Assembly (NCBI GenBank): GCA_903813345.2
Contig: CAIIXF020000012.1
Coordinates: forward strand, 533,501 to 597,500
Reading direction: 5' to 3'
Source of the DNA: Owenia fusiformis
Lineage: Eukaryota; Annelida; Polychaeta; Sabellida; Oweniidae
Length of the DNA stretch: 64,000 bases
This document shows positions 1-64,000 of this stretch, piece by piece. The notes under the pieces are model-generated. The model saw only the letters and a list, made by a program, of their open reading frames with translations, was not told the DNA's origin and did not search any database. Both the position numbers and the translations under genes were made by a program. Position 1 is the stretch's first letter; each line of letters opens with the position of its first letter.

Positions 1-97
1 ATTACTAACGTTTGGAAACTCATCACACGTTTGATGATATTTTAAAACAACAAGCGTAAACAAGACTTTATAAGTGATTGAAAAGGGGAGTTGTGGT

Positions 98-325
98 GTC
101 CAAACTAATATAGGGGAGTGTAACTCAGTTAATTGTTGATTTGTTTCTAAACTAATATAGGGAGTGTAGCTCAGTTAATTGTTGGTTTGTTTCTAAACTA
201 ATACGTATAGGGAGTGTAGCTCAGTTGATTATTTCTGTGTTGTCGAAACAATATTGGGAAATGTAGCTCAGTTGATGATTGCCTTTGTCAAATTAATATT
301 TGGTAGTGTAGCTTAGTTTGCAGTC
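98..325. repeat. Short degenerate tandem repeat, period about 46-51 bp
   Basis: About five imperfect units share the core GGGAGTGTAGCTCAGTTAATT preceded by AAACTAATAT. The first three AAACTAATA starts lie at 102, 149 and 195, and later units diverge. The GTAGCTCAGTT core resembles a tRNA D-arm, but no T-arm box follows, so no tRNA is called. Confidence 0.75.
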
Positions 326-721
326 ATAAAAGTTTCAAGATAAAACAGCAGCTATACAAATTCAATTGCTATCTTACAAGAAACGCTCAATAAATTCATC
401 AGAGGAGATTGACGAGCGTTCGGCGGTGTTTCGCAATGTTGGCATATTATGCGATAGTTGCGAACGTTTGTATGCCTCCCCGGAGCGATTGTGATCATAC
501 GATCCCTAAACCAGCTGAGCAAACTCGTAAGGTATCCACAAATATAAGGTATTCAAGAAACGAGTTGTTAACCTTTTACCAAACTAAATAGACAGCTTTA
601 TTTGGGTTCAAGTCCATCAAACAAATCTCACGAAACCTGGTAATAATTCAAATATTTAAGCAATTAAGAAGCATTAGAATCAGTATGGTTCTAGTATCGC
701 CGTTTGTACGGTTAGAGTAGC
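326..721. other. No gene seen
   Basis: A 60-codon open frame (409-591) has no recognisable motif and no coding context. Nothing else could be supported. Confidence 0.5.
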
Positions 722-2525
722 AACTTTTTCATTCCTTGACTGTCATATCACAACATTTGCATTCCTTGACTGTCATATCACAACATTTGCATTACTTGAC
801 TGTCGCATCACAATGCTGTTGAGTGGTTTTATTCTCCACCAACGTTTGCATTACTTGACTGTCGCATCACAACGCTGTTGAATGGTTCTATTCTCCGCCA
901 ACGTTTGCATTACTTGACTGCCATATCACAACATTTGCATTACTTGACTGTCGCATCACAATGCTGTTGAGTGGTTATATTCTCCACCAACGTTTGCATT
1001 ACTTGACTGTCGCATCACAATGCTGTTGAGTGGTTCTATTCTCCGCCAACGTTTGCATTACTTGACTGTCGCATCACAATGCTGTTGAGTGGTTCTATTC
1101 TCCACAAACATTTGCATTACTTGACTGTCATATCACAATGCTGTTGAGTGGTTCTATTCTCCGCCAACGTTTGCATTACTTGACTGTCGCATCACAATGC
1201 TGTTGAGTGGTTCTATTCTCCGCCAACGTTTGCATTACTTGACTGTCGCATCACAATGCTGTTGAGTGGTTCTATTCTCCGCCAACGTTTGCATTACTTG
1301 ACTGTCATATCACAATGCTGCTGAGTGGTTATATTCTCCACAAACATTTGCATTACTTGACTGTCATATCACAATGCTGTTGAGTGGTTCTATTCTCCGC
1401 CAACGTTTGCATTACTTGACTGTCGCATCACAATGCTGTTGAGTGGTTCTATTCTCCGCCAACGTTTGCATTACTTGACTGTCATATCACAATGCTGCTG
1501 AGTGGTTCTATTCTCCGCCAACGTTTGCATTACTTGACTATCATATCACAATGCTGTTGAGTGGTTCTAATCTCCGCCAACGTTTGCATTACTTAACTGT
1601 AATATCACAATGCTGCTGAGTGGTTCTATTCTCCACCAACGTTTGCATTACTTGACTGTCATATCACAATGCTGTTGAGTGGTTCTGTTCTCCGCCAACA
1701 TTTGCATTACTTGACTGTCATATCACAATGCTGCTGAGTGGTTATATTCTCCACAAACATTTGCATTACTTGACTATCATATCACAATGCTGTTGAGTGG
1801 TTCTATTCTCCGCCAACGTTTGCATTACTTAACTGTAATATCACAATGCTGCTGAGTGGTTCTATTCTCCGCCAACGTTTGCATTACTTGACTGTCATAT
1901 CACAATGCTGTTGAGTGGTTCTATTCTCCACCAACGTTTGCATTACTTGACTGTCATATCACAATGCTGTTGAGTGGTTCTATTCTCCGCCAACGTTTGC
2001 ATTACTTGACTGTCATATCACAATGCTGCTGAGTGGTTCTATTCTCCACCAACGTTTGCATTACTTGACTGTCATATCACAATGCTGTTGAGTTGTTCTG
2101 TTCTCCGCCAACGTTTGCATTACTTGACTGTCATATCACAATGCTGCTGAGTGGTTCTGTTCTCCGCCAACGTTTGCATTACTTGACTGTCATATCACAA
2201 TGCTGTTGAGTGGTTCTATTCTCCACCAACGTTTGCATTACTTGACTGTCGCATCACAATGCTGTTGAGTGGTTCTATTCTCCGCCAACGTTTGCATTAC
2301 TTGACTGTCATATCACAATGCTGTCGAGTGGTTCTATTCTCCGCCAACGTTTGCATTACTTGACTGTCATATCACAATGCTGTTGAGTGGTTCTATTCTC
2401 CGCCAACGTTTACATTACTTGACTGTAATATCACAATGCTGTTGAGTGGTTCTGTTCTCCGCCAACGTTTGCATTACTTGACTGTCATATCACAATGCTG
2501 TTGAGTTGTTCTATTCTCCGCAAAT
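722..2525. repeat. 59-bp minisatellite, about 30 copies
   Basis: Units share CGTTTGCATTACTTGACTGT, then CGCATCACAATGCTGTTGAG, then TGGTTCTATTCTCCGCCAA. Spacing measured between neighbouring units is 59 bp (for example 991 to 1050). The left edge holds shortened units of about 32 bp lacking the TGGTTCTATTCTCC half. Variants (CGCATC/CATATC, CTGTTG/CTGCTG, CCGCC/CCACC) recur in mixed order, as expected from unequal exchange. No coding potential is seen. Confidence 0.97.
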
Positions 2526-3423
2526 CAAATGGGAAGAAGTTACAACAAGAAAGGCATTACAGGTATGTTCATCTATTGCTATTGTCATTAGATGTATGAT
2601 ATATGAGTTGAGATGAAAGAGGTCAAAAGTTTTTGAAAGTTGAAATTACCTGGATGACTAAACCTCATACAGTTTATACGGGTATCTCATTCCTGAAACA
2701 AATGAGTTGATATTGATTATCACATTTAGTTGCTGATATAATTTTGAATTAAGGTAGATGTTAATTTTCCACCCTAGTCTATGATATTTCTATGATTTAC
2801 ATATATTACAATATCATCTCTTGAAAGTGGGTTTCTTCTTTTCGGCTTCGTTGAAGTACTTAACAGTACGTATATCCTACATATTTACTGTACTTAAGGT
2901 TTTCTACATGTCGATCTCTGAGATAAACAAACACTACACAACTGTTTTGAAGAAGCGGTTATCAGCTTCAAAAACTAACAAGAAAGAGAGCAACATTGAA
3001 CAACAAACCGAGTGAACTGTTTAGGAAATACCTGTGCTTGTACATCTGATACATGTACGCGTATAAAGCATATTGCAAGTACACCCAGATATCCCAAAAC
3101 TGAGATGAGCACAATTTACACTTGATGGACCAATCAGTGCAACTATAGATGAGACTTGCTAGTTAAACAGTCCGCCTAAAATGAACATTACCTAATAGTT
3201 CAAACCTAGCATCAATCATTGATTCTGGTATCCTTTCTTAGAATATGTTGCCGGTCATTAAAAAGAGCTTCACCCACTCTCTTTCATCATGATCTAGCTT
3301 AACCTTAGTAAGTTGCAGTTAGTGCATTTCTGATTTCAAACGTTGCCGAATTTATTAAATTGCAATTGCTTTATAGCTGTACTAGTAAGAAAGTGATTAT
3401 TACTTCCATCTTATTGTCTTAGG
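2526..3423. other. No gene seen between two minisatellites
   Basis: AT-rich single-copy-looking DNA. One 64-codon frame (2821-3015, TTG start) has no recognisable domain. Confidence 0.5.
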
Positions 3424-4160
3424 GTATGATTGCTTATATCACTGTCACACGTCATTGGGATTCACACGAATATTTACAAATTACTTATATCACTGTCACA
3501 CGTCATTGGGATTCACACATATATTTACAAATTACTTATATCACTGTCACACGTCATTGGGATTCACACGAATATCTACAAATTGCTTATATCACTGTCA
3601 CACGTCATTGGGATTCACACATATATTTACAAATTACTTATATCACTGCTACACGTCATTGGGATTCACACGAATATTTACAATTTGCTTATATCGCTGT
3701 CACACGTCATTGGGATTCACACGAATATTTACAAATTACTTATATCACTGTCACACGTCATTGGGATTCACACGAATATTTACAAATTACTTATATCACT
3801 GCCACACTTCATTGGGATTCACACGACTATTCACAATTTACTTATATCACTTCCACACGTCATTGGGATTCACACGAATATTTACAAATTACTTATATCG
3901 CTGTCACACGTCATTGGGGTTTACACGAATGTTTACAAATTGCTTATATCACTGTCACACGTCATTGGGATTCACACGAATATTTACAAATTACTTATAT
4001 CACTGCCACACGTCATTGGGATTCACACGAATATTTACAAATTGCTTATATCACTGTCACACGTCATTGGGATTCACAGGAATATCAACAAATTGCTTAT
4101 ATCACTGTCACACGTCATTGGGATTCACATGAATATATCACGGCCACACGTCATTGAGAT
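3424..4160. repeat. 51-bp minisatellite, about 14 copies
   Basis: Units read ATTACTTATATCACTGTCAC then ACGTCATTGGGATTCACACG then AATATTTACAA, 51 bp. Because 51 is a multiple of three and the unit has no stop in any forward frame, all three plus-strand frames stay open for 225-269 codons (17-residue peptide repeat). There is no flanking exon-like sequence and no signal peptide, so I treat the open frames as a by-product of the array, not a gene. Confidence 0.96.
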
Positions 4161-4584
4161 TCACATGTACATCCATCCATATTTGACTGGCTGTTTAAAG
4201 AAACTGCCAAATCATTCATTCAAAGCTAATAACTTGTAACTTTATCATATTGGTTACACATTTGCTTCTGCGATCCTGGTGAATTCAGACAGATATCGCC
4301 CTAAGTTCTAAAGAGAAAAAACATAAATAAAACGTGCTTTCCATCTTTCAATATGCTCATCAAAGATTTGGTCTGGGCGTATATATGATAAGGGTATTCA
4401 TCCTGAAGTGTTTGCATCATGGTGTGTACTGGGTGAATGGAGATACGTTAACTTTATAAATCAAAAACGATCACAAAATGTTATAAATGAGTGAAAGGCA
4501 CTTGAAAATTTTACGAAAAATAGAGGGTAATAAGTCCCAACAGAAAGGGACCTCCATCTTCATATTATGTTACGTCTATAATAT
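4161..4584. other. No gene seen
   Basis: AT-rich spacer between the 51-bp array and the TACAA tract. No motif recognised. Confidence 0.5.
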
Positions 4585-4965
4585 ATTTACAATACAATGT
4601 AATACAATACAATACAATATAACACAACACAATACAATACAATACAGCACAACATAATACAGTATGCTACAATTAATACAATACAATTTGCACAATACAA
4701 CACACTTCGACATAATACAATAGACTACAATACAATACAATACAATATAATACAATACAATACACTACAACATAATACACCAGGCTACAATACAATACAC
4801 ATCAACATAATACAACAGACTATTAATAACTATAATTCAATACAATACAGAACAGCATAATACACGAGACTGTTATACAATACAACAAAATAAGACAATA
4901 CAATACACTACAACATAATACAAAAGACTACAATGTAATACGATACAATACATTGTAGTCTTCCA
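4585..4965. repeat. Degenerate TACAA pentanucleotide tract
   Basis: Long runs of AATACAATACAATAC are interspersed with variants (CACTACAACATAATACA, CAGACTACAA). The basic period is 5 bp, with a weak longer period of about 35-60 bp marked by CTACAACATAATAC. It is a low-complexity microsatellite without coding content. Confidence 0.93.
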
Positions 4966-5954
4966 CTTGTCTTACATTAGAAGATAACGCCAATCAGCCG
5001 TGTTTCTGATTCACTTCAGTTCTTTAATTCCTCTTCTATTAATTCATCTTAAGGCTACAGATTCTTTCCACTTACGAGAAAGATAAAACACAAATGAAAA
5101 AACTATCAAATTGAAAACCCCACAAAAGGCAACATTTTGGTTAACACAAATAGTAGGCAATGTCAGTTGAGAAAACACAAATCTCAACACTTTTAGTAGA
5201 CAACTAAAGTAGGCATTTTCAGTTGAGAAAAACACACAAGGAGTTTATTAAATGAATTATTTTTCATTGAGCAGGATACTAAAACGTCTAGGTACGAGGT
5301 CATGCAAGTAGCTCTATGAACGGTTGCAAAAAGATGAAATTCGAATCAAAACGTAAGCTCAAAGGAGTCGATCATCAATAATATACAGGATGTAGACGTG
5401 TATCGTTACATTATCAACTACGTGCATAATGCATTTTTAAAACACGTGTTGATACAAAATCAAACCACTTATATCAGTACGCTTGTATATTTTCATTTGG
5501 ATATTTCACGAGTACATAATCAATTTACTTGTATAATTACATTATCATTATACTTGTACATTGAATAACATTATTGATATACTTATTGTATTATATAATT
5601 ACTTGTATACTGGGCTAATTACATTATCAATTTACTAGATACGATTGTACAATTAATTACATTATCGGAGTAAACACCACTGTGTAAATAACGTTTAGAT
5701 CACATTTCACAGTGAACATGCAACTTATCTTTGCAGATGTTAGAATCGTATACGAGCACTAGAGCATTTTGACATTACCAACATTACAAACATTTGCAAA
5801 TTTCTTATTTTATATGAATCAAATCAAAATGAAGATCCAATAGACCACTATATCATATAGTGCTAAAGATATTTGCTTGCGTTCTAAAAGCAATCTGATC
5901 TTCACAGTAATAATTATCTTCTGTGCCGCATATGCGCATCACTCTTTTGTTCTT
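4966..5954. other. AT-rich DNA with loose repeats, no gene
   Basis: Between about 5400 and 5665 the phrase ATTACATTATCAATTTACTTGTA recurs in degraded form five or six times. This is probably an old, decayed minisatellite. A 63-codon minus-strand frame (5044-5235) shows no known motif. Confidence 0.5.
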
Positions 5955-6722
5955 ATATTTATATTACATAGACTTTTATATTAACAGTTTCTTCTACCTT
6001 AAGTACAGGCACTTCTATATTAACAATTGCTTCAACCTTAAATACATTACACTTTTATATTAACAGTTTCTTCTACCTCAAATACATAGACTTTTATATT
6101 AACAGTTTATTCGACCTCAAGTACATAGACTTTTATATTAATAGTTTCTTCGACCTCAAATACAAAGACTTTTATATATTAATATAGTTTCTTCTACCTC
6201 AAATACGTAGACTTTTATATTAATAGTTTCTTCTACCTTAAATGCATATGCTTTTATATTAACAGTTTCTTCTACCTTAAATACATTGCACTTTTATATT
6301 AACAGTTTCTTCTACCTCAAATACGTAGACTTTTATATTAACAGTTTCTTCTACCTTAAATGCATATGCTTTTATATTAACAGTTTCTTCTACCTTAAAT
6401 ACATAGCCTTTTATATTAAAAGTTTCTTCTACCTTAAATGCATATGCTTTTATATTAACAGTTTCTTCTGCCTTAAATGCATATGCTTTTATATTAACAG
6501 TTTCTTCTGCCTTAAATGCATATGCTTTTATATTAATAGTTTCTTCTATCTTAAATACATATGCTTTTATATTAATAGTTTCTTCTATCTTAAATACATT
6601 GCACTTTTATATTAACAGTTTCTTCTATCTTAAATACATATGCGTTTATATTAACAGTTTCTTCTATCTTAAATACATACACTTTTATATTAACAGTTTC
6701 TTCTACCTTAAATACAGGCACT
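5955..6722. repeat. 39-bp minisatellite, about 19 copies
   Basis: Units read ACTTTTATATTAACAGTTTC then TTCTACCTTAAATACATAG, 39 bp. The period is 13 codons, giving a spurious hydrophobic repeat frame (6286-6615). Common variants alternate ACATAG, GCATATG and ACATTGC at the 3' end of the unit. Some units at the left are interrupted by 1-4 bp insertions (near 6175). Confidence 0.96.
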
Positions 6723-9243
6723 TACGTATGTTTAAACCTGTTGAAATACATAAACTTGCATAAATACAAATAAATAATGGAAAGTGATTTTAATAGAAGA
6801 ACGCGACGCGTTGTCATTTTTTTTATCAATTTGCGAAATTTCCCATTTTTCTGGTAAAAACATTAACCATGTTGGCTGGTTTTACGTCAGTACAAACATC
6901 ATCACCTTATTAAATAATATTTGCAGAAATGTGCAATGATATCAGTCGATTCAGTGAAATGTTTACTTTCCCAGATTAAGAAATACAGAAAAGCCTTGAA
7001 AGATGCAGTGTCGCAAAATCGTATAATTAATGTCGATATGCAGAACAATTGACTTTAAATACTATTCAAAGTACATTATAAAATCAGGCCAAATATATAT
7101 AATTGTAAACCATGTAAACAATAATGATATCGAGTGAATAAACCTTCGAGAGCGAATTGAACAGTAACTATATTTGGAAGTACCTGTAGGTTTATATAAT
7201 GCGTTAGTTGCGTTAGTTCCCCCGAAGGTTCAATAAGTCAATTTTATACATTACTGCAAGGGAAGAGCACAAACTTAACTTAAGCAAAAATGTTAAACAT
7301 TTAGAATATTGAAATGTTTCGTTTTCCTCGCCAAAATACCGAACGTACTCCTTGCCTTACCCATTTTACGACCGAGACAGATATCTATATGAGGATCTAA
7401 GCAGTTGTACGAGCTCGTAAAATCTGATTGTTAATCTTAAAATACCAACTGACAAAACAGAAATGTGACAAGTTATAACAAATGAGGGAGGCCGACCAAA
7501 AGTTGAAATTGGAAGAAAATTATGACGTTAGATTGCATCTTAATGGGCATCCAATAAGAATTACATTCTACAATAATAGGGCTCCGCTTCATCATTGTAC
7601 TTCGCATTGTTTTACTTAGCTAGAAACACTTAGATTGTTTCAATTAACACCCTTGCAAACGAATTCTTCTCGCAATAAATATCACTAGTATGTGGACAGA
7701 GCATTAGCATGGTACATGTACATGCATAGTAGTATGTAAAACTATATAAGGTGTTGTTCGACGCTGATCGTTTAACAAATGCAATATCCAACCTATTCCA
7801 CATACAATCAAAATTATTGAAGTCTGGAAGATTGACTAAAATTTATTCCGAAGATCGTCTTTTTCTGGAATAGCCAACACTATATCAACATATTCGTGCT
7901 ACAAATCCGATCTCCTTGAATTGAACAGGTTGTGGCTGAGAATATCATTCTATTCTAATGACCAGAATTGCACAGGTTGTGGCTGAGAATATCATTCTAT
8001 ACTAACAGTTATACATATGCTAATCATTATATCTAATTCTCTTGATATCAAGTAGTACATGACGCTGACAATCAAACCAGAACATAATGAAAAATAGAAA
8101 GAATGATACGTTTCATTGGATTACATTGAAGCTCGAATGCTTACAAGAGGGGCGTCATTAGAATATTTTAATTGCTATATGGAAATGCTTGCGAAAAACT
8201 GCGAAAATCACTGTAACGGTGAATTTAAATAAAAGATTTAGCACATGATTATTGCTGCCATTTTGAATGTTGACAACACTAGTGCTGTATAATTAGTGTA
8301 TATGTAGAAAGTGGATTCATAATATAACTATATTATACTTGATAATCCATACCTTTAACACTGAAAACAATTACCAGGTTGATGTAGTCTTACATGACAT
8401 GTTGAATCTCAGACATTTTTGATTTATATCTTCTCCAATGATGTTGCATTCAATCACGAAACGCTCATCACGAGACACCGCAAAACAAATATTATCCTCT
8501 TTGTGTCAAGAAGAAAAATGTTTTACAACATGTTCTGACTTGCGAGAAAGTAAAGTCATATCAGGCAATTTTTATTTCATCTTAAAATTTTAGAAAAACA
8601 ACTAATTCACAAAAATACAGTTGAAGAACATACTAAAAACGTACTTACATATAACACAATGACACGCGGTATAAATAACAGTTAATTCGGGGGTTTGTTG
8701 CATATCAATGTCAAAGAAGTAACATATTCAAAGTGATACTTACACGCGCCCTGTATATTAATGATTTTACTAAAATGTATCTTGTATTGCCTTCAATTTT
8801 TACTTTACTGCGCCCTCTATTCTCTATCTTTGCCTATACGGGGTTTTTGCTAACAATATTCTAAAAATTGCTTAATGAATCTATTCTATGTCTGGTAGAA
8901 CACTAGAAATGAATGTAAAATGTGTTTTACGTTCAGAAATACGGAAATAAACCCACTCCACAATTTGCAACTTAAGTGTACTCTGTTTCCCTTTTAAACG
9001 TGGTCACGTGGTAGGGCAGTGTGATAATTGATCACAAGAGACCCGTTTTAAATATTCAGATCCACTCAGATCAGGAACATGTTTTATAAACAAAACTGAC
9101 CCCAGGATGTACCTAGTAAATTCTGGGCTGTCGGCATTGTGAAATACTGCGCTCAACATCGTTTTGAGAATATATTTTGGATGAACATACTAAAAACGTA
9201 CATCATTATCTATTAGACAAAACATATAAAATATCAACATGTC
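6723..9243. other. AT-rich DNA, no gene recognised
   Basis: No open frame with recognisable protein content. The only structure noted is a local direct duplication of about 34 bp (ACAGGTTGTGGCTGAGAATA followed by TCATTCTAT) near 7926 and 7972, offset 46 bp. Confidence 0.5.
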
Positions 9244-9474
9244 GTGGATGATTATACACCAAGATACGTGCATGATAACATGTACGACTTATTGGGTACT
9301 AGTCCCAACAACGCTAGTCCGGGGCCTCGTTTCTTATCTAACATGTCTTACTCAATGTACGGCTATCTAAGAAAGATCAGAATAATAAAGAAGGCCGAAC
9401 TGGGTACGTGTATATGTACAATACATTGTATGTATTTTATATTGGCGGACTGTGAAATGCTAATCTCAAGATAA
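9244..9474 (+). CDS. Unrecognised open frame, possible exon
   Basis: A 76-codon frame with mixed composition (residues include LLGTSPNNASPGPRF and SMYGYLRKIRIIKKAELG). It is not derived from any tandem array here. It begins with GTG, not ATG. Upstream in frame, TATCTATTAG at about 9214 could be a splice acceptor, and GGGTACGTG at about 9403 could be a donor just after AELG. No domain is recognised and no neighbouring exon was found. It could equally be chance or a transposon remnant. Confidence 0.15.
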   Translation: MDDYTPRYVHDNMYDLLGTSPNNASPGPRFLSNMSYSMYGYLRKIRIIKKAELGTCICTIHCMYFILADCEMLISR

Positions 9475-9521
9475 TCAAAATATGCCACACATGTAGGTAG
9501 ACTAAATCGTGTAAATCTTGT

Positions 9522-10261
9522 AAAGGAGTGGTATCGATATGGAAAACTCATATGTTTTTCTCTTAAACCAATCATTGAAAACATTCTGTAAAAACACAGT
9601 ATTTTATGTAATGTTGACTGATTGACAACAATTTAATCCGAAAATTATTTAGAAATATTTTATATAACTGTTTTTGTTAACATTTTTTTGTTTTTTTTAC
9701 TTCAATTGTTTTTGCTCCTTTCTACCAATTCTTGAGAATGAAATAAAATGTCTTTCCGAACCTTGTTGGAACAAAATAGCATATACAACATGTTTTTAAA
9801 CCTCTCAATATTATAGTTATACAAAGGAATTTTTGGTTGATTTTAAAAAAGTATTCAAAAAATTAAAACAAAATCCCCCAAAATAGATAAAAATCAAGAT
9901 AAACCTTTTATTTCATTAACAAGATACTTTTTTAAAATCAACCAAAATTCCCTTTGTACAATTACAATATTGAGAGACCTAAACATGTTGTGTTTATGTC
10001 GTTTTGTTCCAATGAGGTTCGGAGAGATGTTTCATTTCACTCTGGAAACATGATACCAAGAACAAAACAAGTGTTTGATGTGTTTTCTAAAACAATATAG
10101 ATGAAAGTATATATGAAAGTATATATATATATTTCAAATTATATTGTTACCATTCAAAAGATGACCATTTAATTGACGATGTGTTAAATTTTTAGATTTT
10201 TTATGACTGGTTTTAGAGAAACGTGTGTTCAAAAAGTTCTCCATATCGATACCACTCCTTT
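9522..10261. mobile_element. 740-bp foldback (long inverted repeat) element
   Basis: The left end AAAGGAGTGGTATCGATATG is mirrored by CATATCGATACCACTCCTTT ending at 10261. A second paired block lies further in: about 9750-9855 (TCTTTCCGAACCTTGTTGGA ... TTTTTGGTTGATTTTAAAAA) pairs with about 9925-10030. The arms are imperfect but extend over most of the element, leaving a short central loop near 9870-9900. No transposase is present, so this looks like a non-autonomous foldback or palindromic MITE. No clear target duplication could be fixed. Confidence 0.85.
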
Positions 10262-10913
10262 GTAAATGTATACATCTTGTAATATCATATAATTTTAGGG
10301 AATAATCATTTGATTTCAGATTTTACTGTCAGTCTCTGAAAGAAAGAAGATTTTAAAGGCCCCATGTGAAGTTTAAACCACTTTGGCGTATATTGTAGAT
10401 ATCAATATCGTAGAAAAATTGTGACACACACGCATGATATATGATCATACTCTAGAATTTTCAATTGCAACATTTTTCTATTTATTCAATTTTCTTTGAT
10501 ATTGCAGTTCAGTCCACAAAAAATTCAGATAATGGTAAAATGATAATTTGTGAAAATGTTAAAGATAACAATATGTAATACCTATGTATGATTAATTTTG
10601 GCTTGACACGATCATGATCTGTACACTGTGTGCGTCATGATTTTTTTTTTCTCTACTTGAGACATCATTGCTGAGAATACAGTATCTCATACCATGCAAT
10701 ATATGCCCTTCAAATCGAAAATGTAAACACTATGGTCAACGTAGCTAATTTTATCGAGTCCCTTTAACGTATAGCGTTTAGCGTATATAGCCTTTTTATT
10801 TTTTGGTGAAGCCACTCAGTAAAATTACGATTTCTCTGCAACCTGATGTCAAATCAAGATCTTTCAAGTATCTATGCGTTCATGACACGTTTTGGCGTAC
10901 GGGATTAACAATA
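10262..10913. other. No gene seen
   Basis: AT-rich spacer between two transposable elements. No recognisable content. Confidence 0.5.
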
Positions 10914-11072
10914 GAGAGGTTAAGCTACACGTATAAATGCAAACCGTGAACCTGAACGCGTAAGTCCACGCTCAAGTACACGTTTAAGAAAATTTTCTGT
11001 TAAGCTACACGTCCGAAACCATGCCAGTGGACGTGGAGATATATTTATGTGGTGACTATGTCTAAGGGTCAC

Positions 11073-11139
11073 GTCTCTATGGCGCAATGGTTAGCACCTG
11101 GGACTCGTGTCCGATGGGCCTGGGTTCGAATCTATTCTC
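11073..11139 (+). ncRNA. tRNA-derived (SINE-like) segment with A and B boxes
   Basis: An A box TGGCGCAATGGTTAGCAC (11080-11097) and B box GGTTCGAATC (11123-11132) are spaced as in tRNA genes, and the 5' GTCTCTATGGCGCAATGG resembles a tRNA-Arg head. The acceptor and T stems do not close well, so this is a tRNA relic, not a working tRNA. It lies inside the 1,345-bp element, suggesting that a SINE was captured by, or helped form, that element. Confidence 0.7.
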
Positions 11140-11226
11140 AATAAAACATTTTTTTAGGATACCATCGGATTCCGATGGAAGCCATTGGTTTCTATTGATT
11201 TTCAAAAAATACCTAAAATACACTAA

Positions 11227-11322
11227 GACCTGAATCGATTGCAAATTATATAATCTCACAATATGACACAAATGGTACATCACATCAGATGTGCAAATAT
11301 AAGTTTGCAATCGATTCAGGTC
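11227..11322. repeat. Hairpin with 19-bp arms
   Basis: GACCTGAATCGATTGCAAA and TTTGCAATCGATTCAGGTC face each other across about 58 bp. The same hairpin recurs near 19150-19245 and 28773-28853 as part of a shared module. Confidence 0.9.
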
Positions 11323-12258
11323 ATACTTCAAATTAAAAGATTATACATTTTTCATCATTTTTTCTTACAAAATGGCTATAGAAAAATGCTTCAGAAGCAA
11401 CTTTTACACTTATGAAATCCCATACAACTTTGGAAATACAAAGATTATACTGTTATGTTTCATTAATTAATGACATATTTGGATAAGATGTAGGGATGTG
11501 TAGGATGCAAATGGATTTTGACAGACACAAAAAGACTTCATGGTTTGGCATCTCTACCCCTGTACACATTATGATTGAATATTGGCCCTAATAAGTGGCC
11601 CATTCATCAATACAGCGCTGAATATAGGTCAACAAGATACTAGTGTACATATAAATGTAATAATAAAAGCAGTATATTTATTTTGAAAAATCAGATGAAT
11701 TTATTTTTGTTCATGGGGAGATCATAATGGAGGGCGCACTAGATCCTTTCTTGCCCTGGTTGTCATTTCATTTCGTTTAGTATACATATTGTACCGTAAG
11801 CCCTGGACGTCAAATTGGTCTTGGCTATTTCTATTGTGCGGAATGAACAAACGATCACATTTGAAGTTGTCATTTACCCATTAAAATGTATTCTTACTTC
11901 CAATTAAGGATTGGGATTTACCAATATAACAAGCAAGATTGTCTGTATCAAATATGGGCTCCAGGGCCATCGTAATGAGCGACGTGTAATCACTCATCTA
12001 CATGTAAAAACCTGTAACTTTCACGCTTACCTGTAGAAAGTAGACTAATCTGACGTCATTTTCCTGCGTGCGCATAGAAGTACACGTTCATGCTTTGTTG
12101 CATACGCGTCTGTAAATTGCACGAATATGATAATCTCATGTAAAAATCTGTAAACTTCACGCTGGCCCACAGGAAATTAACAAATCTGACGTCATTTATC
12201 TGCGCGTGCATTGAAGTTCACGTTCAAGTTTTGTTAAATACGTGTAGCTTAACCTCTT

Positions 12259-13441
12259 TAACTGTCTACCCAACATTTGCACGCGAAATTGACTTAATAT
12301 ATGACTGAAATCGGGAAGACAAAATTTGACATGCACAAACAAAATTGCTTGTGAAAACTATTTACAAAAGTGTTCCAGAGACTCTAATCTACTTGGCTAG
12401 GGTTTTATTTGAAGATACACTGCCTTATTAAGCAGGTAGATAAAGAACACGGAAGCAAATGCTGTGTTGAACATTTTCTATATTTCAGTTTGAACATGTT
12501 ATTACATGTCAAGTAGTCCAGTGTTTTATATGGGGATTATATGTACTTTACTTGTTTATATGAACGTATTAAATCATTACATGAAATCTGCAGTCTTCCG
12601 GGTTTTATCTGGGTTTGTATTTCCGACTTTAAAACAAACCTTACCTTAATGGATTTGTGTCTCGGGAACATTTTTGTAAATAGTTATTATAAACAGTTCT
12701 GAAAGAATATCACATATTTTTGTCTTCCCGACTTCAGTCATAAATTACGTCAATTTCGCGTGCAAACCTTGGGTAGACGTTGTCATTACCGGATGCCCAA
12801 ACGAGTCAGGAACACATAGATACTCGAATGATGTTGGTTGGACATCAGGGTGCAGAGAAATCGTAATTTTACTGAGTGGCTTCACGAAAAAATAAGTTCC
12901 GCAATTCAATTAGGACTAATTATGCATATTTTCAGTCCATAATAATAGTTTAGTATCGTTACGTCTGCACCATTTAAATAATTTTGATCGGCATGACATA
13001 ATAGTGCTAGTAATAGATAAATACTTAAACTTATGATTGTGTTGTATTGATGAGAACGGCAATAATGCATACTTTTCTCTAACTTTTAGTCCCGTCCAAG
13101 CATCCCAGGCCAAGCATTTGGCTTGTAGTGCTGTGGAGTTATGCGATATATTTCACTATATCAGTCATTAAATTAGTCTATAAAAATAACTGAAGGTAGA
13201 TATTTCACCAGAATGTAAACGTTTGCACTTGAGGCACAAATTGTTTGGCTTTGAAGGATAGATCATCTGCAAGTTGCAACAAGTGGTTCGAGTAGCAATT
13301 AAAGAAAACCAGAGTCCCGTGGTGCACGAGGTTAAATTTAAACATGATTCATAACGTATGAATAATTAAACGTTCAGCTCTGTCTAATATTCCGTCTAGT
13401 ACTATCGCCACTGGAACGAAACAAAAGTGTTCGTATTAACG
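12259..13441. other. No gene seen
   Basis: AT-rich DNA between the 1,345-bp element and the next minisatellite. A 65-codon minus frame (12916-13113) has no recognised motif. Phrases around 12270-12330 (CCCAACATTTGCACGCGAAATTGAC) recur inverted near 12735-12775, so an old inverted-repeat element of about 500 bp may lie at 12265-12785. Confidence 0.5.
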
Positions 13442-14912
13442 AGTGTTCACATTTCAAGATTTCCTTTTATGTGACTCTATGGAGGAGTGAGGCAAAGTGT
13501 TCACATTTCAAGATTTCCCTTTTATGTGACTCTATGGAGGAGTGAGGCAAAGTGTTCACATTTCAAGATTTCCCTTTTATGTGACTCTATGGAGGAGGAG
13601 GCAAAGTGTTCACATTTCAAGATTTCCCTTTTATGTGACTCTATGGAGGAGGAGGCAAAGTGTTCACATTTCAAGATTTCCTTTTATGTGACTCTATGGA
13701 GGAGTGAGGCAAAGTGTTCACATTTCAAGATTTCCCTTTTATGTGACTCTATGGAGGAGTGAGGCAAAGTGTTCACATTTCAAGATTTCCCTTTTATGTG
13801 ACTCTATGGAGGAGTGAGGCAAAGTGTTCACATTTCAAGATTTCCCTTTTATGTGACTCTATGGAGGAGTGAGGCAAAGTGTTCACATTTCAAGATTTCC
13901 TTTTATGTGACTCTATGGAGGAGTGAGGCAAAGTGTTCACATTTCAAGATTTCCCTTTTATGTGACTCTATGGAGGAGTGAGGCAAAGTGTTCACATTTC
14001 AAGATTTCCCTTTTATGTGACTCTATGGAGTGAGGCAAAGTGTTCACATTTCAAGATTTCCTTTTATGTGACTCTATGGAGGAGTGAGGCAAAGTGTTCA
14101 CATTTCAAGATTTCCCTTTTATGTGACTCTATGGAGGAGTGAGGCAAAGTGTTCACATTTCAAGATTTCCCTTTTATGTGACTCTATGGAGGAGTGAGGC
14201 AAAGTGTTCACATTTCAAGATTTCCCTTTTATGTGACTCTATGGAGGAGTGAGGCAAAGTGTTCACATTTCAAGATTTCCTTTTATGTGACTCTATGGAG
14301 GAGTGAGGCAAAGTGTTCACATTTCAAGATTATCCTTTTATGTGACTCTATGGAGGAGTGAGGCAAAGTGTTCACATTTCAAGATTTCCCTTTTATGTGA
14401 CTCTATGGAGGAGTGAGGCAAAGTGTTCACATTTCAAGATTTCCTTTTATGTGACTCTATGGAGGAGTGAGGCAAAGTGTTCACATTTCAAGATTTCCCT
14501 TTTATGTGACTCTATGGAGGAGTGAGGCAAAGTGTTCACATTTCAAGATTTCCCTTTTATGTGACTCTATGGAGTGAGGCAAAGTGTTCACATTTCAAGA
14601 TTTCCCTTTTATGTGACTCTATGGAGGAGTGAGGCAAAGTGTTCACATTTCAAGATTTCCCTTTTATGTGACTCTATGGAGGAGTGAGGCAAAGTGTTCA
14701 CATTTCAAGATTTCCCTTTTATGTGGCTCTATGGAGGAGTGAGGCAAAGTGTTCACATTTCAAGATTTCCCTTTTATGTGACTCTATGGAGGAGTGAGGC
14801 AAAGTGTTCACATTTCAAGATTTCCCTTTTATGTGACTCTATGGAGGAGTGAGGCAAAGTGTTCACATTTCAAGATTTCCCTTTTATGTGACTCTATGGA
14901 GGAGGCAAAGTG
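13442..14912. repeat. 54-55 bp minisatellite, about 27 copies
   Basis: Units read GTGTTCACATTTCAAGATTT then CCCTTTTATGTGACTCTATG then GAGGAGTGAGGCAAA. Copies are very uniform and differ mainly by small indels (CCC/CC, GGAGGAGTGAGG/GGAGTGAGG/GGAGGAGG), which suggests recent expansion. The short open frame at 13487-13762 arises from this array. Confidence 0.97.
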
Positions 14913-16375
14913 TGTACATTGAGAGGTTAAAAGACTTTGATACTTTTGTATTTTGTAGTTAGTTTAAATCACTTTTAGTTGACTTTTGTTGATTGATTGA
15001 GATAAAGATAAACATGTTCAATTAATATATACTTTGATTATTAAATCAAAGATCGTCAAAGGTGTCAGGCTAGGATTAAATCAGTTAAAATGTATTATCC
15101 GGGGTATTCAGAATAATTCTACCAGATTACTAGTAATTCAGTTTTAAAATATTTTGCCTAATTCCAATTTGTCATATTTGGCTTAATCCTAAATAAGATT
15201 TCCAATTTCAAACTTTCAGATTTATGATGATTAAAGGATGAGTCTGGGAATGAGTCTGGGTGTCGACTTAGAAAATATTGAAAATTGTGATGTCTGAAAA
15301 CCAACTCAATCACACATATTATTAAACTTCAATATCTTATCCTTCTTCTGAGATTACAAAAATATCAATCTGTATCAAAATTGATGAAGAATATTGGCAT
15401 CAAAGACAGTGCATATGACTTTGTAAGAATTGAAAAAAATCAATGGCAAATATTAAATGAATTATTTATGCAAAAGGTTTGAAACATATCTTCCAAAACA
15501 TTGGTTACTTTCTTTGTATAGACATTGAATGGTATTTCTGGATAAGTGAATTGGTGTTTATCTGGGTAATCAAGGGATTATAGTCACTCAAAGTTACTGA
15601 GCATCCAGTTTTGAGACTTCAATTGTGTTGGTGATGTTACACATATTTCAGTCAAATTCATGCTAAGCACAACATTTTGGTTTCAATTCTATAATCTCTA
15701 TACTTCTGGTGATGAAGAGTCAGAATCAGTCAAAAAACCTAAACCGGAAAACTGTGCTCATTGTGAAAACTAAAAGTGAAGTAACTTTTTTCTGATATTT
15801 CTTACATCAAAAAGCAACCATCTTGTTCCCCCCTTCAAATTAAACTGGCGGGAAATTCAAAAATTTGAAAAATATTTAATTCTTAAATATATTTCAAAAA
15901 TATGATTTTCTTTTTAATTCTTCATGGGTCTTAAGTTATTTCTTCATTGTATGTCATACATGTTGCCATTGGTGTTTTTTCTATGATAATGACTATTTCT
16001 TTTTTGTGAAGATACTTAAGACTCTCAGCAGGGGGTTACTTATGCATCAAAACTCGTGAAAAAGTAAATATACTTATCAAATATAACTAGAACAGTAATA
16101 AAAACCATATTTCACATACATTTGACCGAGGGACCAAAAGGGCATATACCCGGACACATCCTTTGGAAATTATGTCTATGATTTTATCTTCAGTTCTATA
16201 TTCTAAAATATATTGAGAAAACCCCATTAAAAGTTAACTTTCAAGTGCCATTTCAGAATGCTAAAATCAATATTAAAAATTGAGTGTATTATTAGATATC
16301 ACTTTGCAATCATAAAAATGAAAAAAGGATATATACATGTATAATGTAAAAGACAAAATAATTTATCAATTATAC
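14913..16375. other. No gene seen
   Basis: AT-rich DNA with no long frame and no repeat structure that I could define. Confidence 0.5.
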
Positions 16376-16527
16376 AAGTGGGATGAGTTGTCTTTGGATG
16401 AGATGTTTTGGGATGAGTTGTCTTGGGGTGAGATGTCTTAGGATGAGTTGAGTTGTCAAGAAAGGGATGAGTTGTCTTGGGATGGGTTGTCATAGGAATG
16501 AGTTGTCTTGGGATGAGTTGTCTAGAA
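16376..16527. repeat. Short 16-bp-based tandem repeat (GATGAGTTGTCTTGGG)
   Basis: About nine degenerate copies of GGGATGAGTTGTCTT, including GAGATGT variants. The minus-strand frame (TTHPKTSHPK repeats) is a by-product. Confidence 0.85.
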
Positions 16528-17817
16528 ACCGATACAAGTAATCATTATGATTATACATGGACGTTCTGAATTTGCCCATACATTCTGATCAATTATTTGG
16601 TCAGGCCATTTGTTAAAATATGGCGAATACAGGCGGGGAACATGTTTCAAAGTGCAACATGATGCTTGTCCATATCACAGAGAGAAACGCAATTTAAAAG
16701 TATCTATTCCATGCAAATAAAACTGATATTCCATGACCCGATGTGCCCTTCCATTCCATATGTGAAGATTTCTCAATGCGAACGACGATATCACGTATAT
16801 TAGTGTGAAAAGTGCCTTTCAAAATGTTTCTAGGATCAAGCAGAGGTTTTGAAACGTTATCATATTGTTTGTTGTCTTCTCACTGTAATGAGCTGAATTT
16901 TGACTGAGTGTGAGTTCATTGCGAGTAAAAATATAACCCCATAATGTCAAAACATTGCAATGTAAGCCTGAAGTATGTTGGTCTATTTCAGCAGTGGCCA
17001 ACTCATGGAAATAGAAGACGGAGTTTTTGTTATGTATATTGTAAACTTTACATCTTGATACATACTATTACCTCTGCAAAACAGAGCCTCTAAGTGCGCT
17101 CCTTAGTAATTTTTAAATTACCTCCCCTGCGTTCCTAATACAAGGTTGGAAAGCTGAAAGTGTCAGCTTTAAGAATCTAACCTACATTCAAATTTTCGCT
17201 GAATGCAAAATTAGATATAAACCCTTTCGCAACCAAGTGGTAAAATTAAGAAATCAATTATGCTTCTCTATCAAAAGATAAAAGTCCATAACAACAAAGT
17301 TGTTGTCTAAGCAACACAACAGTGTTAACTTCGTGGTTATGTTTACACATTCTCTTTTAATTTACCACCAAAATATCCACCAGAACAATGCGAAGTTTCG
17401 TTTTACATCATATTTTTTCATATAAAACAAGAAAATGTACTTTGATTGCATAAAGGATATATTTGTGTCACCCTCTATGATCAAACGTGTGACTTTGTTT
17501 CTCTCCTCAGTTTATATTAGGAAAGGAGTGTGTTTGTATGTGAAAATGTATGGATTTAGAATGCCTATATGGACTGTTATCTACTTTTGCATCCAAAGGA
17601 GGTCTGACTCTTAAAACCTTACACTCTCCGCTTTCCAACGATGTATTGGAACCTGTGTACAGATAAGCTAATTTATTTGGCACTAATTTACACTACGTAT
17701 ACTATATATAACTTCCTCGTATCTGTAGCTAGGCAAATATTGTTTTTACTGAACTGTGACATGGATGAGAGTGGCTAGTAGTGTTCATGATGAATTATGT
17801 AACGCATATAAACATAA
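16528..17817. other. No gene seen
   Basis: AT-rich spacer, no recognisable protein or RNA feature. Confidence 0.5.
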
Positions 17818-18400
17818 CCCTACTATCACATCAAACTAGTTCTCATTACGTTCTCGAAAACGGGCTCCAACTGTGTACGAACGAACTGGACGTACTTAGA
17901 ACCGTTTGGGGTCTATTTACAAACTTCATCGAACGTACTCGAACGGGTAGGTCCTCTAGAACTTACAGCATGCTCATAATGTTCTCTTGGTCGTCACGTT
18001 CTACAATGAGAACGCGTGACAACCTACTAACGACGAGCTAGACGTACTACGAACGGAACCGTCGTACTTCAATCCTACTAGGGACGTTTTTACAACGAGT
18101 TGAACTGTCTGAGGACGTATTGAAAACGAGATAGAACTAATTGCAAACGGGTTAAAACTTATTAAGAACGTATTTATCAACGATATTTATCACACCAAGC
18201 AAGTTGCCACTGCGTTCTTCAAAACTGTTTTTAAACTGTGTGCGAACGGAATGTACGTATGTGAAGGCCCAAGTATTCTTGGCTACCCATCTATTCTGAT
18301 TCTTGCCGAAGTATACTGACCTGACCCAAGTATTCTGGGTTTACTTATTTTTTCGAATACACTCAATAGATGTCTGCGTTAGTTTTTTAATCATTTGTCA

Positions 18401-18517
18401 ATGGATTCCACGTATATTCAAAAGATGGGTCCTGAAATTAATTTGGAAACCACTCATGTTTTTATAAATGATATAAATGACTACCTCCGCTCGGTATGTA
18501 AAACATACTATCATTGA
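18401..18517 (+). pseudogene. Decayed short frame shared by both copies of the family
   Basis: The frame begins MDSTYIQKMGPEINLETTHV and stops after 38 codons. The second copy (44178) aligns residue by residue with mostly conservative differences (E/D, L/I, A/G, A/T, D/N), hinting that this was once translated. I recognise no domain. It may be the N-terminus of a lost transposase or a captured exon. Confidence 0.3.
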
Positions 18518-18846
18518 TTTAAGAAAAATAACAAGGGCAGAGGACCCTATTTTTGAATATGAGTGTTGTATCAAACATAAGGTAAAACGCAATGGTCGAT
18601 CTGGCGGAGGGCAGGGGCCCGACCCTCCCCCTTTGGAGGGCCCCAAAAAGTGAGGGCCAAAAAAACGTATAGGGCAAAAAACCTTCCCTCTCCACATAAA
18701 TTGAGCAATTAAGGTAACAACTCGGCATTCCTGAGCATGATTTATTTTAATTTTGAGCCTGTTTTTATAAACTGGGCTCAAATTTTCAGATTTAGGACCC
18801 CCTACTCTTGATTTTCAGATCCGCCCCTGGAACGTAAGTATTTTTT

Positions 18847-19674
18847 ACAGCCACTGTATATCTTCTGTGCGCTTTTTACTTTTTATGTAAATTTGGACCA
18901 AAGGATCTAGTGCACTTTCCATTATGATTTCCCCATGAACAAAATGAATCATTTTAGGTATAACATAAAAAACACAATGTCACATAATACTTTGGAAAAT
19001 ATCTAAGCATTTGGACTCACATGGGCTGAGGTTGAGGTCATTGAGTTCAGCAAGGGTGTATGTGTTTCATCGAGATGTTGATATCATCAGATTCCAATGA
19101 AGGTCATTGGTTTCTATTGATTTTCACAAAAATACTTAAAATACACTATGACCTGAATCGATTGCAAATTAAATAATTTCACAATATGACACAACTGGTA
19201 TATCACATCAGATGTGCAAATATAAAGTTTGCAATCGATTCAGGTGATACTTCAAATGAAAAGATTATACATTTTTTCATCATTTTTTCTTACAAAATGG
19301 CTATAGAAAAATGCTTCAAAAGCAACTTTTACACTTATGAAATGCCATATAACTTTGTAAATCCAAAGATTATACTGTTATGTTTCATTAATTCATAACA
19401 TATTTGGATAAGATGTAGGGATGTGTAGGATGCAAATGGATTTTGACAGACACAAAAATACTTCCTGATTTGGCATCTCTACCCCTGTACACTTTATAAT
19501 TGAATAGTGGCCCTAATAAGTGGCCCATTCATCAATACAGTGCTGAATATAGGTCAACAGGATACTAGTGTACATATAAATGTAATAATAAAAGCAGTAT
19601 ATTCATTTCGAAAATTCAGATGAATTTATTTTTGTTCATGGGGAGATCATAATGGATGGCGCACTAGATCCTTT
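18847..19674. mobile_element. 828-bp insertion present in copy 1, absent from copy 2
   Basis: In the homologous copy the sequence runs directly from a T run to ATTCGTGTAAAT (44582-44600). Here 828 bp lie between the same two points. Within it AAAGGATCTAGTGCAC (18900-18915) and GCGCACTAGATCCTTT (19659-19674) form inverted ends, with a further match CATTATGATTTCCCCATGAAC. The right 590 bp match the module at 11160-11745 and 28335-28905. A 3-bp TTT duplication is possible but cannot be told from the T run. Confidence 0.85.
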
Positions 19675-20943
19675 ATTCGTGTAAATAAACATGAGTGTAT
19701 TCCTGAAAACAAAAATCCAATAGTAATAAAATGATTTCCTCGTTACGATTTTATGACATCTTTGCTAGTGACAGTGACAGCAACATATTTTAACAAGGCA
19801 TTAACATGCAAAATGTTGTCCCTGGCATTTGTTACAGGCGCCGAACGCCAACCACAGAATGCCGTCCACAAAAAGTTAGAGACTATAACAATATGTCACC
19901 ACTTGTAGACTCCCACTCCTTGATGCGTATCAATTAAATCTTTAACCATAACATGCACCTATTCGCTGGCATTTAGCAAATACATATGTAATTCGTAAAC
20001 TTTCTAGGAGAAGTCGGCTGAGCTTGACAAAAACATCAATCCTGAGAAGGTCAGAGTCGACAAAAAATATTCAATTAGCGTTGAATTTATCAGATAAAAT
20101 ATGTTTGAATTTCAGTAAATGTAGCTACATGAATTTTCAATATTTAAATCTTGGTCACTATATCAGCCTGCTCAGCGCTCTTTATGTAGTTTATTTTCCC
20201 ATACACCCAATGAATTCATCTGTATCTATGTTAGAAGTCTCATATTAGTCTATAAACACAAACATGCCGAGATTAGAAGTAAGCTAATACTATAATCTAT
20301 ACTAGTACATTAACACTTCTAAAACATAGTTGAAAACATGTTTATGTCTGTTTAACAGATCAAGATTTTTTGCAACTGGAAACATGAGACACAAGATCTA
20401 AGGTCATGTGTAATATGAGAAACCTGTGCTGCAAAGCAAGACTGAGGAGGCTGATTGTACAAAGTTACAAACCACAATAAAAAACAAGACATCTATCGAG
20501 TGTATTTGAAAAAATTAGCAAACTCGGAATACTTGGGTCAGGTAAGAACACTTCGGCAAGAGTCAGAATAGTTGGGTAGCCAAGTATACTTGGGCTTCCA
20601 CATACGTAGCTACAACGTTCTACGGTCTGTTTACGAACTTCATGGACTTTCACGGACGGGGAATGTGATTTAGAATCGATTCAAAATTCGATGGCGACCA
20701 TACCGTTCTGTAATCAGGTCATGATGACCTTCTAGACCAAGGGACGCTATACGACCTTGCACACCGACGTGGTGCGACCTGAACGAACTGCGAATGATAT
20801 GGACGTATTGAAGACTGTAATTTATGAACGAAGTAGCTAATTATTTTAGACATATTTCCCGACCACAGCCAGATTGAGCCCGTTTTACGACGTTTTCGTA
20901 GGACTGGCAAGAACAGGTAAGAACTTGTTTGGTGTGATAGGGG

Positions 20944-21413
20944 GGTAAGCGTTAGTGGCATTTGTGTGAATGAAACGACATGTTTCGTGATAATGGTGCT
21001 TTCATAATGAAGCAACTCAACATAAAACATTTTAAGAATTCAAAGTTATAAAATAAGTAGTCAAATCGTATTTTACTCCATTTATTGCTCATACCACTAA
21101 AATAACCTTTGATTATTCATCAAGACAATTCGAACGTTCCATTTTATATTAAACATTTTGAAAATATTTCAATAAATGCAAAGCATCATTCTGTTAATGC
21201 TTTTAGGTTCATTCCCTTCCTCATCTGGTGCATGGATTATGTATCAAAGCAATGTCTAAACAATCTCAACGTTGCATATCAGGAGTTGTGCAGACACTTG
21301 GAGCATGAAAATGTTCTAATCATTACAAAGCTTTGTGCCAAACGGAAATTCTTTACACCCACACTTATTGTACAGCTCTTCATGAACACTGATGACCAAT
21401 AGCATCACCCCCC
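20944..21413. other. Loop region between inverted-repeat ends, no gene
   Basis: A 97-codon frame (21109-21402, ATT start) shows no recognised domain. The segment is bracketed by TATCACACC-type ends facing outward. Confidence 0.4.
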
Positions 21414-21740
21414 CCCTATCACACCAAACTAGTTCAGACTGTTCTGGTGTGATAGCTATTTTCGTTAATTCGTTCATAAGCAGTTTTTAATACGTTCATC
21501 TCGTTTACGTTTATTCCGTCTGCAGTACAAACGGACTAGATTGGGGTACTCACGGCTGCAATTTCATTGCAGAACGTGGACCACCAGAAACTTTTGAGCA
21601 TGCTCTACGTTCTGGAGGGCCTACTCGTTCAAAGTTTGTAAACAGATCCCAGACGGTTCTTAGTACGTCAAATCCGTTCGTGCACAGTTTAAGCCCGTTT
21701 TCGAGAACGTAGTGAGAACTAGTTTGGTGTGATAGTAGGG

Positions 21741-24300
21741 TTACATGCGTTATCAATAAAACGCTTACATGCTGTATCAATAAAAGCTAGGGCATATAAG
21801 CCATTGACATCGTATGCAAGGATGTATCCATCATTCACACCAATACCACTAATGCATGTAAGGATATATCGATGAGGCATATCACCATTGACATCGCATT
21901 CAAAGGTGTATCAACTATTCATACCAATGCCACTGACGCATGTAAGGGTATATCAATGAAAGCTAGGGCATATCAATCATTGACATCGTATGCAAGGATG
22001 TATCCACCATTCACACCAATACCACTAATGCATGTAAGGATATATCGATGAGGCATATCACCATTGACATCGCATGCAAGGGTGTATCAACTATTCACAC
22101 CAATGCCACTAACGCATGTAAGGGTATATCAATGAAAGCTAGGGCATATAAGCCATTGACATCGTATGCAAGGATGTATCCACCATTCACACCAATACCA
22201 CTAATGCATGTAAGGATATATCGATGAGGCATATCACCATTGACATCGCATGCAAAGGTGTATCAACTATTCACACCAATGCCACTAACGCATGTAAGGG
22301 TATATCAATGAAAGCTAGGGCATATAAGCCATTGACATCGTATGTAAGGATGTATCCACCATTCACACCAATACCACTAATGCATGTAAGGATATATCGA
22401 TGAGGCATATCACCATTGACATCGCATGCAAGGGTGTATCAACTATTCATACCAATGCCACTGACGCATGTAAGGGTATATCAATGAAAGCTAGGGCATA
22501 TCAATCATTGACATCGTATGCAAGGATGTATCCACCATTCACACCAATACCACTAATGCATGTAAGGATATATCGATGAGGCATATCACCATTGACATCG
22601 CATGCAAGGGTGTATCAACTATTCATACCAATGCCACTGACGCATGTAAGGGTATATCAATGAAAGCTAGGGCATATCAATCATTGACATCGTATGCAAG
22701 GATGTATCAACTATTCATACCAATGCCACTGACGCATGTAAGGGTATATCAATGAAAGCTAGGGCATATCAATCATTGACATCGTATGCAAGGATGTATC
22801 CACCATTCACACCAATACCACTAATGCATGTAAGGATATATCGATGAGGCATATCACCATTGACATCGCATGCAAGGGTGTATCAACTATTCATACCAAT
22901 GCCACTGACGCATGTAAGGGTATATCAATGAAAGCTAGGGCATATCAATCATTGACATCGTATGCAAGGATGTATCAACTATTCATACCAATGCCACTGA
23001 CGCATGTAAGGGTATATCAATGAAAGCTAGGGCATATCAATCATTGACATCGTATGCAAGGATGTATCCACCATTTACACAAATACCACTAATGCATGTA
23101 AGGATATATCGATGAGGCATATCACCATTGACATCGCATTCAAAGGTGTATCAACTATTCATACCAATGCCACTGACGCATGTAAGGGTATATCAATGAA
23201 AGCTAGGGCATATCAATCATTGACATCGTATGCAAGGATGTATCAACTATTCATACCAATGCCACTGACGCATGTAAGGGTATATCAATGAAAGCTAGGG
23301 CATATCAATCATTGACATCGTATGCAAGGATGTATCAACTATTCATACCAATGCCACTGACGCATGTAAGGGTATATCAATGAAAGCTAGGGCATATCAA
23401 TCATTGACATCGTATGCAAGGATGTATCAACTATTCATACCAATGCCACTGACGCATGTAAGGGTATATCAATGAAAGCTAGGGCATATCAATCATTGAC
23501 ATCGTATGCAAGGATGTATCCACCATTTACACCAATACCACTAATGCATGTAAGGATATATCGATGAGGCATATCACCATTGACATCGCATTCAAAGGTG
23601 TATCAACTATTCATACCAATGCCACTGACGCATGTAAGGGTATATCAATGAAAGCTAGGGCATATCAATCATTGATATCGTATGCAAGGATGTATCCACC
23701 ATTCACACCAATACCACTAATGCATGTAAGGATATATCGATGAGGCATATCACCATTGACATCGCATTCAAAGGTGTATCAACTATTCATACCAATGCCA
23801 CTGACGCATGTAAGGGTATATCAATGAAAGCTAGGGCATATCAATCATTGATATCGTATGCAAGGATGTATCCACCATTCACACCAATACCACTAATGCA
23901 TGTAAGGATATATCGATGAGGCATATCACCATTGACATCGCATTCAAAGGTGTATCAACTATTCATACCAATGCCACTGACGCATGTAAGGGTATATCAA
24001 TGAAAGCTAGGGCATATCAATCATTGACATCGTATGCAAGGATGTATCCACCATTCACACCAATACCACTAATGCATGTAAGGATATATCGATGAGGCAT
24101 ATCACCATTGACATCGCATTCAAAGGTGTATCAACTATTCACACCAATGCCACTTACGGATGCAAGGGTGTTTTAATAAACGCAAGGGAACATCAACCGT
24201 AGACACCAATGCCTCCAATGTATTCAAGGGTGCATCAATCATACACACCAATTTCACCGATACATACAAGGGTGTATCAATCATTTAAACCAATCAATAA
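21741..24300. repeat. 176-bp dimeric satellite array
   Basis: The repeat unit is a dimer of related 86- and 90-bp monomers. One has GTATGCAAGGATGTATCCAC and GATATATCGATGA. The other has GCATGCAAGGGTGTATCAAC and GGTATATCAATGAAAGCTAG. Spacing is exactly 176 bp for early units (21961, 22137, 22313). Several later units are single hybrid monomers that switch from the first type to the second after AAGGATGTATC, as expected from unequal crossing over. The right edge (after 24150) fades into divergent monomers. The array directly abuts the transposon end at 21740. Confidence 0.95.
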
Positions 24301-25043
24301 TGTACAATGTTTATATTGACAAGTATCAAGAGAGAAAAACTAAATCTTAAATCGACCCGTACTTAATCAAAACTGTCAAGAAATAATCCTACTCAAGAAA
24401 TAAGTCTTTGAACGATCGCCAAGAGATCGAAAACCCGAGATTAACACTAAGAGCAGATCCACTAAATTCAGTTGATTTCATTATCTAAAGTCGAGATCTC
24501 TATTTGTTTTTATATGCATTACATGTTTAATGCAACACCAAAGACGTTGAGCTGAGTTACGTAGGACTCTCAAACTGAGAATCTTACTCAAGTTTAACGG
24601 TTCCTGAAAACGTAGTTTGTGTTTAAGAAAGTACAGTCTCTAGTAATATAGTCGTTATTTATATATATAATATTATATAGTCCTTGCATAGTTCTTATGC
24701 ATAGTGCTAATTGAGGACACTATGGGCCCGGTTACTTCAGCTGAACGAAAGGGGAACAATTATTATACCTTGCTTGGATTAATTAAATAATTAACAATAA
24801 CTATTTTTCTTTGCGCTACATCCCAATTATGTAGAATGTATGCGAGAGGAGGGATATTGATGGCTATTGACCTTAATTCAATGAACGTCGGGTTACATTT
24901 TATTATGAATGATTGTACTCTTAAACGAGTTATTTAGCTTTTTCCAACTTGATATACTATTGCCTTACTTATTTCAATTCTACCCTAAACTTCATTCAAT
25001 ATATGGGGATATTCTGAATTTACAAATATGTGGATATATTTCA
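24301..25043. other. No gene seen
   Basis: AT-rich spacer with no recognisable coding or repeat content beyond a TATATAATATTATATAG tract near 24660. Confidence 0.5.
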
Positions 25044-25270
25044 CCAGGGATCAACTGGAGATGAAGACGCGATGTCTTCGTTTCAGCATTTTTGTTTTCT
25101 CGATTTAATCACCTTTATCCTTCAACTTAATATTTAGCCTGTGTATGTAGTTCATAGGTTCCGGTTTCGAAGTATGGTTATACCTACGACATACAGTAAT
25201 TGTTGGATAATTACATAACTATTCCTTCGCTAAGGAGACGAAGTCAGTTTCTCAGGGAAAGAAGAAAGTA

Positions 25271-25896
25271 CAGGGTGGGCCAAAAAACGCCACCTTTTTT
25301 CAAAATGCTATAACTTTTTTAATTTCGATCCAATATTATAATTTCCATACCAAATGAAACTTGAAGATGCCATTAAGCCATGCATTATGAATTGTAGACT
25401 TATACTTGAATAAAATATGTCACCAGCGTCTCACTTAAACATGTGGTGCGCCATTAGAAATGAACAGAATTTGCATAATGTACCTAAACTGATACGGCCT
25501 GATGACCACCGAGCTAATAGTCCTGATGTAAACCCCAGGGAGTATAGGGTACGGGAAGGTCTCCAGGAGATGGTGTATAGGTACCCAATCTCAAAACTTG
25601 CTCAACTAAAGCTGGCAATTAAGACAAGTTGAAAGAAACTTAGTCAACATTTCATTGATACCGCTAAATCAGTATATCAGTATGGCGACTAAGATTAAGA
25701 AGGCTATCATCAAAGAGTGTGGCGGACCAATTGAACTCCTCTTTTAGATCAAATACAATCCAGGTTGAGGGACTTGTTACATTATTTTATTACTTAGGAC
25801 CCTTGGCACTATATAACTGCAAAATTTGGTGTATGTAGGTTGGACATGAAAAGGTTATAGTGTCTTGAAAAAAAGTGGCGTTTTTGGCCCACCCTG
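25271..25896 (+). mobile_element. Internally deleted mariner-like element
   Basis: Ends CAGGGTGGGCCAAAAAACGC and GCGTTTTTGGCCCACCCTG are inverted repeats flanked by TA on both sides, the Tc1/mariner hallmark. At 626 bp it is about half the usual 1.3 kb and keeps only a transposase C-terminal remnant. A solo right end of the same family lies at about 51737-51762. Confidence 0.92.
25417..25740 (+). pseudogene. Mariner/Tc1 transposase C-terminal remnant
   Basis: The frame 25417-25632 (71 codons) contains NSPDVNPREYRVREGLQEMV. This matches the family pattern SPDxNPxDYxxWGxLQ around the third catalytic aspartate of DDE/D transposases (D at residue 37 of the frame). It is followed by VYRYPISKLAQLKLAI, the usual helix after it. 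After the stop at 25630-25632 the same frame reads KKLSQHFIDTAKSVYQYGD, the expected C-terminal tail. The DNA-binding N-terminus and first two catalytic aspartates are missing, and the conserved WG is replaced by RE. A functional enzyme is ruled out. Confidence 0.85.
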
Positions 25897-26137
25897 TATA
25901 TTTCAATGATATCTAAATGTACTAAGTTAATATCGAAACAATTACTTTATCTATTTCTGAGATGTAATCATATTTCAAAACCAGAACCTACGCACTTCAT
26001 CCCGGTCAAATATTAGTTGAAATTTGAGGGATAAAGGTGACAAAATGGAGAAAACAAAAATTCTTACAAAATTCTTCTACCGGAAGTTTGGACATGCTGA
26101 AAGTTCATCATGTCTTCGTTTCCAGTTGATCCCCAGT

Positions 26138-27156
26138 GTGTTTGTTTCGTCCTTTATCAAAGGACTTGGAGATATCGACATTGAAAGCAACAGTTTGATG
26201 GAAGTTTGCATTGACTGCAAATACATAGTTGGCTTTTATATTAGGAAAGCCAATTTTCAACTTCCAATGTATGCATTTTGCATTGACTGATGCAACTAAT
26301 GTTTACACATGGCAACCTCTTCATTACACTGTGTATTAATGCTTTCTGTCTACTTCAAAAGCATAAAACCAGAGCTACACCCCTCCAAAGATTTCGCAAC
26401 CATGACCCAATTAAACAGCTTGTTTTTACTTGGAAATAATTTTCCTCAATTACGACCAGGGGCTTTCCTTTAAATCGTCAAACAAAAACAGGCTTTGCCA
26501 CTAACTCTATTATGGGAGTATTCGTTGCCAGACTCTTAGAAGAGAGCGTGTTACACTATCGATATCGCATGATCTTACATGTACCATCAATATACTAAAT
26601 ATACATGTAGAAGCAGTGGGGAAGCAACAGTTGTTCGAACATTTTACTTAACCACATTGTCTAGCAAGCAAACCTAAAGAAATGGAAGGAGGTCAATCTG
26701 CCCTGAATATGGTGTGTTGATCGACTATCGCATCACTTGCATTTCGAATGCTTGTATTTGAAATGTTGAACTCTCGCGATGACAGGCACGTTGTGCATAT
26801 AGGGATGAGATTTATTACTTTCTAGGAAAGAGAATAAGGCTTTTAATTCGGGTTAGAGTTTTTGTGCTTGGATAGATTAAAAATCAAATATTGAAGGATA
26901 ACTAATCGAATATAAAGTATATAATGTGATTGTCTAAAAACCATTTATACACTTCTGTTCAAACTGTCTAACCAACTCTGATTTCTACTTAGCATCGCAC
27001 AATGACTACGTATCTATACTTATCATCCAAACAATACAACTTATTTAAACTAATCATCTAGCCTATACAATGTATCTGCACTTGTTTAGGAATTTGCAAC
27101 ACTAATCAAGAGAATGCGTTGTATATGCGAGTAACTGCTCCAATGTTTTATCAATA
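26138..27156. other. No gene seen
   Basis: AT-rich single-copy-looking DNA. No domain or repeat recognised. Confidence 0.5.
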
Positions 27157-27197
27157 GAGAGGTTAAGCTACATGTATTTATTTTCTGTGTGCCAGCG

Positions 27198-27763
27198 AAG
27201 AGGAGGGAAAGCCCCAGAGTTTAAAGATGGCAGACATAATTACGTCTCTTGCTTACCACCTTCGTTCGTTCGAATTTTCATCGGCTAGTTATCAAATACT
27301 ACACTTCGATGGGATGTTTTAATTGATATATACATATTCCGTACACCTTTCTTTTTCTTGATGTGAAATGAGAAGCTATGATATCGGTTAACACGCCAGA
27401 AATGAACATAATATTATTCGAAGCGTATTTCCAAGGAGGATTGGAAGCCAGGGTTCCAACTCGATATTCTTTAATCTCCACGCATGCGTCATTTGCTATT
27501 CGTGTCTGTATAATTTGTACGACTGCATGGAGAATGACCCGATACTCTCCAACAAAGCTATCGCTAGGTGATTGTTTTGCAGAATATCGGTGTTGCATTC
27601 TGGGAGCCAATCCTCCTTGCGTATTTCCAAAATTGTGAAACCGCCATTGATGACGTCATTTATTTGTCGACTTTTGACCAATCAGAGGTGTATGTCATCT
27701 AAATACAGGTTTACATTATAAGCTTATGTCATCTTTGAACTCTGGTGTTATTCCCCCTCTGGG
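27198..27763. mobile_element. 566-bp inverted-repeat insertion with 7-bp target duplication
   Basis: GCCAGCG occurs on both sides (27191-27197 and 27764-27770). The host element has it once at the corresponding place (27899-27905 in the inner copy), so this is a target duplication. The left end (AGAGGAGGGAAAGCCCCAGA, GTTTAAAGATGGCAGACATA) pairs with the right end (CATCTTTGAACTCTGGTGTT, ATTCCCCCTCT). A second internal pair is CCAAGGAGGATTGG/CCAATCCTCCTTG. Open frames on both strands here (about 61-103 codons) are not supported as genes. Confidence 0.8.
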
Positions 27764-27807
27764 GCCAGCGTGGAGTTTACAGGTTTTTACATGGGATTAT
27801 CATATTA

Positions 27808-29152
27808 GAGAGGTTAAGCTACACGTATTTAACAAAACTTGAACGTGAACTTCAATGCGCGCGCAGATAAATGACGTCAGATTTGTTTATTTCCTGTGGG
27901 CCAGCGTGAAGTTTACAGGTTTTTACATGAGATTATCATATTCGTGCAATTTACAGACGCGTATTCAACAAAGCATAAACTTATACTTCTATGCGCGCGC
28001 ACGTCAGATTAGTCTACTATCTACAGGTAAGCGTGAAAGTTACAGGTTTTTACGTGTAGGTGAGTGATTACACGTCCCTCATTACGTGATTGATTTTAGC
28101 TATGTTCTAGGATGGCCCTGGCGCCCATATTTGATACAGACAATCTTGCTTGAAGTTGTTATATTGGTAAACCCCAATCCTTAATTGGAAATAAGAATAC
28201 ATTTTAATGGGTAAATGACAACTTCAAATGTGATCGCTTGTTCATTCCGTGCAATATAAATTGGCAAGACCAATTTGATGCCCTGGGCTTAGTACAATAT
28301 GTATACTAAACGAAATGACAACCAGGGCAAGAAAGGATCTAGTGCACCCTCCATTATGATCTCCCCACGAACAAAAATAAATTCATCTGATTTTTCAAAA
28401 TAAATGTACTGCTTTCATTATTACATTTATATGTACATTAGTATCTTGTTGACCTATATTCAGCACTGTATTGATGAATGGGCCACTTATTAGGGCGAAT
28501 ATTCAATCATTTTAGTCTACAGGGGTAGAGATGCCAAACCATGAAGTCTTTTTGTGTCTGTCAAAATCCATTTGCATCCTACACATCCCTACATCTTATC
28601 CAAATATGTTATTAATTAATGAAACATAACAGAATAATCTTTGTATTTACAAAGTTGTATGGGATTTCATAAGTGTAAAAGTTGCTTTTGAAGCATTTTT
28701 CTATAGCCATTTTGTAGGAATAAAATGATGAAAAAATCTAATTATCTTTAATTTGAAGTTTGACCTGAATCGATTGCAAACTTTATATTTGCATCTGATG
28801 TGTACCATTTGTGTCATATTGTGAAATTAATTAATTTGCAATCGATTCAGGTCATAGTGTATTTTAGGTATTTTTGTGAAAATCAATAGAAACCAATGCA
28901 AAAATAAAAAACAAAATGTTTTATTGCGACTAGATTCGAACCCAGGCCTAACGGACATACGTGAAGTGCTAGATTGCCGAAGTGCTATCCATTACACCAA
29001 AGAGACATGACCTTTAGACACACTCACCACATAAATATAACTCCACGTCCACTGACATGGTTTCAGACGAAAATTTTCTTAAACGTGTACTTGAGCGTGG
29101 ACTTACGCGTTCAGGTTCACGGTTTGCATTTATACGTGTAGCTTAACCTCTC
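27808..29152 (-). mobile_element. 1,345-bp TA-flanked element, copy 2 (inverted)
   Basis: Ends GAGAGGTTAAGCTACACG and CGTGTAGCTTAACCTCTC flanked by TA. It has the same length as 10914-12258 and the same internal order when read on the minus strand: tRNA-like boxes, 19-bp-arm hairpin, 590-bp module, CTGACGTCAT blocks. It inserted into an older member of its own family; the TA target falls after ATCATAT in the host copy. Confidence 0.9.
28926..29007 (-). ncRNA. tRNA-derived (SINE-like) segment, second copy
   Basis: On the minus strand an A box TGGTGTAATGGATAGCAC (28982-28999) and a B box GGTTCGAATC (28933-28942) are present. About 16 bp more lie between the boxes than in the copy at 11073. The stems do not fold as a normal tRNA. 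Confidence 0.65.
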
Positions 29153-29667
29153 TAGTGGTGCATTTAGAGACGCGTATTCAACAAAGCATGAACGTGAACT
29201 TCTATGCGCGCGCAGGAAAATGACATCAGATTAGTCTACTTTCTACAGGTAAACGTGAAAGTTACAGGTTTTAAAGTGTATATGAGCGTTTACACGTTGC
29301 TCATTACACGATTGACTTTAGCTATGTTCTAGGATGGCCCAGGAGCCTATATTTGATACAGATAATCTTGCTTGTTATATTGGTAAACCCCAATTAATTG
29401 GAAATATATAAGAATACATTTTAATGGGTAAATGACAACTTTTATTTCATTTCGTACAATATAAATAGGCAGGGCTAATTTGATACCCGGGGCTTAGTAC
29501 AATATGTATACTAAACGAAACGAAATGACAATCAGGGCCTACTATTGCCTTATCACTACATTTGATTTGCGAACGAGGCATTTTCTTTGTACTACGTCCG
29601 CCCTTGATATGAGAAAAAAGTGATACTAAAGTAATGGTACAATAACGTCATTTCGAAGGGCAATATA

Positions 29668-29707
29668 GTGAAATATTGGACCGAAGGCCCAAGGTCCAAT
29701 ATTTCAC
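29668..29707. repeat. Perfect 15-bp hairpin
   Basis: GTGAAATATTGGACC and GGTCCAATATTTCAC are separated by about 10 bases. Confidence 0.92.
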
Positions 29708-30200
29708 TTTATTATGCACCTCATTAAAATACTCAAATCTGATTGGTTCTAAGTTGCTTGTAATTTGGCAATACTCTGCTCTTTTCTGAAAACTGCCGGA
29801 TATTTGTTTAATATCTGACCCTTTCGAGAAAAAGGGTCGGATATTTTTTTCAATGTTTTTGCAACATTCCCACTTCAGAGTTTTATTTCTTAATAACTGG
29901 AGTACTGCTTAAAGCTTACATCTGAAACTGGCGGAAAATAGAAGAAAAAATGTACTTAATCAATCACAATTACCCTTATCATTCAAAAGTTACATAAAAT
30001 TCTGCAAGAACGTCTCGAATAAATAAAAATTAAATTCCCGGGGCAAATATTTTCGTCCAGCGTAGCGAATAAACTGGCCGGAAGTCGTCTGAGTTTTGAA
30101 AGAAAAAATAAATAAATGTCAAAATAATGTCAACTAAACGACAGTTTAAGCCTGTACTCCAGTAAGTACTCCACTTAACTTTGATTGGGAGGTGCATAAT

Positions 30201-30347
30201 AAAACAAATACTGGATGATCAGGAGCTGGATATGGCCAGAATACCTATCCTCGAAAAAATATTGGGCTCGGCTACCGCCTCGCCCAATATTTTTTCTCGA
30301 ATAGGTATTCTGCCATATCCAGCTCCTGATCATCCAGTATTTGTTTA
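30201..30347. repeat. 147-bp near-perfect hairpin
   Basis: The left arm (AAACAAATACTGGATGATCA, GGAGCTGGATATGGCCAGAA, TACCTAT) is the reverse complement of the right arm except for single-base indels (TGGCCAG versus TGGCAG; CCTCGA versus CTCGA). The loop between GGGC and GCCC is only about 13 bases. Such a short loop with about 65-bp arms is unstable in many cloning hosts. Confidence 0.93.
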
Positions 30348-30734
30348 ATATTGCCCGCAGAAATGACGTTATTAGTATTATTACCACCGTTAATGACGCA
30401 CTGAACGATATCTAATTTCCCGGGGAAAATTGCCGGTCGTTAAATACATTCTCGACCGGCTATATTGACCACCACTATGACGTCACATATTGCTCAGGTC
30501 GATATAGTAAAATGAATGCCTTCTAAACTAGCACTAAAACCCCTAGAACTGGCCCAGCAAGGTGGTAATAATTGAATTGTGGTTGAATATGAAATAAAGC
30601 AAAAATAAAAAACAAAATTGTGTTCAAGCGACTAAATTTGAACCCAGGCCTAACGGACACGAGTCCTAAGTGCTAACCAGGTTTGCATTTTAAACTTATC
30701 TGCACTAATCAGCTGACAAATACAAATTTTCGCA

Positions 30735-31390
30735 TTTAGCATATTGTATATTGCATCTCTACTCACAGTCTTAGTAATGTTTTTCACATGCATATGTAAA
30801 TATTAACAGTTTTCTGAATGTTTTTCTGTATTTTTCCCAGCCCATGTTGTTATTACCTTAACATCGTATATTGAATCTCTACTAACAGTCTTAGGTGTTT
30901 TCTGTATTTGTCCATTCAATATTGTAATTTACTTATCATTCCGTATCAGTGATCTCCCCAGCATTTAAACAAGTGGGCGCAGCACTCACTGAGATATTGA
31001 AAACATGCTTGCACCCACTTGAAAATCCATTTGCACCCACTTGAAAATGAGAAAAATCATGAAAAATTGGCATATTTTCACCAATTTTGAGGTCTGAATT
31101 GTGAAAAGGGGAATTTTTCACCCACTTGAGAAAATATTCTTTGGAGATCACTGCGTATGATATACTAGATATAATATCTCTGACTGTCTTACAAATGTTT
31201 TTCAAATGCGTATTTGCCCATCCCATGTTGTAGTTAACTAACATATCGTACAGCTAATCTCTATAGCAGTCTTATACATGTTTTCTTTATTTGCCCATCC
31301 CATGTTGTAGTTAACCATCATATCGTACACCTTATCTCCATAGCAATTTTATAAATGTTTTCTGTTTTTGCACAGCCCATGTTTCTTCCT
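30735..31390. repeat. Degenerate 77-110 bp tandem repeat split by a MITE
   Basis: About six units share CATATCGTA, ATCTCTAnnnnCAGTCTTA, ATGTTTTCTnTATTTG, CCCATCCCATGTTGTAGTTA. Two clean units are 77 bp apart (31217 and 31294). The 207-bp MITE at 30947 interrupts one unit. Confidence 0.75.
30947..31153. mobile_element. 207-bp MITE with 5-bp target duplication
   Basis: Ends CAGTGATCTCC and GGAGATCACTG are perfect 11-bp inverted repeats, followed inward by CAAGTGGG/CCCACTTG. CGTAT is present directly on both sides (30942-30946 and 31154-31158). No transposase. Superfamily not assigned: CAGTG ends recall hAT, but those make 8-bp duplications. Confidence 0.88.
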
Positions 31391-32010
31391 CGCACACACA
31401 ACATACAGTATAGCACCTGAATAAGGTCACATCTCTCAGCGCATATTTAGGGAACAATCAGCGACTAGATAACGGATAATTGTGGAAATGTATTCCAGTT
31501 CATCGTAATGGGTTTCTTTATTTTTGAATGTCGAATGCCAATATCTCTATTCCACAATAATATCTAACTTGCACTATGAACAACATTTGACATTATCTGC
31601 TGCAATTATGGAATAGCTTGAAAAATAACTTGTGTTTCTAAAAATTATAAAATTGCCTTTAAAAGTGAAAATGTGAGAGTATTAACATTCAATTGAAACT
31701 GACAATATTTTTTGATATTGCCCTGATATTCTCAGAAATAAAGGATTGAACCAGAGTCTATTTGACAGTTCAATTAATTAAATAAATTACATCTAACGAA
31801 GCTTCTCTTTACATCGGTCCCCAACTACTCCCGAGTCACAATCCGGAAGATATCATTTTTAGTTAAATGGGATATGATATGGTTAGTGGTTAATTGATCG
31901 GATAACTATTCATTCTAGTATTTGTAAACATATCGATACAGGCAATAAATTAGACACCTTTCTCCTGAAGAGTATGTTAAAAACCGAGAGAATTGAGCAC
32001 GAGACATACT
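31391..32010. other. No exon recognised (presumed channel-gene intron)
   Basis: AT-rich DNA downstream (minus strand) of the potassium channel first exon. I looked for a second exon beginning with the rest of the GYG filter on the minus strand and did not find one. Confidence 0.4.
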
Positions 32011-33118
32011 TAACGTTGTACCTACAAATTATTGTTATAATGTTATAATGTTATTATGTCGTATGCTATTGGATATTCTATCGAATGATGTGCTTACAAA
32101 TTATTGCAATGACATTTATGCCGTATGTCATTGGAAATTTTTATCTTAGACATTTATGCCGTATGCCATTGGATATTCTATATAATGTTGTACCTACTAA
32201 TTATTGTAATGCCATTTATGTCGTATGTCATTGGATATTTTATCTTAGACATTTATGCCGTATGTCATTGGATATTTTATCTAATGTTGTACCTACAAAT
32301 TATTGTAATGACATTTAGGTCGTATGCCATTGGATATTTTATCTTAGACATTTATGCCGTATGTCATTGGATATTCTATATAATGTTGTACTTACAAATT
32401 ATTGTAATGACATTTATGTCGTATGCCTTTGGATATTTTATCTTAGACATTTATGCCGTATGTCATTGGATATTTTATCTAACGTTGTACCTACAAATTA
32501 TTGTAATGATATTTATTGCCGTATGCCATTGGATATTTTCATCTTAGACATTTATGCCGTATGCCATTGGATATTTTATCTTATGTTGTACCTACAAATT
32601 ATTGTAATGCCGTATGCCATTGGATATTTTATCTAATGTTGTACCTACAAATTATTGTAATGCCGTATGCCATTGGATATTTTATCTAATGGTGTACCTA
32701 CAAATTATTGTAATGCCGTATGCCATTGGATATTTTATCTTATGTTGTACCTACAAATTATTGTAATGCCGTATGCCATTGGATATTTTATCTTATGTTG
32801 TACCTACAAATTATTGTAATGCCGTATGCCATTGGATATTTTATCTTATGTTGTACCTACAAATTATTGTAATGCCGTATGCCATTGGATATTTTATCTT
32901 ATGTTGTACCTACAAATTATTGTAATGACATTTAGGTCGTATGCCATTGGATATTTTATCTTATGTTGTACCTACAAATTATTGTTATGATATTTTGGCA
33001 TATATGCTATTAGATATTTTATCTTATGTCGCAATGACAATTATGTCGTATGCTAACAAATTATCGTTATTACATTCATGTCGTATGCTATTGAAACGTT
33101 ATCTAGAGTTGTACCTAC
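32011..33118. repeat. 53/99-bp minisatellite at the start of the channel intron
   Basis: The unit reads ATGCCGTATGCCATTGGATA, TTTTATCTTATGTTGTACCT, ACAAATTATTGTA (53 bp, for example 32611 and 32664). Left units are longer composites of about 99 bp (32188, 32287, 32386, 32485). About 14 copies of GTTGTACCTAC occur. The final one (33109) is the exon-intron junction itself: CTATTGTTGTTATGACAGTT in the exon is a variant of AAATTATTGTTATGACATTT in the array. On the minus strand each unit carries GTAGGTACAAC, the same core as the true 5' splice site. Open frames over the array are by-products. Confidence 0.93.
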
Positions 33119-33659
33119 CTATTGTTGTTATGACAGTTATGCTGTATAATAGTGCTCCGGCGTAGGACCACTGCAAGACCCTCTTGTCGTCGTTACCGTC
33201 CCAACCGCCCTCCTTGGCAGCTGTATATACCAGTACCTGGAAATCACGTATGATAACACTTAAGTTTGAGACAAATATACGTTTTTCATCCTCTATATAT
33301 TCAATATTTTTCTTCTCTCGTAACTGTAGCGCTAGATTCCAAATCTCTTCCAGTGACGTGTTCCTACTTTGCGTCATCTTGTGTTTTTCCTTTATCTCAT
33401 GCGGAGACTCGAGCGCCTCAAAGAGGAAGCCCCCCATGATGGTGTACACCACCACAAGGCCGCATAGCCCGATATGAGAAAATAAGAATGATGTGAATTT
33501 CTTGCAGCAGTCCCAGGCTTGTTCCTTCCTACGTCTCCTGAGCACCTCTTTATAAACCTTAGGGTCGATATGGTGATTCCTTAACTGAACATCCCTCGGG
33601 ACTCTAGTGTCTATCGGCTCTAGGACCGTTTGGCTCTGCTCGACTATTTGTGTATCCAT
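33119..33659 (-). CDS. Two-pore-domain K+ channel (K2P), first coding exon, partial gene
   Basis: The exon encodes 180 residues plus one base of a two-pore-domain potassium channel, a plasma-membrane leak channel that helps set resting potential. ATG at 33659 gives MDTQIVEQ. A basic cytoplasmic stretch (RRRRKEQ, residues 41-47) precedes transmembrane helix 1 (about 59-83, HIGLCGLVVVYTIMGGFLF). A helical extracellular cap follows (about 84-155) with a possible N-glycosylation site NTS at 100-102. The first pore helix and filter are WSYAGALLYSITVITTIG. The frame then runs into GTAGGT, a consensus donor splitting the glycine codon of the TIGYG filter (phase 1), where K2P genes commonly carry an intron. 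The LFSHIGLCGLVV...MGG pattern recalls invertebrate TWK/TRESK-like members; the subtype is inference. Later exons were not found, so only the first third of a typical channel is visible. The intron side adjoins a minisatellite. Confidence 0.9.
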
Positions 33660-35375
33660 ATTGTTCACTCCACGTTATTATACATGCATGGTACAACAAT
33701 CAGATATTCTCAATGCTGTTCAACTACATTCTGTTTTCAAAGTTCATGCACTTTAATGTTACCCCAGTAATTGGTTTGTTTACACCAATTTATACAGCGT
33801 TTACATCATCTTTTGATAAGTGGCACGTTATTTTTCTTTTCCATCAACGCAATATAGAATATCTTGCAATATCACATCGCTGCAGTTGAACATGAAATAA
33901 AACTGGACAATGACGTATATGTTCCGCAAAAATAACTTGATGCTATCTTTACAAGTGTTAACTCCCCAACTACTTCACAGTGATCTACGTCGTGAATCCT
34001 GAATCCTCATGAAACTATCATTTGCAAGCTAAGTCTATCCAAAAGTAGATTTAAGAAACATGGAGAAATCCAATATCAGACTACAAGGCAAAAGGTCTAC
34101 TAATTTTCAGTAGAACAATCCAAGGAAACTCGCAATCGTTTTTGTGCATGTTTTTCAACATCAGCTTTTATATATGCCCGTAATTTCGCCATTTACGGAA
34201 TATTAATATATTCGTTCTGTACATTCATTGTAAATCCCTAAACGCCTCCAATATCTGATCTAATACATCCGCTTTTTTGCCAGTATCCCTGGTTCGCATT
34301 CCCTCGCGGCAAGTCTGATCTTCAACTCGGATTTGGATCAACGCAATACAGTAGTGTGTTATTTCTATAATTTGCTAGTTGCATTTTATGAGATAATGAG
34401 AACCAGTGCCAGTTGCGAGCCGGAATTGTATGTTCCCTTACTATTAACACGACCGCAAGTTAGTCAGAGATTAAGAGAATTAGGAGGAACTCTTCACTTC
34501 CTGTAAACTGAACTTCGGTTCTGTTAGAAAACTTGTAAAATTCCAGCCAAGGACGCATCGTTGTTGAGATTTAGATAAAGAAATCCATGTAAATAGGCAG
34601 ACTATATAACCCCAAAATGTTCTCATGACTTACGCCCTTACTGTCTATGCTAAGATATCTTAATATAGACTAACTCTATATTCGCTCACTCTTCTCGAAT
34701 TCGTAAATTCAGTATTTTTGCCTTAGCACTTATTAGCTAAAGTGACATATCTTTCTGCACAAAAACAATTCATTCCAGCGCCTCAGCTCAAATTCTTCAT
34801 TTATTAAAACAACCGAATTATTGCGACGTCTTGAGTATCTTAGTGCACTATAAGAAGATCCGTGTTAGATTTAGTAACAAAAGCCCGTAAAATACTATCA
34901 TATCCATGTTATTTAAAGTATAATTAAACGAAATCTGATATTAACACGCCTCGATTAGATTAGACCTAACTCCCTCCAAACAAAATGAGAAATATGAACA
35001 TAAGAAATATAGCGATCAATTATTTAAAAGGGCAAACAAAAAAAGCGCCTGTGCTGGTAGTCCTGGATCTTTGATGAGTTTCCTATCAGTTTTATTAGGG
35101 GCTTTATTGTGTTTACGTGTTTAGCAGGTACCACACTTTCTCCGCCAAAGAAGTTCAAGTCAAACTTTAAAACATTTTTGTAGAACTTGCATTGTGTTAC
35201 CATTCTCAAAACACTTTTTGAACAGCAATTTTTAAAATTTGGGCCAAATTTTTGGTTTTAGGGGCCGAAAATGATTTTTCCTGATTTAGAATATGGGCTC
35301 CGCTTGTTGGCTTCTAGATCTGCCAGAACAGTAAAGCTAAATTAATGCACGGCGTTTCATATACACGCTCTACAA
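33660..35375. other. 5' flank of the channel gene, no second gene recognised
   Basis: This should contain the 5' untranslated region and promoter of the minus-strand channel gene. I could not identify a convincing TATA box or initiator, nor any upstream noncoding exon boundary. A 79-codon plus frame (33650-33889) and a 61-codon minus frame (35024-35209) have no recognised motif. Confidence 0.4.
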
Positions 35376-37365
35376 AATATTAGCTGAGTTTATGCATGAC
35401 TTGTGTTGCAATGCCATTAACATCCTCTTAGACATTTTAACCGAGAAAATGCATGACTTCTGTTGTCATGTCATTAACATTCTCTTAAACATTTGAGCCG
35501 AGATAATGCATGACTTCTGTTGCCATGTCATTAACATCCTCTTAAACATTTTAGCTGAGATAATGCATGCCTTCTGTTGCCATGTCCTTAACATTCTCTT
35601 AAACATTTTAGCTTAGATATTGCATGACTTTTGTTGCCATGTCATGAACATCCTCTTAAACATTTCAGTTGAGATAATGCATGACTTCTGTTGCCATGTC
35701 ATTTACATTCTCTTAAACATTTTAGCTGAGATAATGCATGGCTTCTTTTGCCATGTCATTAACATCTTCTTAAACATTTTAGCTGAGATAATGCATAACT
35801 TCTGTTGCCATGTCATTAACATCCTCTTAAACATTTTAGCTTAGATATTGCATGACTTTTGTTGCCATGTCATGAACATCCTCTTAAACATTTCAGTTGA
35901 GATAATGCATGACTTCTGTTGCCATGTCATTTACATTCTCTTAAACATTTTAGCTGAGATAATGCATGGCTTCTTTTGCCATGTCATTAACATCTTCTTA
36001 AACATTTTAGCTGAGATAATGCATGACTTCTGTTGCCATGTCATGAACATCCTCTTTAACATTTTAGCTGAGATAATGCATGACTTCTGTTGTTCTGTCA
36101 TTAAAATTCTCTTAAACATTTTAGCTGAGATAATGCATGACTTATGTAGCCATGTCATTAACATCCTCTTAACATTTAGCTGAGATAATGCATGACTTCT
36201 GTTGCCATGTAATTAACATTCTCTTAAACATTTGAGCTGACATAATGCATGCCTTCTTTTGCCATGTCATTAACATCTTCTTAAACATTTTAGCTGAGAT
36301 AATGCATGACTTCTGTTGCCATGTCATTAACATCCTCTTCAACATTTTAGCTGAGATAATGCATGACTTCTGTTGCCATGTTATTAATATCCTCTTAAAC
36401 ATTTTAGTTGCTATAATGCATAACTTCTTTTGCCATGTCATTAACATCTTCTTAAACATTTAAGTTGAGATAATGCATGACTTCTGTTGCCATGTAAATA
36501 ATATCCTCTTCCAGATTTTTTCTAAGATAATGCATGACTTCTGTTGCCATGTCATTAACATCCTCTTAAACATTTTAGTTGCGATAATGCATGACTTATG
36601 TTGGCATTTCAGAAACATCCTCTTAAACATTTTGGCTGAGATAATGCATGACTTCTGTTGCCATGTCATTAACATCCTCTTAAACATTTAGCTGAGATAA
36701 TGCATGACTTCTTTTGCCATGTCATTAACATCTTCTTAAACATTTTAGCTGAGATAATGCATGACTTCTGTTGCCATGTCATTAACATTCTCTTAAACAT
36801 ATTAGCTGAGATAATGCATGCCTTCTGTTGCAATGTCATTAACATCCTCTTAAACATTTAAGCTGAGATAATGTATGACTTTTTTTGCCATGTCATTAAA
36901 ATTCTGCCTTCTGTTGCTATATCATTAGCATCTCGTGAACATTTTAGTTGAGATAATCCATGACTTATGTTGCCATGTCATTAACACTCTCTTAAACATT
37001 TTAGCTGAGATAATGCAAGCCTTCTGTTGCCATGTCATTAACATCTCGTGAACATTTTAGTTGAGATAATGCATGACTTCTGTTGCCATGTCATTAACAT
37101 TCTCTTAAACATTTAGCTGAGATAATGCATGCCTTCTGTTTCCATGTCATTAACATTATCTTAAACATTTTAGCTGAGATAATGCATGACTTGTGTTGCC
37201 ATGTCATTAACATCCTTTTAAAAATGTTAGCCGAGATAATGCATGACTTGTGTTGCCGAGTCAGTAACATACTTTTAAACATTTTAGCTGAGATTATGCA
37301 TGACTTGTGTTGCCATGTCCGTACACTTTCTAAAACATTTTGGCTGAGATAATGCATTAACATAA
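35376..37365. repeat. 57-bp minisatellite, about 35 copies
   Basis: The unit reads ATGCATGACTTCTGTTGCCA, TGTCATTAACATCCTCTTAA, ACATTTTAGCTGAGATA (57 bp). The period is 19 codons, so several frames stay open on both strands (hydrophobic on plus, lysine-rich on minus); these are not genes. A higher-order duplication of four units (228 bp) is visible: the variant TTAGCTTAGATATTGCATGA occurs at about 35609 and again at about 35837. Units after about 36890 are more degenerate. Confidence 0.96.
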
Positions 37366-37749
37366 TAACTGTCACAGGCATGTGGACTGAATTCTACCAT
37401 GATGCCAACTGCTACAAATGTACAATTTGATAACTTTATCCTTTAAATTGCAAAAATGACCAGAAATTGCCCCTAAATGACAATTTGCAATCTTATGTAA
37501 CATTATATGATGAATGAAATTATATATAACATGATAGGATGCAACATATATACTTTTAGAGGATGATGCATATATACATATGGAACACTCTCTACCATGA
37601 ATAACAACACGATTTTAATCTAGGTACTCAGATAAGAAACGGTAATGGTTATATAAGTTTATAATATGCTATTTCCTAAGTGACATCTATAATTCAATAA
37701 AGTGAATGTTTATTCTAATAGGGATTCTCCCAGTTACATATACTGTCTA
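37366..37749. other. No gene seen
   Basis: AT-rich spacer between two arrays. Confidence 0.5.
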
Positions 37750-37870
37750 CCACTTGATGGCTATCAAGCTAAACAAGCCCCCCCCCCCCAATGGCACCCA
37801 GAAGCTATACAGCAGCCCAAACTGGCCCCAAGTGGCACCCAGAAGCTATATGGCGAACAATCAATCGGCA
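37750..37870. repeat. Left fragment of the GC-rich 30-bp array
   Basis: AATGGCACCCAGAAGCTATA and CCAAGTGGCACCCAGAAGCT match the array at 39570-40590. Two MITEs and some spacer separate the parts. Confidence 0.8.
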
Positions 37871-37952
37871 ACAATTTATATTATATACAAAATGTGTTAC
37901 GAAATGTAAGATAGCATATACCCGGCACAGTTTCTGCTTATTAGCTGACATA

Positions 37953-38827
37953 CACTCCCCTCTATAAGTTTGGCAACCTTTTTCCCCCATTGAACTACGT
38001 GTTAAAGCCTCTTTACCTTTGAATTTTTATTTACTTAACCTGCGATGAAAATACTTATACTATTGATGGAAACGTAATTTGACTTTAATTCCAATACCTC
38101 CAAATTTTCTCAATTTTTTTCCTCAATTACAATAGGTCGAAAATTGATGATAAATTTGATGAATTTTTGAAAATCGTCATTCCCATGTTAACCAATGGGA
38201 AATGGTAGGTTTGCCGCAAGTCATATGACAGAATATCCATTCATCCGAGTCCTTGCAAAAAATACGAGTTAGGCAGGAAATTGAATTTGCTAACTTTATT
38301 TAACAAGAAATTGATATGTTTCTTCATGTTCAACAAAGTTATAGGGCTTTAAAGTCAAAATTGTTTTTCAAAAAACCTCTCCCATTGAAATAACACAGGA
38401 GGCGAAAAATTATTTTCAAAAATGACTTTGAAGCGCTGTAACTTTAATATTCATCAAATAAACTAAACACTTAGTGTTCAAAAAAGTTAGACAATTCAAT
38501 TTTCTATATACAAATATTTTTTGCTGAATCTTTTACTGAAAAGATATCCTGATTTCTGATTTGCCCCGAACCCTTCATTTCCCATTGGATTACATGGGAA
38601 TGACGATTTTCCTTAATTCATCAAATTTATCATCAATTTTCGACCTATTGTAATTGAGGAAAAAAATTGAGAAAATTTGGAGGTATTGGAAATATAATCA
38701 AGATACGTTTCCATCAATGTTATAAGTTATTTCATCGCCGGTTAAGTAAATAAAAAGTCAAAAGTAAAGAGGCTTTAACACGCAGTTTAATGGGGGAAAA
38801 AGGTTGCCAAACTTATGGAGGGGAGTG
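37953..38827. mobile_element. 875-bp palindromic TA-flanked MITE
   Basis: Ends CACTCCCCTCTATAAGTTTG and the inverted CAAACTTATGGAGGGGAGTG are flanked by TA. The arms pair over almost their whole length, for example TTGGCAACCTTTTTCCCCCA/TGGGGGAAAAAGGTTGCCAA and CCTCAATTACAATAGGTCGA/TCGACCTATTGTAATTGAGG. The loop lies around 38230-38560. No transposase. Confidence 0.9.
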
Positions 38828-38844
38828 TATGTATACATATAATA

Positions 38845-39457
38845 CAGGGTGTCAAATAAGTCCCGTCCCCCCTGCTACAGCTAAAACCTTAACAGACGGT
38901 ACCTAGAGTGATATACTATTGGAAAGATCATCCAAAGTTATGTTAACTCACCAACTCTCAAGTATTTTGGATGAAATTTACCTATATCTTTATGATGTCT
39001 TTTGTAGTCAACGTGTCCTCCTTTAGTAGCTTTTTTTGTGTCAAAATGACAAGGATATGACCTCAGAAATACGTCAAAAAGTTAATCTTTTTCCCATTCC
39101 ACTTGTTACAAAAAGGTTTTCAGCACTTTCCTTGCACCTCTATTTTCTACACATCTAATCCTATCCAGAAATTGGTTAAATTCATCGCCATAAACATATT
39201 TAGTCATCTTTTGGTCCCTTGACCTTTCTTAAATCTGATTCTTAAAATCCTGCCAAATACGCCAAATTGGCATCTTTCTGGGCACATGGTCACCTCAATT
39301 GATACAATGTAAAAATTTGTGAGATTGATTGACATGTGTCAGATATATACCAATCAACGTAACTTCGGAAGACCATTCCAATGATATATCACACTTGGTA
39401 CAAAATATCTTGGTTTTGGCTGTAGAGGGGGGGGGGCGGGACTTATTTGACACCCTG
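38845..39457. mobile_element. 613-bp mariner-type TA-flanked MITE
   Basis: Ends CAGGGTGTCAAATAAGTCCC and GGGACTTATTTGACACCCTG are flanked by TA (38843-38844, 39458-39459). The CAGGGTG terminus and TA target fit Tc1/mariner. Inside I see no convincing transposase motif. It lies 17 bp right of the 875-bp MITE. Confidence 0.9.
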
Positions 39458-39559
39458 TAGAGGTCTTGCAAAACGATACTAATCATAGTATTGTTAAACA
39501 GTTTGTCACATGTACACGTGGACTAGAATTTACAAACAAAGCATATCGACCATAAGCCC

Positions 39560-40590
39560 AGCTATATAGAAGCTATACAGGGCCCTTAGTGGCCCCAAGA
39601 AGCTATACGGAGCCCCCAGTGGCCATAAGAAGCTATACAGTGGCCCCAAGTGGCCCGCAGAAGCTACATGATAGGCTTCAATGGCCCCAAGAAGCCCCCG
39701 ATGGACCCCAGAACCTATATGGTGGCCACTGGTGGTTCCAATAAGCTATACAGGGGCCCACATTGGTCCCGAAAAGATTTACAGGGCCCCCAGTGGCCCC
39801 AGAAGCTATACAGTGGCCAAAAGTGGCCCCCAGAAGCAAAACAGGACCCCCAGTGGCCCTTAGAAGCTATAAAGGGGTTTCAAGTGGCCAAATGAATATA
39901 GAGGGTCCCCAGTGGCCCGCAAAAGCTATATGGACGACTGAGGCCCCCAAAAGATATACAGGGGTCCAGAGCGGCCCTTGAAACTATACTAAGATCCAAG
40001 TGGACCCAGAAGCTATAGAGGGACTCCCAGTGGCCCCTAGAAGCTATATCGTCGCCCCAATTGGCCCCCAGAAGCTTGATGGTGGCCCCTGGTGTCCCCT
40101 TTAAGCTATACAGGGCTCCCCGAGTGGCCCCCAGAAGCTATATGGTGGCCCAAAGTGGCCCTAAAAAGCTATACAGGGGCCCCAATGGCACCAAACGCTA
40201 TACATGGAACCCGGTGGCCCCGGGAAGCTATACCGGGGTCCCACTTTGCCTAAGGAAGCTATACAGGGCCCCAGTGGCCCCCAGAAACTATACAGGGGCC
40301 TCAAGTGGCCCCCAGAAACTATACAGGGGCCCCTAATGACCCCTAGATGCTATATAGGGGTCCCAAGCGGCCTCCAGCGGCCCTAAAAAGCTATACAGGG
40401 CCCCAAATGGACCCTAAAAGGTATACAGGATCCCCCAGTGGCCCCTAGATGCAATACAGGGTCCCTTCAGAGACCCTAAAAGCTATATGGTGCCTCAAGC
40501 CCCCCCAAGAAGCTATACAGAGCCCCCAGTGGCCCCCAGTAGCTATACGGTCGGCCCTAGAAGCTACACATGGCCCCCAGTGGTACCTGG
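39560..40590. repeat. GC-rich 30-bp degenerate minisatellite, about 33 copies
   Basis: The unit approximates AGTGGCCCCCAGAAGCTATA CAGGGGCCCC, about 30 bp, with considerable substitution. It is strikingly GC-rich against the AT-rich surroundings. Overlapping proline-rich frames come from the array. It ends where the interstitial telomeric tract begins. Confidence 0.92.
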
Positions 40591-40591
40591 A

Positions 40592-40712
40592 AGGGTTAGG
40601 GTTAGGTTTAGGGTTAGGTTTAGGGTTAGGTTTAGGGTTAGGTTTAGGGTTAGGGTTAGGGTTAGGGTTAGGGTTAGGGTTAGGGTTAGGGTTAGGGTTA
40701 GGGTTAGGGTTA
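40592..40712. repeat. Interstitial telomeric repeat
   Basis: About 20 units of GGGTTA in the same orientation as the terminal telomere. The left half has a regular variant in which TTAGGG alternates with TTAGGT (GGGTTAGGTTTA, about four times); the right half is pure. It sits 15.6 kb inside the telomere boundary. Confidence 0.97.
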
Positions 40713-41820
40713 CACAACGAGAAACACTATATAATAAACTCCAATACGACGAGATAATATATTTGTTATCCAAATTGATTAATAAGTAATAAGATCAGAT
40801 ACTGTTAAATAACATTCTGCCCGGGATTTGTTATTGTCGTATACAAACGTGGTATCCGAACTGCTTACTTATAGTATCCGTTGCGACCATTAACAATATT
40901 GTAAATGTCTAATTAGCTATTGTAAATAAACATGTCGTCACAGTCACTGTTGGCTATGGAGAGTTATTAATAATTATCGATCATAAATGTTATCATACTT
41001 TTTTGATTTAAATATCCAAATATTTACTATGTTTAAAAATGAAAATGTTTGATTTTTAAGTAACTGTTCGACCTTTTTTCTTATTATCAAGAACGCGCAT
41101 GCAAGTTCGGCAATCCTTGTACATTGTGTGCACAGTATGCGCATTTTAATCGTTGTATTTTTCTATATACTATAATACTATTCATTTTTTGTACAATTGA
41201 ACCGAACATACTTTAAAATCATCAGCTTTAAATAGATTATATGTTACGAAATTAGCCTTAATATAATTCGTGCGTTTGTAAATGCTCTCAATAAAGAAAT
41301 AGACCAAAATACGCAAGTTTACTTTGAAGTTTCTTTTATCGTCTTTTGTCATTAAACTTTAATGTTCTATCGATAAAATATGTGGAAATACCAGAAGAAG
41401 CATTGGAGTAGGAGAGTTCAACTAGAAGACAGCAACCCCTTGGAAAAGCAATAATATTATACTACAGAATAATTATACTTTTAATATTAGGAGGCTCTCA
41501 TTTATTCTCGGACCAAAAGCGATTTTATACCCGAACATCTAATTCTCCAGCTGAATTTTTCAGGAATAAAAAGTTCACAATGATCATGCTTTTTGTAAGA
41601 TAAATACTGCTTATCCTCGGCCCGTTCACTAATTAACCGTTTGTCATCAAATGACTACAAGAATCTGTTACGTATCACAGCCAAGTCATTTTTATTTGAA
41701 ATAAAGAAATTATTTATTTATTCTTCGATTTGAACGTGAAATATATTTTAAAGTATGACGTAAAATTACAGAAATGCGCCCCTCCCCCTCCCTTCCTGGC
41801 ATGAACTATTTACATTATTA
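40713..41820. other. No gene seen
   Basis: AT-rich spacer with no recognisable feature. Confidence 0.5.
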
Positions 41821-42195
41821 AACAGAAATAAATGCGTATTACGGGATTGAGACGTTTGATGACAGTGACTATTTCCCGTCACCTGCATTGATTGCATCAT
41901 CATGGGAAAACGGGATTGAGTCTATATTGAACTAATTAATTAGAAATCGATAGATATTTTTGTCTACATGCTCATTTACCTCTAAGTGGTTAAAATATCA
42001 AAGAACTAGGACGTCGGTTTTTAGATAGGCTGTAATCATAAATGTACTGACTGCAGGGCCTTACCCGGGGGGGGGGGGTCACCATTCTCAGCACTTTTCA
42101 AGTGATTGCGGGGCCATATTTGTCAAATGTAAACCCCCTTGGAAAGTTTTGAAAAGTGCCCCCCCCCCCATTGACAAAATGTGATTACGGTCCTG
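41821..42195. repeat. Dispersed repeat, inverted partner at 52860-53200
   Basis: Two blocks, 41830-42015 (AAATGCGTATTACGGGATTG ... AAGTGGTTAAAATATCAA) and about 42080-42195 (CACCATT ... GATTACGG), each have an inverted match near the telomere. The order of the two blocks differs between the copies. Confidence 0.75.
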
Positions 42196-42223
42196 CACTT
42201 TTTACAAAGCTTTTAAAAACAGG

Positions 42224-42523
42224 TCGTGTAGAATGTAGACCCCCGTTGCTTGATATTTATAGCAAAAACATTGACATTTGAAAGTTAGTGACGCTGCGCT
42301 ATTTTGAATAAATCTTGTATCTAAGAAGCCTATCAGTTGAAAAAAATACCTAGAAGACTTAACATATTTCCCATTGTCATGCACCTATTAATTTAGCAAT
42401 TGAATTATAATTATAAACTTTCTCTTGAAACAATAAATCTTCCAGATTTGTTGAATTTTTGGACAAAATCGGCTCCCCCCTCCCCCCTCCGTTCATTACT
42501 TCCGATCATCGGGCGTGATGTTG
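42224..42523. mobile_element. Partial copy of the 'CAGGTCGTGTAG' foldback family
   Basis: CAGGTCGTGTAGAATGTAGA through CCAGATTTGTTGAATTTT and a C-rich end match one arm of the element at 45506-46540. It ends ATCATCGGGCGTGATG, comparable with GATCACCGGGTGTGAT. Confidence 0.8.
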
Positions 42524-44032
42524 ATTTTTATAATATGTTATGTTATGTTATATTTATTTCCATATTATAATTCTTACAATTGAATAACAATATATCTCTC
42601 TAAAATTAAATTTGAAATAAACCGAAGAATAATCAGCAAGTCTGATTGAAAATACACATCCTGTAAAAGAGAGAAGAATTTAATCCGTCTGAATCTGATT
42701 GCAAAATATAAATCTGTCTCATTAGGAAATTAATCCCTGCTATTTAACTTGCACATAATCTAAAAGCTAATAGTCAAAAACCGGGGTCAAAAAGCTTATC
42801 ACAATATAGTAGAACATCTTGGCTTCAGATATTATTTTCTCATGAATTTTAAAAATCGGCCGCGAACTGATTAAGTAACATTCCGCACACGCCGTCTGAT
42901 TGCATATTTGAAACGACAACATCCGATCTACTACAGTATAAATAATCCAATTGACTTTGATAGCATATATTTGTTTTCAGACATATTTTGTATTTGCGCC
43001 AGCTTCGACCCCCCCCCCCTTCACGTGATGTCTTTCAAATCAATTCATTTCACAAATGACATAAAACTGCAAACGCCTGTTGCGTTTATTCCAAATGCAA
43101 CAAGGCTAGCAGTTGAATAATAAAGCAAGACAAATCAAAATCATCCAACATACGTATCATGTATAGTTCCCCTTTTATAGGAGGCGTTATTAGGTAATTA
43201 GGTCACTATTATTAATGAGGAAAATGTAGAACCAAATAAATGCTCATCTCAGCCTCAGTATTTGAGAGTTCATTTCATTTCACATCTGAGGATACATTTA
43301 GTTGTATACCATGTACACATGCCTTCTGTTCATGCCCCGCTGTTAATGACCCGGTTTTAATGAACGCACTTTTGAATTATTGTAACATGTTATGTTATAA
43401 ATGGATGCATCAAGATCTTGTGTTGCAAATCTATAGGTAAATTTCACCAGCCTATGAACTTTTATATACATTCTTTACATATACGTGTACATGTATAGTA
43501 ACTCCGGAAAATCAAGTATCATCAGTATTTTTTAACAAACTGGGACTTTTGATGTGAAAATCAATCATGATAGCAATATATGAGCAACGGTTTAGATTAA
43601 AACTGGGAAAAGCAGGCGGTCGCCGTCCGGGTCGCCGTATGCTTGACGCACGGCTAGTGTAACAATGTGAAGGGTAACAGCCCGCTTCCCCTATAACCTT
43701 GCCAATGTCCATATACGCTTCTGCTTTTTCAAATTTCGGATCACCTTTGGGATGGCGATAATATACATGTAGATTTGGTACTGGGGGGGGGGGGGGCACA
43801 CAGAAACATACATTCTGGAGAAATAAGGGATTATCGGGGACTTATTTCCAAATCCACAGATTAGTGTCAAAAGCAGTTATTTACAAGGCTATGATTTTAA
43901 ATGGATAATTGACTCTTAAAACATGGGTTAAAGGCTAGTCCAAGTGCAGACCCGTACCAAGCTTATGTCATGTTATGTGGGGGGGGGGCTGAACCCCGAC
44001 AAGGGGGTTCACATTTATGATCAAGAAAGCAA
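42524..44032. other. No gene confirmed; one curious minus frame
   Basis: The minus frame 43512-43799 (95 codons) begins in a poly-C-encoded proline run but continues with varied sequence (VPNLHVYYRHPKGDPKFEKA, EAYMDIGKVIGEAG). I recognise no family, and it may be a degraded gene or transposon fragment. The plus frames at 42908 and 43240 show nothing recognisable. Confidence 0.3.
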
Positions 44033-44177
44033 CGTCTGTGAAGGCCCAAGTATTCTTGGCTACCCATCTATTCTGACTCTTGCCGAAGTATTCTGACCCG
44101 ACCCAAGTATTCTGAGTTTATTTATTTTTTCGAATACACTCGATAGATGTCCGCGTTCGTTTTTTAATCATTTGTCG

Positions 44178-44393
44178 ATGGATTCCACGTATATTCAAAA
44201 GATGGCTCCTGAACTTAATTTGGAAACCGCTCATGTTTTTATAAATGAGATAGATGACTACCTCGTGTCGGAATGTAAAAAAGAAAAATTACAAGGGCTG
44301 AGGACCCAATTTTTGAATATGCGTGTTGGCATACATAAGGTAAAACGCTATGGCCGATCTGGCGGAGGGCCTTTGGAGGGCCCCAAAAAGTAA
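44178..44393 (+). pseudogene. Short frame shared with copy 1
   Basis: Starts MDSTYIQKMAPELNLETAHV and remains plausible to about residue 48 (FINEIDDYLVSECKKEKLQG ... QFLNM). After that it runs into a noncoding GGCGGAGGGCC segment. The homologous frame at 18401 is shorter and broken. No domain recognised. Confidence 0.3.
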
Positions 44394-45505
44394 GGGCCAA
44401 AAAACGTATACGGCCACAAGATCTGCTTCTCTCCACATAAATTGAGCAATTAAGGTAACAACTTGGCATTACTGGGCATTATTTATTTCAATTTTGAGTC
44501 TTTTTTTGTAAACTGGGCTCCAATTTTCAGATTTAGGATCCCCTACTCTTGATTTTCAGATCCGCCCCTGGAACGAATATATTTTTTATTCGTGTAAATA
44601 AATATGAGTGTATTCCTGAAAACAAAAATGCAATAGTAATAAAATGATTTCCATGATGTTATGACATCTTTGCTAGCTGAAAGTGACAGCAACATATTTT
44701 AACAAGGCATTAACATGCAAAATGTCACCCCTGGCATTTGTTACAGACGCCGCACGCCAACCACCGAACGCCGTCCACAAAAAAATTGGAGACAATAGCA
44801 ATATGTCACTACTTGTAGACTACCACTCCTTGATGCGTATCAGTTAAGAAAAATCTAAAACCTTTAACCATAACGTGCACCTATTCATTTAGCGAATAAT
44901 TTGTAAACTTTCACGTGACAAAATGCATCTTGTTTTTTCTAGGAGAAATCGGCTGAACTTGTTATAAACATCAAACCTGAGAGGGTCAGAGTCGGAATAG
45001 CGTTGAATTTATCAGACAAAATATGTTTGAATTTCAGTTAAATTAGCTACAAGAATTTTCAATATTTAAATCTTGGTCACCATATCAGCCTGCTCAGCCT
45101 CTTCGTGTAATTTAGATTTTTCAATACACCAGATGAACTCATCTGTATCTATGTTACAAGTCTCTTAATTAGTCTATGAATACAAACATGCCGAGATTAG
45201 AAGTAATGCTATAATGTAGTACATTTAACACTTCTAAAGCATACTAGTTGAAAACATGTTTTTATCTGTTTAATACATCAAGATTTTTTGTAACTGGAAA
45301 CCTGAGACACAAACTCTAAGGTCATGTGTAATATGTACAAGCTGTTCTGCAAAGCAAGACCGAGGAGGCCGATTGTGCAAAGTCACAAACTACAATACGA
45401 GGAACAGAAATATCTTTCAGTGAGTAGTTTTGAAATAATAAAGCAAATACTAAATGAAAAACATTTAAAATAAACCATTTTAATGATTGTATTGTCATTG
45501 TTTAA

Positions 45506-46540
45506 TTATCACATCCGGTGATCGTGAATATGGGACGGGGGGGGGGGGGGGGCAGGCAATTTCTGCTAGGAAATTCAACAAATCTGGAAGATTTATTTTT
45601 TCAAGAAAAAGTTTACTATTGAATTGCTAAATGGATAGGCACACGGTATGGTAGAATATGTTAGGTTTTCTGGGATTTTTTCTGAAACGATACGCATCTA
45701 AGGTATGAGATCTATTAAAAAAGGCGCAAGGCCATCAACAGGCACAAATCAACGTTTTTGCTATAAATCAAGCAACAATGGTCTGGACGACCTGTAATAA
45801 ATACTTGTAAGTGATGTTATCATAACTAAATTAATGTCATTGCTGAATTTATAAAATAAGTTTCCATATGTGAAATAAAAAATAATCGAAAATAATGAAT
45901 TTGGGACGGAGGGGGGAGGGGACGGAGGGGGGGGGAGCAATATGTATATAAGACATGATTAGAGATGTTTCGCGACTTTAAGTCCTTTTACTCCAAATGT
46001 CCCCATTTTTCAGTCTCCAGGGGTATATCATCCAGTTTCTTACTAAGTTAATGAGTTCATTTTTCAAATACAAGAATTCGTGTGAAGTTGTTTCACTTTA
46101 TAGAATTATTACTCCCCCCCCTCCGTCCCCTCCCCCCTCCGTCCCATTTTAATTATTTTCGATTATTTTTTATTTTACGTATGGAAACTTATTTTATAAA
46201 TTCAGCAATGACATTAATTTAGTTATGATAACATCACTTACAAGTATTTATTACAGGTCGTGTAGTCCATTGTTGCTTGATTTATAGCAAAAACTTTGAC
46301 TTTTGCACGTTGGTTGCGTTGCGCCTTTTTAATAGATCTTATATCTTAAAAGAGTATCTGTTGAAAAATAATCCTAGAACACCTAACATATTTTATCATA
46401 CCGTGCGCTTATTCAATTTGCAATTCAATCGTAAACTCTGTCTTGAAAAAATAATTTTACCAGATTTGTTGAATTTTCTAGCGGAAATTGCCTGCTCCCC
46501 CCCCCTCCGTCCCATTTTCACGATCACCGGGTGTGATTAT
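45506..46540. mobile_element. Foldback element with arms of about 435 bp
   Basis: TTATCACATCCGGTGATCGT (left) and ACGATCACCGGGTGTGATTA (right) are inverted ends. Pairing continues through the G-run/C-run, AATTCAACAAATCTGG/CCAGATTTGTTGAATT, GCTATAAATCAAGCAACAAT/ATTGTTGCTTGATTTATAGC and the ACGGAGGGGGGAGGGGACGG/CCGTCCCCTCCCCCCTCCGT pair near the loop (45943-46105). Partial copies lie at 42224-42523 and 51193-51640. The 97-codon frame 46277-46570 lies in an arm and is not a gene. Confidence 0.88.
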
Positions 46541-46737
46541 ATCTCATCCAAGCCTGAGGATGCGACTTGATAGATATAACATTGCTAGAATTTTTGTAGT
46601 AGTTGAGTAACCGAGGCTTAAAGAACCTGACTTTCCACGGGTTTCAAAAAGCATAGCACCGACAACAACAACAATCCCAAAGATGTATTCGCATTTAGTA
46701 CATAACTACCATGACTGAATAAAATGTCCCATTTTTC

Positions 46738-49228
46738 AATGATTCTAAAACTAATTGACCAAACTGAGTGCTCTAAGACTTCTACAACTGATTGACCAAA
46801 GTGTTCCAACTTTTCCAGCTGATTGACCAAAGTGTTTCGACTTCTACAGCTGATTGAGCAAAATGTTTAGACTTCTACAACTGATTGACCAAAATGTTCC
46901 GACATTAACAGCTGATTGTCCAAAGTGTTTCCACTTCTACAGCTGATTGACCAAAGTGTTCCGATTTTTACAACTGATTGACCAAAGTGTTTTGACTTCT
47001 ACAACTGATTGACCAATGTGTTCCAACTTTTCCAGCTGATTGACCAAAGTGTTTCGACTTCTACATCTGATTGAGCAAAATGTTTAGACTTCTACAACTG
47101 ATTGACCAAAGTGTTCTGACTTTAACAGCTGATTGACCAAAGTGTTTCCACTTCTACAGCTGATTGACCAAGGTGTTCCGATTTTTACAACTGATTGACC
47201 AAAATGTTCAGATTTCTACAACTGATTGACCAAAGTGTTCTAATTGACCGAAATGTTCAAACTTCAACACAGGCTTGACCAAAGTGTTCCAACTTTTACA
47301 GCTGATTGACTAAAGTGCTTAGACTTCAACAACTGACTGACCAAAATGTTCTGACTTCAAAAACCGATTTATCCAAAGTGTTCTGACTTCTTCAGCTGAT
47401 TGACGGAAGTGTTCCAACATTTACAACTGATTGGCAAAGAATTCCAACTTTTATCACTGATTGACCAAAGTGTTCCAACTTTTAAAGCTAATTGACCAAA
47501 GTGTTAAGACTTCTACAACTGATTGACCAAAGTGTTCCGACTTGTACAGCTGATTGACAAAAGTGTTCTAATAGATTGAAGTGTTCAAACTTCTACAGCT
47601 GATTGACCAAAGTGTTCCGACTTTTACATCTGATTGACCAAAGTGTTTAGACTTTTAAAGCTAATTGACCAAAGTGTTAAGACTTGTACAGCTGATTGAC
47701 AAAAGTGTTCTAATTGATTGAAGTGTTCAAACTTCTACAGCTGATTGACCAAAGTGTTCCGACTTGTACAGCTGATTGACAAAAGTGTTCTAATTGATTG
47801 AAGTGTTCAAACTTCTACGGCTGATTGACCAAAGTGTTCCGACTTTTACATCTGATTGACCAAAGTGTTTAGACTTTTAAAGCTAATTGACCAAAGTGTT
47901 AAGACTTCTACAACTGATTGACCAAAGTGTTCCGACTTGTACAGCTGATTGACAAAAGTGTTCTAATTGATTGAAGTGTTCAAACTTCTACAGCTGATTG
48001 ACCAAAGTGTTCCGACTTGTACAGCTGATTGACAAAAGTGTTCTAATTGAAGAAAGTGTTCCTACGTTTACATCTGATTGACCAAAGTGTTCCGACTTTT
48101 ACATCTGATTGACCAAAGTGTTTAGACTTCTACAACTGATTGACCAAAGTGTTCCGACTTTTCCAGCTGATTGACCAAAGTGTTCTGACATTGATAACTG
48201 ATTGACCAAAGAATTCCAACTTTTATCACTGATTGACCAAAATGTTCCGACTTTAAAAGCTAATTGACCAAAGTGTTTAGACTTCTACAACTGATTGACC
48301 AAAGTGTTTCGACTTCTACAGCTGATTGAGCAAAATGTTCAGACTTAAAAAACTGATTGACCAAAAAGTTCTGACTTCTTCAGCTGATTGACGGAAGTGT
48401 TCCGACATTTACAACTGATTGACAAAGAATTTCAACTTTTATCACTGATTGACCAAAGTGTTCCGACTTTGAAAGCTAATTGACAAAAGTGTTAAGACTT
48501 CTACAACTGATTGACCAAAGTGTTCTGGCTTTTACAGCTGATTGACAAAAGTGTTCTAATTGATTGAAGTGTTCAAACTTCTACAGCTGATTGACCAAAG
48601 TGTTCCGACTTTTACATCTGATTGACCAAAGTCTTTAGACTTCTACAACTGATTGACCAAAGTGTTCCGACTTTTCCAGCTGATTGACCAAAGTGTTCTG
48701 ACATTTATAACTGATTGACCAAAGAATTCCAACTTTTATCACAAATTGACCAAAATGTTCCGACTTTAAAAGCTAATTGACCAAAGTGTTTAGACTTCTA
48801 GTAACTGATTGACCAAAGTGTTCCAACTTCTACAGCTGATTGAGCAAAATGTTCAGACTTAAAAAACTGATTGACCAAAGTGTTCTGACTTCTTCAGCTG
48901 ATTGATGAAAGTGTTCCGACATTTACAACTGATTGACCAAAGAATTCAAACTTTTATCACTGATTGACCAAAGGGTTCCAACTTCTATAACGGATTGACC
49001 AAAGCGTTCTGACTTTTACATCTGATTGACCAAAGTGTTCCGACTTTGACATCTGATTGACCAAAGTGTTCCTACTTCTACAATTGATTGACCAAAGTAT
49101 TTATACTTTTACAGCTGATTGAAGAAAGTGTCAGACTTTTAAAATTGATTGATCAAAGCGTTCTAACTTTTACAATTGATTGACCAAAGCGTTCTGACTT
49201 TTACATCTAATTGGCCAAAGTGTTCTAA
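46738..49228 (+). repeat. 31-bp minisatellite, forward arm
   Basis: The unit reads CTGATTGACCAAAGTGTTCC then GACTTTTACAG (31 bp), about 80 copies with substitutions. Higher-order patterns appear, for instance GTTCTAATTGATTGAAGTGT recurring near 47710, 47790, 47960 and 48558. Confidence 0.95.
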
Positions 49229-50633
49229 ACATTTGGTCAATCAGATTTCAAAGTCGGAACACTTTAGTCAATCATTTGTAAAAGTAGGATTACTTTGATC
49301 AATCAGATTTGAAAGTCGGAACACTTTGGTCAATCAATTGTGAAAGTAGGTACACTTTCTTCAATCAGTTGCACTTTGGTCAATCAGATGTTAAAGTCGG
49401 AACACTTTGGTCAATTAGATGTAAAAGTTGAAACACCTTGGTCAATCAATATTACAAGTCGGAACACTATGGTCAATCAGATGCTAAAGTCGGAACCCTT
49501 TGGTCAATCAGATGGAAAAGTCGGAGCACTTTGGTCAATCAATTGTAAAAGTAGGAACACTTTCTTCAATAAGTTGTAAAAGTCGGAACTCTTTGGTCAA
49601 TCAGATGTAAAAGTCGGAACACTTTGGACAACCAATTTTAGAAGTTGGAAAACTTTCTTCAATCAGTTAATTGTAACACTTTGGTCAATCAGATGGAAAA
49701 GTCGGAACACTTGCTTCAATCAGATGTTAAAGTCGGAACACTTATGGTCAATCAGTTGTAAAAGTTTGATTACTTTGATCAATCAGATGTAAAAGTCGGA
49801 ACACTTTGGTCAATCAATTGTGAAAGTAGGTACACTTTCTTCAATCAGTTGCACTTTGGTCAATCAGATGTTAAAGTCGGAACACTTTGGTCAATTAGAT
49901 GTAAAAGTTGAAACACTTTGGTCAATCAATATTACAAGTCGGAACACTATGGTCAATCAGATGCTAAAGTCGGAACCCTTTGGTCAATCAGATGGAAAAG
50001 TCGGAACACTTTGGTCAATCAATTGTAAACGTAAACACTTTCTTCAATTAGTTGTAAAAGTCGGAGCACTTTGGTCAATCAGATTTAAAAGTCGGAACAC
50101 TTTGGTCAATCAATTGTAAAAGTAGGAACACTTTTTTCAATTAGTTGTAAAATTCGGACACTTTGGTCAATCAGATGTAAAAGATGGAACACTTTGGTCA
50201 AGCAGATGTAAAAGTTGGAACACTTTGGTCAATCAGATGTAAACGTAGGAACACTTTCTTGAATTAGTTGTAAAAATCGGAACACTTTCTTCAATTAGTT
50301 GTAAAAGTCGGAACACTTTGGTCAATCAGATTTAAAAGTCGGAACACTTTGGTCAATCAATTGTAAAAGTAGGAACACTTTCTTCAATTAGTTGTAAAAG
50401 TCAGAACACTTTGGTCAATCAGATGTAAAAGATGGAACACTTTGGTCAATCAGATGTAAAAGTCGGAACACTTTGGTCAATCAGATGTAAACGTAGGAAC
50501 ACTTTCTTCAATTAGTTGTAAAAGTCGGAACACTTTCTTCAATTAGTTGTAAAAGTTGGAACACTTTGGTCAATCAGATGTAAAAGTCGGAACACTTGCT
50601 TCAATCAGTTGTTAAAGTCGGAACACTTACTAC
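49229..50633 (-). repeat. 31-bp minisatellite, inverted arm
   Basis: The same unit in reverse complement (ACACTTTGGTCAATCAGATG then TAAAAGTCGGA), about 45 copies. Orientation flips sharply near 49228 (GGCCAAAGTGTTCTAAACAT then TTGGTCAATCAG). A 480-bp higher-order duplication is visible: 49314-49530 closely matches 49794-50010. Open frames at 49340 and 49820 are copies of this duplication, not genes. Confidence 0.95.
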
Positions 50634-50779
50634 TTATACTATTACTATTCTTTGCTGATGTAATCTTTGATATAACTATACATGCCTTCTTATACTTTGT
50701 GATTAAGGTTAGGGCTGCAACAGGAAGGAGGTGTTGAGAACTTGTCGGAGAATGAGAAGTCAAATGCAAGGTACAGAAA

Positions 50780-51025
50780 GTGCAAATGTACATTTTTTAT
50801 TATTCAGAGGATTTGCTCAACTTTTATGCGCTGCAACGCGCATTGTTGGAATCTATGATTAGTGGAAATGACAAAGAGCAGACAATGGCGGAGACAGCAG
50901 CAAATCACGGCCTTAGTGTTATAGAAAATGATGGTGATGGTAATTGCCTGTTCCGTGCATTGGTTAACCAACTGAAGCATCATAGTTGTTGGATTTACAC
51001 TAGAGCCCTAAGACGTCTTGGCTAA
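50780..51025 (+). pseudogene. OTU-domain cysteine protease fragment
   Basis: The frame contains ENDGDGNCLFRALVNQL, the signature around the catalytic aspartate and cysteine of OTU-family deubiquitinases (D-G-N-C-L-F). It is preceded by a helix-like stretch (QRALLESMISGNDKEQTMAE, TAANHGLSVI). After NQLKHH the similarity stops and the frame ends at LRRLG. A normal OTU domain has about 100 more residues ending in a catalytic histidine, absent here. It may be an orphan exon, a retrocopy fragment, or part of a transposon-borne OTU protein. Chosen start is the frame's upstream limit; no real start is evident. Confidence 0.75.
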
Positions 51026-51192
51026 AACGTTTTAGCGTTAACACGTTTTACAAATGTAATGTAAATCCAGATTTTCTAAAGAGCTCTCGGCTAATAATAT
51101 AAGCTAAAACGTTTCAGGACGCTAGATTTATATGTCTTTACGATGGAACAAATTCACAAGAACTCGTGTAGTTGAAAAAAACTAAACTCAGT

Positions 51193-51640
51193 ACCCCAGT
51201 AAGGAACTGGATATTGTATCTCTGGAGAATGAAAAATGGGAAAATTTGGAGTCAAAAGAATAAATTCAAGTAGCATGTCTTATCATGTCTTATATACACG
51301 TTATCCCCCCTCCATCCTATCCCCCTCCATCCAATATTAATTTATTTCGATTATGTTTTGTATAACGCATGGAAATTAACTTTAAAAAGTGAGCAATGTC
51401 ATTAGTATTGTGATAATAACGTCCCTTATACCTATTTATTACAGGTCGTGTAGACCATTGTTGCCCGATTTATAGGAAAAACATTGACTCTTGCACGTTG
51501 TTGATGATGCGCCTTTTTTAATAGATCTCATATCTTAGAAGGGTATCAGTTCAAAAAAATACTAGATGGCTTAACATATTTTGCCATGCACTGCGCCTAT
51601 TCATTTGGCAATTCAGATGCAATTCAGGGTTGTTGAAAAT
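51193..51640. mobile_element. Partial copy of the 45506 foldback family
   Basis: GAACTGGATATTGTATCTCT, GGAGAATGAAAAATGGG and CATGTCTTATATACACG match the loop of 45506-46540 in reverse. Then ATTACAGGTCGTGTAGACCA to CAATTCAG matches one arm. The second arm is missing. Confidence 0.8.
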
Positions 51641-51733
51641 TATTCTGTTATATATCATTTTATTGCGAATTAAATTAAATCTTTAAAATGATATATCATT
51701 GTTGGTGTTTCTGTTAAAAAATAATATTGACTA

Positions 51734-51762
51734 GGGGTGTTTTTGGCCCACCCTGTATATTA
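51734..51762. mobile_element. Solo right end of the mariner family
   Basis: GGGGTGTTTTTGGCCCACCC followed by TGTA matches the right end of 25271-25896, with no matching left end nearby. Confidence 0.8.
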
Positions 51763-52711
51763 TAAGATATTTTGTAACCATGTATGATATATTGTAATAA
51801 AAGTGATTAAGTGATACACAGTATACTCGCCTATTTTATTATCATTGTATTTTATACTTAAAGGGTCAGTATCTGTATTTCTGATTTTTTTAATTCCTGA
51901 CATTATTTAAAGAATTAGACCCACTCTTTTTGTTTTTTAAATATCAATACTTCAATATTTTTCTTGTGTATGTAGAATAGGAAATAATCGCCTATTGACA
52001 ATACTATGAGATAAATAATCGGACGGTAAAAATGCTACATATTCTGAATAAATTGTGCTACTTTAAATCCATAGGGTGTGTATATTTGAAATTTATTAAT
52101 TAATAAATATACACGTATTGTATACTTTAAAGATAACACGTTGATATTAATAGGAGCACCAAAGGTTTTCCCTATCATTATGGAAATAAAAGCAGCTCGT
52201 ATGATGTAAAATACTGATTGTATAATCTAGAAAATGTAAATATTATGTCCATATGTTACATGTATATGTAATAAAGAAAATATCATTGAAACTATTAACT
52301 TGTATTGTGCTTTAATTGCATGACTCACATTACGAGATAGCTTTATCAATTTATTGGTGATTTAGTTCTAGCATTGATTGAATCAGTCATAGAAAAGAAA
52401 AAGAATCCTCAGCATAATTCTGGTTAACGCACAAAGAACAACATCTCCCACCTACCAAAATGTTATTGTAACAATCCAATATCCACGATTAATAAGATAT
52501 TTTATTCATAGTGACCCTTATATGATAGGAAACTGCCTTTTATAAAAACATATGGAAGTCGGAACCTGAAATTACTTATATAAAAGTAGAAATAACAACC
52601 ACTGATGAAGCCGTAATATGACGTAACGCAACGTAACGTATAACATCAATGAAGTAAAAATATAAAACTCTACCAGAATAACAGGAGCCACCTTTTTAAT
52701 AAAATAAATCC
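51763..52711. other. No gene seen
   Basis: Very AT-rich DNA, with ACGTAACGCAACGTAACGTA as a small local repeat near 52622. Confidence 0.5.
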
Positions 52712-52859
52712 AACTACAAAATGATTAAAAACTAACGTGGACATCTATCGAGTGTATTCGAAGAAATTAGTAAACTAAGAATACTTAGGTCAGGTCAGTA
52801 TACTTCGGCAAGAGTCAGAATAGATGGGTAGCCAAGTATACCTGGGCTTTGACAAACGT

Positions 52860-53200
52860 CCGAGTTATTTGATATTTCTAACCACTTAAAGAGGTGAATG
52901 AGCAAAACCTCCGTTGATTTTTAATTAATAAGTTCAATATAGACTCAATCCCACTTTCCCATGATGATGCAATCAATGCAGCTGACGGGAAACAGACACT
53001 GTGTCATCAAATGTCTCAATCCAGTAATACGCATTTATTTCCTCAAACTAAGATGAATATAACAGTTTCTTAAGAACAAAAACCGTAATCAGTTTTTATC
53101 AAGGGGGCTACTTTTCAAAAATACAACGGGGTTCACTTTTGAAAACTTTGGTCCTAAAAACCACTTGAAACTGCTCAAAATGGTGAAAAGTTTAAACTGT
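52860..53200. repeat. Dispersed repeat, inverted partner of 41821-42195
   Basis: The reverse complement of 52866-53045 matches 41830-42015, and that of 53090-53200 matches 42080-42195. The transposon right end at 52858 abuts the match, at the point where the partner reads AACTAGGACGTCGG. Confidence 0.75.
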
Positions 53201-53229
53201 ATGATTTTGGGAGATTTGTTGGTCGTTGA

Positions 53230-53690
53230 GGGGGTCGTTCGGGTGTACGCATCATTTCCGCGATCTGGGGGGGAGAACCCCCCAGATCCCATAAGTATAC
53301 TCGCTCTGAAATTGGTCAGAATGCATCAAATTAAATTATGTTAAATTTTCGAAATTTGCTAGGGGAGAACCCCCCAGTTCTGGTCAGAATGCACCAAATG
53401 ATGTTCAATTTTCGAAATTTTCTGGGGGGGGAGAACCTCCAAGACCCCCATTTCTCGCCCGAAACTGGTCAGAATGCACCAAAGACGTTCTTCCCCCAGA
53501 CCGGGCCCCAGATCCCCCCTTCTCGCGCTTGTTCGCTGGGGGGAGGGGGTACTGTCGGGGGTGGTTCGAGCCCCCCTTACAAAAAGCTGGCTACGGGCAT
53601 GGACGCATCCCCCATGGGAAATTCCCTGTGGGTGCCAATGGGGTGCGCGTCCGAGGAGGGGCGTATATAGTCCACGAACATCCTAAAAAT
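53230..53690. repeat. GC-rich repeat of about 100 bp, three to four copies
   Basis: GGGGAGAACCCCCCAG and ACTGGTCAGAATGCACCAAA recur near 53270, 53365, 53435 and 53465, with TTCAATTTTCGAAATTT between them. Overlapping proline/glycine-rich frames here are not recognised as genes. Confidence 0.7.
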
Positions 53691-56277
53691 TCAGAAGTAT
53701 CATATGATAAATTCGATTTTTATCCTCCTCTCTTTCTAATCCTAATTGTTTAATTCGATTTTTGCTTTCCCCTCATCAGTTGTCTCCTTCATCTTTTTGT
53801 ATTAACTATTTGTTTTCCCTCCCGGGTTTTTCCCTAATAGTTATAAATATAAAAGGAGTTCTAATTTTGGTATGTTTTGGGAATTTGGTTTTGATCTTAA
53901 CATGCAAGGGAATTATCTCCCACTCCCCCTTCTATTTTGTAGACAATATACAAGTTAAATAACAGCGATTTATTCCGTGTTTGAATTCACTTTTACAGGA
54001 TGTGTATCTTCAATTAGACTTGCTGATTGTTCGATCATTTAATTTATCTGAAGCCATTAGACAAAAAAATGTTTCAATTTTTAGAATATTTTTTGGCTTA
54101 TATCATTTCAATACACAATTTCTTAGTGAGTTAGATCCAATGGCTTCCCAAATCAGATTTCTATTTATCATTCCTCTCTTGAAACGGTCCGATTTGATTC
54201 AGTGTCGGGCCGAGAGCAAACCTTTGAATGATGAATATATGTAACCGTTGATATTTTGAACGTACATGTATCAAGTTTAGATTCAAGGTACAAAATAACC
54301 AGTTACGGTTTTTTCCAAGAGGTAGATAGGTTTGAGGGAAAAGAGTACTGTATATTCAAAATCCGGATCAAAACAACATTATATTGTTATTTGTTGTCCA
54401 GTTCTACGTATTAATGCCGAATTATGCTGTTTGTTAGCAACATGATGTGGATTGATTTCTATATGGCAGGTTATTTTGATTTCAAAGGCCTATGGTAATA
54501 TTGTTTTCATCAAATTATAGCTATTTATCAGAGATATCTAATATGCGGAATTAAAAATAGTACTTCATAAAACCTAACGCAACTCCATAGACTGCAATCA
54601 AGGCCCGAAATCAAGATAAGTCCCTTGAATATCCTGTCTGTGAAGAACCAAAAACCGCAATCAAACAAGTATTATGTGGTCTAGATTAATGATCAAGGAA
54701 ATCAATTCGTGGGAATCATTATTATTGAGTTGATTGTATTTTTTGTTTACAAGAAAACGTTTCGTGCATATTGTACATTTAAGGCTTGCGCTAACCTGAT
54801 ATGTAAGTGTGTGGGGGTTTTGTTGACAGATCGCGATTTGGATCCCCGGGTTCGGATCATAAATTATTTTCACCAAGACGCTTGCACACTCGTGTATCAT
54901 TTGTCAGTCTGTAAAATATTCGTCATCTGTTATTAAAGTTCAATGCGTTTCTGAATCCCGCTATTTCATATCATAAAAAACTGCACGTAATGTTGTTAGT
55001 CATTTAGGCCTATATTTCGTAATTTATTCTTTGAGGTCTATCCGTTACACTTAATTTCTCAGTTTCTAAACGTTTCATTCAATTTTGCTATAAAGGAGAT
55101 TGAAGACTACAATTAAAGTGTATGTTTTACCAATCTTTTAACTTTTTTAAAAGTATTGGATTTTTGGGAGTAACGAGGTTCGGAGTAATAACGTGTCGCT
55201 CCCCCTCCCGCCCCCACTCATTTTTATGTGTTAAACCTCATTTGATTTTTCATCAATTATCGTTAAATCACACTCTTTAATACATAAACAAATTCAAAAT
55301 TATATATCTTGGAGAAATAAAATATATATTTCATAATGAAAATATTAATTTATGCAGTTGGTCAGTATTGAATATTAAGTTTCACAGTCTGAAACCTCAA
55401 GGGCGGGAAATTGGATTAAATAAAACGAAATATAAATACTTAGTCACATCATATCAGTGCAAACAATTAACTATATTTACTTTTCTATGCGATATACACC
55501 TGATATTGATATCTTTCCTCTGACAATGTGTTATCTCATTGTCCGTTGACATCATTAAACTTGTGATTAACCAAAAGAGACCAAAAAAGATTGTAATACG
55601 CATCGGTAAGTCAACAAATCTAACCGTTAAATAAACAAACGTAGTTGTTCGTCTGCTGGTCAGAACACGGTATCCGATTCGGATACCGACTTTCTGAGAA
55701 TACTAATGATATGTAGGATCACCAGCCGTGATACTTTTCATAAAACAGGCATCTAGTTAGAAAATTATTGCAATTTTGATTAATATCGTCATTCACAGTA
55801 TAACCCGCCTATGTTTATTCAAATATGCATTATTCATAAAATGTATAGACTAATATCATCTTTTCACTCTTGATTTGAATTGGTATCTTGTATCTAAAGT
55901 TGTCTTCATCTATATTATTGGATTAACATGAGCCTAGTAACCTAAACATATAAATACTAGTTGCCAGTCTACAAATTGAACATACAAAATGTAGCATATT
56001 CATTACACACTATATTAATAGAACAAGGTAATCATGTCATACCAATAGTTAGATGGTTAACTTATATTAACACAAAAGAATAATACACGATAATTGAAAA
56101 AATAAACCTCGGTATTCGGGGCTGAAATCCAAGGATACCTGTACCATTACTCCAGTATACGCTGCAATACCATATCGGATACCTGTACCATTACTCAATA
56201 ATAACCACAACTACGACCATAATAACAAGGTCAATACCGAGTTTATTGCAAGTTATTTTGTACGATTTTGTCTTGTG
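53691..56277. other. Telomere-proximal DNA, no gene recognised
   Basis: Frames at 53762-53962, 53981-54244 and 54661-54936 show no known domain. Small structures only: a hairpin with 10-bp arms CGGTATCCGA/TCGGATACCG near 55670, and a direct repeat GGATACCTGTACCATTACTC near 56133 and 56178, just before the telomere. Confidence 0.5.
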
Positions 56278-59200
56278 TTAGGGTTAGGGTTAGGGTTAGG
56301 GTTAGGGTTAGGGTTAGGGTTAGGGTTAGGGTTAGGGTTAGGGTTAGGGTTAGGGTTAGGGTTAGGGTTAGGGTTAGGGTTAGGGTTAGGGTTAGGGTTA
56401 GGGTTAGGGTTAGGGTTAGGGTTAGGGTTAGGGTTAGGGTTAGGGTTAGGGTTAGGGTTAGGGTTAGGGTTAGGGTTAGGGTTAGGGTTAGGGTTAGGGT
56501 TAGGGTTAGGGTTAGGGTTAGGGTTAGGGTTAGGGTTAGGGTTAGGGTTAGGGTTAGGGTTAGGGTTAGGGTTAGGGTTAGGGTTAGGGTTAGGGTTAGG
56601 GTTAGGGTTAGGGTTAGGGTTAGGGTTAGGGTTAGGGTTAGGGTTAGGGTTAGGGTTAGGGTTAGGGTTAGGGTTAGGGTTAGGGTTAGGGTTAGGGTTA
56701 GGGTTAGGGTTAGGGTTAGGGTTAGGGTTAGGGTTAGGGTTAGGGTTAGGGTTAGGGTTAGGGTTAGGGTTAGGGTTAGGGTTAGGGTTAGGGTTAGGGT
56801 TAGGGTTAGGGTTAGGGTTAGGGTTAGGGTTAGGGTTAGGGTTAGGGTTAGGGTTAGGGTTAGGGTTAGGGTTAGGGTTAGGGTTAGGGTTAGGGTTAGG
56901 GTTAGGGTTAGGGTTAGGGTTAGGGTTAGGGTTAGGGTTAGGGTTAGGGTTAGGGTTAGGGTTAGGGTTAGGGTTAGGGTTAGGGTTAGGGTTAGGGTTA
57001 GGGTTAGGGTTAGGGTTAGGGTTAGGGTTAGGGTTAGGGTTAGGGTTAGGGTTAGGGTTAGGGTTAGGGTTAGGGTTAGGGTTAGGGTTAGGGTTAGGGT
57101 TAGGGTTAGGGTTAGGGTTAGGGTTAGGGTTAGGGTTAGGGTTAGGGTTAGGGTTAGGGTTAGGGTTAGGGTTAGGGTTAGGGTTAGGGTTAGGGTTAGG
57201 GTTAGGGTTAGGGTTAGGGTTAGGGTTAGGGTTAGGGTTAGGGTTAGGGTTAGGGTTAGGGTTAGGGTTAGGGTTAGGGTTAGGGTTAGGGTTAGGGTTA
57301 GGGTTAGGGTTAGGGTTAGGGTTAGGGTTAGGGTTAGGGTTAGGGTTAGGGTTAGGGTTAGGGTTAGGGTTAGGGTTAGGGTTAGGGTTAGGGTTAGGGT
57401 TAGGGTTAGGGTTAGGGTTAGGGTTAGGGTTAGGGTTAGGGTTAGGGTTAGGGTTAGGGTTAGGGTTAGGGTTAGGGTTAGGGTTAGGGTTAGGGTTAGG
57501 GTTAGGGTTAGGGTTAGGGTTAGGGTTAGGGTTAGGGTTAGGGTTAGGGTTAGGGTTAGGGTTAGGGTTAGGGTTAGGGTTAGGGTTAGGGTTAGGGTTA
57601 GGGTTAGGGTTAGGGTTAGGGTTAGGGTTAGGGTTAGGGTTAGGGTTAGGGTTAGGGTTAGGGTTAGGGTTAGGGTTAGGGTTAGGGTTAGGGTTAGGGT
57701 TAGGGTTAGGGTTAGGGTTAGGGTTAGGGTTAGGGTTAGGGTTAGGGTTAGGGTTAGGGTTAGGGTTAGGGTTAGGGTTAGGGTTAGGGTTAGGGTTAGG
57801 GTTAGGGTTAGGGTTAGGGTTAGGGTTAGGGTTAGGGTTAGGGTTAGGGTTAGGGTTAGGGTTAGGGTTAGGGTTAGGGTTAGGGTTAGGGTTAGGGTTA
57901 GGGTTAGGGTTAGGGTTAGGGTTAGGGTTAGGGTTAGGGTTAGGGTTAGGGTTAGGGTTAGGGTTAGGGTTAGGGTTAGGGTTAGGGTTAGGGTTAGGGT
58001 TAGGGTTAGGGTTAGGGTTAGGGTTAGGGTTAGGGTTAGGGTTAGGGTTAGGGTTAGGGTTAGGGTTAGGGTTAGGGTTAGGGTTAGGGTTAGGGTTAGG
58101 GTTAGGGTTAGGGTTAGGGTTAGGGTTAGGGTTAGGGTTAGGGTTAGGGTTAGGGTTAGGGTTAGGGTTAGGGTTAGGGTTAGGGTTAGGGTTAGGGTTA
58201 GGGTTAGGGTTAGGGTTAGGGTTAGGGTTAGGGTTAGGGTTAGGGTTAGGGTTAGGGTTAGGGTTAGGGTTAGGGTTAGGGTTAGGGTTAGGGTTAGGGT
58301 TAGGGTTAGGGTTAGGGTTAGGGTTAGGGTTAGGGTTAGGGTTAGGGTTAGGGTTAGGGTTAGGGTTAGGGTTAGGGTTAGGGTTAGGGTTAGGGTTAGG
58401 GTTAGGGTTAGGGTTAGGGTTAGGGTTAGGGTTAGGGTTAGGGTTAGGGTTAGGGTTAGGGTTAGGGTTAGGGTTAGGGTTAGGGTTAGGGTTAGGGTTA
58501 GGGTTAGGGTTAGGGTTAGGGTTAGGGTTAGGGTTAGGGTTAGGGTTAGGGTTAGGGTTAGGGTTAGGGTTAGGGTTAGGGTTAGGGTTAGGGTTAGGGT
58601 TAGGGTTAGGGTTAGGGTTAGGGTTAGGGTTAGGGTTAGGGTTAGGGTTAGGGTTAGGGTTAGGGTTAGGGTTAGGGTTAGGGTTAGGGTTAGGGTTAGG
58701 GTTAGGGTTAGGGTTAGGGTTAGGGTTAGGGTTAGGGTTAGGGTTAGGGTTAGGGTTAGGGTTAGGGTTAGGGTTAGGGTTAGGGTTAGGGTTAGGGTTA
58801 GGGTTAGGGTTAGGGTTAGGGTTAGGGTTAGGGTTAGGGTTAGGGTTAGGGTTAGGGTTAGGGTTAGGGTTAGGGTTAGGGTTAGGGTTAGGGTTAGGGT
58901 TAGGGTTAGGGTTAGGGTTAGGGTTAGGGTTAGGGTTAGGGTTAGGGTTAGGGTTAGGGTTAGGGTTAGGGTTAGGGTTAGGGTTAGGGTTAGGGTTAGG
59001 GTTAGGGTTAGGGTTAGGGTTAGGGTTAGGGTTAGGGTTAGGGTTAGGGTTAGGGTTAGGGTTAGGGTTAGGGTTAGGGTTAGGGTTAGGGTTAGGGTTA
59101 GGGTTAGGGTTAGGGTTAGGGTTAGGGTTAGGGTTAGGGTTAGGGTTAGGGTTAGGGTTAGGGTTAGGGTTAGGGTTAGGGTTAGGGTTAGGGTTAGGGT

Positions 59201-62200
59201 TAGGGTTAGGGTTAGGGTTAGGGTTAGGGTTAGGGTTAGGGTTAGGGTTAGGGTTAGGGTTAGGGTTAGGGTTAGGGTTAGGGTTAGGGTTAGGGTTAGG
59301 GTTAGGGTTAGGGTTAGGGTTAGGGTTAGGGTTAGGGTTAGGGTTAGGGTTAGGGTTAGGGTTAGGGTTAGGGTTAGGGTTAGGGTTAGGGTTAGGGTTA
59401 GGGTTAGGGTTAGGGTTAGGGTTAGGGTTAGGGTTAGGGTTAGGGTTAGGGTTAGGGTTAGGGTTAGGGTTAGGGTTAGGGTTAGGGTTAGGGTTAGGGT
59501 TAGGGTTAGGGTTAGGGTTAGGGTTAGGGTTAGGGTTAGGGTTAGGGTTAGGGTTAGGGTTAGGGTTAGGGTTAGGGTTAGGGTTAGGGTTAGGGTTAGG
59601 GTTAGGGTTAGGGTTAGGGTTAGGGTTAGGGTTAGGGTTAGGGTTAGGGTTAGGGTTAGGGTTAGGGTTAGGGTTAGGGTTAGGGTTAGGGTTAGGGTTA
59701 GGGTTAGGGTTAGGGTTAGGGTTAGGGTTAGGGTTAGGGTTAGGGTTAGGGTTAGGGTTAGGGTTAGGGTTAGGGTTAGGGTTAGGGTTAGGGTTAGGGT
59801 TAGGGTTAGGGTTAGGGTTAGGGTTAGGGTTAGGGTTAGGGTTAGGGTTAGGGTTAGGGTTAGGGTTAGGGTTAGGGTTAGGGTTAGGGTTAGGGTTAGG
59901 GTTAGGGTTAGGGTTAGGGTTAGGGTTAGGGTTAGGGTTAGGGTTAGGGTTAGGGTTAGGGTTAGGGTTAGGGTTAGGGTTAGGGTTAGGGTTAGGGTTA
60001 GGGTTAGGGTTAGGGTTAGGGTTAGGGTTAGGGTTAGGGTTAGGGTTAGGGTTAGGGTTAGGGTTAGGGTTAGGGTTAGGGTTAGGGTTAGGGTTAGGGT
60101 TAGGGTTAGGGTTAGGGTTAGGGTTAGGGTTAGGGTTAGGGTTAGGGTTAGGGTTAGGGTTAGGGTTAGGGTTAGGGTTAGGGTTAGGGTTAGGGTTAGG
60201 GTTAGGGTTAGGGTTAGGGTTAGGGTTAGGGTTAGGGTTAGGGTTAGGGTTAGGGTTAGGGTTAGGGTTAGGGTTAGGGTTAGGGTTAGGGTTAGGGTTA
60301 GGGTTAGGGTTAGGGTTAGGGTTAGGGTTAGGGTTAGGGTTAGGGTTAGGGTTAGGGTTAGGGTTAGGGTTAGGGTTAGGGTTAGGGTTAGGGTTAGGGT
60401 TAGGGTTAGGGTTAGGGTTAGGGTTAGGGTTAGGGTTAGGGTTAGGGTTAGGGTTAGGGTTAGGGTTAGGGTTAGGGTTAGGGTTAGGGTTAGGGTTAGG
60501 GTTAGGGTTAGGGTTAGGGTTAGGGTTAGGGTTAGGGTTAGGGTTAGGGTTAGGGTTAGGGTTAGGGTTAGGGTTAGGGTTAGGGTTAGGGTTAGGGTTA
60601 GGGTTAGGGTTAGGGTTAGGGTTAGGGTTAGGGTTAGGGTTAGGGTTAGGGTTAGGGTTAGGGTTAGGGTTAGGGTTAGGGTTAGGGTTAGGGTTAGGGT
60701 TAGGGTTAGGGTTAGGGTTAGGGTTAGGGTTAGGGTTAGGGTTAGGGTTAGGGTTAGGGTTAGGGTTAGGGTTAGGGTTAGGGTTAGGGTTAGGGTTAGG
60801 GTTAGGGTTAGGGTTAGGGTTAGGGTTAGGGTTAGGGTTAGGGTTAGGGTTAGGGTTAGGGTTAGGGTTAGGGTTAGGGTTAGGGTTAGGGTTAGGGTTA
60901 GGGTTAGGGTTAGGGTTAGGGTTAGGGTTAGGGTTAGGGTTAGGGTTAGGGTTAGGGTTAGGGTTAGGGTTAGGGTTAGGGTTAGGGTTAGGGTTAGGGT
61001 TAGGGTTAGGGTTAGGGTTAGGGTTAGGGTTAGGGTTAGGGTTAGGGTTAGGGTTAGGGTTAGGGTTAGGGTTAGGGTTAGGGTTAGGGTTAGGGTTAGG
61101 GTTAGGGTTAGGGTTAGGGTTAGGGTTAGGGTTAGGGTTAGGGTTAGGGTTAGGGTTAGGGTTAGGGTTAGGGTTAGGGTTAGGGTTAGGGTTAGGGTTA
61201 GGGTTAGGGTTAGGGTTAGGGTTAGGGTTAGGGTTAGGGTTAGGGTTAGGGTTAGGGTTAGGGTTAGGGTTAGGGTTAGGGTTAGGGTTAGGGTTAGGGT
61301 TAGGGTTAGGGTTAGGGTTAGGGTTAGGGTTAGGGTTAGGGTTAGGGTTAGGGTTAGGGTTAGGGTTAGGGTTAGGGTTAGGGTTAGGGTTAGGGTTAGG
61401 GTTAGGGTTAGGGTTAGGGTTAGGGTTAGGGTTAGGGTTAGGGTTAGGGTTAGGGTTAGGGTTAGGGTTAGGGTTAGGGTTAGGGTTAGGGTTAGGGTTA
61501 GGGTTAGGGTTAGGGTTAGGGTTAGGGTTAGGGTTAGGGTTAGGGTTAGGGTTAGGGTTAGGGTTAGGGTTAGGGTTAGGGTTAGGGTTAGGGTTAGGGT
61601 TAGGGTTAGGGTTAGGGTTAGGGTTAGGGTTAGGGTAGGGTTAGGGTTAGGGTTAGGGTTAGGGTTAGGGTTAGGGTTAGGGTAGGGTTAGGGTTAGGGT
61701 TAGGGTTAGGGTTAGGGTTAGGGTTAGGGTTAGGGTTAGGGTTAGGGTTAGGGTTAGGGTTAGGGTTAGGGTTAGGGTTAGGGTTAGGGTTAGGGTTAGG
61801 GTTAGGGTTAGGGTTAGGGTTAGGGTTAGGGTTAGGGTTAGGGTTAGGGTTAGGGTTAGGGTTAGGGTTAGGGTTAGGGTTAGGGTTAGGGTTAGGGTTA
61901 GGGTTAGGGTTAGGGTTAGGGTTAGGGTTAGGGTTAGGGTTAGGGTTAGGGTTAGGGTTAGGGTTAGGGTTAGGGTTAGGGTTAGGGTTAGGGTTAGGGT
62001 TAGGGTTAGGGTTAGGGTTAGGGTTAGGGTTAGGGTTAGGGTTAGGGTTAGGGTTAGGGTTAGGGTTAGGGTTAGGGTTAGGGTTAGGGTAGGGTTAGGG
62101 TTAGGGTTAGGGTTAGGGTTAGGGTTAGGGTTAGGGTTAGGGTTAGGGTTAGGGTTAGGGTTAGGGTTAGGGTTAGGGTTAGGGTTAGGGTTAGGGTTAG

Positions 62201-64000
62201 GGTTAGGGTTAGGGTTAGGGTTAGGGTTAGGGTTAGGGTTAGGGTTAGGGTTAGGGTTAGGGTTAGGGTTAGGGTTAGGGTTAGGGTTAGGGTTAGGGTT
62301 AGGGTTAGGGTTAGGGTTAGGGTTAGGGTTAGGGTTAGGGTTAGGGTTAGGGTTAGGGTTAGGGTTAGGGTTAGGGTTAGGGTTAGGGTTAGGGTTAGGG
62401 TTAGGGTTAGGGTTAGGGTTAGGGTTAGGGTTAGGGTTAGGGTTAGGGTTAGGGTTAGGGTTAGGGTTAGGGTTAGGGTTAGGGTTAGGGTTAGGGTTAG
62501 GGTTAGGGTTAGGGTTAGGGTTAGGGTTAGGGTTAGGGTTAGGGTTAGGGTTAGGGTTAGGGTTAGGGTTAGGGTTAGGGTTAGGGTTAGGGTTAGGGTT
62601 AGGGTTAGGGTTAGGGTTAGGGTTAGGGTTAGGGTTAGGGTTAGGGTTAGGGTTAGGGTTAGGGTTAGGGTTAGGGTTAGGGTTAGGGTTAGGGTTAGGG
62701 TTAGGGTTAGGGTTAGGGTTAGGGTTAGGGTTAGGGTTAGGGTTAGGGTTAGGGTTAGGGTTAGGGTTAGGGTTAGGGTTAGGGTTAGGGTTAGGGTTAG
62801 GGTTAGGGTTAGGGTTAGGGTTAGGGTTAGGGTTAGGGTTAGGGTTAGGGTTAGGGTTAGGGTTAGGGTTAGGGTTAGGGTTAGGGTTAGGGTTAGGGTA
62901 GGGTTAGGGTTAGGGTTAGGGTTAGGGTTAGGGTTAGGGTTAGGGTTAGGGTTAGGGTTAGGGTTAGGGTTAGGGTTAGGGTTAGGGTTAGGGTTAGGGT
63001 TAGGGTTAGGGTTAGGGTTAGGGTTAGGGTTAGGGTTAGGGTTAGGGTTAGGGTTAGGGTTAGGGTTAGGGTTAGGGTTAGGGTTAGGGTTAGGGTTAGG
63101 GTTAGGGTTAGGGTTAGGGTTAGGGTTAGGGTTAGGGTTAGGGTTAGGGTTAGGGTTAGGGTTAGGGTTAGGGTTAGGGTTAGGGTTAGGGTTAGGGTTA
63201 GGGTTAGGGTTAGGGTTAGGGTTAGGGTTAGGGTTAGGGTTAGGGTAGGGTTAGGGTTAGGGTTAGGGTTAGGGTTAGGGTTAGGGTTAGGGTTAGGGTT
63301 AGGGTTAGGGTTAGGGTTAGGGTTAGGGTTAGGGTTAGGGTTAGGGTTAGGGTTAGGGTTAGGGTTAGGGTTAGGGTTAGGGTTAGGGTTAGGGTTAGGG
63401 TTAGGGTTAGGGTTAGGGTTAGGGTTAGGGTTAGGGTTAGGGTTAGGGTTAGGGTTAGGGTTAGGGTTAGGGTTAGGGTTAGGGTTAGGGTTAGGGTTAG
63501 GGTTAGGGTTAGGGTTAGGGTTAGGGTTAGGGTTAGGGTTAGGGTTAGGGTTAGGGTTAGGGTTAGGGTTAGGGTTAGGGTTAGGGTTAGGGTTAGGGTT
63601 AGGGTTAGGGTTAGGGTTAGGGTTAGGGTTAGGGTTAGGGTTAGGGTTAGGGTTAGGGTTAGGGTTAGGGTTAGGGTTAGGGTTAGGGTTAGGGTTAGGG
63701 TTAGGGTTAGGGTTAGGGTTAGGGTTAGGGTTAGGGTTAGGGTTAGGGTTAGGGTTAGGGTTAGGGTTAGGGTTAGGGTTAGGGTTAGGGTTAGGGTTAG
63801 GGTTAGGGTTAGGGTTAGGGTTAGGGTTAGGGTTAGGGTTAGGGTTAGGGTTAGGGTTAGGGTTAGGGTTAGGGTTAGGGTTAGGGTTAGGGTTAGGGTT
63901 AGGGTTAGGGTTAGGGTTAGGGTTAGGGTTAGGGTAGGGTTAGGGTTAGGGTTAGGGTTAGGGTTAGGGTTAGGGTTAGGGTTAGGGTTAGGGTTAGGGT
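56278..64000 (+). repeat. Telomere, (TTAGGG)n
   Basis: A continuous 7.7-kb TTAGGG array with the G-rich strand reading toward the right, so the right side is the chromosome end. The first 5.3 kb (to about 61634) show no deviation. Beyond that, six units have lost one T (GGGTAGGG near 61635, 61682, 62090, 62900, 63246 and 63935). The two giant translated frames over it are meaningless by-products. Confidence 0.99.

Follow-up and report, generated by a model that had tools for sequence, protein, structure and literature searches.

The analysed window comprises 64,000 nucleotides (C12:533501-597500 of a 498-Mb genome) and carries on its minus strand the first coding exon of a K2P channel gene (positions 33119..33659; 541 nt from the ATG, open frame), which occurs as a single copy in the 498-Mb assembly. 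The exon ends with ...WSYAGALLYSITVITTI followed by the first base of a Gly codon, and its peptide end reads YSITVITTI-G at the donor TAG/GTAGGTAC; this end aligns to the pore helix and the start of the filter of K2P9. From the true donor core GTAGGTACAAC (33108..33118, minus strand), the reading frame continues into exon 2. The intron, 44,750 bp long, begins at 33118 and extends to C12:521869, outside the window, and the remaining coding part was located at C12:521237-521868 on the minus strand, behind the acceptor ttctacttgcag/GCTATGGTCAC. When exons 1 and 2 were joined in silico, the frame was maintained and the junction gave GYGHIAPKT. In the spliced protein (391 aa), two Ion_trans_2 stretches (E 2.1e-36) were recognised, and K2P9 chains were its best matches among solved structures (E 4.1e-30). 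With two pore domains and an intron at the first GYG, the host gene has the features by which a K2P channel is recognised.

As controls we used seven paralogous K2P exons from the same genome, two of which (L039 and L040) had weak E-values (2.52 and 3.48) and were kept since their frames end with ..TTIG at a GT. All seven end at the same codon, before GT, and the intron position of the host gene is common to its K2P paralogues. Four related K2P first exons (L035-L038) are clustered at C10:35.39-35.42 Mb, all with GTAGGT donors.

Beyond the true donor in the direction of transcription, and in register with it, the intron continues as a minisatellite of junction-derived units (about 32015..33107, minus strand), which was delimited by TRF, core search and alignment. 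The core search located 13 copies of the donor core in the array (11 exact and two with one change, starts at 32015-32965), the core at the junction standing separately, and two extra worn copies bring the number of donor-equivalents to 15. The positions of the array and the junction proposed in an earlier, sequence-only reading were confirmed by this. Counted from the true donor, the spacings are 61, 82, 62, six of 53, then 101, 99, 99, 99 and 172, and the interval of 172 contains one more worn copy.

In the basic unit of ~62 bp, ~36 bp correspond to exon and ~26 bp to intron, and the alignment of the junction with the copies places the putative seed, the ~36 bp exon end with the ~26 bp intron start, at 33083..33154 (minus strand, approximate limits). 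Two variants of this unit make up much of the array. The most uniform block (32554..32989, minus strand; TRF 53 bp x 8.1, 96%) is formed mainly by 53-bp units, in which, according to the alignment, 9-10 exon-derived bases are missing. The 99-bp composite units (32054..32609, minus strand; TRF 99 bp x 5.6, 91%), visible also in the spacings of 101, 99, 99 and 99, combine the 62-bp unit with a 37-bp part that has no donor core.

The units resemble the exon end beyond chance. Starting from GTTGTACCTAC, the unit consensus equals the junction at 29 of 34 positions, and the best single copy does so at 28; the sequence-only reading had reported about four differences over 34 bp, and the likeness stands with the number corrected to five. 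When the array was used to set the register, the exon part agreed with the consensus at 18/23 (binomial 3.7e-6) and 25/36 positions (2.1e-6), and 0 of ~109,500 other window positions matched the consensus equally well. The unit consensus had been picked by eye, and the test was rerun with single copies. Each of the five full-length copies (two of them identical over these bases) matched the last 36 exon bases at 24 positions, a value that no more than 1 in 405,116 control positions reached for any of the five; within exon 1 the best fit of every one lay exactly at the exon end (24; runner-up 17 or 18). The copies bearing indels matched the exon at 16-18/36 positions without gaps and at 37-45 of 52-61 with gaps. 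Gapped identity to the 61-base junction segment was 0.66-0.74 for the copies and 0.56 for the one nearest to the exon, which is the least similar overall (34/61). The check suggested along with the earlier reading, an alignment of the units to the junction, thus gave an exon-unit identity above chance.

It could still be supposed that an unrelated AT-rich minisatellite abuts the exon and happens to resemble its end, the more so as the exon part is just 67-69% alike, the window holds 13 merged arrays, leaving room for coincidence, and the exon 36-mer finds one unrelated place, in L024, at 26/36. We consider such a coincidence very improbable: the in-register probability is about 2e-6 and remains at ~1e-4 when both flanks of all 13 arrays are allowed for, the exon end is the exact best fit for 5/5 copies, and the neighbouring exon (25/36) resembles the unit more closely than do the ends of the seven paralogous exons (17-20/36, n=7).

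Nor was such an array found at a second locus. The paralogue junction 34-mers matched at most 20/34 positions in their own next 1.5 kb, compared with 28 at the studied junction, and no junction-derived array was found in the 1.5 kb following the seven paralogous exons; other tandem repeats occur in the first 1.5 kb of three of these seven introns (L036, L038 and L039). The five acceptor junctions reached at most 18/34 upstream. A general habit of the K2P introns of this genome was not seen, as copies lie beside one of eight donor junctions (the studied one) and none of five acceptor junctions. A genome search with the array, which skips very common words, returned three matches, and a dispersed repeat family was rejected because all three lie inside the array itself.

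The direction of copying was evaluated at the 11 of 36 exon columns that differ from the unit. The seven paralogues carry the exon's base in 48/77 cells and the unit's base in 9/77; by column, they favour the exon at seven, the unit at two and neither at two. This agreement, together with the protein constraint on the exon, implies that the array is the derived partner. The opposite course, in which the array is older and the exon end or the donor was overwritten by gene conversion, seems to us hardly credible. Gene conversion between array and junction is conceivable, and the exon's bases at -25 and -24 are found in none of the seven paralogues; however, the exon end encodes the conserved K2P pore helix, the paralogues side with the exon at most of the differing columns, and GTAGGT donors exist in four paralogues that have no junction-derived array. 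That the K2P exon-intron junction seeded the array, as the sequence-only reading had proposed, is therefore well supported by the match, by the paralogue and genome controls and by the alignment. It is seldom possible to say where a minisatellite arose; here the adjacent constrained exon polarises the copies.

The copies at the edges of the array differ from those inside. The two nearest to the exon and the farthest one share the exon's A at both -11 and -32, at which T and G, respectively, are found in the remaining copies; neither column is polarised by the paralogues.

The intronic half of the donor has been multiplied, and its exonic half has been lost. All 15 copies retain GT, and the longer GTAGGT is intact in 11 of the 14 that were aligned, whereas the exon-side AG at -2/-1 is present in none of the 15, these positions being TT in 14 copies and TA in one. 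For comparison, among the eight K2P donors position -1 is G in every case and position -2 is A in seven. We scored the donors with a matrix that ignores dependencies between positions; on this scale the true donor obtained 4.4 and the typical copy -1.9 (a gap of about 6.4 bits). Of the other intronic GTs (n=2830), 588 equalled or surpassed the typical copy, and 17 equalled or surpassed the true donor. The density of GTs of typical-copy quality was 15.3 per kb in the array (true donor counted) and 13.5 per kb elsewhere. Moreover, special conservation of the donor core was not seen across the 14 aligned copies, the value being 0.929 both for the core and for the exon-derived columns.

These measurements bear on the possibility that the array is a working ladder of decoys, in which U1 binding to the copies, or splicing from them at a low rate, yields truncated transcripts and the channel dosage is tuned by array length. 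The position of the copies just downstream of the true donor and the retention of GT and mostly of GTAGGT would suit such a role. So would the early stop: reading on past the true donor, the frame ends after RYNSR, and thus the use of an array copy would truncate the channel. There is also a precedent in the human IFI6 (6-16) gene, where, in the part of the report cited here (PMC4526556), a minisatellite supplies multiple splice donors and downstream repeat units are used as donors. The IFI6 repeat is similar to the K2P array in lying, as far as that part describes it, at an exon-intron boundary with donor-like sequence in its units, but the K2P copies have lost the exonic donor half and look unusable; the complete donor consensus AG/GT, which the IFI6 comparison calls for, is found in none of the 15. 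With the typical copy at intron background, the core no better conserved than the exon-derived columns and the comparable repeats of lancelets reported, in the passages cited, to leave splicing undisturbed (PMC3087553, PMC3902484), we regard a working ladder as unlikely. The ladder of decoy donors described in the sequence-only reading is accordingly right as to descent, but as a working property of the copies, judged from their sequence, it is not supported.

The reading of the units as P-loop-like, also noted earlier, is real, and it looks like a fossil, since the differences from the exon fall on all codon positions (four, four and three sites at positions 1, 2 and 3). Coding use of the units as an extra pore-like peptide was considered separately and rejected on the periods of 53, 62 and 99, as well as on the early stop past the donor and the spread of differences over the codon positions.

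Taken together, we hold it very probable that the array was seeded by the junction, drifted, was then amplified and has been passively tolerated. The order of events that we infer would begin with a tandem duplication into the intron of ~61-62 bp spanning the donor, with ~36 bp from the end of exon 1 and ~26 bp from the start of the intron. The duplicate would then have drifted, with the exon-side AG lost alongside about ten other changes, before ordinary minisatellite turnover, through slippage or unequal exchange, amplified it in a region that is telomere-adjacent and rich in minisatellites. Within the array, the 99-bp composite unit and the 53-bp deletion unit may subsequently have spread, and the edge copies appear to have escaped homogenisation, remaining exon-like at two sites. 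The original donor is probably still used, as it precedes the copies in the transcript and outscores them by a wide margin, and passive tolerance is the most likely state of the array, which would have no function. What speaks against the seeding account is that 11/36 exon columns differ, a resemblance far from exact. The low overall similarity of the copy nearest to the exon, the four differing columns at which the paralogues side with the unit or are even, and the L024 match at 26/36 count against it as well.

The loss of AG from every copy, including those at the edges, while most copies keep the intronic half, led us to a further idea, namely that destruction of the exon-side AG is a precondition for a duplicated donor to expand into an array. 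The chance that -2 and -1 would both be among the 11/36 differing columns is about 0.09, and the idea is thus only suggestive; we regard it as rather doubtful. If it were true, minisatellites across such boundaries may be a record of selection against decoy donors lying downstream, and lancelets may not be the only animals to have them. The common loss of AG yields a testable prediction on which splice-site duplications survive and expand.

Repeats spanning exon-intron boundaries have been named mirages in the Adh3 gene of the lancelet, and the cited passages describe them also in the lancelet globin genes BflGb6 and BflGb9, troponin C and PGBD5 (PMC3087553, PMC3902484). According to the same passages, splicing is reported to be undisturbed by them, and many, though not all, of their copies keep the AG/GT signals; edge copies that escape homogenisation are described in one of the two reports (PMC3087553). 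The K2P array shares several features with these repeats. Its tandem units are homologous to the adjacent exon-intron boundary, exon and intron part together; it is local to the gene and in register with the true boundary (first spacing of 61, genome matches here only); and its edge copies have been excluded from homogenisation, since three of them share the exon's A. The unit length, too, lies within the range of 10-160 bp given in the lancelet passages. The array differs in that it resides in a K2P gene and in that its copies are much more diverged from the exon, with AG in 0/15. Judged by this anatomy, the array fits a mirage-type minisatellite, and if the host genome is not that of a lancelet, this type of repeat would extend to another lineage. 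The Rogers model of intron gain, as cited in PMC3087553, likewise invokes a local tandem duplication carrying a splice site, there an AG/GT proto-splice site, but in the K2P gene the duplication lies within an existing intron and no new intron is formed.

The chromosomal surroundings are rich in tandem repeats. In positions 1-56276 of the window, 13 merged tandem arrays, several of which lie within this same 44.7-kb K2P intron, occupy 27.3% of the sequence outside the telomeric block, whereas at 12 loci elsewhere, totalling 118.9 kb, the share was 4.1%. Of four neighbouring 10-kb stretches, three contain 19-27% tandem repeat and the fourth 0%; the far contig end has 19%. The window closes with 7.7 kb of TTAGGG-type telomeric repeat (56277-64000), after which 1,817 N follow at C12:597501-599317, within a contig of 36.7 Mb. 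The run of N is likely a scaffolding gap, and a chromosome end has probably been scaffolded inward. Downstream of the K2P gene there is an open frame (L014, C12:518046-518525, minus strand), which resembles a piece of a retroelement reverse transcriptase. A short interstitial telomeric repeat with ~20 copies of AGGGTT lies at 40592-40712, just after a 31-bp array at 39568-40548, and two adjoining minisatellite arrays with a common unit of ~31 bp (46777-49225 and 49228-50628) run in opposite orientations and form an inverted pair.
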